Part shown: in pieces, positions 1 through 64,000 of the stretch
How the letters are laid out: each line of letters opens with the position of its first letter
How positions within the stretch are numbered: position 1 is the first letter of the stretch
Origin: Salibacter halophilus
GTDB taxonomy: Bacteria > Bacteroidota > Bacteroidia > Flavobacteriales_G > Salibacteraceae
Assembly: GCF_008806325.1 (NCBI RefSeq)
Contig: NZ_WACR01000007.1
Coordinates: 186,001 to 250,000, forward strand
Direction of reading: 5' to 3'
DNA length: 64,000 nt
Translations under genes and position numbers: made by a program
Notes under the pieces: generated by a model
What the model saw: only the letters and a program-made list of their open reading frames with translations
Database searches by the model: none
Told to the model about the DNA's origin: nothing

Positions 1-1902
1 AGGATAATGACTCAAGCTAAATGTATCAATGTAAGTACAAGTGTTGCTATCAGTAGCTGTAATTGAGTAGTCACCTGGAGTATAAACTGAAATAGAACTA
101 TCACTTGAACTAGTACTCCATGCATAATTATCAAAAGTATTACCGGGGCCTATCTCAACACTATCTTCAGCAACACAAATTGTATCATCTACAGGCAGGC
201 CAAATGCTAACTGAGTATAGTTTGTGATATCAGCAGTATCTGCTGCTGTACACCCAAGACTGTCAGAAATAGTTACTTGATAATTGTTTCCTCCATATCC
301 AAATATTGTTGGAGTGGTAGCTCCTGTATTCCATGCATAACTGTTAAACGAGCTAGAAACAGCTCCTAATTCAACAGAGTCATTATAACAAATAGCAGTA
401 TCACTAAGTATAGGGCTAAGTGTTATTAGATCTGATACAACAACGGTAAGGGTGTCTCGATTTCCACAACCGTTGAAATTATCTGAAACAACTTCATAAG
501 TTGTAGTTTGACTTGGCTTAGCCCAAAAATTATTCCCTGTAACGGTAGCAGTATCGCTAAAGTTAACGCCAGGGTTGATTGCTTCACCAGAAAGCACATT
601 CCAATTAAATTGATTACCACCAACAACTTCTATAAAAGTTGTATCAGTCTGAGAGCATAAAGTGTCAGGGTTACTCGTACTCGTTATTGTTGTTTTAGGT
701 AAAACTGTTAAATCAAATTGCAAAATAGAAAGTGCAGGTACCGGACAGGCATCATCTTCTAACTGAACGGTAAAGCTTTTCATGCCTGCTTGAGTAGTTG
801 GAATATTACCATTTACAGTGATAATGCTCGTGTCATCATTTATGACATTGACATTAGAGTTAGGGAATACGGCATCAACATTGGTGAATGAAATAACCGA
901 ATCTCCTGTTGGTTGCCCACCCAGTAGTGAATCAGTAAACATTAGCTGGAAGCTAAATGAGTCGCCAGCGCAAACCTCGAGAGAATTCGAATCTAATATT
1001 GTAGTTTGACTACCAACATTCATAAATCCTGGATCGATCATGTATGGAATAGCGTTGTTACAATTTTGCACAACAAATTGGAAATCACGGGTAACGCATC
1101 CAATCAATGAATCTCCACGATATTCACAGACTTCAATAGCAACAACCCAGTTCCCTGGTGCGTTTGCCATACTGGCATCAGGTACAAATGATAATTGTCC
1201 GTTTGTGTTGTTGAAAGTTACAGGAGATGCAGCTCCAAAAGGTTGTGTGGCAGAAAAACCAGCGTTGTAAGTAATAGGGTTTAAGTTATCGCCTAAAGGG
1301 GTTACTAGGTTATATGCTAATGAGTCACCATCTGATTCAACCACGCCCGGATTGAATTCTACATTTTGGCCAACACACACATACGGTATCCCACTATAAG
1401 AGAATGTTGGTGCACTATTCGGACAGGGAATGCTATTGTCTAATGTCGCTGTAACTGAAAAGTCTTCATTAAGCGAATTGGATATATTGTTTGAAGCATT
1501 TCTCGCGGCAAGTGAGTAAGCAAGCTGTAAACTATCACAACCAGCAGGTAGTGTAACTGTAGTTTGATAAACGTACTCAAGCATACCAGGTAAACCTCCT
1601 CCGGCACAATAGCTATTAGGGAGAGCTGTGGCACAAAGTTGAGATATTTCATTAGCGGGACCAGTACTGTTTAATGTGACTGTTTGATTAAAACCACAAT
1701 TAGATGTGATATCAATATCTTCATTATTCCCTAGTGTAGCAGAACCAGAACAATCCTCAAATAATCTTAAAGTAATTTGAAATTGGTTTGGCCCTATACA
1801 TTCGTACTCGATGTTACCACCAGATACGTGAGTAGCCTTCAAGGGGTTGTTGGCTAGTAAAATAAAAAGGGTTATGACAGGTGCAAGTAATAATCGTTTC
1901 AT
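1..1902 (-). CDS. Large secreted gliding/adhesin-type protein, 5' part only
   Basis: The minus strand stays open from an ATG at 1902 to the window edge, 634 codons without a stop, so the gene is cut and its C-terminus is not visible. The protein begins with a signal peptide (MKRLLLAPVITLFILLANN) followed by THVSGGNIEYECIGPNQFQI. That kind of opening is common in Flavobacteriales proteins annotated as gliding motility-associated or T9SS type B cargo. The rest is Thr/Ser/Asn/Asp-rich with paired cysteines and repeated beta-sandwich-like blocks such as DTICVAEDSVEIGPG. It is probably exported across the outer membrane and cell-surface bound. The missing C-terminus should carry the sorting domain. 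The family call is inferred from style and N-terminus only. Confidence 0.75.
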   Translation of the reverse strand, partial: MKRLLLAPVITLFILLANNPLKATHVSGGNIEYECIGPNQFQITLRLFEDCSGSATLGNNEDIDITSNCGFNQTVTLNSTGPANEISQLCATALPNSYCAGGGLPGMLEYVYQTTVTLPAGCDSLQLAYSLAARNASNNISNSLNEDFSVTATLDNSIPCPNSAPTFSYSGIPYVCVGQNVEFNPGVVESDGDSLAYNLVTPLGDNLNPITYNAGFSATQPFGAASPVTFNNTNGQLSFVPDASMANAPGNWVVAIEVCEYRGDSLIGCVTRDFQFVVQNCNNAIPYMIDPGFMNVGSQTTILDSNSLEVCAGDSFSFQLMFTDSLLGGQPTGDSVISFTNVDAVFPNSNVNVINDDTSIITVNGNIPTTQAGMKSFTVQLEDDACPVPALSILQFDLTVLPKTTITSTSNPDTLCSQTDTTFIEVVGGNQFNWNVLSGEAINPGVNFSDTATVTGNNFWAKPSQTTTYEVVSDNFNGCGNRDTLTVVVSDLITLSPILSDTAICYNDSVELGAVSSSFNSYAWNTGATTPTIFGYGGNNYQVTISDSLGCTAADTADITNYTQLAFGLPVDDTICVAEDSVEIGPGNTFDNYAWSTSSSDSSISVYTPGDYSITATDSNTCTYIDTFSLSHYP

Positions 1903-2063
1903 AATCTTCGTGTATCAACTCATTACTTTGGACGCAAAATAATGTTTAACGTTGCTATCTTAAAACTGCAAAATACTAAGAATTACTATTTTTTCATTCG
2001 ATTCTATTGAAAATATTTGTTATCAATAGAATCTGATTCTTGAGTTAAACCAAAAATAAAAAT

Positions 2064-2411
2064 ATGAGTGAATATACAATCTATCACAACCCTAGATGTA
2101 AAAAAAGTAGAGAAACGCTCAAATTACTTGAGGACAAAGGCGTAAACTATGATGTGGTACAGTATTTAAAAGAGGTTCCGACCAAAGATGAACTCAAAAA
2201 AATCCTTGCTAAACTGAATGTTAAACCATTTAATTTAGTGAGAAAAGAGGAGAAAAAGTACAAAGAAGAATACAAAAACTTGGATCTGAACGATGAGGAA
2301 TGGATCGAAGTTATGCACCAAAATCCAAAACTCATTCAGCGACCTGTTGTGGTAAAGGGAAACAAAGCAATCATTGGGCGACCACCAGAAAATGTAAATG
2401 AGCTATTTTAA
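2064..2411 (+). CDS. arsC: ArsC/Spx-family thioredoxin-fold reductase
   Basis: This 115-residue protein has the length and layout of the ArsC/YffB family. It shows a thioredoxin-like start with the redox cysteine at position 12 in HNPRCKKSRETL and the RPVVV segment near residue 93 that carries an oxyanion-binding arginine. The family reduces arsenate with glutathione or glutaredoxin, but many close relatives (YffB, Spx-like) have other or unknown roles. No arsenic transporter or ArsR regulator lies nearby, so arsenate reduction is not supported by context. The gene stands alone and its stop overlaps by four bases the end of a small convergent gene. Confidence 0.85.
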   Translation: MSEYTIYHNPRCKKSRETLKLLEDKGVNYDVVQYLKEVPTKDELKKILAKLNVKPFNLVRKEEKKYKEEYKNLDLNDEEWIEVMHQNPKLIQRPVVVKGNKAIIGRPPENVNELF

Positions 2412-2551
2412 GCTTCAGTCTTTTCTTCCTCTTTTTCCTCTTCTTCCTTCTCAGGTTTAGCTGCTAATGGAAGAGTTGTTCCAACTGCAAGAGGAACAAA
2501 GAATGCTGCGCTCGCGATAACGACAAAAACTAAAAATCCTAGAAACTTCAT
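2408..2551 (-). CDS. Small membrane or exported peptide, 47 aa
   Basis: A 47-codon reading frame encodes an N-terminal hydrophobic segment (MKFLGFLVFVVIASAAFFV) and a tail made almost only of Glu and Lys. It resembles a single-pass membrane peptide or cleaved signal peptide with a charged tail. A good Bacteroidota -7 box (TACATTTG on the minus strand) lies 22 bases before the ATG, which supports real expression. The frame converges on the arsC-like gene and overlaps its stop by four bases. I do not recognise a family and function is unknown. Confidence 0.55.
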   Translation of the reverse strand: MKFLGFLVFVVIASAAFFVPLAVGTTLPLAAKPEKEEEEKEEEKTEA

Positions 2552-2573
2552 AATCTATTCATTATTTCGCCCA

Positions 2574-2581
2574 CAAATGTA
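2574..2581 (-). promoter_or_regulatory. Candidate -7 box for the 47-aa peptide
   Basis: The minus strand reads TACATTTG, a match to the Bacteroidota -7 consensus TAnnTTTG. I see no clear -33 TTTG partner. Confidence 0.4.
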
Positions 2582-2660
2582 GAAAATAGCGCTAATGAAA
2601 TGGCGATTCAGGATAGAAAAGTTTTATTTCGTATTCTGAAATCTCAAAAATAATTGTTCA

Positions 2661-4061
2661 ATGGAATATAGAATTGAAAAAGATACCATCGGGGATGTGA
2701 AGGTTCCTGCCGATAAGTACTGGGGCGCTCAAACTGAACGTTCACGAAATAACTTTAAAATTGGTGAACCAGGAAGCATGCCAATTGAAATCGTACACGG
2801 TTTTGCTTACCTCAAAAAGGCTGCAGCTCATACTAATGCAGAGTTAGGCGCTCTCGAAGACGAGAAAAAAGAACTGATTAGTAATGTGTGTGATGAAATC
2901 CTAAAAGGAGATCTCGATGATCAGTTTCCACTCGTTATATGGCAAACGGGAAGTGGTACTCAATCAAACATGAACGTAAATGAAGTGGTAGCTAACCGCG
3001 CTCATGTTTTGCAGGGAAATAAACTGGGTGAAGGAGAGCGATTCATCCACCCAAATGATGATGTCAATAAATCTCAAAGCTCTAATGATACGTTCCCAAC
3101 CGGAATGCATATCGCGGCTTACAAGAAAATTGTAGAAGTCACGATTCCGGGTGTTGAAAAATTGCGAGACACGCTCAGGAAGAAGTCTGACGAGCTGATG
3201 AAAGTCGTGAAAATTGGCCGTACTCACTTAATGGATGCAACGCCTTTGACACTCGGGCAAGAGTTTTCAGGCTATGTGTCCCAACTCGATCACGGACTCA
3301 AGGCTCTGAACAATAGTTTAGATCACCTGTCAGAACTCGCTTTGGGCGGAACTGCTGTCGGAACAGGGATCAACACTCCTGAGGGCTACGCTGAATTGGT
3401 TGCCAAAAAAATTGCAGAATTTACAGGTCTTCCATTCCGCTCAGCTGAGAATAAGTTTGAGGCCTTAGCTGCACACGATGCTTTAGTTGAAACACACGGA
3501 GCTTTAAAACAACTCGCTGTTTCACTCAATAAAATCGCCAATGATATTCGCTTGCTCGCATCTGGACCTAGAGCAGGAATTGGTGAAATCACGATCCCGG
3601 CAAATGAGCCCGGATCATCTATCATGCCGGGAAAAGTAAATCCAACTCAACCAGAGGCACTAACAATGGTTTGCGCACAGGTTATGGGGAACGATGTAGC
3701 AGTTACTGTTGGCGGTACACAGGGACATTATGAGCTAAATGTTTTCAAACCAGTAATGGCTTACAACGTTTTACAAAGTGCACAATTGATCGGAGATGCC
3801 TGCGTATCGTTTAACGATAATTGTGCAGTTGGAATTGAACCAAATGAATCGCGAATCAATGAGCACCTCAACAATTCATTGATGCTCGTGACAGCGCTCA
3901 ACACCAAAATTGGTTATGAGAAAGCAGCGAAAATCGCTAAAACAGCTCACGAAAACGGGACAACACTCAAGGAAGAAGCTGTTAACCTCGGATTTTTAAC
4001 AGAAGAACAATTCGAAGAATGGGTGAGACCAGAAGATATGGTAGGTTCACTCAAGAAATAA
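2661..4061 (+). CDS. fumC: Fumarate hydratase, class II
   Basis: This enzyme interconverts fumarate and L-malate in the TCA cycle, in the cytoplasm. The 466 residues match the usual class II length. The superfamily signature [11 protein letters not shown] is intact near residue 318, with [12 protein letters not shown] near residue 100 and [15 protein letters not shown] near residue 187, all typical of FumC rather than aspartase. The gene is monocistronic: it follows a short leader and is closed by a strong hairpin terminator right after the stop. Nothing looks unusual. Confidence 0.96.
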
Positions 4062-4086
4062 CTTCGGTTTAATCAATAATGATCAG

Positions 4087-4119
4087 AGCCGAACTTCAAT
4101 CATGGAGTTCGGCTTTTTT
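4087..4119 (+). terminator. Intrinsic terminator after fumC
   Basis: A nine-base stem (AGCCGAACT / AGTTCGGCT) with a ten-base loop is followed by six T. A one-mismatch copy of the GGNTCTGACC motif (GATCAGAGCC, 4081-4090) overlaps the left arm. Confidence 0.85.
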
Positions 4120-4128
4120 AATTCGTGG

Positions 4129-5199
4129 TTAAATGTGTTCATCACCAAACTGCTGACCCAATTTTGCGCGCAACGGCTTGATGTTTTGCTCACTCTTTTT
4201 CGATGAAATAAGTAAGGCATCTTTCGTTTCAACAATAATAAGATCCTGCACATCCTGTAATATCGCGACTTTTTCAGGAGTCAGATTAACCACGTTTCCT
4301 GATGCATTTTCTAAAAGTGTTTTCCCACTGATTACGACATTTTGATTAGCATCTTTTTCACTTACATCATAAACTGATCCCCATGTACCGAGATCGCTCC
4401 AGCCAATATCCGCTTCGATGACTTTCACATTGTCAGCTTTTTCCATGATGCCAAAGTCAATGGAAATAGCCGGGCAATCATTGTATAATTTATCGATTAC
4501 TTCACCTTCAGAGTGATTCAAGAATTTATCACTATAAACATCAAAACACTTTTTCACGAGCGGAAGATGTTTTTCGAAAGCCTCTAAGATGGTCGACAAA
4601 CTCCAAAAAAACATTCCGGAGTTCCACGCGAAATTTCCAGATTCTACAAACTCTTCAGCAGTTGGCAAATCGGGTTTTTCTCTAAACTGTTTAACAGTTT
4701 GTAATCGGTCAGAGCCAGCTTCATATTCTATGTAGCCGTATCCTGTATCGGGCCTGGTTGGCTTGATGCCTAGAGTTACCAGGTCATCGTATTTTGAAAT
4801 ATGTTCAAGCGCTGAATTGACAGTCGTTTCGAATTCCCTTTGCTTCAATATGAGGTGATCAGCCGGAGTAACGATTAGGTTTGCTTCTTCATTGTTAGCT
4901 GCAACTTTGTAGGCAGCGTAAGCGATACACGGAGCCGTGTTGCGCATCGTTGGTTCAGTTAACACCTGGTCTTCCTTTAGATCAGGAAGTTGTTCCATCA
5001 CGAGCTCTTTATAATCTTCATTAGTGACCACGAGAAAACTGTCTGGCTCGCAAACGAACCTGAATCGCTCGTAAGTTTGCTGTATAAGTGTTTGACCGGT
5101 CCCCAGAATATCGAGAAACTGTTTGGGAGTTTTGCTTGTGCTGGCAGGCCAAAACCGACTTCCAACACCTCCGGCCATTATAATACAATAGGTTTTCAT
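4129..5199 (-). CDS. manC: Mannose-1-phosphate guanylyltransferase
   Basis: It makes GDP-mannose from GTP and mannose-1-phosphate, the donor for mannose, fucose and related sugars in surface polysaccharides. The 356 residues form a single nucleotidyltransferase domain with the signature IIMAGGVGSRFWPASTSKTP at the N-terminus, the FREKPD lysine motif near residue 173, and WNSGMFFW. There is no C-terminal isomerase domain, so it is the monofunctional form. Its ATG overlaps the stop of the SprT-like gene by four bases, so it is the last gene of that minus-strand operon. One exact GGNTCTGACC motif lies inside (4707-4716). Confidence 0.92.
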   Translation of the reverse strand: MKTYCIIMAGGVGSRFWPASTSKTPKQFLDILGTGQTLIQQTYERFRFVCEPDSFLVVTNEDYKELVMEQLPDLKEDQVLTEPTMRNTAPCIAYAAYKVAANNEEANLIVTPADHLILKQREFETTVNSALEHISKYDDLVTLGIKPTRPDTGYGYIEYEAGSDRLQTVKQFREKPDLPTAEEFVESGNFAWNSGMFFWSLSTILEAFEKHLPLVKKCFDVYSDKFLNHSEGEVIDKLYNDCPAISIDFGIMEKADNVKVIEADIGWSDLGTWGSVYDVSEKDANQNVVISGKTLLENASGNVVNLTPEKVAILQDVQDLIIVETKDALLISSKKSEQNIKPLRAKLGQQFGDEHI

Positions 5200-5810
5200 G
5201 AAACTTTTATTCTGTTTATTTCAGCAAATTCGTTGACTAAGTAATACTTTTCTTTTTGTAAATCTAAACACTTATAGCGCGTTCGCAATTTTTCTCCTTT
5301 TTGAAAAACGCGCTTTCCCAGTTTAAATACTTCTCCTGTATTAATGTCTCTGAGGTGAAGGACATCTTTGTTGTCGTACTTTTTCAGAACCGCAAACAAC
5401 CCCGGATCTGAACAGCTTGACGCTTTTGGATTGCGCATATGTTTGGTGAGTTCTTTCAAAATATCCTGCGGAAACACTTTTTCATTGAGAAATGGATTCA
5501 TCACATTCATAAATGCGATTTTCCACTGAACGCCATGGGGTTTTACCTTGTGTTTGTGATCGAGGTATACGAGGTAATGAGCAAACTCATGAATTAGCGT
5601 GATGAGGAATGCGTAGGGATTCAAATCGGCATTGATGGAAATGCGGTGGCCGTGTGTTCCACGAGGTGAGCGATAATCCCCAAACTTACTCTTACGAGCG
5701 CGTTGAATTTTTAGCTGGATCGGTTCTGACCGAAATAATTCTACAACTTGATTGACAGAAGCTGCTGGTATGTATTTTTCGATTACGCGCTTGAATTGAT
5801 CAGCCGGCAT
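5196..5810 (-). CDS. SprT-like zinc metallopeptidase domain protein
   Basis: The protein (204 aa from the ATG at 5810) has the SprT-like core: the zinc-binding LIHEFAHYL motif followed by a conserved H in KVKPHGVQW, then a C-terminal beta-rich region. Longer relatives such as SPRTN cleave DNA-protein crosslinks, but the substrate of bacterial SprT-like proteins is largely unknown. I chose the start at 5810 (MPADQFKRVI) because the frame further upstream overlaps a convincing small lipoprotein gene that ends one base before it. It is co-transcribed with manC by a four-base overlap. A GGTTCTGACC motif sits at 5722-5731, where the coding strand reads RSEP. Confidence 0.85.
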   Translation of the reverse strand: MPADQFKRVIEKYIPAASVNQVVELFRSEPIQLKIQRARKSKFGDYRSPRGTHGHRISINADLNPYAFLITLIHEFAHYLVYLDHKHKVKPHGVQWKIAFMNVMNPFLNEKVFPQDILKELTKHMRNPKASSCSDPGLFAVLKKYDNKDVLHLRDINTGEVFKLGKRVFQKGEKLRTRYKCLDLQKEKYYLVNEFAEINRIKVS

Positions 5811-5811
5811 T

Positions 5812-5934
5812 TTATTTCTTTTTATCCCAGGTTGGGCAAGGTGGATGGCAGTCTTTTTTGAATACTCCACACGATTGAAACAACAAACCCGCAACAAATA
5901 TTGCAATTATGGCAAAAAGGGTTTTACTTTTCAT
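5812..5934 (-). CDS. Small lipoprotein, 40 aa
   Basis: A 40-codon frame starts at 5934 with a type II signal peptide (MKSKTLFAIIAIFVAGLLFQSCG), with the lipobox cysteine in FQSC, followed by the short tail VFKKDCHPPCPTWDKKK. Small Cys-Pro-rich lipoproteins of this kind are common in Flavobacteriales. Its TAA is followed after one base by the ATG of the SprT-like gene, which implies translational coupling. Function is unknown. Confidence comes from the clean signal peptide and tight spacing. Confidence 0.7.
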   Translation of the reverse strand: MKSKTLFAIIAIFVAGLLFQSCGVFKKDCHPPCPTWDKKK

Positions 5935-5996
5935 TGGAATCTTTTGATTTTAGCGTTTGATTTTAGAATGGCTATTTTTACCCAAAATTAAGTAGA

Positions 5997-6737
5997 ATGA
6001 AATTGTTGAGCCACATTGGCCGTTTTACACTTTTAATGCTCATTACATTTAAACGTCCTGAAAGCTGGAAGAGTTTTAGGAAGCGTATTGTAACTGAGAT
6101 GAATGACCTGGGACTGGACAGTTTACCCATTATTGCGGTGATATCAGTTTTCATGGGTGCGGTGGTGACGATTCAAACTTCTACGAACATCGATAGCGGC
6201 TTTATTCCGTTATACACGGTTGGGTTTGCAGCGAGGCAGTCGGTGATTCTCGAATTTTCCCCCACTATTATCGCGCTTATTTTAGTTGGTAAAGTGGGGT
6301 CCAGTATTTCCAGTGAAATTGGAACAATGCGGGTGACAGAGCAAATTGACGCTTTGGAGATTATGGGAATCAACAGCGCCAATTTTTTGATTTTTCCAAA
6401 AATTATTGCTGCCGTATTGATCAATCCGTTTCTTATTACACTGAGTATGGCAATAGGAATTGCAGGTGGTTATGCCGTTGCTGTTGGTACTGGTTTAATT
6501 GGAGCGTCAGATTATGAATATGGGATTCAGCTCGATTTTAAAATGTATGATTATTACTATGCCATGATTAAAACGGTGGTGTTTGCTTTTGTGCTCACTT
6601 CAATACCAGCTTACTTTGGTTATTATACCAGTGGCGGTTCTGTAGAAGTAGGTAAATCGAGTACGACTGCCGTTGTGGTGAGCAGCATCGTTATTTTAAT
6701 CCTCAATTATTTACTTACTCAACTTCTGTTAATATGA
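5997..6737 (+). CDS. mlaE: MlaE-family ABC transporter permease
   Basis: This 246-residue inner-membrane protein matches the MlaE/YrbE permease family. It has several hydrophobic helices and the conserved cytoplasmic segment KVGSSISSEIGTMRVTEQIDALEIMGI, which couples to the ATPase. The Mla system moves phospholipids between inner membrane and periplasm to keep outer-membrane asymmetry. The ATPase gene follows with a four-base overlap. The MlaD-type substrate-binding protein is not next to it, so it is either elsewhere or replaced. Confidence 0.92.
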   Translation: MKLLSHIGRFTLLMLITFKRPESWKSFRKRIVTEMNDLGLDSLPIIAVISVFMGAVVTIQTSTNIDSGFIPLYTVGFAARQSVILEFSPTIIALILVGKVGSSISSEIGTMRVTEQIDALEIMGINSANFLIFPKIIAAVLINPFLITLSMAIGIAGGYAVAVGTGLIGASDYEYGIQLDFKMYDYYYAMIKTVVFAFVLTSIPAYFGYYTSGGSVEVGKSSTTAVVVSSIVILILNYLLTQLLLI

Positions 6738-7495
6738 TCAAAACAGTTGACCTCTACAAATCATTTGGAGAAACAGAAGTACTTACTGAGATCAACACAG
6801 AGTTTGAACGCGGTAAAACCAATCTGATTATTGGAGCCAGCGGATCGGGGAAGACGACTTTGACCAAATGTATTGTGGGATTGATAAAACCTACAAAAGG
6901 TAAAGTCCTTTATGAAGGCAAAGACTTTCACGCGATGGACTTTCAGGAAAAGAAAGAGATCCGCAAAAAAATCGGGTTTCTCTTTCAGGGTGGAGCTTTA
7001 TTCGACTCACAAACAGTAGAAGAAAACCTGCAATTCCCACTCGATATGTTTACCAATCAAACGGCTAAAGAAAAATTAGATCGAGTCAATTTTTGCCTGG
7101 ATCGTGTGAACCTCAAAGGTGTCAACAAGCTTTATCCAGCCGAATTATCGGGAGGGATGAAAAAGCGTGTAGGGATTGCTCGTGCAATTGCGATGAAGCC
7201 ACAGTACCTTTTTTGCGATGAACCAAACTCAGGGTTAGATCCCAAGACTTCTATCCTCATCGATAACCTTATCAAAGAGATTACGCATGAATATGACATT
7301 ACAACAATTGTCATCACGCACGATATGAACTCCGTTCTCGAAATTGGTGAAAACGTGATGTTCATCCACGAAGGAAGGAAATTGTGGGAAGGCTCTCGCA
7401 GAGAAATCCTGGAAACAAACAACCGCGAGGTCGTTGAATTCGTTTATGCTTCCAGTTTTATGCAAACCATCAGAGAAAAGGCTAATCTCAAATAA
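6734..7495 (+). CDS. mlaF: MlaF-family ABC transporter ATP-binding protein
   Basis: This is the ATPase partner of the preceding permease. All nucleotide-binding motifs are intact: Walker A GASGSGKTTL near residue 35, Q-loop FLFQGGALFDS, signature LSGGMKKRVGIARA, Walker B YLFCDEP and the switch histidine in ITHDM. Length (253 aa) is normal. The start overlaps mlaE by four bases (ATGA), so the two are translated together. It should supply energy for phospholipid transport at the inner membrane. Confidence 0.92.
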   Translation: MIKTVDLYKSFGETEVLTEINTEFERGKTNLIIGASGSGKTTLTKCIVGLIKPTKGKVLYEGKDFHAMDFQEKKEIRKKIGFLFQGGALFDSQTVEENLQFPLDMFTNQTAKEKLDRVNFCLDRVNLKGVNKLYPAELSGGMKKRVGIARAIAMKPQYLFCDEPNSGLDPKTSILIDNLIKEITHEYDITTIVITHDMNSVLEIGENVMFIHEGRKLWEGSRREILETNNREVVEFVYASSFMQTIREKANLK

Positions 7496-7518
7496 TTACG
7501 TTTATTTGTGCGCCCGTT

Positions 7519-8049
7519 TTGAAACGAAGTAGTTTAACCATATTGCTTTTGGCAACATTTGCCATCTCTTATCTCGGCCCGTACCTGTGGATCGAATATC
7601 AGCGGTCTGAGGTCAAATCTGAGGTGAAGTGGCGCATGATTGACGGTATTGATCGTGAAGAACTGGTCTTGCTAAAGTTCTCAAAAAAACAAATCGAAAA
7701 CGAACTGCATTGGGAGCACTCAAAAGAATTTGAGTACAAAGGTGAAATGTACGATATCGTAGAGCGAGAAACCCACGGAGATTCAATGTTTTACTGGTGT
7801 TGGTGGGATTACGAGGAAACGAAACTCAACAGCAAACTCGCTTCATTATTGCAGGATGTCTTTGGATCTGACCGTCACCAACAAAAAGAGCAATTGGTCA
7901 CGCAATTTATCAAATCACTTTTTTGGTCAGATCCTCAAGTGAATCAACCGATTCCAAATAACATTGAAGTTGCTCAAAATAAACCCTACGATTTTTCACT
8001 CAAAACAGCTTTGGCAGATCCGCCCGAGCATCCTCCAAAATTCGTTTAA
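7519..8049 (+). CDS. Hypothetical exported or membrane-anchored protein
   Basis: The 176-residue protein begins at TTG (7519), since no ATG or GTG lies in frame before the hydrophobic N-terminus. Residues 5-25 form a signal anchor or signal peptide (SSLTILLLATFAISYLGPYL). The remainder is soluble, with a Trp-rich patch (MFYWCWWDYEE) near residue 95 and a Pro-rich C-terminus. I do not recognise a named family. It lies between mlaF and a TonB receptor on the same strand. The gene contains two GGNTCTGACC motifs in inverted orientation (7864 and 7925), which produce the GSDR and WSDP peptides. Confidence 0.75.
   Translation: MKRSSLTILLLATFAISYLGPYLWIEYQRSEVKSEVKWRMIDGIDREELVLLKFSKKQIENELHWEHSKEFEYKGEMYDIVERETHGDSMFYWCWWDYEETKLNSKLASLLQDVFGSDRHQQKEQLVTQFIKSLFWSDPQVNQPIPNNIEVAQNKPYDFSLKTALADPPEHPPKFV
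7864..7934. repeat. Inverted pair of GGNTCTGACC motifs
   Basis: GGATCTGACC at 7864-7873 and its reverse complement GGTCAGATCC at 7925-7934 face each other with 51 bases between them, inside a coding region. Confidence 0.85.
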
Positions 8050-8133
8050 ACATATTTTCAATTGCGAGCTCAACAGCTCAACAGGCTTTCTATGCCTTTA
8101 AAATAGTAAATGTTTAATCGAAAAATTAAATTC

Positions 8134-10539
8134 ATGAAGCGATATTTAATCTTGTGGTTGCTCATGGGATTTTCGTATGCCGGTTTTTCTCAGGAAGTAA
8201 CCGTTACGAGTGCCGCGAGCGACCAGCCAATTGAATTGGTAACTTTTAGTAGTCAGAACCCAAAGGTTTTTACCACAACAAATGCCGATGGGAGGGCTGA
8301 TATTTCAAAATTCCAGGGATCAGAATTGATCGAGATAAGAATACTGGGCTACAAAACGCGCAGGATGAGTTACGAAAAACTCAAAGCTGAAGGATTCAGT
8401 ATTCAACTGGAACCTTCAAACCTTAGCCTGGGAGAAGTGGTTGTTTCTGCTAACAGGTGGAACCAGTCATCATCAAAGGTTCCTTCCAAAATCACCAGTA
8501 TTTCAAGTAGAGAAGTTGCGTTGCAAAACCCTCAAACAGCGGCTGATTTACTCGATGTATCTGGTGAAGTTTTTGTTCAAAAGAGTCAGCAAGGCGGAGG
8601 TAGCCCTATGATTCGCGGGTTTGCCACGAACAGACTCCTTTACACGGTTGACGGAGTACGAATGAACACAGCCATCTTTCGCGGTGGTAATATTCAAAAC
8701 GTAATCTCTCTCGATCCTTTTGCAGTTGAGAATACTGAGGTTCTGTTTGGATCAGGATCTGTGATTTACGGTAGTGACGCGATAGGTGGTGTGATGAGCT
8801 TTCAAACGCTCAGCCCTCAGCTTTCTCTCACTGATGATCCTTTGATAAAAGGAAATGCTGTTGCGCGTTATTCGTCAGCGAATAATGAAAAAACAGGTCA
8901 TTTTGATGTCAACATAGGATGGAAAAAGTGGGCACTGGTTACGAGCTTCAGTTCGAATGATTACGGAAATCTGAGAATGGGAACTGATGGCCCCAGCGAA
9001 TACAAACTCCCTTATCATGTTGAACGCATAAGCGGAATTGATCAGGTCGTGGAGAACGAAGATCCGTTTGTTCAAAATCCATCGGGTTATGCACAGCAGA
9101 ATTTGATGCAAAAAGTTCGGTTCAGACCAAATGAAAACTGGGACTTTGAATACGGATTTCATTATTCTGAAACGACAGAATACGGCCGATTTGATCGCCA
9201 CTTGCGCACACGAAATGGAAGACCTCGCTATGCAAAATGGAGTTACGGTCCGCAAAAGTGGATGATGAATAACCTCAAAATCACGAACAGCAGTTCAAAT
9301 GTACTTTACGATGAAATGACGATACGTTTAGCGCAGCAGTATTTTGAGGAAAGTAGAATAGACCGGTCATTCAACGATGATGAGGAGCGTAACCGCATTG
9401 AGCAAGTCGATGCTTATTCGGCAAACCTCGATTTTGCAAAGTCTGTTGGTGAGAAACACCAGCTTTACTACGGAGCGGAAGCGGTTCTGAACGATGTCAC
9501 TTCAACAGCTTACAATGAAAACATCATTTCAGGCAATCGCTCAGCTATTGGTACAAGATATCCGCAATCGACATGGGCGTCTTATGCTGCTTATCTCACT
9601 GATCATTACCAGGTTTCTGAAAAAGTGATGTTGCAGGCAGGTGTTCGTTACAATCATTATGTAATTGAATCGGAGTTTGATACTGGTTTCTATGATTTCC
9701 CATTCACCGAAGCTAATATCAACAATGGCTCAGTAACCGGAAATCTTGGTTTGGTTTACAGACCAACAACTAGCTGGGTGATAAAAGCAAATGCCTCTAC
9801 AGCATTCAGAGCCCCAAATGTTGACGACATTGGGAAGGTGTTTGACTCTGAGCCTGGAGCAGTCGTTGTTCCCAATCCAGACTTGGAAGCTGAGTATGCT
9901 TACAGTGCAGATTTAGGGATAGCGAAAAAATTCGGTGATGTCGTGAAAGTAGATGTAACTGCATTTTACACGCTGCTCGATAACGCACTTGTTAGGCGTG
10001 ATTACACCCTTGATGGACAGGACAGCATTATGTATGACGGTATAATGAGTAGAGTTCAGTCTATTCAGAACGCAGCAACAGCTAACGTTTACGGGGTGCA
10101 AGCCGGTATTGAGATTCACTTGCCTGCCGGGTTTGAATTATCGAGTGACTTCAATTATCAAAAAGGTGAAGAAGAGCTCGATGATGGAAGTACAAGTGCG
10201 TCACGCCACGCTGCTCCATGGTTTGGAGTATCGCGCCTCACATATCGTGCAAACAATCTCTCGCTGCAACTATACAGCAGGTACAGCGGTAAGATAGAGT
10301 ACGATGAACTGGCGGTTACAGAACAGGGAAAACCTGAGCTTTACGCAAATGATGGAAATGGTAATCATTACTCTCCATCGTGGTATACGGTTAATGTGAA
10401 AGCAAACTACCGTTTGACGGAAAACTTAAGTGTAAGTGGTGGAGTCGAGAATATAACCGACCAACTTTACAGGCCTTACAGTTCTGGAATAGCCGCTCCG
10501 GGAAGGAACTTTATTCTTTCGTTGAGAGCTAATTTCTAA
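8134..10539 (+). CDS. TonB-dependent outer-membrane receptor
   Basis: It imports an unknown ligand (siderophore, heme, vitamin or metal complex) across the outer membrane using TonB energy. From the ATG at 8134 the protein has a standard signal peptide (MKRYLILWLLMGFSYAGFSQ), a short CarboxypepD_reg-like beta domain to about residue 105, a plug (LSLGEVVVSANRW, GGGSPMIRGFATNRLLYTVDGVRMNTA, VLFGSGSVIYGSDAIGGVM) and a 22-strand-type barrel ending in aromatic residues (ILSLRANF). An in-frame ATG eight codons upstream would put a charged extension ahead of the signal peptide. The overall pattern resembles the heme/hemoglobin receptor class, but the ligand cannot be told from sequence. Confidence 0.92.
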   Translation: MKRYLILWLLMGFSYAGFSQEVTVTSAASDQPIELVTFSSQNPKVFTTTNADGRADISKFQGSELIEIRILGYKTRRMSYEKLKAEGFSIQLEPSNLSLGEVVVSANRWNQSSSKVPSKITSISSREVALQNPQTAADLLDVSGEVFVQKSQQGGGSPMIRGFATNRLLYTVDGVRMNTAIFRGGNIQNVISLDPFAVENTEVLFGSGSVIYGSDAIGGVMSFQTLSPQLSLTDDPLIKGNAVARYSSANNEKTGHFDVNIGWKKWALVTSFSSNDYGNLRMGTDGPSEYKLPYHVERISGIDQVVENEDPFVQNPSGYAQQNLMQKVRFRPNENWDFEYGFHYSETTEYGRFDRHLRTRNGRPRYAKWSYGPQKWMMNNLKITNSSSNVLYDEMTIRLAQQYFEESRIDRSFNDDEERNRIEQVDAYSANLDFAKSVGEKHQLYYGAEAVLNDVTSTAYNENIISGNRSAIGTRYPQSTWASYAAYLTDHYQVSEKVMLQAGVRYNHYVIESEFDTGFYDFPFTEANINNGSVTGNLGLVYRPTTSWVIKANASTAFRAPNVDDIGKVFDSEPGAVVVPNPDLEAEYAYSADLGIAKKFGDVVKVDVTAFYTLLDNALVRRDYTLDGQDSIMYDGIMSRVQSIQNAATANVYGVQAGIEIHLPAGFELSSDFNYQKGEEELDDGSTSASRHAAPWFGVSRLTYRANNLSLQLYSRYSGKIEYDELAVTEQGKPELYANDGNGNHYSPSWYTVNVKANYRLTENLSVSGGVENITDQLYRPYSSGIAAPGRNFILSLRANF

Positions 10540-10541
10540 GC

Positions 10542-10574
10542 AAAAAAAGAGGCTGCAATGGCAGCCTCTTTTTT
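10542..10574. terminator. Bidirectional intrinsic terminator
   Basis: A nine-base stem (AGAGGCTGC / GCAGCCTCT) with an AATG loop is flanked by seven A and six T. It serves both the TonB receptor and the convergent M3 peptidase. Confidence 0.9.
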
Positions 10575-10575
10575 G

Positions 10576-12618
10576 TTATTCCATCAATCCAGCTCTTCTC
10601 AAGAGTGCATCGGGATCGGGTTCCTGGCCTCTGAATCGTTTGTAGAGAATTGAAGGATGTTCAGATCCCCCGGCTTCCAGTACATTTTCTTTGAAACGTT
10701 TAGCTGTTTCTGCATCGAAAATGCCGTTTTCTTTAAAAAATTCAAAAGCATCAGCATCGAGAACCTCGGCCCATTTGTAGCTGTAATATCCTGCGCTGTA
10801 ACCGCCCTGGAATAAGTGCCCAAATTGCGTACTCATAGCTGTTCCGTCTACATTAGGAAGCACATCAGTTTTCGAGAATGAATTTTTCTCTAAATCTGAT
10901 ACAGTTGTATTCTCAATTTGGCTTTCCTCTTTTACATCGTGCCAGTTCATGTCTAGCAATCCAAAACTCACTTGCCTGATTGTTTTGTAACCTTCATTGT
11001 AAGTAGCACTGGCTTTGAGTCTGTCAACTAATTCCTGTGGGATTTTCTCTCCGGTTTTATAGTGCTTTGCAAAAAGGTCTAGGCACTCTTTTTCGTAACA
11101 CCAGTTTTCCATTAGCTGAGAAGGAAGTTCAACGAAATCCCAATACACATTTGGACCAGTGATACTCGGATAGCGACCTTTACCCAAAATACCGTGCAAT
11201 GCGTGCCCAAACTCGTGGAACAAGGTGGTTACCTCATTAAAAGTTAGTAGAGAAGGCGTGTTGCCTGTGGGTTTGTTGAAGTTGCACACAATAGAAACAT
11301 GTGGTCTTTTTTCTTCGCCATTTCGCTTTGATTGCGATCGGTAGATCGTCATCCAGGCTCCGGCACGTTTACCGGCACGCGGGAAGAAATCGGTATAGAA
11401 AATCGCGAGATGGTTCTGATCGTGATCCAGAACCTCATACGTGATGATATCTTTGTGGTATTTGGGAATATCAGTGCGTTCCTTAAATGAAATATCGTAC
11501 AGCTTACCGGCTGTTTTGAAAACGCCATCAATCACATTTTCCAGTTTGAAATAAGGTTTCAGTTCCTCGTCATCAACTTCGTATTTAGCCTTTTTGAGTT
11601 TTTCGCTGTAATACGAAAAATCCCAGCGTTGAAGATCTTCCAGCCCGTCCTCTTTTTTGGCAAACTCAGCAACTTCTTTCACATCATTCTCGGCAGCTGG
11701 TTTAGCTTTATCGAGCAGGTAGTCGAGGAATTCATGAACCTTTTGTGGCGACTCTGCCATGCGTTTTTTCAGCGTGAGGTGAGCGTGTGACTCAAAGCCG
11801 AGTAGCTTCGCTTTTTTCAGACGGAGAAGCGCTATTTCTTTTACCGTTTCTTCGTTGTTGCGGTCGTTGTCTTTGTATGCCTTTTTGCCTGATGCCATGA
11901 ACATTTCCTTGCGCAAATCACGGTTGGCAACATACGTCATAAACGGGAAAAAGCTGGGGAAATGCAGTGTGAAAACGAATCCGTCTTTGTTTCGCTCTTT
12001 TGCCTCTGCCTTAGCCGCTTCTTTGTAAGTATCGGGCAAGCCTTCGATTTTTGATTCATCGGTGATGTGCAGCTCGTAATCGTTGGTTTCTTTCAACAGA
12101 TTCTCACCAAAGTTGAGCGATAACTTCGCCAGTTTGGTGTTGAGTTCGCGCAGGTCTTTTTGTTTTTCGGCAGGTAGCTCAGCACCGTTACGAACAAAGT
12201 CTTCATACGTGTTTTTGAGCAGCGTTTGCTGATCAGCATCAAGTGCCTTTTTATCAGTCGTTTCCCAAACTTTTTTGATGCGTTCAAAGAGTTCTTTGTT
12301 GAGCAGGATGTTATTCGAGTGCTCGGTCAGAACCGGGGAAACTTCCTGCGCAATAGCCTGCATTTCGTCATTTGTCTCGGCCGAGTTGAGATTGAAAAAG
12401 ACCGATGTTACGCGATCTAATCGCTCACCGCTAAATTCGAGTGCTTCGATCGTATTTTCAAAAGTTGGATCGGCATCATTAGCCGTAATAGCATCGATTT
12501 CGTTTTTGTGTTCTTCAATTGCTTTTTCAATTGCCGGTTTGTAATCTTCCAGTTTTATTTGGTCAAAAGGAGCCGTTTGAAAAGGCGTATTGAAATCTGA
12601 TAAAAGTATATTGCTCAT
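10576..12618 (-). CDS. M3-family zinc oligopeptidase (dipeptidyl carboxypeptidase/oligopeptidase A type)
   Basis: The 680-residue protein has the M3 metallopeptidase core: zinc motif HEFGHALH at residues 468-475, then VELPSQLMENW with the third zinc ligand Glu. The N-terminal helical domain starts at FNTPFQTAPFDQIKLEDYKPA, a hallmark of the Dcp/PrlC group. These enzymes degrade short peptides. There is no signal peptide, so it probably acts in the cytoplasm and is closer in use to PrlC than to periplasmic Dcp. The gene is monocistronic. A GGTTCTGACC motif lies on its sense strand at 12325-12334. Confidence 0.92.
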   Translation of the reverse strand: MSNILLSDFNTPFQTAPFDQIKLEDYKPAIEKAIEEHKNEIDAITANDADPTFENTIEALEFSGERLDRVTSVFFNLNSAETNDEMQAIAQEVSPVLTEHSNNILLNKELFERIKKVWETTDKKALDADQQTLLKNTYEDFVRNGAELPAEKQKDLRELNTKLAKLSLNFGENLLKETNDYELHITDESKIEGLPDTYKEAAKAEAKERNKDGFVFTLHFPSFFPFMTYVANRDLRKEMFMASGKKAYKDNDRNNEETVKEIALLRLKKAKLLGFESHAHLTLKKRMAESPQKVHEFLDYLLDKAKPAAENDVKEVAEFAKKEDGLEDLQRWDFSYYSEKLKKAKYEVDDEELKPYFKLENVIDGVFKTAGKLYDISFKERTDIPKYHKDIITYEVLDHDQNHLAIFYTDFFPRAGKRAGAWMTIYRSQSKRNGEEKRPHVSIVCNFNKPTGNTPSLLTFNEVTTLFHEFGHALHGILGKGRYPSITGPNVYWDFVELPSQLMENWCYEKECLDLFAKHYKTGEKIPQELVDRLKASATYNEGYKTIRQVSFGLLDMNWHDVKEESQIENTTVSDLEKNSFSKTDVLPNVDGTAMSTQFGHLFQGGYSAGYYSYKWAEVLDADAFEFFKENGIFDAETAKRFKENVLEAGGSEHPSILYKRFRGQEPDPDALLRRAGLME

Positions 12619-12721
12619 GATTGTTGAATCGTTTTATGCGCGAAATTACAAACCTGTGTTCGATTTGCATTTGGATATTGGTAGTTTGTAAAGCTTTAAC
12701 AATAAAATACAAGTTTAAAAT

Positions 12722-12980
12722 GTGAACCGTACCTACGGCACTCACAAGCTTTTTTTGAAGTTTTAGACTCAGGCTGTCACCCTGAGATAGAAGTAAATCG
12801 TGCCTAACGGCACTAAGAGTGAATAAACATGCTCAAATCTTGAATTAAAGATGAGTCAATTTGATTATGTAGTTGTCCCTCTTATGTGAGTGCCATTAGG
12901 CACGGAACAATTATAACTCTGGGTTTTAGCCCAGAGTTTATGGACGCAATTTTTCCTGAGAGTGCTGTAGGCACGTTGCA
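12722..12980. repeat. REP-like palindrome cluster in non-coding DNA
   Basis: The 12619-13117 stretch has no convincing gene. It holds four copies of a small palindrome of the type GTGCC(N4)GGCAC: 12728-12741 and 12799-12813 on the minus strand, 12890-12903 and 12962-12975 on the plus strand. Between them are two further hairpins, CTCAGG/CCTGAG (12768-12786) and AACTCTGGG/CCCAGAGTT (12915-12938). The symmetric minus-minus-plus-plus arrangement with hairpins in between resembles a BIME/REP cluster of the type mobilised by RAYT (IS200-like) transposases. No transposase gene is present in the window. Confidence 0.7.
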
Positions 12981-13024
12981 CGTAAATTAGTGTAAACTAC
13001 TGAATTGTGACGTAAGCACAGTCC

Positions 13025-13034
13025 GGTTCTGACC
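13025..13034 (+). repeat. Intergenic GGTTCTGACC motif
   Basis: An exact motif copy with the fullest flanks (C before, GAAA after) lies 83 bases before the predicted SQR start, in non-coding DNA. It shows that the motif does not depend on a protein-coding constraint. Confidence 0.85.
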
Positions 13035-13054
13035 GAAACAGAAAAATAGCTGAT

Positions 13055-13070
13055 GGTGATAATAGTCACA
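13055..13070 (+). promoter_or_regulatory. Candidate Crp/Fnr-type operator before SQR
   Basis: The sequence GTGA-TAATAG-TCAC (13056-13069) is a perfect GTGA-N6-TCAC dyad, the half-sites of a classical Crp-type operator. It lies about 50 bases before the SQR start and a Crp/Fnr regulator is encoded in the same island. The link to that regulator is inference. Confidence 0.45.
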
Positions 13071-13117
13071 GTAGCTTAGAAATGAGCTCTATAAATTCGC
13101 TCCAAACATTGTTAGCT

Positions 13118-14386
13118 ATGAAAGAACATCAAATTGTCATTATTGGAGGTGGAACAGCCGGAATTACGGTTGCGGCACAGCTCCTCAAAAAGGATAAATC
13201 GCTTGATATTGCGATTATTGAGCCTAGTGAAAAGCATTATTACCAACCTGCGTGGACTTTAGTTGGTGCAGGTACTTTTGATATGAAAAAGACTGAACGA
13301 ACTGAGGCTTCAGTCATGCCAGATGGTGTAAAATGGATTAAAGAATACGCTTCTGAAATTAATCCGGATGAAAACAAAGTTTCACTCAAAAACGGGGTCG
13401 TTGTAAAATACGAATACCTCATTGTTGCTCCCGGGTTGAGTATTGATTTAGATGGTGTTGAAGGATTGAGAGAGGCGATGGGGAAAGATGGCGTTTGTTC
13501 AAACTACATCGATCCCGAATATACCTGGGAGGTTCTTCAAAACTTTAAAGGAGGAAATGCACTTTTTACTCAACCTGCAACTCCTATTAAATGTGGTGGA
13601 GCTCCTCAAAAAATCATGTATCTGGCAGCTGAGTATTTCCAAAAACACGGACTGGCTGATAAAACCAATACCATTTTTGCGACTCCGGGGTCAGTGATTT
13701 TTGGGGTTAAAGAGTTTGCTAAAACGTTGATGAAAGTTGTGAATCGTCATAACATCGCGGTGAAGTATTTCCATAAGCTCTACAAGATTGACCCAAAAGA
13801 GAAAAAGGCATATTACAAACTCACGGCTACTGATGACAGCCAATGTGTATCGATCAATGATGATGACAACCGCGTAGGTGAAGAAGTGATTGGTGACGCT
13901 ACTATGGTCATTAAATATGGCATGCTGCATTTAGCACCACCACAAAAGTCTCCTGACTTTGTTGCGAAATCAAAAATCGCGCATCAGGAAGGCGGAAATA
14001 AAGGTTGGGCTGAGGTTGATCATCACACCCTTCAGAACCCCAACTACCCGAATGTTTTCGCACTAGGTGATGTGGCTGCTTTGCCAACCGCCAAAACTGG
14101 AGCAGCAGTTCGCAAGCAGGCTCCGGTCGTTACTGAGAATATTTTACACATGATCAAAAAGGAAAAGAAACTGAGCGATGCTTACCAGGGCTACTCTAGT
14201 TGTCCGCTCGTTACCGGTTATGGAAAAATGGTTCTGGCAGAGTTTGGTTATGGAAATAAACGAATGAGCGACCCACTCATTTCTAAATTCGTTGACGTTA
14301 CGAAAGAAAATTACAGTATGTGGTTATTGAAAAAGTACGGGTTACCCTACATGTACTGGAACTTGATGTTGAAAGGGAAAGCTTAA
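13118..14386 (+). CDS. sqr: Sulfide:quinone oxidoreductase (SQR)
   Basis: This FAD enzyme oxidises sulfide to polysulfide or persulfide and passes electrons to the quinone pool at the membrane. The N-terminal dinucleotide fold is VIIGGGTAGITVAAQL. Three cysteines typical of SQR are visible: C127 in GVCSNYID, C159 in PIKCGGAPQKI and C362 in SSCPLVTGYG. The C-terminal region ends with an amphipathic stretch (MWLLKKYGLPYMYWNLML) suited to membrane association. I prefer the ATG at 13118 because the FAD motif follows directly; an ATG at 13082 would add 12 residues. Cytochrome bd genes follow and could re-oxidise the quinol. Confidence 0.88.
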   Translation: MKEHQIVIIGGGTAGITVAAQLLKKDKSLDIAIIEPSEKHYYQPAWTLVGAGTFDMKKTERTEASVMPDGVKWIKEYASEINPDENKVSLKNGVVVKYEYLIVAPGLSIDLDGVEGLREAMGKDGVCSNYIDPEYTWEVLQNFKGGNALFTQPATPIKCGGAPQKIMYLAAEYFQKHGLADKTNTIFATPGSVIFGVKEFAKTLMKVVNRHNIAVKYFHKLYKIDPKEKKAYYKLTATDDSQCVSINDDDNRVGEEVIGDATMVIKYGMLHLAPPQKSPDFVAKSKIAHQEGGNKGWAEVDHHTLQNPNYPNVFALGDVAALPTAKTGAAVRKQAPVVTENILHMIKKEKKLSDAYQGYSSCPLVTGYGKMVLAEFGYGNKRMSDPLISKFVDVTKENYSMWLLKKYGLPYMYWNLMLKGKA

Positions 14387-14391
14387 AACTG

Positions 14392-14418
14392 AAGCCTCCG
14401 TTTGGAGGCTTTTTTTTA
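14392..14418 (+). terminator. Terminator between SQR and cydA
   Basis: The stem AAGCCTCC/GGAGGCTT with a four-base loop is followed by a run of T. It excludes the longer cydA start at 14402, which would lie inside the hairpin. Confidence 0.85.
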
Positions 14419-14440
14419 TTGTAATCGAAAAAAATGGATT

Positions 14441-15820
14441 ATGGATGTTGAAATATTAGCAAGAATTCAATTCGCTTTCACAGTTGCTTTCCACTACATA
14501 TATCCTCCGCTAAGTATAGGTTTAGGATTGTTGCTGGTGATTTTTGAAGGGATGTACATCAGAACCGGAAAGGATGTATATGAAAAACTCACCCGGTTTT
14601 GGATTAAGATTTTTGCATTGACATTTGGGATTGGTGTTGCTACCGGAATTGTCATGGAGTTTGAGTTTGGTACAAACTGGGCTACTTACTCGCGATATGT
14701 AGGTGATGTGTTTGGGAGTGCTCTCGCTGCTGAAGGTATTTTCGCTTTCGCTTTAGAGAGTGGTTTTTTAGGTATTTTATTATTCGGTTGGAATCGTGTA
14801 AAGCCATGGGTGCATATGGTTTCCACTGTTGGGGTGTTTTTGGGTTCGATGTTTTCAGCCGTTTGGATTGTTGTAGCAAATAGCTGGCAACAAACACCTG
14901 CCGGTTATCATATTGTAGGTAAAGGAATGAACGCCAGAGCTGAGATCACCGATTTTTGGGCGATGGTTTTCAATCCGTCATCAATGGACCGATTAACACA
15001 TGTTTGGATTGGTGCCTTCCTGGCCGGAGCTTTTTTGGTTCTGAGTGTACATGGTTACTACATCGTTAAGGGAAGGTATGTTGAGCTATCTAAAAAGGCA
15101 TTTAAGATTGCGCTTGTTGTTGCTACAGTCTTCAGTTTGGGGCAATTAGTTAGCGGCCACCAATCTGCTGATGGTGTAGCAGTCAATCAGCCCGCTAAAT
15201 TGGCAGCTATGGAAGGGCATTTTGAAAAAGAAGCTCCGGCAGATATGTATTTGTTTGGCTGGGTTGATAAGGAGGCTCAAAAAGTGAGAGGAATTAAGGT
15301 TCCGGGCGGATTGTCATTTTTAGTTCATCAGGATTTTTCCGCACCGATTAAAGGCATGAACGCAATACCTGAGGACGAGCGACCTGGTCAAATAAATGCA
15401 ATTTTTCAGTTTTATCACCTCATGGTTGCAATCGGGATGTTTTTAATCGCTTTAACGCTTTATGCATCTTTCCTGATGTGGCGCAAAAAGCTATTTGAGA
15501 AAAAATGGTTGATGGTTGTTTTTGTCTTTGCTGTTTTACTTCCTCAAATCGCGAATCAAATAGGCTGGTTTACTGCTGAGATGGGACGTCAACCCTGGGT
15601 AGTTTACGGACATCTAAAAACATCTGATGCACTTTCAAAGGCTGTAACAGCTAATCAGGTATTGTTTTCCCTGATTTTATTTTTCATCATTTATTTCATT
15701 CTGTTACTGCTGTTTTTGTACTTGCTCAATAAGAAAATTGTTCACGGTCCTTATGATGAAGAGGAACGTGACAACAGACCAAATCAAAGTGGAATGGCTA
15801 ATACCTTAATGACAGAATAA
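14441..15820 (+). CDS. cydA: Cytochrome bd ubiquinol oxidase subunit I
   Basis: Subunit I binds the b and d hemes and oxidises quinol while reducing oxygen to water. The start at 14441 ([20 protein letters not shown]) is the family's usual N-terminus, with the heme ligand histidine in FHYIYPP. Further typical segments are [28 protein letters not shown] and [15 protein letters not shown]. The 459 residues and short Q-loop region fit the short-Q-loop class. cydB follows after two bases. Terminal bd oxidases are known to tolerate sulfide, which gives a reason for the position next to SQR. Confidence 0.95.
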
Positions 15821-15822
15821 TT

Positions 15823-16860
15823 ATGGAGACATTTATAGGAATAGATTACGCTACGTGGTGGTTTTTAGTAGTAGGCGGACTTTTTTCAGGATATGCAATT
15901 CTAGATGGGTTTGATTTTGGTGCCGGAGCCTGGCATCTTTTCTTCAAAAAAGAGAAGAGCAGGAGAATTGCGCTCAATGCGATAGGTCCGGTTTGGGATG
16001 GGAATGAAGTGTGGCTCGTTATTGGGGGAGGAGCACTTTTTGCCGGCTTTCCGGTACTTTACGCTTCTCTGTTTTCAGCCATGTATATTCCATTCATGCT
16101 CTTTTTGGTTTTCATCATATTCAGAGCCGTATCCATCGAATTTAGGAGTAAAGAGGAAATGACCTGGTGGCGTAAAATGTGGGATTATTCATACAGTATT
16201 TCCAGTATCCTACTCGCCTTTTTATTAGGTGTTGTGCTGGGGAATGTACTGCAGGGAATCGCGATAGGTGAAAATTTTGAGTACGTTGGTGTTGGACTTG
16301 TTGAGTTTCTCAATCCTTACGCGATTATGGTTGGTGTAACAACCCTGGCTCTTTTCATGACACACGGAGCAATTTATCTCTTGCTCAAAACAGAAGGCAG
16401 GCTTTACGCTAAGTTGACTATTTTGTTGAAAAGAGGAATGATCTTTTTCATCGTGAGTTTTGCTGTTACTACACTTTATACACTGCTGTACATTCCGCAT
16501 TTGAGCGATAAATTCACCAATAACCCCGTTATGTTTGTGATTCCGCTTTTAGCCTTTTTGAGCATTGCAAACGTTCCGCGATTAGCAAGCAAGCGAAAGT
16601 ATCAATGGGCTTTCTTTTTCTCATCGCTCACGATGAGTTTGCTTTTGATAGTCGTTGCAATTGAGTTGTATCCAAATATACTGTTATCCACAGTTGATTC
16701 GGCATGGAACATTACAGTTTACAATGCTGCAGCTTCAGAGAAATCACTGGGCATTATGCTCACAATTGCTGCAATTGGAACACCTCTAGTACTGTTGTAC
16801 ACAGCGTTTGTTTACCGTACCTTTAGAGGCAAGGTCAAACTTGATGAAACGAGTTATTAA
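15823..16860 (+). CDS. cydB: Cytochrome bd ubiquinol oxidase subunit II
   Basis: Subunit II of the bd oxidase is an integral membrane protein of 345 residues with about nine helices. The family opening WWFLVVGGLFSGYAILDGFDFGAGAWHL is present, then GPVWDGNEVWLVIGGGALFAGFP. It starts two bases after cydA and its stop overlaps the start of the next gene by one base (TAATG), so the three form an operon. No CydX-type peptide was recognised. Confidence 0.95.
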   Translation: METFIGIDYATWWFLVVGGLFSGYAILDGFDFGAGAWHLFFKKEKSRRIALNAIGPVWDGNEVWLVIGGGALFAGFPVLYASLFSAMYIPFMLFLVFIIFRAVSIEFRSKEEMTWWRKMWDYSYSISSILLAFLLGVVLGNVLQGIAIGENFEYVGVGLVEFLNPYAIMVGVTTLALFMTHGAIYLLLKTEGRLYAKLTILLKRGMIFFIVSFAVTTLYTLLYIPHLSDKFTNNPVMFVIPLLAFLSIANVPRLASKRKYQWAFFFSSLTMSLLLIVVAIELYPNILLSTVDSAWNITVYNAAASEKSLGIMLTIAAIGTPLVLLYTAFVYRTFRGKVKLDETSY

Positions 16861-17081
16861 TGCAAGATGTAGGCAAAATCTTAATGATAGTAGCGGTGCT
16901 TCTCCTCATAGTGGGAGCACTGCTTTTCTTTTTGGGAGATAAATTGTCATGGCTTGGCAATTTGCCCGGTGATATTAGAATAGAAAGGGAAAATGTGAAA
17001 ATCTACATTCCCATAACGACAATGATATTGCTGAGTGTTGTTCTATCTGCAATTATTTGGCTTTTAAGGAAGTTGGGGTAG
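16860..17081 (+). CDS. DUF2905 small membrane protein
   Basis: This 73-residue protein has two hydrophobic helices separated by LSWLGNLPGDIRIERENVKIYIP, the DUF2905 hallmark. The biochemical role of the family is unknown. It is translationally coupled to cydB through a one-base overlap. The position suggests a membrane accessory protein but nothing in the sequence shows that it belongs to the bd oxidase. Confidence 0.85.
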   Translation: MQDVGKILMIVAVLLLIVGALLFFLGDKLSWLGNLPGDIRIERENVKIYIPITTMILLSVVLSAIIWLLRKLG

Positions 17082-17094
17082 TAGTAATCAAACT

Positions 17095-17125
17095 AAAAAA
17101 AGCAGGCTCTGGTCAGAGCCTGCTT
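17095..17125 (-). terminator. Terminator of the YeeE operon, built from a GGNTCTGACC motif
   Basis: A near-perfect hairpin (AAGCAGGCTCTG / CAGAGCCTGCTT) is followed on the minus strand by seven T, so it ends the minus-strand sulfur operon. The exact motif copy GGTCAGAGCC (17111-17120) forms the loop and right arm. Uptake sequences in Neisseria are also often found in terminator hairpins. Confidence 0.85.
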
Positions 17126-17147
17126 ACACAGCTAAACAACCCGGTTT

Positions 17148-17561
17148 TTAATGCGGCAATTTGTGACGCAATAAACCGTAAACGAATGTCCCTAATAATG
17201 CACCAAAAATCACGAGCAAGATGAGCCAGTAGCCTCTACCCAACAACAGGTACATCGGTCCAGGGCAGGCACCTGCCATCGCCCAGCCTAATCCAAAGAA
17301 GGTTCCGCCTATCAAATAGCGGGCAACACTTTTATTTTTTGGATTAAATGTGATGAGTTGGCCTTCTATACTCTTTACTTTTTTGCTTTTGATATATTGT
17401 ACAATGATGATTCCCAGCACAACTGCAGATCCTATGATTCCATACATATGGAAAGAATCGAAATAGAACATTTCAATAATTCGGTACCAGGAAACAACCT
17501 GCCCTTTTGTGAGAGCAATTCCAAAAATGACTCCTATTCCTAAAAACTTCAAGTATTTCAT
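17148..17561 (-). CDS. YeeE/YedE half-transporter (DUF6691)
   Basis: This 137-residue membrane protein has four hydrophobic segments and the motif FGLGWAMAGACPGPMYLL, with the conserved cysteine found in the YeeE/YedE family. Full-length YeeE (TsuA) imports thiosulfate through a cysteine relay. Here the transporter is split into two proteins, this one and its upstream neighbour, which start 18 bases apart. The pair probably moves thiosulfate or another sulfane-sulfur compound. It is the last gene of the minus-strand sulfur operon. Confidence 0.85.
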   Translation of the reverse strand: MKYLKFLGIGVIFGIALTKGQVVSWYRIIEMFYFDSFHMYGIIGSAVVLGIIIVQYIKSKKVKSIEGQLITFNPKNKSVARYLIGGTFFGLGWAMAGACPGPMYLLLGRGYWLILLVIFGALLGTFVYGLLRHKLPH

Positions 17562-17579
17562 AAATAGATTTTTATCCGA

Positions 17580-18188
17580 TTAAAATGGTAAGATATGTGG
17601 TAGTATGTAGTACGTCATTGCCATACCGCCAATGAAGAATCCAATTACTGCAATGAGTGACGGCAGTTGGAGGTTGGCCAATCCGCTTATTGCGTGACCG
17701 GATGTACATCCACCGGCATAACGTGCTCCAAATCCAACGAGGAAACCGGCAACTATGAGGTAAGCTACGGTTCCGACCGTGATTTCTTCAGGATCAAAAA
17801 TCTGTGACGGCAAGTAGGACTCTCCAATATTGGTCAGACCCATATCCCGCATGTTTTCAACGGTTGATGAAGCGAGAGCAACAGTGTGATCAGCCTCCAA
17901 GAACATGTAAGAAATAAAACCGCCAATAACACCACCTCCAACAAAGATGAGGTTCCATTTTTGCGAGCGCCAATCCCAGTGAAAAAACTCGGAGAATTTT
18001 TGTGCTCCTGCCGCGCTACAGGCAACCCTGAGCGTGTTTGAAACGCCAAATTCCTTCCCGAAATAAAGCAGGAGAAACATGGTTAAAGCAATTAGAGGGC
18101 CCACTACATACCAGGGCCATGGTTGCAAAATAAAATCCATAATTTGATTTGTTTGGTTTGTGAAATCAAAAGATAAGTGCTCCGCCAC
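17580..18188 (-). CDS. YeeE/YedE half-transporter
   Basis: This 202-residue membrane protein has about five helices and the YeeE motif GFGARYAGGCTSGHAISGLA, with the relay cysteine. It complements the smaller half encoded just downstream. In the family such proteins carry thiosulfate or related sulfur species across the inner membrane. It is preceded by a rhodanese gene and belongs to the same sulfur cluster. A motif copy (GGTCAGACCC, 17832-17841) is the only one with G at the variable position when read as GGNTCTGACC. Confidence 0.87.
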   Translation of the reverse strand: MAEHLSFDFTNQTNQIMDFILQPWPWYVVGPLIALTMFLLLYFGKEFGVSNTLRVACSAAGAQKFSEFFHWDWRSQKWNLIFVGGGVIGGFISYMFLEADHTVALASSTVENMRDMGLTNIGESYLPSQIFDPEEITVGTVAYLIVAGFLVGFGARYAGGCTSGHAISGLANLQLPSLIAVIGFFIGGMAMTYYILPHILPF

Positions 18189-18253
18189 CAGAGCAGCAGA
18201 GCACTCATTTATTAACTAATCGAGTTAATGTACTATGTGAAAATTTGAAGTCC

Positions 18254-18607
18254 TTATTGGACTGCGACCTCTCCGCGCCAGCTCACAATTCCGCCTTGTA
18301 GATTCGTTACATCATCAAAGCCAGAGTTGGTCATGATGTTGCAGGCATTGAAGCTTCTCGCTCCACTGCGGCAATACACGAGGTACTTTTTAGATTTATC
18401 CAGTTTTTGTAATTCGCTTTGGAATGCGGGATCCTGCAAGTTGAGGTTCACCGCATTTGGTATGTGTCCTGACTCAAACTCGCCCGGGGTTCTGACATCG
18501 ATCAGAACCGCATCGGGGTTGTTTTGAATCTCTTTTTCGAATGCATGTGCATTGATATTCTCAAACATGATATTTCCTCCTAATAATTTTTTTAAAAATC
18601 CTAACAT
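18254..18607 (-). CDS. Single-domain rhodanese
   Basis: A 117-residue rhodanese-fold sulfurtransferase with the active-site loop CRSGARS near residue 90 and the conserved IDVRTPGEFESGHIPNAVNL. It would carry sulfane sulfur as a cysteine persulfide. The N-terminal MLGFLKKLLGG prefix resembles other Bacteroidota rhodaneses, so I keep the ATG at 18607, although a second ATG at 18568 follows a GGAGG sequence. It starts three bases after the end of the MBL-rhodanese gene. Confidence 0.9.
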   Translation of the reverse strand: MLGFLKKLLGGNIMFENINAHAFEKEIQNNPDAVLIDVRTPGEFESGHIPNAVNLNLQDPAFQSELQKLDKSKKYLVYCRSGARSFNACNIMTNSGFDDVTNLQGGIVSWRGEVAVQ

Positions 18608-18610
18608 GGC

Positions 18611-20026
18611 TTACAGCATTGTTGAAGGACAAACGTATTCGCTGGTTTTCATGCCTGCTTCCTGTATGGCGTCAAAACCACCTTCAATATTCACGAGATC
18701 ATGATAACCTCTCGACTTGAGAATAGAAGCTGTGATCATTGAGCGGTATCCGCCAGCACAGTGTAAATACATTTCTTTTCCTTGTGAATATTCTTCCATT
18801 CTGTCGTTGATGAAATCGAGCGGAATATTGCGAACATTCTTTCCTTCAATGTGCTGTGATTTGTATTCGCTCTCTTTACGAACATCAACCACTTCTTCTA
18901 CTTTTCCTTCTTCGAATGCTTTTTTGAATTCTTCAGCACTTACTGATTTTACACTGTCACATTCTTTTCCTGAAGCTTTCCAGTTTTCATAACCGCCTTT
19001 CAGGTATCCCAGTGTGTTGTCATAACCTACACGTGAAAGACGCGTAACGGCTTCCTCTTCACGACCTTTCTCTGTGATGAGAACAATTTTTTGGTTCAGA
19101 TCCGGAATAAGCGTTCCTACCCAAACCGCAAAACTGCCGTCAAGCCCGATGAAAATAGAGTTTGGAACGTGTCCTTCAGCGTAAGCTTCAGGAGAACGTA
19201 CATCTAACATGATAGCTCCTTCAGCATTTACTACATCTTCAAATGTGTCAGGATCTAGAGCTACGTTCCCTTTTTCGAGGACTTCATCAAAACTGCCGTA
19301 CCCTTTTTTGTTCATTACAGCATTTTTAGGGAAGTACTGTGGTGGAGGCACCAGGCCTTCAGTAACCTGTTTTACAAACTCTTCTTTTGTCATATCTTGA
19401 AGAGCATAGTTCGTTTTCTTTTGGTTACCCAGTGTGTCAGTAGTTTCAGAACTCATGTTTTTACCACAAGCTGATCCTGCACCGTGACCCGGGTAAACAG
19501 TTAAGTTATCTTCCAGAGGAAGTATTTTGTTGTGAAGTGATTCGTACAGATGTCCTGCAAGATCTTCACGAGATAAATCTGTTTTCACAGCTAAGTCTGG
19601 TCGGCCAACATCTCCGATGAATAAAGTGTCACCGGTGAAAATAGCTTTGTTGTTGCCATCTTCATCAATGAGGAGGTAAGTTGTTGATTCCATCGTGTGC
19701 CCGGGTGTGTGGAGCACTTTGATCTTCACGTCACCAACTTCAAGGATCTCATCATCTTTAGCGATGTGCGCATCGTATTCCGGTTTAGCGTTTGGTCCAA
19801 ATACAATCTCAGCTCCTGTTTTCTTTGCCAGGTCAAGGTGTCCTGAAACGAAATCTGCGTGGAAATGTGTTTCCAGTACGTATTTGATTTTTGCGCCTTC
19901 TTCTTCAGCTTTTTTGATGTAAGGCTCAGTCTCACGAAGCGGGTCAATAATTACTGCTTCGTCTTTTGATTGAATGTAATAAGCACCTTGTGCGAGACAT
20001 CCTGTATAGATCTGTTCTACTTTCAT
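18611..20026 (-). CDS. Persulfide dioxygenase-type MBL fold protein with two rhodanese domains (CstB-like)
   Basis: The N-terminal metallo-beta-lactamase domain (about 1-230) has THFHADFVSGH, HTPGHTMEST and GDTLFIGDVGRPDL, the ETHE1/persulfide dioxygenase pattern. Two rhodanese domains follow. In the first (about 265-350) the usual catalytic cysteine loop is replaced by ITEKGREEEA, so it looks inactive. In the second (about 365-460) the loop YLHCAGGYRS keeps the cysteine. This dioxygenase, pseudo-rhodanese, rhodanese order matches CstB of Staphylococcus aureus, which oxidises persulfides to thiosulfate. It should act on the product of SQR. Confidence 0.88.
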   Translation of the reverse strand: MKVEQIYTGCLAQGAYYIQSKDEAVIIDPLRETEPYIKKAEEEGAKIKYVLETHFHADFVSGHLDLAKKTGAEIVFGPNAKPEYDAHIAKDDEILEVGDVKIKVLHTPGHTMESTTYLLIDEDGNNKAIFTGDTLFIGDVGRPDLAVKTDLSREDLAGHLYESLHNKILPLEDNLTVYPGHGAGSACGKNMSSETTDTLGNQKKTNYALQDMTKEEFVKQVTEGLVPPPQYFPKNAVMNKKGYGSFDEVLEKGNVALDPDTFEDVVNAEGAIMLDVRSPEAYAEGHVPNSIFIGLDGSFAVWVGTLIPDLNQKIVLITEKGREEEAVTRLSRVGYDNTLGYLKGGYENWKASGKECDSVKSVSAEEFKKAFEEGKVEEVVDVRKESEYKSQHIEGKNVRNIPLDFINDRMEEYSQGKEMYLHCAGGYRSMITASILKSRGYHDLVNIEGGFDAIQEAGMKTSEYVCPSTML

Positions 20027-20069
20027 AATTGTCTGATTTATTTGTTAATAATATTTTTAGTTATTTTTC

Positions 20070-20882
20070 TTACCCAAATGTGTCAATAGCTCGCTCAATC
20101 ATGATGTAAACTCCCATGATGAGGACAAACCATCCAAAAGCAGGCTTCAGCTTTTCGCCTGATACTTTATTCGATAAAGCACTTCCTATGAAAATTCCGA
20201 TTACTGCAATTCCCGAGAAAATCAGCAGGAATGTCCAGTCGATATCCATGTTGCCAATGTCACCGGTAAAGCCGATTAAACTTTTTGTGGCGATGATCAG
20301 GAGTGATGTTCCCACTGCTTCTTTCATTGGAAGCTTTGATAGTACTACCAGTGCAGGAATAATGAGGAATCCTCCGCCAGCACCAACGAGGCCGGTTAAG
20401 GTTCCGACCACGATACCTTCTAATATGATTAGTGGGTAATTGAATTTCTGCTCTCCGTCATTTTCAACTTTAGGAGCTTTTCTTCCTCTGATCATTGAGA
20501 TAGAAGCAGCGATCATCAGTGCTGCAAAAAGCACCATAATACCCAAATCTTTAGTGATTGGAGTATCTCCCATTGAAAACATGACATCAGGGATTGAGGG
20601 AACCAGGAATTTTCGGGTTGCGTAAACTGCTGCAATGGATGGAATACCAAACACTACTGCTGTTTTGACGTTGACGAGCCCTTTTTTAAAGTAGGTCCCC
20701 GTACCCACTAAACTCGATAGTCCAACTATGAATAATGAATAAGCTGTCGCTTCAACAGGGTCAGATCCCAATAAGTAAACGAGAACCGGAACTGTTAAAA
20801 TGGATCCGCCTCCACCGATTAATCCTAGTGAAATTCCTATTACTGCTGCTGCGATGTAACCGAGTACTGTGAGTATTTCCAT
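20070..20882 (-). CDS. TauE/SafE-family sulfur-anion exporter
   Basis: This 270-residue membrane protein of about eight helices has the duplicated glycine motifs of the family: GISLGLIGGGGSILTVPVLVYLLG near the N-terminus and GTLTGLVGAGGGFLIIPALV in the middle. Members export sulfite, sulfoacetate or related anions. As first gene of the sulfur operon it may remove sulfite or thiosulfate made by the dioxygenase. Candidate operator sequences lie between it and the Crp/Fnr gene. A GGATCTGACC motif lies on its sense strand (20759-20768). Confidence 0.9.
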   Translation of the reverse strand: MEILTVLGYIAAAVIGISLGLIGGGGSILTVPVLVYLLGSDPVEATAYSLFIVGLSSLVGTGTYFKKGLVNVKTAVVFGIPSIAAVYATRKFLVPSIPDVMFSMGDTPITKDLGIMVLFAALMIAASISMIRGRKAPKVENDGEQKFNYPLIILEGIVVGTLTGLVGAGGGFLIIPALVVLSKLPMKEAVGTSLLIIATKSLIGFTGDIGNMDIDWTFLLIFSGIAVIGIFIGSALSNKVSGEKLKPAFGWFVLIMGVYIMIERAIDTFG

Positions 20883-20932
20883 GTTTTAATAATTTGTTGG
20901 TACAAAAGTACCTTGAGGAAGAATAGCTCACA

Positions 20933-20946
20933 GTAACAAAAATCAC
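20933..20946 (-). promoter_or_regulatory. Candidate Crp/Fnr operator before TauE
   Basis: The minus strand reads GTGA-TTTTTG-TTAC, one change from the GTGA-N6-TCAC dyad found before SQR. It lies about 50 bases before the TauE start. Confidence 0.3.
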
Positions 20947-20966
20947 ATATGCTTTTTGCTATATGT
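20947..20966. promoter_or_regulatory. Operator-like 20-mer, copy 1 (TauE side)
   Basis: ATATGCTTTTTGCTATATGT is 17/20 identical to a second copy at 21640-21659 before the Crp/Fnr gene. It has partial dyad symmetry (ATATGC...GCTATAT). Both copies lie just upstream of genes of the same cluster, so it may be the operator of an autoregulating sulfur regulator. Confidence 0.4.
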
Positions 20967-20978
20967 GTAGTTTGCTAT

Positions 20979-21617
20979 TTACTCTATCAGCTCTATTTGA
21001 TTGCGTGATAATTTTACGAGCCCTTTCTTCTCTAGTTGTTTCAGAAGTCTGGAAATTACCTCGCGAGAAGTGTTGAGTTCGTAGGCAATTGTTTGATGTG
21101 TGCCTTTGATAATATTAGATCCTGTGGCCTCAGTTGCTTTTTCCAAATATTCAATGAGGCGCTCATCCATTTTGTGAAAAGCGATGCTGTCGATTGTTTC
21201 GAGCAATTCATCGATTCTGTCGTTATAGGTTCTGATCACGAACTGATACCAGGAGCGGTAATTGCGGATAAAGTGTTCCATAAGGTCGACAGGGATCATG
21301 ACAATTTCAGAATCTTCAAGGGCGACAGCTTTTACTTTGCTCTTTTTGTTTCCCATCGTGCAGACAAGACTTACCGCACAGGCTTCACCGGGGTAGAGGT
21401 AGTAGAGCAATAACTCATTGGCCTCTTCATCTTCTCTAAACACTTTTATTTTTCCGTTCGTTACGAGCGGAATTGACCTTATATATGATCCTACATCGAG
21501 GAGAGATTCGTCTTTTTTGATTTTCTTACATATTCCTTTCTCCGCTATTTCTTGCTTGAGTTCAGGTTCTGAAAATAGTGGGAAACGCTGATTGATAATA
21601 TCAATATTGACAGGCAT
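20979..21617 (-). CDS. Crp/Fnr-family transcriptional regulator
   Basis: From the ATG at 21617 the protein is 212 residues: a cyclic-nucleotide-binding-type beta-roll (about 1-120), a dimer helix (about 125-150) and a C-terminal winged helix with the recognition helix TSREVISRLLKQLEKKGLV. Arginine ligands for cAMP are not obvious. Two cysteines, C80 and C86 in PGEACAVSLVC, sit in the sensor domain, where a thiol-based sulfur response is conceivable. The gene precedes the TauE operon on the same strand and probably controls it. The upstream frame to 21704 lacks a domain match and runs over the operator-like site, so it is rejected. Confidence 0.88.
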   Translation of the reverse strand: MPVNIDIINQRFPLFSEPELKQEIAEKGICKKIKKDESLLDVGSYIRSIPLVTNGKIKVFREDEEANELLLYYLYPGEACAVSLVCTMGNKKSKVKAVALEDSEIVMIPVDLMEHFIRNYRSWYQFVIRTYNDRIDELLETIDSIAFHKMDERLIEYLEKATEATGSNIIKGTHQTIAYELNTSREVISRLLKQLEKKGLVKLSRNQIELIE

Positions 21618-21639
21618 AGATAAATATTTTGGAGTACAA

Positions 21640-21659
21640 ATATAGTTTTTGCTATACGT
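21640..21659. promoter_or_regulatory. Operator-like 20-mer, copy 2 (Crp/Fnr side)
   Basis: ATATAGTTTTTGCTATACGT lies 22 bases before the regulator's ATG and differs at three positions from the copy before the TauE gene. Confidence 0.4.
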
Positions 21660-21742
21660 TAAAAAAGAACTTACGAAAAATACAAAAATCAGTTTAGAAA
21701 TCACTTTAAAGGACTTTCATATGTCTTTTAGCTTAAATTCGT

Positions 21743-21750
21743 TACTTTTG
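21743..21750 (+). promoter_or_regulatory. Candidate -7 box for tig
   Basis: TACTTTTG matches TAnnTTTG and lies 36 bases before the chosen tig start, which supports that start over the longer upstream frame. Confidence 0.45.
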
Positions 21751-21786
21751 CCGACTCAAATTTTGAAGGATAAATTAATTGATATA

Positions 21787-23187
21787 ATGGAAGTTACTCA
21801 CAATTTACAGGATGAGCTGAATGGAACGATCTCTATTAAACTCGCGAAGGACGATTACCGCGAGAAAGTAGAGTCAATTTTAAAGGACTACCGTAAAAAG
21901 GCGCAAATGCCTGGGTTTAGACCCGGAAAAGTGCCAATGGGTATGGTGAAGAAGATGTATGGCAAAGCTGTCATGGCAGAGGAAGTAAACAAAATCCTCA
22001 GTGAAAAACTCAACAAATACATCGAGGAAAAAGAACTTAAAGTTCTTGGGAATCCGCTTCCTAAAGAAGATGACTCTATCGAGTTTGATCCTGTGAAATA
22101 TCCAGAACTCAACTTTGAGTTTGAAATTGGTTTGGCTCCAGACTTCAAATTAAAGATGAGTGAGAAAGACAAATTCACGAAATACAAAGTGAAAATCGAT
22201 GATAAACTAATCGATAAATACATCGCTGATCTTCAAAAGCGCTACGGAAAAGTTAGCGAAGTGGAAAAAGCCGGTGAAGAAGATATGCTTCACGGTAAAT
22301 TCGTTGAGCTAGACGAAGAAGGAAACGTGAAAGAAGGCGGAATAGAGAATCAGGGGACAATAACTCTTGAATTCATCGATGATGAAAAACTGAAAAAGCA
22401 ACTTACAGGTAAAAAGGTTGGAGATAGCTTCAAGGTAGATCCTGCAAAAGTGAGTAAAGGCGAACAGGATATGTCGCAAATGCTTGGTGTAGAACCACAC
22501 GAAGCAGCTCAAATCAAGTCAGAGTTTCAGTTTACTGTTGAGAAAGTGTACCACATGAACTCGGCAGAAGTGAATCAGGATCTTTTTGATCAGGTGTTTG
22601 GTGAAGGTGAAGTGAAATCTGAAGATGATTTCCGCGAAAAGGTAAAAGGCGAACTCGAAAAAATGTTTGAGCGCGATGCTGATAACCTTCTTCAAAAGAA
22701 TATTAATGACGAGTTGATTGATCGTCACGAAATGGAATTCCCTGATACATTCCTGAAAAAATGGATCAAAGAAGCGAATGAAAAGCCTATCTCTGAAGAG
22801 CAAATCGAACAGGAATACCCTGATTACGCTAAGCAACTCAAATGGCAATTAATTCGTAACAAGATAGCTGAAGAGCATAAAATCGAGGTAAAAGAAGAAG
22901 AATTGATCGAATTCACTAAAGACCTCGTGAAACAGCAAATGGCTCAATACGGTATTCCTGAGCCTGAAGAAGAAATGGTGATGCAAAGCGCCATGAAAGT
23001 GTTACAGGACGAAAACCAATTAAGGCAGGTTAATGACAACTTATATGCTCAAAAGTTGTTTGACTTGTTCAAAGACACTTTTAAAATTAAGGACAAAGAG
23101 GTTGACTTTGATGAATTTGTTAAATTAGCCACAGGTAAACCGGCTAAAAAAGGCATTTTAAGTAACCTCACAAACATGTTTAGTTAA
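21787..23187 (+). CDS. tig: Trigger factor chaperone
   Basis: Trigger factor binds the ribosome exit tunnel and shields nascent chains. The start at 21787 (MEVTHNLQDELNGTISIKL) fits the family, and the ribosome-docking signature GFRPGKVPMGMV lies near residue 45. The middle domain (about 150-250) is a reduced FKBP-like fold and the C-terminal half is the helical chaperone cradle, rich in Lys and Glu. The 466 residues are normal for Bacteroidota. clpP and clpX follow in the conserved tig-clpP-clpX order. The preceding 46 codons of open frame overlap the regulator's promoter region and are not counted. Confidence 0.93.
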   Translation: MEVTHNLQDELNGTISIKLAKDDYREKVESILKDYRKKAQMPGFRPGKVPMGMVKKMYGKAVMAEEVNKILSEKLNKYIEEKELKVLGNPLPKEDDSIEFDPVKYPELNFEFEIGLAPDFKLKMSEKDKFTKYKVKIDDKLIDKYIADLQKRYGKVSEVEKAGEEDMLHGKFVELDEEGNVKEGGIENQGTITLEFIDDEKLKKQLTGKKVGDSFKVDPAKVSKGEQDMSQMLGVEPHEAAQIKSEFQFTVEKVYHMNSAEVNQDLFDQVFGEGEVKSEDDFREKVKGELEKMFERDADNLLQKNINDELIDRHEMEFPDTFLKKWIKEANEKPISEEQIEQEYPDYAKQLKWQLIRNKIAEEHKIEVKEEELIEFTKDLVKQQMAQYGIPEPEEEMVMQSAMKVLQDENQLRQVNDNLYAQKLFDLFKDTFKIKDKEVDFDEFVKLATGKPAKKGILSNLTNMFS

Positions 23188-23189
23188 TT

Positions 23190-23867
23190 ATGAGCGACTA
23201 TAAAGAATTTGAAAAATACGCAGTAAAAGATCGCGGAATAGGTTCTAATACTGTTCACGATTACGTAAAAGCATCAATGACTCCATACATCCTTGAGGAG
23301 CGTCAAATGAACGTTCAGGCAATGGATGTATTTTCGAGATTGATGATGGATCGTATCATTTTTCTTGGAACTCCGGTAAATGATCAAATTGCAAACGTAA
23401 TCCAGGCACAGCTCCTTTTCTTGCAATCTTCAGATGCTGAAAAAGACATTTACCTTTATATCAATAGTCCGGGTGGATCAGTTTATGCAGGACTCGGGAT
23501 TTATGATACAATGCAGTATATCGCACCAGATGTAGCGACAATATGTACAGGACTTGCAGCTTCAATGGGAGCTGTACTACTCGCAGCCGGAACTGATAAA
23601 AAGCGTTCGAGTCTTCCACACTCAAGAATCATGATTCACCAACCGATGAGTGGAACTCAGGGTCAGGTTTCTGATATGGAAATTGCGCTCAAGGAAACGA
23701 CAAAAGTTCGCGATGAACTTTACTCAATCCTTGCAAGCCACACCGGCAAAAAGTTTGACACGATTAAGAAAGACTCTGATCGTGACTACTGGATGAGTGC
23801 TGCAGATGCCAAAGACTACGGCATGATTGACGAGGTACTCACAAAAGATATAAAAACTAAAAAGTAA
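23190..23867 (+). CDS. clpP: ATP-dependent Clp protease proteolytic subunit
   Basis: The 225-residue serine peptidase forms the tetradecameric barrel that degrades substrates unfolded by ClpX. The catalytic serine is S125 in GLAASMGAV and the histidine is H150 in SRIMIHQPM. The N-terminus is about 25 residues longer than in E. coli and may be processed. It starts two bases after the tig stop and precedes clpX by 40 bases. Confidence 0.96.
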   Translation: MSDYKEFEKYAVKDRGIGSNTVHDYVKASMTPYILEERQMNVQAMDVFSRLMMDRIIFLGTPVNDQIANVIQAQLLFLQSSDAEKDIYLYINSPGGSVYAGLGIYDTMQYIAPDVATICTGLAASMGAVLLAAGTDKKRSSLPHSRIMIHQPMSGTQGQVSDMEIALKETTKVRDELYSILASHTGKKFDTIKKDSDRDYWMSAADAKDYGMIDEVLTKDIKTKK

Positions 23868-23907
23868 TCATCGCAAGTAGCATCATTGCTATTTGGGAAG
23901 GACGAAT

Positions 23908-25161
23908 ATGAAGGAGAAGGAAGAAATCAAATGCTCGTTTTGCGGGCGTAAGAAAAGTGAAGTAGATATCATGATTGGTGGTCTTACAGGGCACATTTGT
24001 AATAACTGTGTTGAGCAGGCCATCAAGATTGTAGAAGAAGAAGAGAGCAGCAAGGTTCAGCAGTCTCTTGGTCAGAACCTAAACCTCCTCAAGCCGGCTG
24101 ATATCAAGTCGCACCTCGATAAATACATCATCGGTCAGGACGATGCAAAACGCGTTCTTTCCGTGGCGGTGTACAATCATTTTAAGCGTTTGACGCAAAA
24201 AATTGATGAGGATGAGGTTGAAATCGAAAAGTCAAATGTTGTATTGGTTGGAAAAACCGGTACAGGAAAGACACTTTTGGCCAAGACAATTGCTAAAATT
24301 CTCAATGTTCCCTTCTGCATTGCTGATGCTACGGTTCTGACCGAAGCAGGTTATGTAGGAGAAGATGTTGAAGCTATTTTGTCTCGTTTACTCCAGGCTG
24401 CTGATTACGATGTTGAGGCTGCTCAACGCGGAATTGTTTTCATCGATGAGATTGACAAAATTGCTCGTAAGGGTGATAATCCATCTATTACACGTGACGT
24501 ATCAGGTGAAGGTGTTCAGCAGGCGCTTTTGAAATTGCTTGAGGGATCGACAATTGGTGTTCCGCCACAAGGTGGTCGCAAGCATCCTGAACAAAAGCTT
24601 GTACAACTCGAAACAAAAAACATCCTGTTTATTTGCGGTGGTGCTTTTGACGGAATTGATAAGGTTATAAGCCGTAGAATGAATACGCAGGCAATTGGTT
24701 ACGGAAACAGAGCTGCCAAGCAAATCGACAAGGAAAATATGTTGCAATACGTGACACCTGCAGATTTGAAAAGCTTTGGGTTAATTCCTGAGTTGATTGG
24801 TCGTTTCCCTGTATTGAGTTATCTCAATCCGCTCGATAAAGAAGCGCTTGTGCGTATCTTGACTGAGCCGAAAAACAGTCTTGTTAAACAGTACAAGAAA
24901 TTGTTTGAGATGGAAAATGTAGAGCTCTCGTTTGATAAAAAAGTTCTGGAATACATCGTTGAAAAATCAATCGAATTCAAATTGGGTGCGCGTGGTTTGC
25001 GCTCGATTTGTGAAGCGATTATGCTCGATGCTATGTACGATATTCCTTCAAAGTCTGATGATTCAGATAAATCTGATAAGAAGGAAAAACTTCACATTAC
25101 GTTGGACTACGCAAAAAAGAATCTTGAGAAATCAGGAATCAACAAGCTGAAAGTAGCGTAA
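23908..25161 (+). CDS. clpX: ATP-dependent Clp protease ATP-binding subunit
   Basis: ClpX unfolds tagged proteins and feeds them to ClpP. The N-terminal zinc domain has C9, C12, C31 and C34. The AAA+ core shows Walker [13 protein letters not shown], Walker [12 protein letters not shown] and sensor regions. The start is the ATG at 23908, because the in-frame TTG at 23893 adds only five residues. Two motif copies lie inside: GGTCAGAACC at 24070-24079 and GGTTCTGACC at 24333-24342. The second changes the usual [14 protein letters not shown] of ClpX to [14 protein letters not shown]. Confidence 0.96.
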
Positions 25162-25184
25162 TTCTAATTGACTTATTGAATTGA

Positions 25185-25223
25185 AACCCTTCCCTGATCG
25201 TTGAGATTGCGGAAGGGTTTTTT
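25185..25223 (+). terminator. Terminator after clpX
   Basis: The nine-base stem AACCCTTCC/GGAAGGGTT encloses a 17-base loop and continues into six T. Confidence 0.85.
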
Positions 25224-25228
25224 ATTTC

Positions 25229-26101
25229 TTACAAAGGAAACTTAACCGTCTCAGTAGTATTGTAAAACGATACGGAGAAACTGCTGCTGCACGAACCGCT
25301 AAAGTTAATTTCTCTTGTAGCAATATTGGGTGCATTTAGAGTAGCCATTCCCTGCATAGGGTTTTTGCAGGTATAGGTTATCATCCAGTCTTCTTTGAAT
25401 TGAGAGCTGAATTGCTGACCTCTAAAACTAATGCCTCCGTAACTTCCCGATCCTGAGAACCCATCATCTTCAGCTAAATAAGGAGTAAAGCTCCCTGTGG
25501 TGAATTTCATTGTATCGGTAAAATTGAAATACATTTTTTGAGTTTTAATGCCTTGTCCAAGTCGCAGAATTCTGGCATCAGTTAGTTTTCTCAAAATTCC
25601 TTCAGTTAGGGTCGTTGAATCGGCCGTATTGATGTCCATCTCTCCCAAAAGTTCATAATTTCCAATTTGATGGAAGTCAAATGAAACTCTCATCGAAAGT
25701 GTTGAGTCGTAAGGTGCGTAAAGCCACACACGAAGTCTTCCTTTTTTAGGGTAATCCCGATCTGTGATTTTGAGCTCTTCACCGTAATTGATCAATATTT
25801 CTCTCGGGTAACCAAATGTGGCATTTTGAGTGAGCATTAATGTATCGTCTTCCCGAGGGAGGTATAGTGTATCATCAGTGCTTAAAAGTGTGTCGTTAAT
25901 CAGTATTTCATGAATGCTCAAAAATGCTTCGTTGTACAGCTTTATGACCCTCACCATATCAGTTGATGCTACAGTAGTGTCATCGTTTTCGCGCACGCTG
26001 TCATTACAGGAAACGGAGAGTACAACAACAGCCAGCATAGCAAGTATAGTTGTGGTTCTGACTGTTAGGTTATGGTAATTTACTGATAGAAAATCTTTCA
26101 T
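25229..26101 (-). CDS. Hypothetical lipoprotein
   Basis: The 290-residue protein has an N-terminal membrane segment followed by a lipobox cysteine (LAVVVLSVSCNDS), so it should be a lipoprotein of the periplasm or outer membrane. The mature part is beta-rich with many Asp, Thr and Ser residues and a late cysteine pair (TYTCKNP, SGSCSSS). I do not recognise a domain. The extended N-terminus (MKDFLSVNYHNLTVRTTT) is long for a signal peptide, but no shorter ATG start fits. It lies downstream of the folA cluster on the same strand with a 54-base gap and may be a separate transcript. Confidence 0.75.
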   Translation of the reverse strand: MKDFLSVNYHNLTVRTTTILAMLAVVVLSVSCNDSVRENDDTTVASTDMVRVIKLYNEAFLSIHEILINDTLLSTDDTLYLPREDDTLMLTQNATFGYPREILINYGEELKITDRDYPKKGRLRVWLYAPYDSTLSMRVSFDFHQIGNYELLGEMDINTADSTTLTEGILRKLTDARILRLGQGIKTQKMYFNFTDTMKFTTGSFTPYLAEDDGFSGSGSYGGISFRGQQFSSQFKEDWMITYTCKNPMQGMATLNAPNIATREINFSGSCSSSFSVSFYNTTETVKFPL

Positions 26102-26155
26102 AGTGAAACTGGTTGATAGTTCAAACTTAACCGATTGTCGCTAAAAATAATGATT

Positions 26156-26683
26156 TTATTGCGAAAGATTGTTTTTGTCCCACACACAAAAACTAAAACT
26201 GTATTTGTGGCGGTGATCTGGATCGAGATCTTCCTTACTCACGAGCTTCCATTTTTCCTCATCAAATTGCGGAAAAAACGTATCGCCATCAAACTTTTCA
26301 TGAACACGTGTAATGTGCATTCGGTCAACTAGATTTTGCTCAAGTGCCATTTTGTAAATCTGTCCGCCTCCAATGATAAAAGGTTCTTCATCACCTGCTT
26401 TTTCAGCAGTTTCTAAGGCTTCATTGAGTGAGTGAACAACTGTTGCTCCATCTGCCCGGAAGGACTTGTCACGAGTAATAACGACATTGTCTCGACCTTT
26501 TAATGGTCTGAATTTTAGCGGGATAGAGTCCCAGTTTTTACGACCCATGATAACCGTGTGGCCGGCTGTAGTATCTTTGAAATACTTCAAATCGCGCGGT
26601 AAGTACCAAATAAGGTCGTTATCTTTTCCAATCACCCCATTTTCCGCAACTGCAACGATTAATGAAACACGCTTAAAAGCCAT
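26156..26683 (-). CDS. folA: Dihydrofolate reductase
   Basis: It reduces dihydrofolate to tetrahydrofolate with NADPH. The 175 residues contain the family segments IVAVAENGVIGKDNDLIWYLPRDLKYFK, TVIMGRKNWDSI and EPFIIGGGQIYKMAL in order. Its ATG overlaps by one base the end of the NAD(P)-binding gene, and thyA lies just upstream of that. ThyA produces dihydrofolate, which FolA recycles, so the operon is functionally coherent. Confidence 0.95.
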   Translation of the reverse strand: MAFKRVSLIVAVAENGVIGKDNDLIWYLPRDLKYFKDTTAGHTVIMGRKNWDSIPLKFRPLKGRDNVVITRDKSFRADGATVVHSLNEALETAEKAGDEEPFIIGGGQIYKMALEQNLVDRMHITRVHEKFDGDTFFPQFDEEKWKLVSKEDLDPDHRHKYSFSFCVWDKNNLSQ

Positions 26684-27342
26684 TATTTATGATGTTTTTG
26701 AATATCAATTGGAGAAATATAAGTCAGTTTGTCTTTCACGGTCAGAGCCGAATGAATCATCGTCTCCGCAACTTGCCCAACGTGAACCGGACGCTGTTTT
26801 TTAAGCGGGCCAACGAGCAATGGTTTCAGGAATTTTAAAACCTTGTATCCCAGGTTTTCGCCAAAACGCGAATCTGGCCGAGATGCTCCGTAAAGAAGTG
26901 ACGGCTGAATAATAACGAGCTGATCAAAGCTGAGGTTTTTCAAAGCTTCTTCAATCTGCCCTTTGACTTTCATGTAAAAAAACATCGAGTTTTTGTCAGA
27001 TCCGTGAGCTGAAACCAGCAAGAATTTTTTCACACCAATTGATTTAGCCCATTTGGCAAAATGCAGGACATAATCGAAATCGACTTTTTTGAATTCCTCT
27101 TTCGATCCGGCTTGCTTCATTGTTGTACCTAGCGAGCAAAATGCGACATCTGCACTTATGTTTAGCTCATTATTATGAAGCTGGTCAAAGTCGATGATAT
27201 GATTTTGTGTCTTTGGGTTCTGAAAGTCAACATCACGCCTGTTGAGGCAATGGATCTGACCAAAGTCATTATTGCTTTCTAGCTTTTCCACGAGCTTTTT
27301 TCCAATAGCCCCAGTACTTCCTGCAACTACAGCATTGATCAT
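26683..27342 (-). CDS. NAD(P)-binding short-chain oxidoreductase-like protein (HTATIP2/Oxr-like)
   Basis: A 219-residue Rossmann protein with the N-terminal motif [17 protein letters not shown] and no recognisable YxxxK pair in the classical place; [10 protein letters not shown] and [13 protein letters not shown] occupy the region. It resembles atypical SDR proteins such as HTATIP2 or YwnB-like NAD(P)H-binding proteins. Substrate unknown. It is coupled on both sides, overlapping thyA by four bases and folA by one. Two motif copies, GGCTCTGACC (26740) and GGTCAGATCC (27252) in sense reading, lie inside. Confidence 0.82.
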
Positions 27343-28244
27343 ACTGCAACTGGGGCTTTAATGGCCGGCCATGGATCGTAGTTTTCGAGGCTGAAATCAT
27401 CAAATTTGAAATCGAAAACACTTTTAACTTCCGGGTTGAGCTTCATTGTGGGTAGTGGTTTAATATCTCTGCTCAAAAGTTCTTTTGCCTGTTCTACGTG
27501 GTTGGAGTAAAGATGGACATCACCAAAAGTGTGAACAAATTCTCCGGGTTTTAGACCTGTTCCCTGGGCTACCATTTGAGTGAGTAAAGCATAAGAAGCA
27601 ATGTTGAAAGGTACTCCTAAAAATGTATCGGCACTTCTCTGGTAGAGTTGGCAACTGAGCTTACCATTGCGCACGTAAAACTGGAACATGGTGTGGCACG
27701 GAGGAAGTCCGGCTTTTGCCATCTCTTCAATTTCAGCAGCATTCCAGGCACTTACGATGAGTCTGCGCGAATTTGGGTTTCGTTTGATTTCTTCCGTTAC
27801 CCATTTCAGTTGATCAGTACCGTTGAAGTCGCGCCATTGTTTGCCGTAAACCGGTCCCAATTCACCGTATTTTTGTGCAAATTGATCATCCGTTTTGATT
27901 TTTTCGACAAATTCTTTCTTCGCTTTTTTCCATTCATCAGAGTATTTAGGCAGTTTTTCATCCAGTTCATTGTCTGATAGCCATTTTTGAAAAGGCCATT
28001 CATTCCAAATATTGACTCCGTTTTGAACTAAATACCTGATGTTGGTGTCACCCGCAATGAACCACAGCAATTCGTGAATGATGGATTTCAGGTGAACTTT
28101 TTTAGTCGTTAAAAGTGGAAATCCTTCTTGTAAATTAAAGCGCATTTGATAACCGAAATGCGAATAGGTTCCCACGCCTGTCCTGTCTTCACGGTACTGG
28201 CCGTCATCAAGTAAAAACTGAAGTAACTGATGATATTGTTCCAT
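27339..28244 (-). CDS. thyA: Thymidylate synthase (ThyA)
   Basis: It methylates dUMP to dTMP with methylene-tetrahydrofolate. Landmarks are [20 protein letters not shown], the catalytic cysteine in [32 protein letters not shown] and HLYSNHVEQ. At 301 residues it is about 37 longer than E. coli ThyA, because of a Lys/Glu-rich insertion near residues 85-130, an insertion also known from other long ThyA proteins. It heads the thyA, oxidoreductase, folA operon. Confidence 0.95.
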
Positions 28245-28302
28245 AATGATGAACTGAAAAAATGATGGAACAAAGTAACATTTTTTGGTTGTCGATTGGA
28301 AA

Positions 28303-29604
28303 TTAAATCAGCATACCAACAATTGATGCTGTGAAAAGGCAGGCTAGCGTTCCGCCAACTAGTGCTTTAATTCCCAGATTTGAAAGCAATCCTTTTCTAT
28401 TTGGCACTAGAGAGCCAATTCCGCCAATTTGAATTCCGATTGAAGCGAAATTTGAAAAACCACAAAGAATATAAGTTGCCATGACAACACTTTTCTCGTG
28501 AGTAAACAACTCTGCAGCTTTCATTTTACCGAGCGTCACATAAGCGTAAAACTCGTTGAGGATTGTTTTTTCTCCGAGTAATTGACCAACAAGAACCACA
28601 TCATCCCATGGAACACCTAGTACATATGCTATTGGTGCAAACAAATAACCGATAACAAACTGGAATGAGAAGTTATCGTAATTCGTATTTTCAGCAATCC
28701 ATGCGTTGAACCCGCCAAGCTCACCAATCTGTTCCAGGATGTAATTTCCAAAATAGATAAAAGCAGTAAATACGAGCAGCATACCGGCAACATTTACCGC
28801 GAGTTTGATTCCGTCAGTAGTGCCGTTTGAAATAGCTTCCAGCACATTAGCACCCATATTTTGCTTTTGCATGCTCACGTTGTCCTCAATCGGTTCAGTT
28901 TCAGGGACGAGCATTTTAGCAGCTACGAGTCCGGCTGGGGCACTCATTATAGAAGCTGCCAATAAGTGTTTGGCAAAAAGAATTTTCTCTGCCGGGTCAC
29001 TACCTCCTAAAAAACCGATGTATGATGCGAGCACTCCACCAGCGATAGTTGCCATGCCACCCGTCATGAGCGCCATCATTTCAGATTTGGTCATTTTCAG
29101 TAAGTACGGTTTAACCAAAAGTGGAGCCTCAGTTTGTCCCATGAACATATTACCGGCTGCGGCTAAACTTTCAGCTCCGCTCAGTTTCATGGCCCTTTTC
29201 ATCACCCATGCAAAACCGTAAACGATTTTTTGCAAGATTCCTAAATAGTAGAGAAGACTAGTCAGAGCCGAGAAAAAGACGATTGTGGGTAATACGTTAA
29301 AAGCGAAGTTCATCAGAGCCGGGTCAATTTCACCGGTTTCAAAATTTCGGAATAAAAATTCCGTACCGAAGTAAGTAAATGAAATTACTTTGACGAAAGC
29401 CGTGCTGAAAAACTCAAATACATCTGCAACAGCCGGAATTTTCAAGACACCAATTGCAAAAATGAACTGTATGATAAGGCCTTTGATTACCAGCGACCAA
29501 TTGATGTTTTTGCGTTTTTCGCTCAATAGATAAGCGATAAAAAGCAAAAAAAGGATTCCTATCAATCCTTTAAGTACAGAAACGAAAGTAATGCTGGAAA
29601 TCAT
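28303..29604 (-). CDS. Concentrative nucleoside transporter (NupC/CNT family)
   Basis: This 433-residue inner-membrane protein carries the CNT hallmarks: the Gly-rich [36 protein letters not shown] near residue 155 and [19 protein letters not shown] near residue 385. It imports nucleosides with protons or sodium. The neighbourhood (thyA, folA) suits nucleotide salvage. The gene lies on the same strand 58 bases upstream of thyA. Confidence 0.92.
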
Positions 29605-29677
29605 GTGCCTCGATTACCTCACAAAGAAAGTAAAATTATGAGAATGGGAGAGTAGCGGTCTCAAGGTAATGGATTTG

Positions 29678-29687
29678 GGATCTGACC
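29678..29687 (+). repeat. Intergenic GGATCTGACC motif
   Basis: An exact copy lies between the DUF151 stop and the transporter start, seven bases outside the DUF151 gene. Confidence 0.85.
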
Positions 29688-29693
29688 GAAAAA

Positions 29694-30290
29694 CTAATTC
29701 GATTGTCTCTTATCTATTTCATCGCGCAATTTTGAAGCTAGCTCGTAGTTTTCTTCTTCAATTGCTTTGTCGAGCTTGGCTTCTAGTTCTGAAATTGACA
29801 GCGCATTCAATCCTTCTTTTTGCTGCTTTGGTTCTGATCCTGTGGATGTCACATCTGTTTGCCCTGCAGCTTCTTCTTCCTCAACCGATATTCCTGCCTG
29901 AGACATGATAAATTCGTAAGCGTAAATGGGACATTTGAAGCGCACAGCCAATGCAATTGCATCGGAACTGCGCGCGTCAATTTCTTCTTCTTTAACACCG
30001 TTGTCCAGGATGAGCTTTGCGTAAAAAACGCCTTCCACGAGATTGTAGATTATGACTTCTTTGAGTTTGATATCAAACTGATCGGCCACTGTGAAAAACA
30101 CGTCATGAGTGAGTGGTCTACTCGGTTTCATCTTTTCCAGCTCAATGGCGATTGCCTGAGCCTCAAAGTTGCCAATAATAATCGGTAGCCTGCGTTTTCC
30201 TGCGTCATCACCCAAAATGAGCGCATAAGCTCCCGTTTGAGTTTGACTGTAAGATAACCCTACAATATTGAGTGCTACTTTTTTCTCCAT
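29694..30290 (-). CDS. Bifunctional nuclease family protein (DUF151) with UVR motif
   Basis: The first 130 residues match DUF151: LILGDDAGKRRLPIIIGNFEAQAIA and DARSSDAIALAVRFKCPIY. Plant and archaeal relatives have nuclease activity, which is not shown for bacterial ones. The C-terminal 35 residues (ISELEAKLDKAIEEENYELA) form a UvrB/UvrC-type helical hairpin, a usual extension in Bacteroidota. The gene follows etfA on the same strand after 42 bases. Confidence 0.88.
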   Translation of the reverse strand: MEKKVALNIVGLSYSQTQTGAYALILGDDAGKRRLPIIIGNFEAQAIAIELEKMKPSRPLTHDVFFTVADQFDIKLKEVIIYNLVEGVFYAKLILDNGVKEEEIDARSSDAIALAVRFKCPIYAYEFIMSQAGISVEEEEAAGQTDVTSTGSEPKQQKEGLNALSISELEAKLDKAIEEENYELASKLRDEIDKRQSN

Positions 30291-30332
30291 AGAACAAAGC
30301 CCAACCGGGCACCTGTGCTTTAGTGAATATGA

Positions 30333-31301
30333 TTAATTCTCAGCCTGAAAAGCTTCGATTGCCTTATTCAACTTGGGAACAACTTCAAATGCGTCACCTA
30401 CAATACCGTAATCTGCCGCTTTGAAGAATGGTGCTTCAGGATCAGTGTTGATGACAACAATCACCTTACTACCATTAACTCCTGCAAGGTGCTGAATAGC
30501 TCCTGAAATACCTACTGCGATATACAGATTAGGGCGAATTGCGATACCTGTTTGTCCCACGTGTTCGTGGTGAGGTCTCCAACCTACATCAGCAACTGGT
30601 CTTGAACAAGCAGTAGCTGCTCCTAATTTATTCGCGAGTTCTTCGATCATTCCCCAGTTTTCAGGACCTTTCAATCCTCGTCCTGCAGAAACAACCAAGT
30701 CAGCCTCAGTCAATGGGATACCGCCATCAGTATTGGCTTTTTCAACGTTTGTCACGGTAATTCTTGAATCACCGAGGTCTGCGCTGAATTCCTCAACCTG
30801 AGCTGTACCATCAACTTCTTCTTTACCCACTGAATTAGGGAGAATTGAGATGACTTTTTTCTCAGTATTCACTTTGTACATAGCGAATGCTTTTCCTGAG
30901 AATACGTTCTTTTTCACAACAAAACCATCAGTTGTGTCTGGGTAATCAACAGCACCTGAAACGAGCCCTGCTTTTAATTTTGCACTCAAGATGGGTGCAA
31001 CACTTTTGCCTGTGAAGTCCTGAGCAAATACGATAATATCAGCGCCTTCTTGCTCAGCTGCTGCAGCTGTTAATTTTGCGAGCTTAGTCGGTAACATGTT
31101 CGTTACAGACTTGTTGATCAACACTTTTTTAGCTCCGTATTTACCGAGTGCTTCGAGGTCACCGTTATCCACGTCACCGTAAGTAATAGCAACAGCTTCG
31201 CCACCTTCTTTCTCAGCTACTTTAGCAGCATAAGAAACAACTTCGTATGATGATTTTGTGATTTTTCCTTCCTGTGTATCTACAAATGCTAATACTGCCA
31301 T
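30333..31301 (-). CDS. etfA: Electron transfer flavoprotein subunit alpha
   Basis: The alpha subunit carries FAD and passes electrons from acyl-CoA dehydrogenases to ETF:quinone oxidoreductase. The C-terminal FAD domain is intact, with SAGRGLKGPENWGMIEELA, GWRPHHEHVGQTG and YIAVGISGAIQHLAG. It starts two bases after etfB. Length, 322 residues, is normal. Confidence 0.95.
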   Translation of the reverse strand: MAVLAFVDTQEGKITKSSYEVVSYAAKVAEKEGGEAVAITYGDVDNGDLEALGKYGAKKVLINKSVTNMLPTKLAKLTAAAAEQEGADIIVFAQDFTGKSVAPILSAKLKAGLVSGAVDYPDTTDGFVVKKNVFSGKAFAMYKVNTEKKVISILPNSVGKEEVDGTAQVEEFSADLGDSRITVTNVEKANTDGGIPLTEADLVVSAGRGLKGPENWGMIEELANKLGAATACSRPVADVGWRPHHEHVGQTGIAIRPNLYIAVGISGAIQHLAGVNGSKVIVVINTDPEAPFFKAADYGIVGDAFEVVPKLNKAIEAFQAEN

Positions 31302-31303
31302 GA

Positions 31304-32044
31304 TTAAATTACTTTAGCTTCTTTGTGTAATAATTCTACCAACTCTTCAACATTTTCCGGATCAACCAACTTCACATCACCTTTTTCTGGTGGAAGTGCA
31401 TAAGAAACGACTTCAGTCAATTCTTCAGCGTCAACCGGTTCAACAACTTCGAGCTTTTTACTTCTGGCAGCCATGATACCACGCATGTTAGGAATACGTT
31501 GCTCGGCCATGCCTTTAGCAGCACTCAAAACAAATGGAGTTTCAACTTCAAGTGTTTCTTTGCCACCTTGTATATCTCTTACGATAGTTGCTTTGTTGCC
31601 ATCCAAATCCATCTTAGATGCATTTGATATGTATGGTAAGTCCATGATTTCAGCAACCATTCCGCCAACCTGACTACCGTTGTAATTAATGGTTTCTTTT
31701 CCTAAAAGAACCATATCGTAGTCATTTTCTTTGGCGTAATTTGCTATTTGTGAAGCTACGTGAAAAGCGTCTTTTGGTTCTGAATCAATGCGAACAGCAT
31801 CATCAGCGCCTACTGCTAATGCTTTTCTAATGATCGGATCCACATCTTCCTTCCCAACAGTGATCGTTGTAACTGATCCGCCCTGTGCTTCTTTTATTTC
31901 AATACCTCTAACAAGTGCGTACCACTCGTCATATGGGTTTACGATAAACTGAACCCCTGATTCATCAAATTCTTTATTGTCATTTGTGAACTTGATTTTT
32001 GTAGTTGTATCAGGAGCTTTGCTAATTCCTACTAATATTTTCAT
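31304..32044 (-). CDS. etfB: Electron transfer flavoprotein subunit beta
   Basis: The beta subunit (246 aa) binds AMP and pairs with EtfA. The recognition-loop segment GIMAARSKKLEVVE and the AMP-site region LLGKETINYNGSQVGGMVAE are present. The gene is first of the etfBA operon and diverges from the dehydrogenase E1-beta gene. Confidence 0.95.
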   Translation of the reverse strand: MKILVGISKAPDTTTKIKFTNDNKEFDESGVQFIVNPYDEWYALVRGIEIKEAQGGSVTTITVGKEDVDPIIRKALAVGADDAVRIDSEPKDAFHVASQIANYAKENDYDMVLLGKETINYNGSQVGGMVAEIMDLPYISNASKMDLDGNKATIVRDIQGGKETLEVETPFVLSAAKGMAEQRIPNMRGIMAARSKKLEVVEPVDAEELTEVVSYALPPEKGDVKLVDPENVEELVELLHKEAKVI

Positions 32045-32190
32045 TGTTAATTGTTTTAACGGTAAAAATCAAAGCGATTACAAAACTAACCAAATTAAGT
32101 GCAGTCTAAAAACTGATATCATAAAAAGTATGCATGCATAAGAAGTACCTTACTTAATTAAACAAGATTGTTGCTGAAGGGTTTATTTTT

Positions 32191-32198
32191 TACATTTG
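32191..32198 (+). promoter_or_regulatory. Candidate -7 box before the E1-beta gene
   Basis: TACATTTG matches TAnnTTTG and lies 23 bases before the ATG at 32222. It rules against the longer frame from 32168. Confidence 0.5.
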
Positions 32199-32221
32199 CG
32201 CCACTTGAAATATTACGAATA

Positions 32222-33202
32222 ATGAGAGAAATCCAATTCAGAGAGGCTATAAAAGAAGCCATGTCAGAGGAAATGAGAAAAGACGAGAACGTCTTCCTCA
32301 TGGGTGAAGAAGTAGCCGAATATAACGGAGCTTACAAAGCATCTCAGGGTATGCTCGATGAATTTGGCTCTAAAAGAGTCATCGATACACCAATTTCAGA
32401 GCTCGGTTTTGCGGGCATTGGTGTGGGAGCAGCAATGAACGGATTGCGACCAATCGTTGAGTTTATGACCTGGAACTTTGCTATTCTCGCAGCAGATCAG
32501 GTGATCAACTCGGCTGCGAAAATGCTTCAAATGAGTGGCGGACAATACAATGTGCCAATCGTGTTCAGAGGTCCAAACGGACAGGCGGGACAGCTCGCAG
32601 CAACTCACTCGCAGGCTTTTGAATCAATGTACGCTCACGTACCGGGTCTGAAAGTGATTACTCCGAGTAATCCTTACGATGCTAAAGGACTTTTAAAGTC
32701 TGCAATTCGTGATGACGACCCTATTGTTTTCATGGAGAGTGAAAAAATGTACGGTGATAAAGGCGAAGTACCTGATAGCGAATATCTGGTTCCTATTGGT
32801 AAAGCTGATGTGAAGAAAGAAGGATCTGATGTGACAATTGTTTCCTTTGGGAAGATCATGAAAGTGGCTCTTCAAGCGGCTGAAGAACTTGAAAAAGAAG
32901 GAGTTAGCGCTGAAGTGATTGATTTGAGAACAATCCGCCCTTTGGATTACGAAACAATTATTCAGTCGATCAAGAAAACAAACCGACTCGTAATTTTGGA
33001 AGAGAGCTGGCCGATGGCTTCCATCTCAACTGAAATTTCTTATGTCGTTCAGAGCCAGGCGTTCGATTATCTCGATGCACCTATTCGCAGATTAACGCAG
33101 GCCGATACTCCATTTGCATTTGCTAAAGAACTCATCGATGAAGCTCTTCCGGGAGTTGAAGATGTTGTGAAAGCAGCAAAAAAATCAAAGTACTTGATAT
33201 AG
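32222..33202 (+). CDS. pdhB: 2-oxoacid (pyruvate) dehydrogenase E1 component, beta subunit
   Basis: The 326-residue protein is the beta half of a heterotetrameric thiamine diphosphate E1, with MREIQFREAIKEAMSEEMRKD at the N-terminus and FLMGEEVAEYNGAYKASQGML, GLRPIVEFMTWNFA and GGQYNVPIVFRGPNG following. The glutamate in VEFMTW is the conserved cofactor-activating site. Length and sequence style fit the pyruvate rather than the branched-chain enzyme. The alpha subunit is not adjacent. It makes acetyl-CoA together with E2 and E3. Confidence 0.92.
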   Translation: MREIQFREAIKEAMSEEMRKDENVFLMGEEVAEYNGAYKASQGMLDEFGSKRVIDTPISELGFAGIGVGAAMNGLRPIVEFMTWNFAILAADQVINSAAKMLQMSGGQYNVPIVFRGPNGQAGQLAATHSQAFESMYAHVPGLKVITPSNPYDAKGLLKSAIRDDDPIVFMESEKMYGDKGEVPDSEYLVPIGKADVKKEGSDVTIVSFGKIMKVALQAAEELEKEGVSAEVIDLRTIRPLDYETIIQSIKKTNRLVILEESWPMASISTEISYVVQSQAFDYLDAPIRRLTQADTPFAFAKELIDEALPGVEDVVKAAKKSKYLI

Positions 33203-33225
33203 ATCAATATTTTACGTCAAAATAG

Positions 33226-33260
33226 AAAAAGGCTGTTTCCTCATGGATTCAGCCTTTTTT
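33226..33260. terminator. Terminator after pdhB
   Basis: The stem AAAAAGGCTG/CAGCCTTTTT closes a 14-base loop, with A and T runs on both sides. Confidence 0.85.
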
Positions 33261-33301
33261 CGTTTTATAACGGTTCAAAAAAGCATCTCTTTAATTTATT
33301 C

Positions 33302-33309
33302 TATATTTG
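33302..33309 (+). promoter_or_regulatory. Candidate -7 box for the pyrophosphatase gene
   Basis: TATATTTG matches TAnnTTTG. It implies an untranslated leader of roughly 60 bases before 33376. Confidence 0.45.
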
Positions 33310-33375
33310 AGACTTTTGAAATTTTTCAGAACCTAAACCTTAATTTAATAAACATTATTTCAAAAGTATTTTGAT

Positions 33376-36144
33376 ATGGAAAATCTAGTGTACCTATTAC
33401 CGCTTTTTGGAGTAGTAGCTCTAATCTACATGGTCTTTTTGAGTAGATGGGTGAACAAGCAGGATTCAGGAGAGTCAAGAATGAAAGAACTCGCAGCATT
33501 CATCAGAGAGGGAGCACTCGCTTTTCTCAGTGCTGAGTATCGTGTTCTGACCATTTTCGTGATTGTTGCCGGAGCATTACTCGGACTCATTTCTTTTCTC
33601 GTTCCCACAACGCATTGGTTCATCGTAGTCGCGTTTGTGATTGGAGCTGTTTTTAGTGCGGTAGCAGGAAATATTGGAATGCGTATCGCCACAGCAGCAA
33701 ATGTGAGAACCACTCAGGCCGCAAGATCTAGCTTGCCCAAAGCACTCAAGGTTTCGTTTTCAGGCGGAACTGTAATGGGGCTTGGTGTTGCAGGGTTAGC
33801 AGTGTTTGGTCTCAGCTTTTTGTTTTCCATTCTCTTTTCATGGTTCATGGGTGGAACATGGACAAACACGCATGACATGACGCTAGTATTAGAGGCGCTT
33901 GCCGGATTTTCATTAGGTGCAGAGTCTATCGCGTTATTCGCTCGTGTAGGTGGAGGAATCTACACCAAAGCTGCTGATGTTGGAGCTGATCTCGTTGGTA
34001 AAGTTGAAGCCGGAATTCCTGAAGATGATCCGCGAAACCCGGCTACTATCGCAGATAACGTTGGTGACAATGTTGGTGACGTTGCCGGTATGGGAGCAGA
34101 CCTTTTTGGGTCTTACGTAGCTACAATGCTCGCGGCAATGGTTCTGGGTAATTACGTTATCACTGATATGGGCGGTAGCATCAACGATGCTTTTAATGGA
34201 ATTGGTCCAATTCTGCTTCCCGTAGCAATTGCAGGTGTTGGTTTGATTTTTTCCATCATCGGAACTTTGTTCATAAAAATAAAAGACAATGACGCCAAAG
34301 AATCTAAAGTTCAGGCTGCATTGAACCGCGGAAACTGGTCAGCGATTATTCTTACTGCTGTAGCAGCCTATTTCCTTATCGCATGGATGCTTCCTGAAAC
34401 ACTCACGATGAACTTCTTTGGAATGGGAGTTTCTGATGTTGATAGCATGAATGTTTTTTATGCTGTTTTGGTAGGTCTTGCTGTTGGTGGAGCCATTTCA
34501 TATTTTACTGAGTATTATACAGGTCTCGGTAAAAAACCTGTTATGAGTATCGTTCAGAACTCATCGACAGGTGCGGCAACTAACATAATTGCTGGTCTGG
34601 GCGTGGGGATGATCTCTACATTTTCATCAGTTTTATTATTTGCCGGTGCAATTTGGGGCGCTTACACGCTTGCAGGTTTTTACGGAGTAGCAATCGCAGC
34701 ATCAGCCATGATGGCGACAACAGCAATGCAATTAGCAATTGATGCTTTTGGTCCGATCGCGGATAATGCCGGAGGTATAGCCGAGATGTCTGAATTACCT
34801 GAAGAAGTAAGAACGAGAACTGATATCCTCGATTCAGTTGGAAACACAACCGCTGCCATTGGTAAAGGGTTTGCTATTGCTTCTGCGGCTCTGACCGCTT
34901 TAGGGCTTTTTGCAGCATATGTAACATTCACCGGAATTGACGGAATCAACATCTTTAAAGCAAATGTTCTCGCTGCGCTTTTTGTTGGCGGGATGGTTCC
35001 AGTTGTATTCTCAGCTCTTGCCATGAACTCTGTTGGTAAAGCGGCAATGGAAATGGTAAAAGAAGTACGCAGGCAATTCAAAGATATTCCTGGGATTATG
35101 GAATCAAAAGCACAACCAGAGTATGGTAAATGTGTTGATATTTCAACTCAGGCTGCTCTCCGTGAAATGATGCTTCCCGGAGCAATGACAATTTTTATTC
35201 CTATTGTAATTGGATTTGCGATGGGCCCTGAACCACTTGGTGCTTACATGGCAGGTGTTGCTGTTTCAGGAGTCCTTTGGGCAATCTTTCAAAACAATGC
35301 CGGTGGAGCATGGGACAACGCCAAAAAATCATTTGAAGCCGGAGTGGAAATCGATGGTGAAATGACTTACAAAGGTTCTGAAGCACACAAAGCTGCCGTT
35401 ACGGGTGATACTGTTGGTGATCCGTTTAAAGATACTTCTGGCCCATCGATGAATATTTTGATCAAATTGACTTGCCTAGTAGGGCTGGTAATTGCGCCAA
35501 TCTTAGGTCAGGTTTACGGTGGAGGAGAAGCCCACGGTGAAGGAATAACGAATAGTGAAGAGGCTTATATTGAGGAAGAGATCAAAGAGATGGAAGCAGA
35601 AGAAGCTTCAAAAGATCTTTCTCAAATATCTGGCTTGTGGGCAATCGATGGCGATCACACTTACATTGATTTTGAAATCAGACACCTGTTGTCCACATCT
35701 AAAGGGAATTTTGGTGATGTGAGTGGATCATTTGAAGTTGGAAAAGATATCAGGAACAGTAAAATTGATATCGCAATAGATGCAGCTTCAATCAATACAC
35801 GAAATGAAAAACGAGATAACCACTTAAGAGGTGAGGACTTCTTCCATGTTGAGAAATATCCAACAATCAAATTCAGCTCAAGTGATGTTGAGAAAACAGC
35901 GGTTGGTTATGTAGCTCACGGAGAATTGAGCATGCGAGGAGTTACTCGAGAAGTTGACCTTCCCTTTACATTTGCCGGTGTTGAAGAGTCTCCTTACAAA
36001 GAGGGTTTGATGATAACTGGTTTTGAAGGGGAGTTGACAATTGATCGAAACGATTACGATCTCGGTTACCAGCCTGCTCCCGGAATGTTAGGTAAAGAAG
36101 TGACAATTCACTTTGATGCTGAAGCACAACAGATGCAGGAGTAA
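33376..36144 (+). CDS. hppA: Membrane-bound ion-translocating pyrophosphatase fused to a YceI domain
   Basis: Residues 1 to about 720 are a complete membrane pyrophosphatase that couples PPi hydrolysis to proton or sodium export. The substrate motif [20 protein letters not shown] and the acidic motif [19 protein letters not shown] are intact. The segment [10 protein letters not shown] has Ala where K-independent enzymes have Lys, so this is a K-dependent type. After an acidic linker (about 722-746) comes a YceI-family beta-barrel (747-922) with [32 protein letters not shown] and [12 protein letters not shown]. YceI proteins bind isoprenoid-type lipids in the periplasm. M-PPase C-termini face away from the cytoplasm, which suits a periplasmic YceI. 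The reading frame is continuous across the joint. A GGCTCTGACC motif lies at 34887. Confidence 0.93.
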
Positions 36145-36165
36145 AAAGTATCAATATAAAGATAT

Positions 36166-36195
36166 AGGCCGTCCGGTTATGGATGGCCTTTTTTA
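36166..36195 (+). terminator. Terminator after the pyrophosphatase gene
   Basis: The stem AGGCCGTCC/GGATGGCCT, with one G-T pair, has a six-base loop and runs into six T. It overlaps the stop of the convergent gene by a few bases. Confidence 0.8.
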
Positions 36196-36630
36196 ATTGT
36201 ACACATCGAGGTAAGTGCCGTCAAAGTTTGTTTTGTACTGCTTGAGAGGTTGAGTAGCTGGCCCTTTTTGAACTGAACCATCATAAATAGAAAAACGCGA
36301 TCCGCTGCACGGATCTTCAGCAGCAATATTCGTTGAGTCAACAAAAACCTGGCAACCATCATCAGGCTTGTATGGAGAATGACGATCATAGGCGTTGAAC
36401 TCATTAGGCCCCTGCCTGTAAATTAAGATTCCGCGACTCCCTCCTGAGTAATATTCCCAGCCTCCGGTTGCCTGGAGGTCAAAATTTGCAGGATTATTGA
36501 CATTAATCCTCAGGTTAACCCGAACACGAGGGATATTCGTACTCTGTTCGTTTTTATTACATTTGGTTTGGGTGAAAAGCAAGACTATTGCTATTAACCA
36601 AACACGTACGGCATAGCCTGCGTACTTCAT
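36193..36630 (-). CDS. Rieske-fold-like lipoprotein without intact cluster ligands
   Basis: The 145-residue protein has an N-terminal signal segment (VRVWLIAIVLLFTQTKCNK) and a body resembling Bacteroidota Rieske-like proteins: RGILIYRQGPNEFNAYDRHSP, then DPCSGSRFSIYDGSV and GPATQPLKQY. In true Rieske proteins the cluster is held by C-x-H and C-x-x-H. Here the first box reads RHS and the second C108-S-G-S111, so only fragments of the ligand set remain and a 2Fe-2S cluster is unlikely. The lipobox is weak because Lys precedes the cysteine. Its ATG lies only 14 bases from the divergent next gene. Confidence 0.75.
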   Translation of the reverse strand: MKYAGYAVRVWLIAIVLLFTQTKCNKNEQSTNIPRVRVNLRINVNNPANFDLQATGGWEYYSGGSRGILIYRQGPNEFNAYDRHSPYKPDDGCQVFVDSTNIAAEDPCSGSRFSIYDGSVQKGPATQPLKQYKTNFDGTYLDVYN

Positions 36631-36644
36631 GAAAAATTCTTTTT

Positions 36645-36947
36645 ATGGTAAAACGCTTTTTACAAACGTTAATTGTGCTATTTTTATTGGTCGGAACCAC
36701 AGCTGTTCACGCCCAGGACAAAAAGAAAACGAAGATACCAAAAGATAAAGAAAAGTACGCTGAAGAAAAGGCGAAGGAGCAAAAGGAAAAACAAAAGGAA
36801 GTTCGAGAAGAACTGAAAGAAAGACACAGAGAGTTACAAAGTAAAGAAACCCAAAAGCGGATGAAACGCTCTAAAAGGCGTTCTGAAAGAATGAGAAAAG
36901 GAAAGCGCAAAGTGCCTTTTTGGAAACGCTGGTTTAGGAGACATTGA
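36645..36947 (+). CDS. Small basic exported protein
   Basis: The 100-residue protein has a signal peptide (RFLQTLIVLFLLVGTTAVHAQ) and a mature part built almost entirely of Lys, Arg, Glu and Gln, predicted as a long charged helix or coiled coil, ending in FWKRWFRRH. No domain is recognised. It overlaps the next gene by four bases (ATGA), so both are translated together. It may bind acidic surface polymers or nucleic acids, but that is a guess from charge alone. Confidence 0.7.
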   Translation: MVKRFLQTLIVLFLLVGTTAVHAQDKKKTKIPKDKEKYAEEKAKEQKEKQKEVREELKERHRELQSKETQKRMKRSKRRSERMRKGKRKVPFWKRWFRRH

Positions 36948-37447
36948 TCATGGAAGATATTAGTAATTATTTTTACCTCATTTTTCTCGTTATCAGCTTG
37001 ATATTGGGAGCTTTTGGGAAAAAAAAGAAAAAAGGATCTGAGGGTAAGGCTTCTAATTCAAATTTCATCAATGACTTTTTGGATGAGCTCGACCCGGCCG
37101 GTGGTCGCGGATCTGACCAAAAAGTGCAGGAGCCGGTTCAACAACGGTCAGAACCGGAGCCAGAGCCGGCAATGGAGAATCCTCAAACTGATGTGAGCGA
37201 CTCAAGAAAGCCTTTATCTGAGTTGGTGAAAGATAATGATGTGAGCAGAAAAGCCAGGGAGTTGCGTCAAAGAAGTCGCAAAGAGATTATATCAGCTGAT
37301 ACTGAAATGGATTTTCGTAAACAGCCGGGCAGAGTCAAATCAGTTACAAGTAGAAAAGCTTTAAAACATCATCCTCTCGATGATATTGACTTTGATATAA
37401 AAAATGCAGTAATTTATGATGCAATTTTGAATAGGCCCAAATTCTGA
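36944..37447 (+). CDS. Hypothetical membrane-anchored protein
   Basis: The protein (167 aa) has one N-terminal transmembrane segment (YFYLIFLVISLILGAFG), a KKKKK stop-transfer cluster and a long disordered, Glu/Pro/Ser/Arg-rich cytoplasmic tail. The end (HHPLDDIDFDIKNAVIYDAILNRPKF) looks like a conserved motif. No family recognised. An alternative ATG two codons later is equally possible. Two exact motifs (37109 and 37146) lie in inverted orientation inside, encoding GSDQ and RSEP. The propeller kinase gene follows immediately. Confidence 0.75.
   Translation: MIMEDISNYFYLIFLVISLILGAFGKKKKKGSEGKASNSNFINDFLDELDPAGGRGSDQKVQEPVQQRSEPEPEPAMENPQTDVSDSRKPLSELVKDNDVSRKARELRQRSRKEIISADTEMDFRKQPGRVKSVTSRKALKHHPLDDIDFDIKNAVIYDAILNRPKF
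37109..37155. repeat. Inverted pair of GGNTCTGACC motifs
   Basis: GGATCTGACC at 37109-37118 faces GGTCAGAACC at 37146-37155, with 27 bases between them. Confidence 0.85.
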
Positions 37448-37449
37448 TC

Positions 37450-40362
37450 ATTAGACCAAAATATTATCTGTCAATTATTATTTTGCTCACGTTCGTTTCG
37501 TTGAACCTGAGAGCTCAATCCTACTATTTTAAATCTTACAATGTTGAAGATGGTTTACCTTTTATAAAGGTGAACAGTATTGCACAAGCTCCTGATGGGA
37601 CTCTTTGGCTGGGAGGTTATGCGGGAATAGCCAGGTATGACGGATTGTCTTTTAAATCCCCCAGGCTTAAAAACGAAATCATTCATTCAAATGTATCTGT
37701 CCTCAGGTCTGATGGAGAGTCTATTTGGGTTGGTACAACAAAAGGGGTTTCACGAATAATCAACGATACGGCAATTAATTTTGATGTATCCAATGGATTG
37801 AGCGAATTGCAGGTTAGGGATATCGTAGTATCAATAAAAGGCGTTCACATAATACACCCTAATTCGATAACTGTCTTTCGAAAAGGAGTTCCAGTTGATA
37901 CGATAAAAGCGGTTAAAGGTGAGAAATTTCGTGTTGCTACCTGGCACCGAGGAACGCTTTGGATTGGATCTGATCGTGGGTTGCTAAAAATGAATGATGC
38001 AGACAGCCTCGCGCCCGTTTCGTTTTCAAGTCAGTTTAGAGCCAGAGTCCATGCATTTGAAGTTGTGGGGGACAAACTGTATTTCGGATCTGACCATGGG
38101 TTACACAGCACGAAAAATGGAGATACATTCGACACTTTTGGCGTGAAGGAAGGATTGCTGGGAAGTGCAGTAAGTGAAATTATTCAAAAGGATTCAAACG
38201 CTCTTTGGGTATCCACAGAGCTAGGACTCAATCAAATAAAAAATAATGAAGTTAGCTTATTGTTTGTAAGTGATCATCCAGGCAGTAATCAGGTTAAAAC
38301 TTTCTTTTCAGATTATGAAAACAACACATGGATTGGTACCGACTTCGGCCTATATAAATCTGTGGGGAATGCTTTTGAGCACTTTTCTTACAAAGATGGG
38401 TTGAGGAGTAACTTTATTTATGGTATTGATTCAGATTTAAAGGGTGATATATGGCTGGCTACTGAAAGTGAAGGGCTGTACAAGTATAATGGAAGAAACT
38501 TTACCGGCTATTCAGTTTATCATGGCTTACCTAATAACAAGGTGAGGAGTGTCTATTCAAGAGGCGATAGTTTGTTGATAGGTACAATGAATGGATTTGT
38601 TATTCGTGAGAATGGTGTTTTTAAGCAGGTGAAAAATGGTAGAATCCCAGCCTACAGTATTCGTGATATTGATGGATATGGTATATTAATAGGAAGTGAA
38701 TCTGGAATAGCACGGTTTGAAAATGACAGCATTAGCTGGCTTTACAGAGATAGCGCAAACAGTTACAATGTTTGGGATATTGTTAAAACAGGAGATTCAA
38801 CTCTGTGGATAGGTACTTATGAAGGTGGATTGCTTCAATACAAAAACGGTGAGCTGATAGATGGGAATGCTGCATCCGGTGTGCCTTTTTCTCAGCATAT
38901 TGCTATTGCAAAAGATTATAAGGAGAATCTTTGGATTTCATCATTTGATGGGGTCTATCATTATGACATTAAGAATCAAAAGGTGAGGAGGTTTAGCACA
39001 GATCATGGACTGAGCTCAAACCTTATTTATACATTAGAAATAGATGAAACCAATAATTTGTGGATTGGATCAAACCAGGGAGTTAATAAAATTGATTTAG
39101 AAGATTATTATCAATTTGATCGTATTCATTTTGCGGCTTATGGCATTAACGAAGGGTTTGTTGGAGTAGAGTCTAATGCTAATGGATTATTCATAGATGA
39201 AAATCAAAACGTTTGGTTGGGCACTGTAAATGGACTCATGCGTTTAGATCCATCAAGACTTCAACAAAACCAAAAAGAACCCAGACTACACATTACCGCA
39301 ATCGAGCTCTTTTATACCGATACCAATCTACTCGATGGCGTTCACTTGCCGCATGACCAAAATACAATCAGTTTTCAGTACAATGGGATTTCTTTGACCA
39401 ATCCAGAAAAAGTGCGCTATCGAATCAAGCTGGAAGGATACAGTGAGTGGTCACCGGTTACAGATAAAAGAGAAGCAACATACAATAATTTGCCACCAGG
39501 CGATTACACTTTCAAAGTGTTGAGTTCAAATAATGCAGGAGTGTGGAATGAAGAACCAGAAACTTTTTCCTTCACAATAGAAAAACCATTTTGGCAAACC
39601 ACATGGTTTAGGATAGCAGGAGTAGGATTTGTACTGCTTTTACTCTTTACGTTTTATCAATTGCGAGTCAATAAAATTAAAAGACAGTCAGATCTCGAAA
39701 GGAAGTTAGATAACCTCAAACTTCAGGCGCTTCGCTCGCAAATGAATCCGCACTTCATCTTCAATTCAATGAATAGTATCCAGCATTTCATTAATAGTAA
39801 TGAAAAGCGCGAAGCAAATTATTACCTGACAAGATTTGCGTCATTAATGCGTAAAACACTTGAAAACTCAAGGCAAACAGCCATTTCGCTAGAGTCAGAT
39901 TTAGAGGCATTAAAGCTATATATTCAACTAGAGCAGTTGCGCTTCCCAAATAAATTTGATTTTGAGTTGAACATAGATAAAGGTGTAGATTCAAGACAAA
40001 CTTTAATACCTCCTATTCTCATACAACCTTTTGTGGAGAATGCTGTAATTCATGCCTTTAAAGATGTTGAATACAAAGGAGTGATCAAAGTTTCGTTAAA
40101 AAAAGACAAAGGAAATTTAGTTTGTATTATTGAAGACAATGGAATTGGATTGAGCGAGGCATCAAAAAAACAAGTACATTCAACTCATAAATCAGCAGCA
40201 ATGGATATCATGAACGAAAGAGTTGACACATTATCAGTATTGTATAAAACTAAACTTGATATTGAGGTTGTTGATTTGAAAGATCAAGGATCATTAGGAA
40301 CGAGAATAATATTAAAAATACCTGTTATAGACCATGAAAACCCTAACATGCATATTAGTTGA
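37450..40362 (+). CDS. Beta-propeller sensor histidine kinase (LytS type)
   Basis: The predicted protein (970 aa) has a signal peptide, about a dozen Reg_prop repeats of a two-component propeller (DGTLWLGGYAGIARYDG, ENNTWIGTDFGLYKS and similar) over residues 35-600, a Y_Y_Y domain (YRIKLEGYSEWSPV), one transmembrane helix near 719-740, then a LytS-type kinase with phospho-acceptor H768 in NPHFIFNSMNSIQHFI and an HATPase (FVENAVIHAFK, EDNGIGL). No ATG, GTG or TTG gives a whole signal peptide. TTG at 37483 would leave only 12 residues, while ATT at 37450, three bases after the previous stop, yields RPKYYLSIIILLTFVSLNLRAQ. The regulator gene overlaps by 29 bases. Confidence 0.87.
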   Translation: MRPKYYLSIIILLTFVSLNLRAQSYYFKSYNVEDGLPFIKVNSIAQAPDGTLWLGGYAGIARYDGLSFKSPRLKNEIIHSNVSVLRSDGESIWVGTTKGVSRIINDTAINFDVSNGLSELQVRDIVVSIKGVHIIHPNSITVFRKGVPVDTIKAVKGEKFRVATWHRGTLWIGSDRGLLKMNDADSLAPVSFSSQFRARVHAFEVVGDKLYFGSDHGLHSTKNGDTFDTFGVKEGLLGSAVSEIIQKDSNALWVSTELGLNQIKNNEVSLLFVSDHPGSNQVKTFFSDYENNTWIGTDFGLYKSVGNAFEHFSYKDGLRSNFIYGIDSDLKGDIWLATESEGLYKYNGRNFTGYSVYHGLPNNKVRSVYSRGDSLLIGTMNGFVIRENGVFKQVKNGRIPAYSIRDIDGYGILIGSESGIARFENDSISWLYRDSANSYNVWDIVKTGDSTLWIGTYEGGLLQYKNGELIDGNAASGVPFSQHIAIAKDYKENLWISSFDGVYHYDIKNQKVRRFSTDHGLSSNLIYTLEIDETNNLWIGSNQGVNKIDLEDYYQFDRIHFAAYGINEGFVGVESNANGLFIDENQNVWLGTVNGLMRLDPSRLQQNQKEPRLHITAIELFYTDTNLLDGVHLPHDQNTISFQYNGISLTNPEKVRYRIKLEGYSEWSPVTDKREATYNNLPPGDYTFKVLSSNNAGVWNEEPETFSFTIEKPFWQTTWFRIAGVGFVLLLLFTFYQLRVNKIKRQSDLERKLDNLKLQALRSQMNPHFIFNSMNSIQHFINSNEKREANYYLTRFASLMRKTLENSRQTAISLESDLEALKLYIQLEQLRFPNKFDFELNIDKGVDSRQTLIPPILIQPFVENAVIHAFKDVEYKGVIKVSLKKDKGNLVCIIEDNGIGLSEASKKQVHSTHKSAAMDIMNERVDTLSVLYKTKLDIEVVDLKDQGSLGTRIILKIPVIDHENPNMHIS

Positions 40363-41068
40363 TGACGAGGAAAAAGCTCGAGACAATTTGGAAAACCTTA
40401 TAAAGGAGTATGTCAATAAACTTCAAATTGTAAAAAAGTGCAGTAATATTACTGAAGCATCAAAAGCAATTGACGATTACGATCCCGATATTATTTTTTT
40501 GGATATTGAAATGAATACCGCAACCGGCTTTGATCTTTTAGAGAAACTCAAAGACGATTGGTACAATGTCATTTTTGTTACTGCACACGATGAATACGCT
40601 GTCAAAGCATTCCGTTATTCAGCAACAGATTACCTTCTCAAGCCCATTGACATTGATGAGCTCGTAGAGTCAGTAGAGAAAATCCGTACTGGTCAGAGCC
40701 AAAAAGAGCAGGCTCTGGAGGTTACCGCTGGATCTGACCGTGATGTGAAAAAGCTAGCAGTTCCAATTCACGATGGAGTTAAACTAGTCAATATAGATGA
40801 GATAATTCGCTTTGAGGGAACTGGCAATTACACTGATGTATTTACCGATGAAGGAGATAAAGGCACATTTTCAAAAGGGATAAAGCATTTTGAAGAAATG
40901 TTGGCAAACAAAAACTTCATTCGAGTACACCGCTCACATTTAGTCAATATAAATTTTATCAAAGAGTATCATAAAGGAAGAGGAGGCTTTGTCATCCTAA
41001 AAGACGGCACACAGCTGGAAGTATCGCGTAGAAGGAAGCATGATTTGATGGATAAAATGATCAGTTAA
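40334..41068 (+). CDS. LytTR-family response regulator
   Basis: A 244-residue response regulator: receiver domain with acidic pocket VDDEE, phospho-acceptor D57 in IIFLDIEM and K in YLLKPID, then a LytTR DNA-binding domain (about 140-244) with IRFEGTGNYTDVFTDEG and FIRVHRSHLVNINFI. It should act on DNA on phosphorylation by the preceding kinase, whose end it overlaps by 29 bases. The large TonB receptor cluster that follows after 294 bases is a plausible but unproven target. Two motif copies (40691, 40730) lie in the linker between domains. Confidence 0.93.
   Translation: MKTLTCILVDDEEKARDNLENLIKEYVNKLQIVKKCSNITEASKAIDDYDPDIIFLDIEMNTATGFDLLEKLKDDWYNVIFVTAHDEYAVKAFRYSATDYLLKPIDIDELVESVEKIRTGQSQKEQALEVTAGSDRDVKKLAVPIHDGVKLVNIDEIIRFEGTGNYTDVFTDEGDKGTFSKGIKHFEEMLANKNFIRVHRSHLVNINFIKEYHKGRGGFVILKDGTQLEVSRRRKHDLMDKMIS
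40691..40739. repeat. Inverted pair of GGNTCTGACC motifs
   Basis: GGTCAGAGCC at 40691-40700 and GGATCTGACC at 40730-40739 point away from each other in the interdomain linker of the LytTR regulator. Confidence 0.85.
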
Positions 41069-41273
41069 CGATAAAAAAAGCCCGAATACGAAATTTTTTC
41101 TACCGAAATCACTTTGTCACTTGTTAAGAGACCTTAAATTCGCGACCTTTATTCTGTATTTAACAGTAGTTAGAAAAATAACAAAAAGTGATTTTTGTTC
41201 GCCTTTTAAATAAGCGTAATGATGTTTTAAAAAGCTGTTAATCAAAATGATGGTGTGAGGCCATGATAATTGA

Positions 41274-41306
41274 TTTGTATTTGGCTTTTAGTTTTATATA
41301 TCTTTA
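41274..41306 (+). promoter_or_regulatory. Candidate promoter of the TonB receptor/PorV cluster
   Basis: TTTG at 41274-41277 and TATCTTTA at 41299-41306 resemble the Bacteroidota -33 (TTTG) and -7 (TAnnTTTG) elements with a 21-base spacer. A leader of about 50 bases follows. The rest of the 294-base gap shows no gene and no strong hairpin. Confidence 0.35.
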
Positions 41307-41362
41307 CGCGCCTTTTTTAGACGTTGAGGGATGTCAAAATTCACGTTATTAAACCTTAAAAT

Positions 41363-44300
41363 ATGTTAAGAAAGTTACTTTTAACGGTAGTGGTTATCTT
41401 GGTGAGCCAGTCAGTTATGTTCGCACAAACTGGACAGGGTTCTATTCAGGGTAAAGTGTTGGATCAAAAAACAGGAGAGCCTGTTGCGTTTGCTAATATT
41501 GTATTAGAGCGTAATGGTGTGCAGCAAGCAGGAACGTCAACTGACTTTGACGGGAAGTATAACATCAAGCCGATAGAGCCTGGTACATATACCGTGAAGG
41601 CGACTTTTGTCGGTTTTCAGCCTAAAGCAATTCAAGGTGTTAAGATTAATTCTGGAAAGATTACATTTCTCGATATTAAAATGTCATCTTCTGTTGAGAA
41701 CCTTGAGGAATTTGAGGTTGTAGATTATAAAGTTCCTTTGATTGAGAAGGATAACACATCTGCTCAAACAACAATTACGAAAGAAGATATTGATAAAATG
41801 CCAACTCGTGGTGCTACTGGATTAGCACAAACTGTTGGTGGTGTTTATTCGCAGGATGATGGATCAGGAAGTTTGAATATTCGTGGTGCACGTTCTGATG
41901 CCAACTACTACTTTATTGATGGTATTAAGGTACGAGGGTCTAATAACCTTCCACAAAGTGCAATTGAAGAAGTTTCTGTAATTACTGGTGGACTGCCAGC
42001 TCAGTACGGTGATGTTACCGGTGGAGTTATTAGTATCACTACTAGAGGCCCATCTAAAAACTATTTTGGTAGTGTTGAATACATCACTTCAGGATATAAA
42101 ATTGGTGATGAGGTTTACGGATTAGATAAATTCGGATATAACCTTTTTGAAGGTAGTGTTTCTGGACCGCTTATCATGAAAAAAGATTCTTCTGGAGAGA
42201 AGACAGAACCTTTAGTAGGGTTCTTCCTTTCTGGAAACGTTCAGTCTACTCAGGATCAGCGTCCTTCTATCACCGGTTCATGGAAAGTGAAAGATCAGGC
42301 GCTTGCCGAATTGCGTCAGGATCCATTGCGTTATGCTACTCAGGGAACAGGAGCTTTCCAAAATGCTGAGTTTTTGAGATTGAATAGCTTTGAGAAAGTT
42401 AGAACTCGTCCTAACAATGCTCAAAACCGTTTTGTAGTAAATGGTAAATTAGACTTCAATACAGGTGAAACTACTAACCTTACATTTGGTGGTAGTTATG
42501 AATGGCAACAGGGTAATGTGTATGATTACGATTACTCTTTGTTTAACTATGATCATTTCCCTGAAGAAACAACAACTACATGGAGGGTTTTTGGTCGCTT
42601 TACTCAGCGCTTTAACAACAGCACTGATGAAGATAATGAGAGCTTGATTAAAAATGCATATTATACTGTTCAGGCAGATTACAGTCAGAATAACTTTAGA
42701 AGATGGGATGCAAATCACCAGGATAATCTTTGGAATTATGGTTATTATGGTCAGTTTGATACTGAGCAAGCTCGTACTTATGAGTTAAACGAAAACGCTC
42801 AGGTTTATTCTCGTTCTAACCCAGACAGTCTGTTGTGGTCTGGACGTGCATTTTTACAGAGTACCTTTACTGATACTTTGATCGGTTTTAGACCATCAAA
42901 TATTAATAGTGGAGCTGCTGAGTTTACAAACACTTATTATGAACTCTTCGGGTGGCAAGGTTATGATGAAAACGGAGATCCGGTTTTTGATAAAGAACTA
43001 GCATCTGATTTTTCAGGTGACAATCAGCAAGGTTCTTTAATCTACAATCCTGAAAATAGTACACTAAGACCTTATTCTTCTGCAGAGAACTTCTTCCTCC
43101 GTTCTTACAACAACATTCGTCAAAATGGTGGTTTTGTTAATGGTGATTTAACAGGAAGTAACGCAATTAGTGTAAATGATATTTGGGATAGTCATGCTAC
43201 ACCATTTAATTCTTACACTAAAAACCAAAGAAATCAGTTCCGCTTGAGTGCGACTGGTTCTGCTGATATTAAAAATCACAACATCAGCCTGGGTTTTGAA
43301 TACGAGCAACGTGTTGACCGTGCTTACGGGATGGCTCCTGCTGGTATGTGGTTCATTGGTCGTTTGAGAACTAACAGTCACCTTGAGCAGTTAAATACTG
43401 ATGTAGGTGAAATCATTGGTTATTCAAACTCTACACCAATCATCAACTTTGAAAGACAAAATGCGTCACCGGGTGAATATGCTGGTGAAGTGAATAACGA
43501 TAATCAGTCATTCTTTGACTACAATCTTCGTCAGAGCCTTGGTTTAGATCCAGATGGAAATGATTTCATCGACTTTAACTCTCTATCACCAGAAGATATG
43601 GAAGTTGAGTACTTCTCAGCTAATGAGTTGTTGAACAACGGATCTGAACTAGTTTCATACCACGGTTACGATGTATATGGTAATAAAATCAACGATAATC
43701 CAAGTATCGATGATTTCTTTAATGAAACTGATGAATACGGTAACTATACTCGTCCTATACCTTCATTCCGCCCTACATATGTAGCTGGTTGGATTCAGGA
43801 CAAGTTTGCATTTGACGACCTTGTATTTAATGTAGGTTTAAGAATTGACCGTTACGATGCAAATCAGTCAAATCTTGTTGACCCATATGTTCTCTTCCCT
43901 ACAGTTAGAGCTGGAGAACAAGAGGTTCAATCTTTGGCTGAATCAATGGGAGAATATACTGTTCCAGGTAATATTGGAGATGACTATGTAGTATATGTTG
44001 ACAATGTTGAAGATCCTTCTTCTATTGTTGGTTACCGTGATGGAGAAACATGGTTTGATGCTCAGGGTGCTGAGCTAGCTGATGGATCTAGCCTTCAAAC
44101 AACATCAGGAAATGTTGCTCCTTTATTGGTTAATAAACAAAACACAGCATCTAATGACATTACATCAGAATCTTTTGAGGATTACGAGCCTCAATTGAAT
44201 GTAATGCCGAGGATCTCTTTTTCATTCCCAATTAGTGAAGAAGCATTATTCTTTGCTCACTATGATGTTCTCACAAAACGTCCTGGTGGAAATAGATTGA

Positions 44301-45253
44301 ATCCTCTTGATTATTATTTCCTTGAACAAAGAACAAGTGCTCAAAGAATTAATAATCCTGCACTTCAGCCAGAGCAAACAATCGATTACTCTGTTGGATT
44401 TAAGCAAACTTTGAGTAAAAGTTCTGCTATGACGATCGAGGCTTTCTACCGAGAAATGAGAAATCAAATTCAGTTGATTGGTCGTCAACAAGCATTTCCT
44501 AAGACGTATACCACATTTGGTAATATCGACTTTGGTACAGTTAAAGGACTTACTTTCTCTTATGACTTGAGAAGAACTAAAAACCTTAAGTTAAGAGCTG
44601 CTTATACGCTTCAGTTTGCTGAGGGTACAGGTTCTACTCAAACATCTGCTGCCAACCTTATTCGTGCAGGAAAGCAGAATATTAGAAGTACAACTCCATT
44701 GAGTTATGATCAAAGACACGCAATAGTGGCAACTGTTGATTACCGTTACGGTTCTGGAAAAGATTATAATGGTCCAATAGTGTTTGACAAACCAATTTTG
44801 AAGAATACTGGAGCCAACTTCCAATTCAACCTTGGGTCTGGAACTCCTTACTCTAAGCAACAAGTTCCAACTGGAAATGGACTTATTTCAGGAGGTGGAT
44901 CACCAATTATTGATGGAAGTATTAATGGATCACGTTTACCATGGCAGTTTAGAGTTGACGCTAGAGTAGATAGAGATATCAAACTGAAAGTTGGTGAAAA
45001 TGATAAAGAACTAAACCTTAATGTTTACCTATGGGTTCTGAATGTTCTTAATACTCAAAATATAATTAATGTATACAGAGCAACAGGAACTCCTGATGAT
45101 GACGGTTATCTAAATGACCCTAGGTTCTCTCAGGACATCAATAGTAGAATTGATACGCAAGCGTTTACGGAGCAATACTTGATGAATATTAATAACTACT
45201 ACAACTATACGTTGCCAAGAAGGACAAGAATAGGTGTGATTCTAAGTTTCTAA
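41363..45253 (+). CDS. Very large CarboxypepD_reg/TonB-dependent receptor
   Basis: The 1296-residue outer-membrane protein has a signal peptide (RKLLLTVVVILVSQSVMFAQ), a carboxypeptidase-regulatory-like domain (GSIQGKVLDQKTGEPVAFANIV, about 27-110), a plug with GARSDANYYFIDGIKVRG and VITGGLPAQYGDVTGGVISI, and a barrel of about 1000 residues ending in TRIGVILSF. It is much longer than siderophore receptors, with large extracellular loops. Such receptors may import or help export and anchor surface proteins. The genes for a giant secreted protein and a PorV-like porin follow. No exact GGNTCTGACC copy occurs in it. Confidence 0.9.
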   Translation: MLRKLLLTVVVILVSQSVMFAQTGQGSIQGKVLDQKTGEPVAFANIVLERNGVQQAGTSTDFDGKYNIKPIEPGTYTVKATFVGFQPKAIQGVKINSGKITFLDIKMSSSVENLEEFEVVDYKVPLIEKDNTSAQTTITKEDIDKMPTRGATGLAQTVGGVYSQDDGSGSLNIRGARSDANYYFIDGIKVRGSNNLPQSAIEEVSVITGGLPAQYGDVTGGVISITTRGPSKNYFGSVEYITSGYKIGDEVYGLDKFGYNLFEGSVSGPLIMKKDSSGEKTEPLVGFFLSGNVQSTQDQRPSITGSWKVKDQALAELRQDPLRYATQGTGAFQNAEFLRLNSFEKVRTRPNNAQNRFVVNGKLDFNTGETTNLTFGGSYEWQQGNVYDYDYSLFNYDHFPEETTTTWRVFGRFTQRFNNSTDEDNESLIKNAYYTVQADYSQNNFRRWDANHQDNLWNYGYYGQFDTEQARTYELNENAQVYSRSNPDSLLWSGRAFLQSTFTDTLIGFRPSNINSGAAEFTNTYYELFGWQGYDENGDPVFDKELASDFSGDNQQGSLIYNPENSTLRPYSSAENFFLRSYNNIRQNGGFVNGDLTGSNAISVNDIWDSHATPFNSYTKNQRNQFRLSATGSADIKNHNISLGFEYEQRVDRAYGMAPAGMWFIGRLRTNSHLEQLNTDVGEIIGYSNSTPIINFERQNASPGEYAGEVNNDNQSFFDYNLRQSLGLDPDGNDFIDFNSLSPEDMEVEYFSANELLNNGSELVSYHGYDVYGNKINDNPSIDDFFNETDEYGNYTRPIPSFRPTYVAGWIQDKFAFDDLVFNVGLRIDRYDANQSNLVDPYVLFPTVRAGEQEVQSLAESMGEYTVPGNIGDDYVVYVDNVEDPSSIVGYRDGETWFDAQGAELADGSSLQTTSGNVAPLLVNKQNTASNDITSESFEDYEPQLNVMPRISFSFPISEEALFFAHYDVLTKRPGGNRLNPLDYYFLEQRTSAQRINNPALQPEQTIDYSVGFKQTLSKSSAMTIEAFYREMRNQIQLIGRQQAFPKTYTTFGNIDFGTVKGLTFSYDLRRTKNLKLRAAYTLQFAEGTGSTQTSAANLIRAGKQNIRSTTPLSYDQRHAIVATVDYRYGSGKDYNGPIVFDKPILKNTGANFQFNLGSGTPYSKQQVPTGNGLISGGGSPIIDGSINGSRLPWQFRVDARVDRDIKLKVGENDKELNLNVYLWVLNVLNTQNIINVYRATGTPDDDGYLNDPRFSQDINSRIDTQAFTEQYLMNINNYYNYTLPRRTRIGVILSF

Positions 45254-45258
45254 GAATT

Positions 45259-48200
45259 ATGAGAATGGGTGAAAAAAATATGATTATGAAAAGCAAATTA
45301 AATCTCCTTCTTCTCTCTTTATTCCTCTTGGGGACTTCTGTTAGCGTTATTGCTAAAGAAGGTCCTTACATGGACAAAAGGAATTCAAGCGGGAAAAAAG
45401 ACAATAGTAGTTCAGATATAGCTGCTAACTGTACTCCACCAACTGGATCTGAAGAGCTCAACATCAATAATACAAGAGCTTTGATTCAAACAGGTGGTGA
45501 TATGTGGTGGGACCTCGTTGGTCAGGCACAATATGAAATTCCAAAATCTGAAGATGGAAATGGTCCAACAGCACTTTTTGCTGGTTCATTGTGGCTCGGT
45601 GGTCAGGATGTCTCTGGTCAGCTTAAAGTAGCGGCTCAAAGATTCCGTTCAAATGGAAATGACTTTTGGACTGGACCACTCAGTACCACAGATGCGGAAA
45701 TCACACCGGAAACATGTCTTGAGTACGATGAGCACTTTTTAACTTATCGTCAGGATGTAGCACGTTTTGTTGCGTGGTATCAAGCAGGACTAGAAGGCCC
45801 GGAAGTGCAGCAGGAAAACTTTCCTGATTATCAAATACCTGAAAGTATTTTGAATTGGCCTGCTCATGGTAGAGACTATGCTCCTTATAATGAGGATTAC
45901 TACTTAGCGCCATTTAATGATGTTGACGGAGATGGAAACTATAATCCACAAAACGGTGATTACCCACGTTATAATCTCGAAAATGTAGAGAACTGCGAGC
46001 AAAGAATCGTTGATATCTATGGAGACCAAAACCTATGGTGGGTATTTAACGATAAAGGAAACATCCATACTGAGTCACAGTCAGATCCAATTGGTATGGA
46101 GATCCGAGCGCAGGCATTTGCTTTTGCTACCAATGATGAGGTTAATAATATGACCTTTTACAACTATGAATTAGTTAATAGATCTTCTTTTGAACTTCAA
46201 AACACATATTTTGGTTTTTGGGTTGATCCAGATTTAGGTAACCCACAGGATGATTATGTAGGTTGTGATGTTGAAAGAGGAATGGGCTATGCCTATAACG
46301 GTGATGAGAACGATGAAGATAATCAGGGAGCTACTGGTTATGGAACTCAACCACCAGCTATTGGTGTTGACTTTTTCCAGGGACCATTTCAGGATAATGA
46401 TCAAAAAGACAATTGTCTTTGCCTAAACGATTATCAGGGAGCTATAGATGATGACGGTATTCCTTATGATGGACTTGGTGTTGGTTATGGAGATGGTATA
46501 CCGGATAATGAGAGACTTGGTATGCGTGCATTCTTATACCATAACAACAATACAAGTAATACCGGTGATCCTCAAAGAGGAACAGAATATTATAACTACC
46601 TAAGAAGCTTCTGGAGAGATAACTCTAGAATGGTTTATGGAGGTACTGGTTATCAAGGGAGTGTTAATCCACCATATGTTGAAGCTGATTACATGTTCCC
46701 TGGTGATTCTGATCCTATTGGATGGGGTACAGGTGGTAATCCTCAACCAATTTGGACTGAGGTAACAGCAGGTAACCAACCCTTTGATAGAAGGTTTGTT
46801 CAATCAGCTGGTCCATTCCGTCTTGCACCTGGTGCTGTAAATAATATTACAGTTGGTGTTGTATGGTCAAGAGCTAATTCTGGTGGTGCTGAGGCTTCAG
46901 TTGAAAAGCTTAGAGTTGATGATGATAAAACTCAGGCATTGTTTGATGCTTGTTTCCAATTGCTTGATGGTCCAGATGCACCAGAGGTGACAACTACTGA
47001 ATTAGATAGAGAGATTATTCTAAAAATTAATAATCCTCAGATATCTAATAACTACAATGAATCTTATGCTGAAGCTGATCCATTCTTGATTCCACCAGAC
47101 ACACTTACTGCTGATGATGGGACTCAATACGGAAAACCTTCAGATAATTCTAGTGAAGAAAATGATGAGAACTATGAAAGGCTTGCGTTAGAGTATCAGT
47201 CTTACTTGTTCCAGGGATATCAGGTATTCCAGTTAAAAGATAACTCAGTTTCTGCATCAGATCTTTACAACAATGACCTTGCGAGACTTGTCGCTCAGTG
47301 TGATGTTAAAGATGAAATTACTGACCTGGTAAATTATGAGTTCTCTCAGGATGTAAATGCTGCAATTCCACAACCAAGAGTTGAGAATGCAGAAAATGAT
47401 GGAATCCGTAAGACTTTTAGAATTACTACTGATGCTTTTGCTGAAGGTGATAACCGACTTGTAAACCATAAGACTTATTACTTTATGGTTATTGCATACG
47501 GACACAATAATTATAAGACTTACTCTCAAACACCTGACGGATTAGATGGTCAAACAGAACCATATCTTCCTTCAAGGAGGTCTTCTTCTGGACCAATTCC
47601 TGTAACTACAGTGATTCCACACAAAGTAGATCCAAGGAATGATGGTACAATCCTAAATGCTCAATATGGAGATGGTGTACCGGTTAAGAGAATTGAAGGA
47701 CTTGGTAATTCTGGTTACTTCCTTGACTTGACTCCAGAATCGGAAGATGCTGTTATGAGTGGAGAGCCATGGAAAGTAGAAAACCCAATTTACGAAGCTG
47801 GTAGAAGTCCAATTGAAGTTTCAGTTATTGATCCTTTAAATGTGAAAGACGGAACTTATAGAGTTGAATTTAAAGATTCCACTTATAATTTTAGAGAGTC
47901 ATCTCTCATTGCTGTAACTGGCTCAACTCTCGAAGACACTGTATTCTTTGAAAATCCAGTCAATGTACTGGGTGAGAGGTTAATTCCAGAAGCAGGTATT
48001 GGTATTACATTAGGAGATGCTATTGATCCTGGTCAAAATAACATTAATGGAGATTTAGTAGAAAATAACGGTTATATCGGAGCTGAGATTGAATTCGAAA
48101 ATACAGATGATGAATGGCTTACTGGTGTAACTGACACAGATGTCAATACTTATACAAATTGGATTCGTTCTGGAAATACTGCAGAAGAAGGACAAGAGCC

Positions 48201-49746
48201 TTATTGGGATTATGCGTATTCTTTTAATCAAGGACTTAATGGCTTTGGTATTGATAACGATGAAAATTATGAACAAATCCTTGATGGTACGTGGGCTCCA
48301 TTTAGATTAGCAACATGGAATACTCACGGTCCAGCTTTTAAATCGGCAACATTTGACTTTACTAATATTTTTAGGAATACTAATGAGATATCCCAGTCTG
48401 CTGCAGATGTTCGCTATCAAATGCAGTATCTAAATGATGTAAATATTTACTTTACATCTGATAAATCGAAATGGACTAGATGTGTTGTGCTGGAAACACA
48501 GGATGATTCGTCTCTAGCTCAGGGAAATGCAACAAAGTTATTCCCTCGAAAAGCTCCATCAGTTGATAAAGATGGTAATCCAGCAGATACATCACAGGGT
48601 CCTTCAACTAACCCAGAAAACCCTGCTTATATTTCTGAAGTTGGTATGGGTTGGTTCCCAGGCTATGCGATTGATGTACAAACTGGAGAACGCCTTAATA
48701 TGGCATTTGGTGAAGATTCATATCTAACCAGTGATAATGGTGCTGATATGATATGGAATCCAACATCTGTTGTTTCTCAAGGTGTTCAGCAAGATGCGAA
48801 TATTAGATTTGGAGGTAAGCATTTCGTGTATGTATTCAGAAATAATGAAGTTGAAGATGAAATGGAGTTCGTTAATCCTAATTACACGATTTTTCAAGAC
48901 CCAGAGTATAGAATGCCAGCTTACGATGAAGGTCGCTTCATGATAAGCCAACTTGATGCAGATGGTAAATCTACAAACGATTTAATTAAAGATTACAGAT
49001 CTGTCTATCGTGCTTGCTCTTGGACAACGATACCATTATTAAGCCCTGGAAGTGAGTTACTAAGTAGTAATGTAGTTGTTAAGCTAAGAGTCAATGAGTC
49101 TTATAAACTCTTTTCTTCAAAGGATGAAAAAAGATCAATTGGCGATGAACTTGATAATGGAGTAGAGTATCTAGTGAAACTAGGTCCTATCAAGTATTAT
49201 GAGGATAATGGTGATTCTATAGCTCAGCGTTCTTTTAAGCGTGGAGATGTTATTACAGGTTTAGGATCAGGTTATTCAATAGAAAAAGTGACTTCAGGTT
49301 TCTATGATACAGGTAATGATACAGTTAACAATGTAGTCAGAACCGAAAACGCAGGTAGACCACTTTATGAGTTTACTGTAGAAGGAATGGAGCCAACTAC
49401 TAATGTCAACAATATCGCAGAAGAAGCGCTCGAGTTGATCAAGGTTGTTCCTAACCCTTACTATGCGTACAGTTCTTACGAAGTTGATAAACTCGATAAC
49501 CGAGTTAAAATTATCAACCTCCCAGAGCGTTGCGACATTAAGATTTACACTCTAAATGGAATCTTAGTTAGAGAATTCTCTAAGGATGATCCAAACATAA
49601 GTTCACTTGATTGGGATCTTAAAAACCATGCGAGAATTCCAATTGCAAGTGGTGTTTATCTAATTCACGTTAACGTTCCAGGCGTTGGAGAAAAAGTATT
49701 GAAATGGTTTGGAGTTATGCGTCCTGTTGACCTTGACTCATTCTAA
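45259..49746 (+). CDS. Giant secreted protein with C-terminal T9SS-like domain
   Basis: The 1495-residue protein has a signal peptide (KLNLLLLSLFLLGTSVSVIA; ATG at 45286 would be a natural alternative start). The body is Asp/Asn/Gly/Tyr-rich, with an EF-hand-like stretch NDVDGDGNYNPQNGDYPRY near residue 215 that could bind calcium. The C-terminal 90 residues (VVPNPYYAYSS, IKIYTLNGILVREF, GVYLIHVNVPG) form a FlgD-like or type 9 sorting-type beta domain. It is probably exported and exposed at the cell surface. It begins five bases after the receptor stop. Function unknown. Confidence 0.85.
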   Translation: MRMGEKNMIMKSKLNLLLLSLFLLGTSVSVIAKEGPYMDKRNSSGKKDNSSSDIAANCTPPTGSEELNINNTRALIQTGGDMWWDLVGQAQYEIPKSEDGNGPTALFAGSLWLGGQDVSGQLKVAAQRFRSNGNDFWTGPLSTTDAEITPETCLEYDEHFLTYRQDVARFVAWYQAGLEGPEVQQENFPDYQIPESILNWPAHGRDYAPYNEDYYLAPFNDVDGDGNYNPQNGDYPRYNLENVENCEQRIVDIYGDQNLWWVFNDKGNIHTESQSDPIGMEIRAQAFAFATNDEVNNMTFYNYELVNRSSFELQNTYFGFWVDPDLGNPQDDYVGCDVERGMGYAYNGDENDEDNQGATGYGTQPPAIGVDFFQGPFQDNDQKDNCLCLNDYQGAIDDDGIPYDGLGVGYGDGIPDNERLGMRAFLYHNNNTSNTGDPQRGTEYYNYLRSFWRDNSRMVYGGTGYQGSVNPPYVEADYMFPGDSDPIGWGTGGNPQPIWTEVTAGNQPFDRRFVQSAGPFRLAPGAVNNITVGVVWSRANSGGAEASVEKLRVDDDKTQALFDACFQLLDGPDAPEVTTTELDREIILKINNPQISNNYNESYAEADPFLIPPDTLTADDGTQYGKPSDNSSEENDENYERLALEYQSYLFQGYQVFQLKDNSVSASDLYNNDLARLVAQCDVKDEITDLVNYEFSQDVNAAIPQPRVENAENDGIRKTFRITTDAFAEGDNRLVNHKTYYFMVIAYGHNNYKTYSQTPDGLDGQTEPYLPSRRSSSGPIPVTTVIPHKVDPRNDGTILNAQYGDGVPVKRIEGLGNSGYFLDLTPESEDAVMSGEPWKVENPIYEAGRSPIEVSVIDPLNVKDGTYRVEFKDSTYNFRESSLIAVTGSTLEDTVFFENPVNVLGERLIPEAGIGITLGDAIDPGQNNINGDLVENNGYIGAEIEFENTDDEWLTGVTDTDVNTYTNWIRSGNTAEEGQEPYWDYAYSFNQGLNGFGIDNDENYEQILDGTWAPFRLATWNTHGPAFKSATFDFTNIFRNTNEISQSAADVRYQMQYLNDVNIYFTSDKSKWTRCVVLETQDDSSLAQGNATKLFPRKAPSVDKDGNPADTSQGPSTNPENPAYISEVGMGWFPGYAIDVQTGERLNMAFGEDSYLTSDNGADMIWNPTSVVSQGVQQDANIRFGGKHFVYVFRNNEVEDEMEFVNPNYTIFQDPEYRMPAYDEGRFMISQLDADGKSTNDLIKDYRSVYRACSWTTIPLLSPGSELLSSNVVVKLRVNESYKLFSSKDEKRSIGDELDNGVEYLVKLGPIKYYEDNGDSIAQRSFKRGDVITGLGSGYSIEKVTSGFYDTGNDTVNNVVRTENAGRPLYEFTVEGMEPTTNVNNIAEEALELIKVVPNPYYAYSSYEVDKLDNRVKIINLPERCDIKIYTLNGILVREFSKDDPNISSLDWDLKNHARIPIASGVYLIHVNVPGVGEKVLKWFGVMRPVDLDSF

Positions 49747-49796
49747 AATTGGGAGCGTTGAAATTATTTATAAATCGACACGGAAATAATTTAAAT

Positions 49797-50882
49797 ATGA
49801 AAAGACGATATAGTGATAAAATAGTAGGTGCTGTGATTTTTGCAGCCCTTACTATTTTCTCTACGCAAACACATGCCGGAAACGAAGACCGTATCGGGGC
49901 TGCCGGAGCAACTCAGCTGTTATTAAACCCATGGGCTAGAAGTGCAGGTTTTGGTAATGCTAACTTTGCTACGGTTGAAGGTGTTGATGCAATATATGGG
50001 AACGTATCTGGTTTAGCATTTATGAATCAAACTCAGGTTGGTTTCACTCACACTCGCTACCTTGCCTCTTCAGGAATTGGAATCAATGCTATTGGACTGG
50101 GACAAAGAGTTGGTCAGGCCAGTGTTCTTGGTGTGAATGTAGTTACTATGAACTTCGGTGAAATTGAGCGAACTACTGTAAATCAGCCAGAAGGTGGTCT
50201 CGGTACTTACCGTCCAACTTTTGGGCATATCGCGCTTTCTTATGCAAGAGAGTTCTCTAATAGTATTTATGGAGGTATTACAGTTAAAGCAGTAACTGAA
50301 GGTGTAGCTGATGCTAAAGCTCAAGGAGTTGCCTTCGATGCAGGTATCCGCTATGTTACTGGTAAATACAACAACTTTAAGTTTGGAATATCATTAAAGA
50401 ACATAGGTCCTAAAATGCAGTATGAAGGTGATGGACTTTCGCTGACTAATACTTTGGACGAAAAGCAGTTTACACTAGAACAAAGAACTGAAGGTTATGA
50501 ACTACCATCAGTGCTAAACCTCGGTGCAAGCTATGATTTTCTTCTAGGTAATATTGCAGATTCAGCAGGAACAGACTTTGTCGCTGAACATCGAATTACA
50601 GGTGCTTTTAACTTTATGTCTAACTCATTTGGTAAAGACCAGTTTAGCTTAGGTGTTGAATATGGCCTTAAAGAGATGTTCATGGTTCGTGTTGGACTCG
50701 CTTACGAACAAGATATATTCGATAACGAAGCATCTCAAAACGTTACAACCGGACCTACAGCAGGGTTTACTGTAGCACTCCCAATTGGTGATGAAGGTAA
50801 ATCTGTAGATCTTGATTACAGCTACCGCGATACCAATCCATTTGATGGTATTCACTCTATCGGATTGACACTCGATTTATAG
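49797..50882 (+). CDS. PorV/PorQ-family outer-membrane barrel protein
   Basis: From the ATG at 49797 the protein has 361 residues, a signal peptide (IVGAVIFAALTIFSTQTHAG) and the PorV-type start GAAGATQLLLNPWARSAGFGNANFA, then barrel strands ending in YRDTNPFDGIHSIGLTLDL. PorV shuttles type 9 cargo from the translocon to the attachment complex. As a paralogue next to one cargo-like gene and one large receptor, this copy may serve that cargo specifically. It ends the cluster before a strong terminator. Confidence 0.88.
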   Translation: MKRRYSDKIVGAVIFAALTIFSTQTHAGNEDRIGAAGATQLLLNPWARSAGFGNANFATVEGVDAIYGNVSGLAFMNQTQVGFTHTRYLASSGIGINAIGLGQRVGQASVLGVNVVTMNFGEIERTTVNQPEGGLGTYRPTFGHIALSYAREFSNSIYGGITVKAVTEGVADAKAQGVAFDAGIRYVTGKYNNFKFGISLKNIGPKMQYEGDGLSLTNTLDEKQFTLEQRTEGYELPSVLNLGASYDFLLGNIADSAGTDFVAEHRITGAFNFMSNSFGKDQFSLGVEYGLKEMFMVRVGLAYEQDIFDNEASQNVTTGPTAGFTVALPIGDEGKSVDLDYSYRDTNPFDGIHSIGLTLDL

Positions 50883-50896
50883 CAGATAAATTTTCT

Positions 50897-50904
50897 TATT
50901 TTTG
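50897..50904 (+). promoter_or_regulatory. Candidate -7 box for greA
   Basis: TATTTTTG matches TAnnTTTG. It lies directly before the terminator hairpin, so the expected start of transcription falls inside the left arm. Confidence 0.4.
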
Positions 50905-50906
50905 TA

Positions 50907-50939
50907 AAACCCGTCTCTCAAATGAGAGCACGGGTTTTT
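50907..50939 (+). terminator. Terminator between the PorV-like gene and greA
   Basis: The stem ACCCGTCTCTC/GAGAG-C-ACGGGT, with one bulged base and an AAAT loop, is followed by five T. Confidence 0.85.
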
Positions 50940-50972
50940 GTTTGTTTATTACAAGTAAAACAACCTATTGTC

Positions 50973-51449
50973 ATGAGTAAAGTTAACTATTATACAGCTG
51001 AAGGTTTAGCCAGGTTGAAGGAGGAACTTAAGGATATGGAGTCAGTTCAGCGGCCTAAGATTTCTCAACAGATTGCTGATGCGAGAGATAAAGGAGACCT
51101 CTCTGAGAATGCTGAATACGATGCAGCAAAAGAAGCTCAGGGTCTACTCGAAGCTAAAATTGCCAAACTCAAAGAAGCAATAAGCAATGCCAGAGTTGTT
51201 GATGAAAGCCAACTCGATGACTCTAAGGCGCTCATTCTTTCTTACGTTACGATTAAGAATACAGCGAATGGAAAGAAAATGAAATATCAACTCGTTGCCC
51301 CTAAAGAAGCCGATTTGAAGAGTGGAAAGATTTCAGTTGATTCTCCTATCGGGAAGGGACTGCTTGGAAAAGAAGTTGGCGATATCGCTGAAGTAGAAGT
51401 CCCCACCGGTAAAGTGAAATTTGAAGTAGTAGAAATTGCTAGAGGTTAA
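50973..51449 (+). CDS. greA: Transcription elongation factor GreA
   Basis: GreA rescues backtracked RNA polymerase by stimulating transcript cleavage. From the ATG at 50973 (MSKVNYYTAEGLARLKEEL) it is 158 residues, the normal size. The coiled-coil tip carries the acidic pair in GDLSENAEYDAAKEAQ and the C-terminal FKBP-like domain ends in VEVPTGKVKFEVVEI. The upstream frame to 50922 runs through the terminator hairpin and is rejected. A HIT gene follows after five bases. Confidence 0.95.
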   Translation: MSKVNYYTAEGLARLKEELKDMESVQRPKISQQIADARDKGDLSENAEYDAAKEAQGLLEAKIAKLKEAISNARVVDESQLDDSKALILSYVTIKNTANGKKMKYQLVAPKEADLKSGKISVDSPIGKGLLGKEVGDIAEVEVPTGKVKFEVVEIARG

Positions 51450-51454
51450 TCGTT

Positions 51455-51847
51455 ATGGCTACAATTTTCACTAAACTGATCAACGGAGAGCTGCCTTCTT
51501 ACAAGGTTTATGAAGATGATAAAACGTTTGCTTTTCTCGATATTAATCCTATCGCTGAAGGCCATTTACTTGTTGTACCTAAGAAGGAAGTCGATTACAT
51601 ATTCGATCTCGATCCTGAAACGCTTTCGCACTTACATCTTACTGCCCAAAAAATTGCAAAAGCGATGGATAAAGTATTCGATTGCGAAAGAGTAGGCGTT
51701 GCTGTTGTGGGTCTCGAAGTTCCGCATGCCCACATCCATCTTATTCCGATCAACGGGGTTCACGACATTGACTTTTCTCGTCCTAAAATTGATTTCTCTG
51801 AACAAGAATTTAAGTCGATACAGCAAAAAATTACTAACGCTATTTAA
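51455..51847 (+). CDS. HIT-family nucleotide-binding protein
   Basis: A 130-residue histidine-triad protein with the motif HAHIHLIPI near residue 92 and the N-terminal FTKLINGELPSYKVYEDDKTFAFLDI. HIT hydrolases cleave purine nucleotide phosphoramidates or dinucleotides; the exact substrate is unclear. It is co-oriented with greA and its end overlaps the convergent ruvC by eight bases. Confidence 0.93.
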   Translation: MATIFTKLINGELPSYKVYEDDKTFAFLDINPIAEGHLLVVPKKEVDYIFDLDPETLSHLHLTAQKIAKAMDKVFDCERVGVAVVGLEVPHAHIHLIPINGVHDIDFSRPKIDFSEQEFKSIQQKITNAI

Positions 51848-52403
51848 TCTTACCGGGGTTCTGACTAATAAAGGATCCCCATCCCTTGTATTTATTTTGG
51901 TCAGATCCCTGAGCACCACCCTGAAAATGGTGGCAAACCGCTACAGATAGTCCGTCAGTAGCATCGAGGTGTTTCGGCATCTTTTCTTCTTCGATTTTCA
52001 AAAGTTTTTGGAGCATTTTAGCAACCTGCTCCTTTGATGCTGATCCAGATCCGGTAATGCTCTGCTTAATTTTCCGGGGGCTGTATTCCGTCATGGGAAT
52101 GTCGCGGTAAACCGCAGCAGCTATTGCTACACCCTGGGCTCTGCCCAATTTCAACATACTCTGCACATTTTTACCGAAAAAAGGAGCTTCAATCGCCAGC
52201 TCATCAGGATGGTACTCATCGATTAAGTTAAGCGTTCGTTCAAAAATCTTTTTAAGTTTCTGTGCCTGATTATTTAACTTTTTCAAATGAATTTCACCCA
52301 TCTGAACAAGTTCCATCTTTTTATCACGAATAACGATAATTCCATACCCAGTAATAGTCGTCCCGGGATCTATTCCTAATATGATCTGCTCGGCTTTTTG
52401 CAA
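51840..52403 (-). CDS. ruvC: Holliday junction resolvase RuvC
   Basis: RuvC cuts Holliday junctions during recombination. The first acidic residue lies in ILGIDPGTTITGYGII, the second in LAIEAPFFGKNVQSMLKLGRAQGV and the last pair in HLDATDGLSVAVCHHF. The 187 residues are normal. The C-terminal tail (GWGSFISQNPGKIK) lies over the HIT gene end. A motif copy (51899-51908) and a one-mismatch partner (51857-51866) fall in this tail region. Confidence 0.95.
   Translation of the reverse strand: MQKAEQIILGIDPGTTITGYGIIVIRDKKMELVQMGEIHLKKLNNQAQKLKKIFERTLNLIDEYHPDELAIEAPFFGKNVQSMLKLGRAQGVAIAAAVYRDIPMTEYSPRKIKQSITGSGSASKEQVAKMLQKLLKIEEEKMPKHLDATDGLSVAVCHHFQGGAQGSDQNKYKGWGSFISQNPGKIK
51857..51908. repeat. 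Inverted motif pair, one member imperfect
   Basis: GGTTCTGACT (one change) at 51857-51866 faces the exact GGTCAGATCC at 51899-51908, with 32 bases between them. Confidence 0.7.
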
Positions 52404-52423
52404 TGTAGTATCTTTGATGTTTT

Positions 52424-53425
52424 ATGTGCGCAAGTTACCCCAAATATAAAGCTACTCTGTCCCTAAACAACGTGATTAAGGGAATTATTTTCCTGTTGGC
52501 AGTTGGCTTTTTAATAAGGCACATTAGTGAAAATGCACAATCTGTAAATTTTGAATTCCAGTTTTCCGGTTTTCAGGTTCTGGCTATTGTTGCTGCTATT
52601 TTACTGGTTCCGGCCAATTGGCTTATTGAATCCTGGAAATGGCATATTCTCCTTAAAAAAACTGATCAAACCAGTTTTAAAACTGCAGTTGGAGCTACTT
52701 TAAACGGTCTCGTATTCAGTTCTATGTTGCCTAACAGGGTGGGTGAAACACTTGGCAGAACGCTTTATCTATCACCAAAGAACAGAACAAATGGAGCATT
52801 TCATTCATTGTTAACATCAGCTGCACAGCTCACAACTACATTAATCATAGGGCTTTTAGCTTTGCCTTTTTATTTTGTAGTGATTGACCAGGAATTGAGT
52901 TTAGGCTTGTCTATCTTGAGTTTATCTGCTCCGGTTCTCATTTTGATCGGTTATTTTAACCTTAAAACAGTCTTTAAATTAGTGAGCAACTGGAAATGGG
53001 TGAGAAAGAAATTATCAAAACACAATGAAGCATTTGGGCGGTACAGCAATTTGCAACTCATACACGTGTTGTCGCTAAGCATTTTTCGTTATTTTATATT
53101 TAGTCTGCAGTTCACATTGTTAATTTTTGCTTTTGAGTCAGGGTTCTCATTTTTTCATGCGTTTGTCTCAATTCCGGTTATTTATTTGCTAACTACCACA
53201 ATTCCCAGTTTTAGCCTTGCTGAACTTGGCCTTAGAGAATCTGTAGCCGTATTAATTTTGGGAGCGCTCAACTACTCAATAGCTCCAATATTGGCTTCAA
53301 CTTTTTCAATTTGGCTTCTGAACATTGCAGCTCCAACATTCTTTGGGTTGGCACTTCTCTTAATCAGGAAACTAAACGTATTACCTTTACGCCAAAATGT
53401 ATTTTCAGGCGCTACAAATCGTTAG
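52424..53425 (+). CDS. Flippase-like integral membrane protein (lysylphosphatidylglycerol synthase TM family)
   Basis: The 333-residue protein has about eight hydrophobic helices with NWLIESWKWHILLKK near residue 65 and the family segment SMLPNRVGETLGRTLYL near residue 105, plus LTTTIPSFSLAELGLRESVAV. This matches the UPF0104/MprF-like flippase domain, without the catalytic domain. Such proteins are thought to move lipids or lipid-linked intermediates. It overlaps the next glycosyltransferase gene by 29 bases, which suggests joint action on a lipid-linked glycan. Confidence 0.85.
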   Translation: MCASYPKYKATLSLNNVIKGIIFLLAVGFLIRHISENAQSVNFEFQFSGFQVLAIVAAILLVPANWLIESWKWHILLKKTDQTSFKTAVGATLNGLVFSSMLPNRVGETLGRTLYLSPKNRTNGAFHSLLTSAAQLTTTLIIGLLALPFYFVVIDQELSLGLSILSLSAPVLILIGYFNLKTVFKLVSNWKWVRKKLSKHNEAFGRYSNLQLIHVLSLSIFRYFIFSLQFTLLIFAFESGFSFFHAFVSIPVIYLLTTTIPSFSLAELGLRESVAVLILGALNYSIAPILASTFSIWLLNIAAPTFFGLALLLIRKLNVLPLRQNVFSGATNR

Positions 53426-54473
53426 TTTCATTATTTATGCAGCAGTTCTGCTGTATGTATTAAAAATACTGAGAAGAAAATCTCCGTTTCGGTCAGAGCC
53501 TAACAATACACCCGTTTCCTTATCGGTTATTGTACCATTCAAAAACGAAGCGTCAAACCTGCCGGCACTTTTGAATTCCATTTGCGAGTTGAAGAATCCG
53601 AATTTTGATGTAGAATTCATTTTTGTAAACGACCATTCAGAAGATGATTTTCTGGATCTTTTTTCGTCAGATCTCAATTTCCCCTATTCCATAATTGAAA
53701 GTAACGGGAACGGAAAAAAAGAAGCACTTCAAACAGGTATAGAAAAAGCAAAAGGAAATTATATTGCCACAACTGATGCTGACTGTGTATTACCATCAAA
53801 TTGGCTGGTCGATATAAATGATGCTGAGAAAAACGATATGCTCATCGGGCCGGTTGTAGTTTCAAATCATGATGGTTCATTCCTCAGCGACTTTCAGTAC
53901 TTCGAATCAATTGTATTACTGGGATTGTCAAAATCAACAATCAAGATCAACAAACCGATTTCTGCCAGCGGAGCAAATTTGATTTTTAGTAAAAAAGCAT
54001 TTCAGGATGTTGGAGGATACGATGCGCATACGCATCAAAAATCCGGAGATGATTATTTTCTTCTGAATGATTTTTACGCAAAAGGGTATTCAATTTCGTG
54101 GCTTGATAATGCCAGTCCGGTTTACACTCAGCCAGTAAACTCGGTTAAAAAACTCATCAGGCAAAAAACGCGCTGGGTGAGAAAAACAAAAGGTAAAATG
54201 CCTTTTCATACTGTTATCTTAGGAGCTGTTATTCTTTTGGTGAATTTTACTGTTGTCGTTTCAACCCTCGGAGTAATTGTAGGTTATTTACCATCAGTTT
54301 TTTTAATAGCGAATTTGCTTAAAGCTTTTATTGACGTACTCTACATCCAGAGTGTATCAAAAAATGAAGGATTGTTTTTCTGTTTCAGAAAAGCATTTTT
54401 ATCCGGCTTGATTTACCCTTTTTATTTCGCAACAGTGAGTGTGTTGTCGCTTTTCAGGGGATCTGACTGGTAA
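53397..54473 (+). CDS. Membrane glycosyltransferase family 2
   Basis: A 358-residue GT2 enzyme with one N-terminal membrane helix and two or three C-terminal helices. The catalytic core has SVIVPFKNEASNLPALL, the DxD-type TTDADC near residue 125, SASGANLIFSKKAF, the acceptor-binding DD of KSGDDYFLL and the processivity-type QKTRWVRKTKG. It resembles enzymes that add sugars to lipid carriers or extend glycans; the sugar is unknown. It overlaps the flippase-like gene. GGTCAGAGCC at 53491 encodes RSEP. Confidence 0.9.
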   Translation: MYFQALQIVSFIIYAAVLLYVLKILRRKSPFRSEPNNTPVSLSVIVPFKNEASNLPALLNSICELKNPNFDVEFIFVNDHSEDDFLDLFSSDLNFPYSIIESNGNGKKEALQTGIEKAKGNYIATTDADCVLPSNWLVDINDAEKNDMLIGPVVVSNHDGSFLSDFQYFESIVLLGLSKSTIKINKPISASGANLIFSKKAFQDVGGYDAHTHQKSGDDYFLLNDFYAKGYSISWLDNASPVYTQPVNSVKKLIRQKTRWVRKTKGKMPFHTVILGAVILLVNFTVVVSTLGVIVGYLPSVFLIANLLKAFIDVLYIQSVSKNEGLFFCFRKAFLSGLIYPFYFATVSVLSLFRGSDW

Positions 54474-54474
54474 T

Positions 54475-55869
54475 TTAAAAAAGGAAAATTGCAGCGGAGC
54501 AAATAACAAACCCAACCGCCATCAAGATGAGAGTAAAGGGCAAAATCTGTTTGGCCTTGAGTCCGGTGATTCCGAGTAAAGGCAGCGCCCAAAAAGGTTG
54601 TAACATATTTGTGAGCTGATCGCCATAAGCCATAGCCATGATGCCTTTTGTAAAAGTAATATCGAGATCGAGGGCAGCCTGAATAATAATAGGACCCTGA
54701 ATGGCCCATTGTCCGCCACCACTTGGCACAAACACATTTACGAGTCCGGCACTGATGAAAGTGAAAAACGGATAACTCTGCGAACCGGCATTGTTAGCGA
54801 TAAACTGGGAAATATCAGCTACCATTCCCGAGTCTTTCATGATGCCCATAATCCCAAAATAGAGTGGGAATTGAATGAGGATTCCGGCCGCTCCACTAAT
54901 CGCATCTCCTACAGCTTTAGTGAAATTGTGAAAAGATTGATGCATCACAAGTGCCAGCCCGAGTAAAAGGAGGTTGATGTTGTTGGGAGTGAAAAAGTTA
55001 AATGGATTGTCGAGGTTGAAAAGGATAAGAATTGCTGTCAACAAGACAATTGCCCCAAACAAAATTCCACTCCATTTTGAATGATCAATCTGCTCGGCTC
55101 CTTCAATGATTTCCTGTTCGCTCTCTTTGTAGGAGATCTTGAGGTTGAGCGGCTCCGGCTTCGTGTTCTGACCAATAATGTACAACACAGCTGGAATCAG
55201 GATCAGAAATGCGAGCGAAACAACGATGTTCATATTCCCGAAAACAGTTTCCTGAAAGGTGATGCTCTCCGGAACCTTGGCCAGCATGGCAGAGTCGAGC
55301 TTGTCGCTCACGAGTGACTTTAAATGACCGGGCTCGGCAACTTTGATGAGTGAGGAACCGGAAAATCCTCCGTGCCAAACGAGCAGTCCGGTGTAGCCCG
55401 CAGCTCCCACAACGGGATAGTTAATTCTGATCTGGTGACGCTGGGCGTATTCAGCAACTTTGCGAGCAAAAACAGCTCCAAAAATGAGGGCGAGTCCCCA
55501 GTTGAACAATCCAACTAAAATGGTAAAAAAAGCAACGATCGAAGCAGCCTTTGCTGTGGTGTTACAAGCCCCCAAAAACCGATCGATGAATTGTGAAACA
55601 GGTTTGCTCAACGCCAATGTGTGACCCAAAACGAGGATCAACATCATTTGCATGGCAAAGATCATGAGTCCGCCATTCCACAAACCATCTTTCCAAAAAA
55701 AGAGGAGCTCAATCCAGTAAGGATCTTGCTCCTCTGTAACGTTATTTCCACCAGTATCGGTGAAAAGTAAAGCCAGTAAATAAGTGACTACCGATAAAAT
55801 AACAGCGATAGCAAACGGAGATGGGAGTAAACGTTTAAATAATCGCGCAAATTGATCGGTTAAGTGCAT
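54475..55869 (-). CDS. Short-chain fatty acid transporter (AtoE family)
   Basis: This 464-residue membrane protein belongs to the AtoE group: LTDQFARLFKRLLPSPFAIAVILSVVTYLLAL at the N-terminus, FFTILVGLFNWGLALIFGAVFARKVA, and VFVPSGGGQWAIQGPII near residue 385. The family transports acetoacetate or short-chain fatty acids. It converges on the glycosyltransferase with one base between the stop codons and follows the DUF3127 gene by three bases. Confidence 0.92.
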   Translation of the reverse strand: MHLTDQFARLFKRLLPSPFAIAVILSVVTYLLALLFTDTGGNNVTEEQDPYWIELLFFWKDGLWNGGLMIFAMQMMLILVLGHTLALSKPVSQFIDRFLGACNTTAKAASIVAFFTILVGLFNWGLALIFGAVFARKVAEYAQRHQIRINYPVVGAAGYTGLLVWHGGFSGSSLIKVAEPGHLKSLVSDKLDSAMLAKVPESITFQETVFGNMNIVVSLAFLILIPAVLYIIGQNTKPEPLNLKISYKESEQEIIEGAEQIDHSKWSGILFGAIVLLTAILILFNLDNPFNFFTPNNINLLLLGLALVMHQSFHNFTKAVGDAISGAAGILIQFPLYFGIMGIMKDSGMVADISQFIANNAGSQSYPFFTFISAGLVNVFVPSGGGQWAIQGPIIIQAALDLDITFTKGIMAMAYGDQLTNMLQPFWALPLLGITGLKAKQILPFTLILMAVGFVICSAAIFLF

Positions 55870-55872
55870 TAT

Positions 55873-56241
55873 TTAAAATGGTAAATCATCATCGTTGTTA
55901 TCATCTGCCGGAACATCAAATGCTGCGTCATTTTCAGGTGGTGGAGGTGGCATTGATGGTCCTCCGCCCTGTTTGGCTTGTGCCTCAGCCTTTTCAATTT
56001 TCCACGCGTTGAGATTGACAAAATAGCGCCCGTTGTATTCGTTTCCGCGAAGGTTGAAGTGAACAGTAACTTCTTCGCCTTTTTGGTGTCCGTCAATCAT
56101 GTCACACTTGTCGTTGTACAATTCCAGCTTAATATCCTGTGGATACTGTTCCTGAGTTGTTACAACGAATTCGCGTTTTTTAAATCCGCTCTTGAATTCC
56201 TGAGCGTCAAATATTTCTTTGATTTTTCCGTGAATGTCCAT
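55873..56241 (-). CDS. DUF3127 protein with SSB-like acidic tail
   Basis: The 122-residue protein has the DUF3127 OB-fold-like body (MDIHGKIKEIFDAQEFKSGFKKREFVV, NEYNGRYFVNLNAWKIEK) typical of Bacteroidota, then a Gly/Pro linker and the tail DDNNDDDLPF. That tail has the same form as the C-terminal acidic tip of single-stranded DNA binding protein, which recruits repair and replication partners. A role in ssDNA handling is inferred. It ends three bases before the AtoE gene and starts two bases after the flavin reductase stop. Confidence 0.88.
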   Translation of the reverse strand: MDIHGKIKEIFDAQEFKSGFKKREFVVTTQEQYPQDIKLELYNDKCDMIDGHQKGEEVTVHFNLRGNEYNGRYFVNLNAWKIEKAEAQAKQGGGPSMPPPPPENDAAFDVPADDNNDDDLPF

Positions 56242-56243
56242 AA

Positions 56244-57140
56244 TTATCTGTCGTTAAAAGTAAGTAGTGTTTTCCAGGCTTCTTCAACTTTTCCCTGGCT
56301 CAACAATTCTTTAGCTATTTTATGTAGTTCGAGTTCCAGTTTAGGCGCATCATCTTGAAGGTCAACAAAAAGATCGCTCAACTCAGTGAGCTTGTAATCG
56401 TTCACTTCTGTTTCATCAGGAAGTTCGTCCACATTGCCTAATCTTCCCAGGTCATTTCCGGTCAGAACCGTAGAGTTGCGGATATCCTCAGGGATCTGAT
56501 CAACACCGATACCCAAACTTCTCAATGGCTTTGGAATTTCAAAGAGCGCATCTCCGCTGGCACGGCAATAATAAGATCCGCCCATGCGCGCAACGAGGTC
56601 GATTTTTTGCTGATCGATCGATCCGTTTTCGTCAAGGACATCTTCGTTGATGTGGATCATCACAATCTCACAAACGATTAAATTTCCGGCACCGCCTTCA
56701 GTTCCTGTTTCAATGATGTCTTTCACTTTGCACTCGAGTTGAACCGGACTTTCTTTTACTCTGAAAGGTTTCACCAATTCAGATTTAATGGGGGTGAGTC
56801 CTGATTTTTCAAATTCGTTGACGCCATCACCGTATTCCGTACTCGACAAGCTCATTTGCTCAACGATCGGGTAATTTACGATGTTGATCACCACTTCACC
56901 GGTTGCTTTTGCATTTTCGAGTGTGTGCTTGGTTGTGTTGTTGCGTACCCTGCGAGCAGGTGAGAATATAGCGATTGGCGGATTAGACCCAAAGGCATTA
57001 AAGAAAGAAAACGGACTCAGGTTTGGATTCCCGTCTTCGTCAATTGTACTTGCAAAAGCGATGGGTCGTGGAGCAATAGCGCCCAGCATGTAGCCGTGCA
57101 ATTTTGCTGTTTCCGTATTTTTAGGATCTACTTTTAGCAT
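56244..57140 (-). CDS. Flavin reductase-like FMN-binding protein
   Basis: Residues 1-200 match the flavin reductase/DIM6-NTAB fold: GAIAPRPIAFASTIDEDGNPNLSPFSFFNAFGSNPP, VVINIVNYPIVEQMSLSS and MGGSYYCRASGD. The remaining 95 residues form an acidic helical extension not seen in short flavin reductases, but frequent in Bacteroidota relatives. It probably reduces or binds FMN, with an unknown partner. A GGTTCTGACC motif on the sense strand (56460-56469) encodes VLTG. Confidence 0.87.
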   Translation of the reverse strand: MLKVDPKNTETAKLHGYMLGAIAPRPIAFASTIDEDGNPNLSPFSFFNAFGSNPPIAIFSPARRVRNNTTKHTLENAKATGEVVINIVNYPIVEQMSLSSTEYGDGVNEFEKSGLTPIKSELVKPFRVKESPVQLECKVKDIIETGTEGGAGNLIVCEIVMIHINEDVLDENGSIDQQKIDLVARMGGSYYCRASGDALFEIPKPLRSLGIGVDQIPEDIRNSTVLTGNDLGRLGNVDELPDETEVNDYKLTELSDLFVDLQDDAPKLELELHKIAKELLSQGKVEEAWKTLLTFNDR

Positions 57141-57202
57141 GTATTGATTGTTTTGTTGAGCAAAAATAAGGATTGAGTTGAGTTAGAGAAGGTGATTAAA
57201 GT

Positions 57203-57231
57203 TTTGCAATTTAAAATTAATTATATCTTTG
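57203..57231 (+). promoter_or_regulatory. Promoter of tRNA-Leu
   Basis: TTTG at 57203-57206 and TATCTTTG at 57224-57231 match the Bacteroidota -33 and -7 boxes, with a 17-base spacer. The tRNA begins 24 bases later. Confidence 0.65.
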
Positions 57232-57254
57232 CCGCCCGTTCACGCAACACCAAT

Positions 57255-57336
57255 GCGGGTGTGGTGGAATTGGTAGACACGCTAGATTTAGGATCTAGTG
57301 CCGCGAGGCGTGTGGGTTCGACTCCCTCCACCCGCA
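57255..57336 (+). tRNA. tRNA-Leu (anticodon UAG)
   Basis: The 82-base sequence folds as a class II tRNA: acceptor GCGGGTG/CACCCGC, D arm with GGTAGACAC, anticodon stem CTAGA/TCTAG around the loop TTTAGGA (anticodon TAG), a long variable arm (TGCCGCGAGGCGT) and a T arm with GTTCGACTC. A is the discriminator and CCA is not encoded. It reads CUN leucine codons, and CUC is frequent in the neighbouring housekeeping genes. Confidence 0.96.
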
Positions 57337-57341
57337 CTTAA

Positions 57342-57368
57342 AAGCCGTCATTTGACGGCTTTTTTTTG
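57342..57368 (+). terminator. Terminator after tRNA-Leu
   Basis: The stem AAGCCGTCA/TGACGGCTT closes a one- to three-base loop (best with ATTT) and is followed by eight T. It may serve also the convergent GNAT gene, less strongly. Confidence 0.85.
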
Positions 57369-57372
57369 TTTG

Positions 57373-57825
57373 TTACAACTTCAACTGAACGTTTAGCCAT
57401 TCACCATCAAAGTCGGCTCCCAGCTTTTTGTAGAAGTTGATAGCCGATTCATTCCAATCGAGAACCTGCCATTCAAAACGTCCCATTTTTTCTTTCTTCG
57501 CCTTTTCTTTTAAAGCTGAAACGAGTTTTTCGCCAATTCCCTTCCTGCGGTGTTTTGCTGATACGATCAGGTCTTCGAGATACAGGCTGGGACCTTTCCA
57601 CGTTGAATATTTGTAATAATACAGCGCAATGCCTGCTATTTCGTTATCCACTTCGGCTACAAGGAATTCGTAGTAAGGGTTCTGACCAAAACCGTGTTCA
57701 CGTAATTGGTCAACTGTTACATCGACTGCATCGGGTTCTTTCTCAAAGATGGCCAGTTCTACGATCAATTTGTGAAGAGCCTCACAATCATTTTCAGTTC
57801 CTTTCCTGATCGTTACTTTTTCCAT
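57373..57825 (-). CDS. GNAT-family N-acetyltransferase
   Basis: A 150-residue acetyltransferase of the diamine/thialysine (SAT-like) type: [22 protein letters not shown] at the N-terminus, [27 protein letters not shown] forming the acetyl-CoA pyrophosphate loop, and [21 protein letters not shown]. The substrate cannot be assigned. It diverges from fbp. The motif copy GGTTCTGACC at 57678 lies antisense to the gene. Confidence 0.92.
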
Positions 57826-57831
57826 TGCATT

Positions 57832-57839
57832 ACATTTGC
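57832..57839 (+). promoter_or_regulatory. Candidate -7 box for fbp
   Basis: TACATTTG matches TAnnTTTG and lies 21 bases before the fbp ATG at 57861, overlapping the -7 spacing expected for a short leader. Confidence 0.5.
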
Positions 57840-57860
57840 GTTGAACAAAACAAGATTATC

Positions 57861-58844
57861 ATGGCGAAGTTAACCACACTCGAGGAGTTTATAGTTGACA
57901 GACAACAGGAGTTTCCGTATGCATCAGGCGAATTATCGGGGCTTTTGAGTTCAATTGTGCTGGCTTCTAAGGTTGTGAACAGGGAGATTAATAAAGCCGG
58001 ACTGGTTGATATTACCGGATCTGCAGGTGAAGAAAATGTTCAGGGTGAGGAGCAGCAAAAGCTCGATGTGTATGCCAATGAAAAATTTCAGGCAGCGCTC
58101 GAATCTTTGGGTGAAGTTTGCGGAGTAGCCTCTGAGGAAGATGATGATTTTGTGGCGTTCAAATCTAAAGAAGCACTCAACGGGAAATACGTGGTGTTGA
58201 CTGATCCGCTCGATGGATCTTCAAATATTGATGTAAACGTATCAATCGGAACGATTTTTTCCATTTACAGGCGACAGTCAGAACCGGGAAAGCCGGCTGA
58301 GTTGCGTGATTTCCTGCAAAAAGGAACAGAGCAAATTGCAGCGGGTTATGTGATTTACGGTTCTTCTACAATGCTGGTTTATTCGACCGGACACGGAGTC
58401 AATGGTTTTACTTTGGATCCATCTCTCGGGACGTATTACCTCAGTCATCCTGACCTCAAAACTCCTTCAAACGGAAAAATTTATTCCATTAACGAAGGAA
58501 ATATTCAGTTATGCGAAAAAGGAGTTCAGGATTATGTAGAAAAATGTCAGGATGAAAAAAAGCCTCACAAGGCACGTTACATTGGTTCGCTCGTAGCTGA
58601 TTTTCACCGCAACTTACTCAAGGGCGGGATTTACCTGTACCCGGCTACAACTAAAGCAAAAAACGGGAAGTTGAGATTGTTGTACGAATGTAATCCGCTC
58701 GCTTTTATTGCTGAGCAGGCTGGGGGTAGAGCAACAGACGGACACCAGCGCATCATGGAAATTGAACCAAAAGAGCTGCATCAGCGCACTCCTTACTTCA
58801 TCGGATCTGAACAAATGGTGAAGGATCTGGAAGCGTGTCTGTAA
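57861..58844 (+). CDS. fbp: Fructose-1,6-bisphosphatase, class I
   Basis: The enzyme converts fructose-1,6-bisphosphate to fructose-6-phosphate in gluconeogenesis. The 327 residues from the ATG at 57861 have VASEEDDDF, the metal site [24 protein letters not shown], and [22 protein letters not shown] near residue 245. The longer frame from 57825 includes the promoter box and is rejected. Confidence 0.95.
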
Positions 58845-58946
58845 AATAAATGTAGTTATTGGGTACTAGTTGGTGGTTTTCAGTCTCAAAGTTGAACGAG
58901 TTTGTTGATATTCCTTATATTAGGGTTCTAACTCGAAAAACTTGAT

Positions 58947-59843
58947 ATGCTCATTCATTGGAATCAGGGTAAATTTTTTTTCAGTTTATTCATTTGCTTT
59001 TCATTCTCAATTGGAGCTAAATCCCAGTGCATTGCTGATGCGGGGAATGATACTATAATTTGTTGGGGTAGTTTTATGAGATCCAATGATTCATTGTTTT
59101 TAGGTGGTGAAAATCCGGCTATTACCGGTTATACCTATAAGTGGGAGGTGGATGATGCTTTCACAGCGTCAATTGTTTTAGATGACACAACAAAAGCTAA
59201 TCCAATGATAGAGAATTGGTGGGGAGGAGAGCCCTTTGATTTCTACTTGACAGTTATTGACAGTGTAGGAAATATTTGTAGAGACACAGTGACAGTAGCT
59301 TATTGTCAATACGTTCTTAGCGCTTTTGATGTCAGGTATTTTATTAATGAAGGTGATTCTGTGCAGATTGGAGGTAGTTTTGATTTTAATTATCAAAATC
59401 CTCATTGTGGGGATTTACAAGTTTTAGGTTGGAGTCCAAATTATGCGATATCGGATACACTGGCTTCTCGTCCAATCGTTTGGCCGGACACAAATGTTTG
59501 GTATGGAGTTAATGTTGAAGATTCGTGTAGTTGTCAAGTGCCAACTCATATCAATAAAGTATATGTTACTCCAACAGGATACGATGAAAGAACCAAAAAT
59601 AACGGGAAAGTGAATATCCATCCCAACCCTTTCTCATCCATCACAACTTTTACTTTTCATGATCGGAGCCTGAAAACACTCGAAGTTTACGACAATGCAG
59701 GAAAGCAGGTTCGAGTTGAAAATATCAATTCCAATAGAACAGAGTTTAACAGAAAAGAACTGAAGCCCGGGGTTTATTTCTTCAGGGTTTTCGATTCAAA
59801 TAGAGAATTGATCGATCGAGGAAAACTCGTGATTACAGATTAA
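58947..59843 (+). CDS. T9SS type A cargo, PKD-like secreted protein, copy 1
   Basis: The 298-residue protein has a signal peptide ending near GAKSQCIADAG, a PKD-like beta domain opening with CIADAGNDTIICWG, paired cysteines (CRDTVTVAYC) and a C-terminal type A sorting domain (IHPNPFSSITTFTF, LEVYDNAGKQVR, GVYFFRVFD, GKLVITD). It is exported through T9SS and probably surface bound. A paralogue follows at 59894, sharing YTYKWE and LDDTTKANP. Function is unknown. Confidence 0.87.
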   Translation: MLIHWNQGKFFFSLFICFSFSIGAKSQCIADAGNDTIICWGSFMRSNDSLFLGGENPAITGYTYKWEVDDAFTASIVLDDTTKANPMIENWWGGEPFDFYLTVIDSVGNICRDTVTVAYCQYVLSAFDVRYFINEGDSVQIGGSFDFNYQNPHCGDLQVLGWSPNYAISDTLASRPIVWPDTNVWYGVNVEDSCSCQVPTHINKVYVTPTGYDERTKNNGKVNIHPNPFSSITTFTFHDRSLKTLEVYDNAGKQVRVENINSNRTEFNRKELKPGVYFFRVFDSNRELIDRGKLVITD

Positions 59844-59893
59844 GAATTAGGGTTGCTTTTTGTTTTTGAATTAACTTTTATTAAGTTTGGGAT

Positions 59894-60811
59894 ATGTTAA
59901 AAGGTTGCGGTATAGTCTTTTTTTTAAGATTGTTAATATGTACTTGTTTTATATTTAGCGTTAATGTAGTGCAGTCTCAGTGCAATGCTGATGCGGGTAA
60001 CGATACCATCATTTGTGGTACTTCATCGCAATCACTCGTCCTTGGAGGAGATGTAGTGGCACAAGGTGGTACTCCGCCTTATACATACAAGTGGGAAGCT
60101 GAAGAATATTTGTTGAATGAGAAAAAAACAGCGTCTTTCTTTCTCGATGATACAACAAAAGCTAATCCTGAATTTGTGGAGGTGTGGGACAAGTCGGTTT
60201 CTTTTAAACTGACAGTTACTGATAGTTTGGGTAATTCTTGCTCAGATAGCGTTAAGGTGATTTTTTGTGCTTATTCTTTTAATTATAACACAACTCATCA
60301 TTTTATTAGCCCAGGAGATACAGTTGATATTGGTCCTGCTACAAGCCCCTATTTAGATAATCCGGATTGTGGCTCATTTATGTTTACCGGATGGACACCT
60401 GATTATGCAATATCAGATCCGATGTCTCTATCTCCTAAAGTGTGGCCAGATTCATCAGTTACATATCAGGGTACATTTGAAGATACCATAGGTTGTTATA
60501 CAGTCTTTTCAAACACATCTCATAGTGTTAAAGTGATTTCAACTGGGATAGAAGAAAGTATAGAAACAGAAGATGACGTTAAAATAAAGCCTAATCCTTT
60601 CTCAATCTCTACAACTTTTACTTTTTACGATCAGGGTGCAAAAAAACTCAACGTTTATAATAGTGCAGGAAAGAGAGTTCGTAATGAGGAAATTAAATCT
60701 AATATAGCAGTGTTTAATAGAATGGGACTAAAAGCTGGAGTTTATTTCTTTAGAGTATTTGATATGAATAGTAGTGAGGTACACTCAGGGAAGTTCGTTA
60801 TTATGAATTGA
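59894..60811 (+). CDS. T9SS type A cargo, PKD-like secreted protein, copy 2
   Basis: A 305-residue paralogue of the preceding gene. It has a signal peptide, the same QCNADAGNDTIICG opening, the shared YTYKWEAEE and DDTTKANPE, a cysteine-bearing CSDSVKVIFC, and the C-terminal sorting domain (IKPNPFSISTTFTF, LNVYNSAGKRVRNEE, GVYFFRVFD, GKFVIMN). The pair arose by tandem duplication and has since diverged. Confidence 0.87.
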   Translation: MLKGCGIVFFLRLLICTCFIFSVNVVQSQCNADAGNDTIICGTSSQSLVLGGDVVAQGGTPPYTYKWEAEEYLLNEKKTASFFLDDTTKANPEFVEVWDKSVSFKLTVTDSLGNSCSDSVKVIFCAYSFNYNTTHHFISPGDTVDIGPATSPYLDNPDCGSFMFTGWTPDYAISDPMSLSPKVWPDSSVTYQGTFEDTIGCYTVFSNTSHSVKVISTGIEESIETEDDVKIKPNPFSISTTFTFYDQGAKKLNVYNSAGKRVRNEEIKSNIAVFNRMGLKAGVYFFRVFDMNSSEVHSGKFVIMN

Positions 60812-60902
60812 AAATCGATTGCGTAGTGTTTTTGTTAAAAGGACAATTTAATGATTACAAATTTTTCAGTCTTGTATTTTGTAAATCTATAATGCCATTA
60901 GT

Positions 60903-63824
60903 ATGATACGTTTTGTTATTCTTCTTCTTTTTTCTTTAATCTGTTATTTATCTAAAGCGCAATTTGTTGATAAAGAATTACAATTAAGGTTAACCGATAA
61001 CTCATTGTTTCCGGATGTTGAAATTGAAGGAGGGGACACTAACTATTTTTTTGAGAATGTTGCCTTGAATGAATTGATGAATGACTATAATTTGCGTTCT
61101 TTTAGGAGGGTTTTTAGAAACCTTGATACTGAGGATTCACTGATGACATTTGTTGATTTGAGATGTGATTGTGATGAGAATGAATTAATGTCTTCTTTAG
61201 ACAGTATCAATGATAGTATATCATACTTTGAATTCATTTTAAGAATGCCAAAGTCTTTTCCAACTCATACGCCTAATGATTATGGCGATACAGGGGGAGA
61301 CATAGAAAAGCAACCAGCATTAGAGTATGTTAGAGCTAAAGAAGCTTGGGATATAACTACTGGAGATCCAAATGTAAATATTGCAATAGTTGAATTGGGA
61401 GGTTATGATGCATCTACTCATGAGGATATTCAAAATGATATTTCATATGTTGAGCCAGGAGCAAATCTTCCTTCTTCACTTTCAACGTATGGTAAACATG
61501 GTAATCAAGTTGCAGGGTTTGCATCTGCATCTACTAACAACGGTAAAGGGATAAGTGCAATTGGTTACAACACAAGTTTGATGCTATATGGAAGACCCGC
61601 CTCAAACTCTTCTTGGAGTTCAGTTGGAAGTATTATTGATGCTGTTCAGCGAGGTGCTGATGTTATAAGTTTGAGTTTTGGATCTTTAGATAAAAGACCG
61701 GCTAGAGAAGCAGCCATTAAATATGCTTATTCTAATGATGTAATAGTTATAGCTAGTGCAGGTAACGGAGCCTGTATGGAAAGAAGCATGGTTTGCGGAG
61801 AAGATGTTGATTGTGAGGATTGTAACATCCAAGGTAAATTTTGCAATAATGAAACTATTCAATTAGGTTATGGGAATTGTAAGGTTTATCCAGCTGCATT
61901 AGATGAAACAATATCAGTTACATCTATAGGTCATAGAAACGAACCAGGGTATATTAGTTGGGATAATAAAAAAACTAACTGGAAAGATTATCATGGAGGT
62001 CAGGTAGATGATCCTTATTATTTTTTTCATACACTTAATTATAATGACATTTCAGCACCCGGTTGGTATGTATATACCACATCTATTAATGATGGCTACA
62101 CTTTTAAATCTGGAACTTCATTTTCTGCTCCGATGGTAGCAGGAGCTTGTGCATTAGTTGCGTCAACAAATAGTTGTTTGTCAGCTAGGGTGATAGAAAA
62201 TATTGTATTACAAACTGCTAATGATGACATTTATGAAATACCTCATAATCAGCAGTTTGGCAAAGGGCTTGGAGAAGGGAAACTTGATGCGTACGCAGCA
62301 GTTAAGTATGCAAGCGAGTTCACAAATTCACTGGATTTGTTTTTGAAAGATAGAGATGATGACTGGGGTGATGAAGATGGGCCACTCAGAAATACGGTTT
62401 TAGATGAAAGTCCTGATATTTGGATTAGAAATCAGCCTGATGGCCGTACAAATCAGGTTCATCAGGATCCTGAATTTCAAAATGGTGACCCTGTTTGGGT
62501 ATACGTTAGAGTTCGGAATAAAAGTTGCTCTCCCTCTAATGGTGAAGGATCTTTAGCTTTATACTGGACTAAATCTGCCAGCTCTTCTTCATGGCCTCAA
62601 AACTGGGATGGAACTGATCCCGATGTAGGTAACTTGATAGGCAAACCTAATATCCCTCTTATTATGCCTGGGGAGGAATTTATTCTTCAATTCGAATGGA
62701 ACTTGTCTGAAGATGCTAATCCTTATTTGTTGAATAATTGGTCAAGTTGTTTGTTAGCGAGAATTGAAGACTCACAAACTGATCCTATTACAAATCATCC
62801 TAATAGATTATTCAAAGAAACCTTTTTTAATAATAACATAGCAATTAAAAATGTTACAATAGTAGATTTACTCGATGGTAAAAAGGCGCCTGGCTGGATA
62901 GAAGATGGTCAGATTTTCTACCCGCATGGAAGGAATATGTATGTGGGAAATAGTACAAATCAAACTGAAACATATGATATAGAGTTTGAGTTTGATGAAA
63001 ATCACTTTGGGTCAACTATTCTAGATGAAGCTGAAGTTACGGTGAGTTTTGATGATGATGGTTGGGAACTTGTTGAGGATATCGTAAACGAAAACCCTTC
63101 AGTTGATGTTGTGGCTGATAATACCATCCAATTATTAGATGATTCTCTAAGATTGACTGGCGTTACTTTTCCAGCTAACACAAGACATCCAATTTATGTT
63201 GGAGCTTCCTATTTAGTAGATAGTGTCTCAAGCTATCAAAATACAAGACTTCATGTAAATCAATACAACTCTGTTACAGATTCAATCATTGGAGGTGTAC
63301 ACTATGAAGTAAGGAAAGACTCTTCAAGAAGCTTGTTTAATGCGAACATTAATGCAACTGATGAAACAATTAATAGAGGTGACAGTGTTTCGCTGTCAGC
63401 TAGTAGCATCGGAGAACAAGCGTTCTACTTTTGGTATGATGAAAATGGAAGCTTAATTGATACAAATAAGCAAATAGTAGTAAGTCCACTTACTACACAT
63501 GAATACAGGTTAGGTGTTTTGGCTAAAAATGATAGTTACAAGGATTATGATGAAATCACAATTAATGTAAATCAACACTGGATTGATGACATATCTCCTA
63601 ATCCTGTAAGTACTGAGTTAAGCGTTAACTATACGATTACAGGAACACCAACCAGTACATTAACTGTAATTAATTCAATGGGAAATACCTTGTTAACGCA
63701 GAATATTTCACCAACAAACTCTTCGGCAACTATTGATGTAACATCTTTAGTTAGCGGTAATTATACCTTATTATTGAATTGTGATGGTAATGCTGTTGAT
63801 TCAGAGTCGTTTATTGTGAATTGA
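60903..63824 (+). CDS. S8-family subtilase-like secreted protein with T9SS sorting domain
   Basis: The 973-residue protein has a signal peptide (VILLLFSLICYLSKAQ), a propeptide-like region (about 20-135), a subtilase domain (about 140-475), beta-sandwich domains, and a C-terminal type A sorting domain (ISPNPVSTELSVNYT, NYTLLLNC). Of the catalytic triad, H199 (GKHGNQVAGF) and S406 (SGTSFSAPMVAG) are intact, but the usual Asp is Glu: E164 in IAIVELGG. An insertion with six cysteines (CMERSMVCGEDVDCEDCNIQ) lies near residue 297. Activity is therefore uncertain. Confidence 0.88.
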   Translation: MIRFVILLLFSLICYLSKAQFVDKELQLRLTDNSLFPDVEIEGGDTNYFFENVALNELMNDYNLRSFRRVFRNLDTEDSLMTFVDLRCDCDENELMSSLDSINDSISYFEFILRMPKSFPTHTPNDYGDTGGDIEKQPALEYVRAKEAWDITTGDPNVNIAIVELGGYDASTHEDIQNDISYVEPGANLPSSLSTYGKHGNQVAGFASASTNNGKGISAIGYNTSLMLYGRPASNSSWSSVGSIIDAVQRGADVISLSFGSLDKRPAREAAIKYAYSNDVIVIASAGNGACMERSMVCGEDVDCEDCNIQGKFCNNETIQLGYGNCKVYPAALDETISVTSIGHRNEPGYISWDNKKTNWKDYHGGQVDDPYYFFHTLNYNDISAPGWYVYTTSINDGYTFKSGTSFSAPMVAGACALVASTNSCLSARVIENIVLQTANDDIYEIPHNQQFGKGLGEGKLDAYAAVKYASEFTNSLDLFLKDRDDDWGDEDGPLRNTVLDESPDIWIRNQPDGRTNQVHQDPEFQNGDPVWVYVRVRNKSCSPSNGEGSLALYWTKSASSSSWPQNWDGTDPDVGNLIGKPNIPLIMPGEEFILQFEWNLSEDANPYLLNNWSSCLLARIEDSQTDPITNHPNRLFKETFFNNNIAIKNVTIVDLLDGKKAPGWIEDGQIFYPHGRNMYVGNSTNQTETYDIEFEFDENHFGSTILDEAEVTVSFDDDGWELVEDIVNENPSVDVVADNTIQLLDDSLRLTGVTFPANTRHPIYVGASYLVDSVSSYQNTRLHVNQYNSVTDSIIGGVHYEVRKDSSRSLFNANINATDETINRGDSVSLSASSIGEQAFYFWYDENGSLIDTNKQIVVSPLTTHEYRLGVLAKNDSYKDYDEITINVNQHWIDDISPNPVSTELSVNYTITGTPTSTLTVINSMGNTLLTQNISPTNSSATIDVTSLVSGNYTLLLNCDGNAVDSESFIVN

Positions 63825-63855
63825 GTCCTGCTAGCATGTGAAATATTAAACATTT

Positions 63856-63863
63856 TACCTTTG
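63856..63863 (+). promoter_or_regulatory. Candidate -7 box for mfd
   Basis: TACCTTTG matches TAnnTTTG and lies directly before the terminator hairpin at 63865. Confidence 0.4.
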
Positions 63864-63864
63864 T

Positions 63865-63892
63865 AACGCTTTCCATTTGGGAAGCGTTTTTT
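63865..63892 (+). terminator. Terminator after the subtilase gene
   Basis: The ten-base stem AACGCTTTCC/GGGAAGCGTT (one G-T pair) has an ATTT loop and a run of T. Confidence 0.85.
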
Positions 63893-63911
63893 ATTTGTTG
63901 ACTCTATTTTT

Positions 63912-64000
63912 ATGACGAAAGAACAACTCCTCGAGCGTTTTCAAAACAGCGCTAAAATTTTACAACTCAAGGAAAAGCTTAAAGACTTTGAAAAAGGTCA
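63912..64000 (+). CDS. mfd: Transcription-repair coupling factor, N-terminus only
   Basis: Only 29 codons are present before the window ends. The start MTKEQLLERFQNSAKILQLKEKLKDFEKG resembles the beginning of Bacteroidota Mfd proteins, which typically open with MTKxxLLxxF followed by a Lys/Leu-rich helix. The call rests on that resemblance alone. Confidence 0.5.
   Translation, partial: MTKEQLLERFQNSAKILQLKEKLKDFEKG

Follow-up and report, generated by a model that had tools for sequence, protein, structure and literature searches.

Which DNA element does a Crp/Fnr-family regulator encoded beside a set of sulfur genes use to control them? The window, the whole 64,000-nucleotide stretch of DNA analysed here, belongs to a 3.12-Mb Bacteroidota genome whose nearest named relatives among the loci compared are Flavobacteriales/Cryomorphaceae metagenome-assembled genomes. 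The regulator gene (crp, minus strand, 20979–21617) encodes 212 amino acids and is divergent from the trigger factor gene tig. Downstream on the same strand lies an operon that begins with a TauE/SafE-family exporter (tauE, 20070–20882) and continues with a persulfide dioxygenase-like protein combining an MBL fold with two rhodanese domains (PDO, 18611–20026), a single-domain rhodanese (18254–18607) and two YeeE/YedE sulfur transport halves (17580–18188 and 17148–17561, the latter DUF6691). On the plus strand, a sulfide:quinone oxidoreductase-like gene (SQR, 13118–14386) is immediately followed by cydA and cydB, which encode cytochrome bd oxidase (14402–16860), and SQR and cydAB probably share one transcript. 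The position of cydAB 3′ of SQR fits a sulfide regulon because sulfide-induced genes include cytochrome bd, according to PMC7315123. A short open frame (16860–17083) lies immediately 3′ of cydB, and an inverted repeat at about 17100–17126, between the two convergent operons, has by eye the look of a two-way terminator.

The first-pass annotation had pointed to an operator-like 20-mer shared by the tauE and crp promoters, which, as the regulator's own operator, would serve tauE activation and crp autoregulation. The two 20-mers stand where they had been placed (ATATGCTTTTTGCTATATGT at 20947–20966 and ATATAGTTTTTGCTATACGT at 21640–21659), each occurring once, and they are identical at 17 of 20 positions. 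In the whole genome, a degenerate pattern spanning both found these two places only, with up to two mismatches allowed. Dinucleotide-preserving shuffles of the two gaps (96 and 169 bp; 70% and 76% A+T) reached at least 17/20 in 18 of 2,000 pairs (p of about 0.01, uncorrected for the choice of the element by eye), and the resemblance thus mildly exceeds that of shuffled gaps. Across 35 family genomes, a pattern covering both forms occurred at 45 places versus about 36 for the control (summed), including three in the window's own genome, two of which are these 20-mers. The 20-mer is missing before SQR and PDO, where a palindrome stands instead. With neither a family-wide excess nor a copy before SQR or PDO, the 20-mer was rejected as a regulon-wide operator.

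The two copies also fared differently in related genomes that keep the gene order: the crp-side copy is absent from eight relatives, whereas the tauE-side copy is conserved in four genomes. The crp-side 20-mer (ACGTATAGCAAAAACTATAT, minus strand, 21640–21659) overlaps the crp −7 box (TATATTTG, minus strand, 21637–21644), to which five of its bases (21640–21644) belong, and the crp upstream regions of the eight relatives, among them two congeners as well as the crp–tauE genomes G005 and G028, gave best matches of only 11–14/20. Moreover, the placement of the element relative to the core promoter differs between tauE and crp. A single operator at both promoters is therefore very improbable, even though the 17/20 identity, the conservation of the tauE copy and a profile built from three relatives' tauE elements, by which the crp copy comes fourth among about 128,000 positions in the window, all speak for it. 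We somewhat favour a chance resemblance in A+T-rich DNA at crp, aided by the TATAT of the −7 box as its right end; the copy is not conserved, and the p of about 0.01 is a value before correction for choice by eye. Against chance, the copy agrees with 11 of the 13 columns that are invariant in the tauE elements (counted by eye). The crp-side 20-mer would then be a lineage-specific resemblance lying across the −7 box, perhaps by chance, and control by the regulator probably does not run through the shared 20-mer.

Of the two site types that the first-pass annotation had distinguished, the regulator does seem to use one, the classical GTGA-N6-TCAC palindrome; the other type may belong to something else. 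The tauE operator (GTGATTTTTGTTAC, minus strand, 20933–20946) is the imperfect copy described earlier, with one mismatch to GTGA-N6-TCAC and none to GTRAYNNNNRTYAC. The perfect palindrome before SQR (GTGATAATAGTCAC, plus strand) is also real, at 13056–13069 rather than at 13055–13070, an interval one base too long at each end. Both operators belong to a composite site in which the palindrome GTRAYNNNNRTYAC is followed after 22 nt by TAnnTTTG, a Bacteroidota −7 promoter motif according to PMC6414381. The tauE −7 box (TACTTTTG, minus strand, 20903–20910) matches this motif exactly and the SQR −7 box (TAAATTCG, plus strand, 13092–13099) matches it with one mismatch, each lying 22 nt downstream of its operator. 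The SQR box lies beyond the first in-frame ATG at 13082, and so the true SQR start is probably the ATG at 13118, downstream of the predicted box.

For relatives of crp, tauE, PDO and SQR, upstream regions were taken from the family genomes and from public genomes (38 loci), merging identical sequences and leaving out those shorter than 120 nt; several near-identical strains remain, so the following counts are not independent. Operator and box together stood before PDO in 31 of 48 regions, before TauE in 26 of 28 and before SQR in 5 of 6 (62/82 together), with shuffled-sequence means of 0.2, 0.05 and 0.05, respectively. Some PDO genes of that set, including the one in the window, sit within operons led by tauE, which lowers the PDO rate. 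The same arrangement was found before 2 of 21 rhodanese genes and before none of the tig (0/6), clpP (0/6) or YeeE2 (0/14) regions. It was likewise missing from all 67 crp upstream regions; in the window, no operator lies 22 nt upstream of the crp −7 box and only two 3-mismatch sites were found, and crp autoregulation through the palindrome was rejected. When best sites were chosen blind to the box, 56 of 68 had it at exactly 22 nt, with no more than four at any other spacing. A fixed distance of this kind, with a site that overlaps the −35/−33 region, is what defines class II CRP-dependent promoters, and the predicted promoters here conform to it. A list of 69 regions scoring 3 or better was selected on the site itself, and no rate was drawn from it. 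By itself, GTGANNNNNNTCACNGT is too short, matching 204 places with at most one mismatch versus 161 for the control, and at three mismatches the composite is mostly noise (408 versus 322).

The tauE-side 20-mer (ACATATAGCAAAAAGCATAT, minus strand, 20947–20966) lies directly upstream of the operator. Four genomes from three genera share this tauE promoter (the window genome, G029, G005 and G028), and among them 10 of 14 operator columns and 13 of 20 columns of the adjoining element are invariant, whereas the spacer has 1 of 22 and the two 20-nt stretches farther upstream have 1/20 and 0/20. Given 13/20 versus 1/22 in the spacer, the 20-mer at tauE is a truly conserved block, roughly ATATA-N8-CATAT, that touches the operator. 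We regard it as a candidate accessory element and, tentatively and with somewhat less than even confidence, as a real second site, used either by a different transcription factor or by the RNA polymerase α C-terminal domain beside the operator. At class II promoters α contacts DNA upstream of the operator, which is where this 20-mer lies; we know of no factor that recognizes it. Counting against a second site, the element is confined to the crp–tauE genomes of g1, g4 and g12, and the other operators do not carry it. A+T content next to those operators is only slightly raised (0.65–0.66 versus 0.61–0.62 farther upstream), which makes a general α site weak, and a general A+T-rich UP element was rejected on the same figures.

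Among 197 genomes of the class, the 120 with a homologue of the regulator encoded next to tauE (E ≤ 1e-30) held 465 composite sites versus 145 for the control, whereas the 77 without one held 97 versus 89 (Mann–Whitney 6e-14, uncorrected for kinship). Within the 19 families of mixed content, the observed difference was reached by 1 of 5,000 label permutations, and 14 of the 19 pointed in the same direction. At the order level, the corresponding counts were 124 versus 36 in 25 genomes with a homologue and 4 versus 3 in the four without. Four genomes called crp-less (G080, G116, G148 and G153) nonetheless have five to seven composite sites each; a homologue that misses the 1e-30 threshold may be present in them, or the regulator may have diverged or be lacking from the assembly. 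Another genome without a close homologue (G031, L126) has a one-mismatch site before PDO, GTGACAATTATAAC followed after 23 nt by TACATTTG, which may have decayed or may be read by another protein.

Another reader is conceivable more generally, since the E. coli CRP consensus is also GTGA-N6-TCAC and the window's genome encodes three Crp-type proteins above the Pfam helix-turn-helix cut-off. The neighbouring regulator is the only one of them with the full R-E-x-x-x-R contact set; the other two lack one or two of these residues, and assignment of the site to either was rejected on this ground. Because site numbers also track homologues of this regulator across genomes, within families too, we consider it very unlikely that another Crp-type protein, or a true cAMP-CRP, is the one that reads the palindromes.

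The regulator itself is a member of the Crp/Fnr superfamily (PF00027, 36.2 bits against a cut-off of 27.5; PF13545, 40.6 against 27; PF00325, 21.6 against 21), and it falls far below the cut-offs of the CRP and Fnr equivalogs (NF008732, 49 against 266 bits; NF008365, 32.9 against 228). In its recognition helix, TSREVISRLLK, we take R, E and R to occupy the positions of CRP R180, E181 and R185. An alignment of 62 distinct proteins, out of 64 longer than 190 amino acids, has R185 in 62/62, E186 in 55/62 and R190 in 62/62, consistent with CRP-type DNA recognition. The only cysteines of the regulator are Cys30, Cys80 and Cys86, and an FNR-type N-terminal [4Fe–4S] cysteine cluster is missing. Cys80 is present in all 62 aligned relatives and Cys86 in 57, and this conservation makes a thiol-based persulfide sensor plausible. 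The two residues form a Cys-x5-Cys in a stretch whose aligned counterparts are the cAMP-binding cassette in 4ev0 and a similar C-x5-C in 3dv8. The stretch aligned to the Arg-Ser phosphate-binding cassette reads GEACAVSLVCTMGNKKSK, with Lys in place of Arg in an alignment that is gapped. A predicted model of the regulator, confident at the residue level (pLDDT 87.9, pTM 0.64), has 3dv8 and 4ev0 as its best fold matches.

In the window's own genome, the composite pattern with one mismatch allowed occurs at nine places, versus one for the reversed control. The genes 3′ of these sites encode SQR, TauE, a second PDO, a thioredoxin, an azurin-type copper protein, a TlpA-like redoxin and two proteins without a Pfam match, a small Cys-bearing membrane protein and a kelch-like secreted protein; the ninth site lies within an open frame, is followed by no clear gene and may be chance. 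The second PDO, a paralogue 38% identical to the first, carries a composite site of its own immediately upstream (L104, G000:C5:211270-211313, minus strand). Look-alikes, judged by eye, follow sites in other genomes: those of the small Cys protein in G024 and G026, those of the kelch-like protein in G014, G018 and G021. Taken as types without a Pfam match, kelch-like secreted proteins (none over the cut-off) were seen behind composite sites in four genomes (L100, L160, L162 and L164) and small membrane proteins with a Cys-x3-Cys stretch in three (L103, L169 and L173).

Among family and order genomes, 19 of the 37 consensus sites that were followed precede a gene with a sulfur- or thiol-related Pfam domain or SQR. 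The first genes among those 19 most often encode a rhodanese domain (eight) or a YgaP-like membrane domain (five), with one each for SQR, a molybdopterin oxidoreductase, a SoxA/TsdA-type cytochrome, a sulfate permease, a thioredoxin and an AhpC/TSA peroxiredoxin. The other 18 include genes for a methyltransferase, POR, a 3-hydroxyacyl-CoA dehydrogenase, DUF302, DUF983 and cytochromes c, and several without a match. The robust regulon is reached through the neighbour of the 20-mer, not through the 20-mer itself.

Together, our results make it likely that the sulfur-regulon operator is GTRAYNNNNRTYAC, standing 22 nt before TAnnTTTG, and that it is read by the Crp/Fnr protein encoded at 20979–21617 as a class II activator. 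The operator, its fixed spacing, the gene content and the co-occurrence with the regulator are computed results, and from sequence we infer binding, activation and gating at Cys80/Cys86. Counted from the first T of the −7 box, the bound dimer would be centred about 29.5 bp upstream, as far from its promoter box as the class II CRP sites of E. coli, which are centred at −41.5. Because the spacing is fixed, an activator touching RNA polymerase is suggested; it is solely the spacing that points to activation, a repressor being the alternative. Predicted targets are tauE–PDO–rhodanese–YeeE and SQR–cydAB in the window and, elsewhere in the genome, the second PDO, the thioredoxin, the TlpA-like protein and azurin. 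On our best reading, the regulator switches on a sulfide/persulfide-handling regulon as a class II activator and may well be gated by the thiols of Cys80 and Cys86. The conserved cysteines and the target genes suggest gating by persulfides, through persulfidation or polysulfide bridging of the two residues in the cAMP-cassette stretch, and we rate sensing by the regulator's cysteines at about even. Placing a Cys-x5-Cys in the nucleotide pocket would be a simple way for a CRP fold to become a sulfur sensor.

Bacteroidota are abundant in the gut, in sediment and in the sea, and many have SQR and persulfide dioxygenase genes; the operator, the spacing rule and the regulator together define a regulon that is directly testable at the bench. 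The chances are evenly balanced that the regulator represents a previously undescribed class of sulfide/persulfide sensors, Crp/Fnr-fold activators in which Cys-x5-Cys replaces the cAMP cassette and which are switched on by persulfidation or a polysulfide bridge rather than by a nucleotide. Such a class would have homologues in 120 of the 197 sampled genomes and would command a large class II regulon of SQR, PDO, rhodaneses, YgaP-like membrane proteins, thioredoxins, and sulfate and sulfite handling.

A literature search, which reached mostly papers outside subscription, could not handle slashed names and is weak for both reasons, returned no published precedent for a Crp/Fnr regulator of SQR/PDO in Bacteroidota. 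As described in PMC7315123, the Crp-family protein Crp of A. baumannii accepts sulfane sulfur at a cysteine and is persulfidated in sulfide-exposed cells; unlike the present regulator, it is 50% identical to E. coli Crp, and the same paper gives its effect and ligand as unknown. A Eubacterium rectale Crp/Fnr regulator with the same C-x5-C in the aligned stretch, 3dv8, is both the best match by sequence (1.2e-22) and the first by fold, although identity is 27% and the PDB title names no function. HcpR of Porphyromonas gingivalis, which presumably governs another regulon, is likewise a Bacteroidota Crp/Fnr-fold regulator, with 17% identity in the fold alignment (9day). E. coli CRP at class II promoters shares GTGA-N6-TCAC, a centre about 29.5 bp from the first base of a −10-like box and the R, E and R contacts, but here the box is TAnnTTTG, a Cys-x5-Cys appears to stand in place of an intact cAMP cassette and the targets are sulfur genes rather than those of carbon catabolism. 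The persulfide sensors CstR, SqrR/BigR and FisR are, by their family assignments, not of the Crp/Fnr fold. According to PMC7315123, these sensors, CstR being a repressor, control SQR/PDO-type genes through reactive cysteines, as the regulator described here would.
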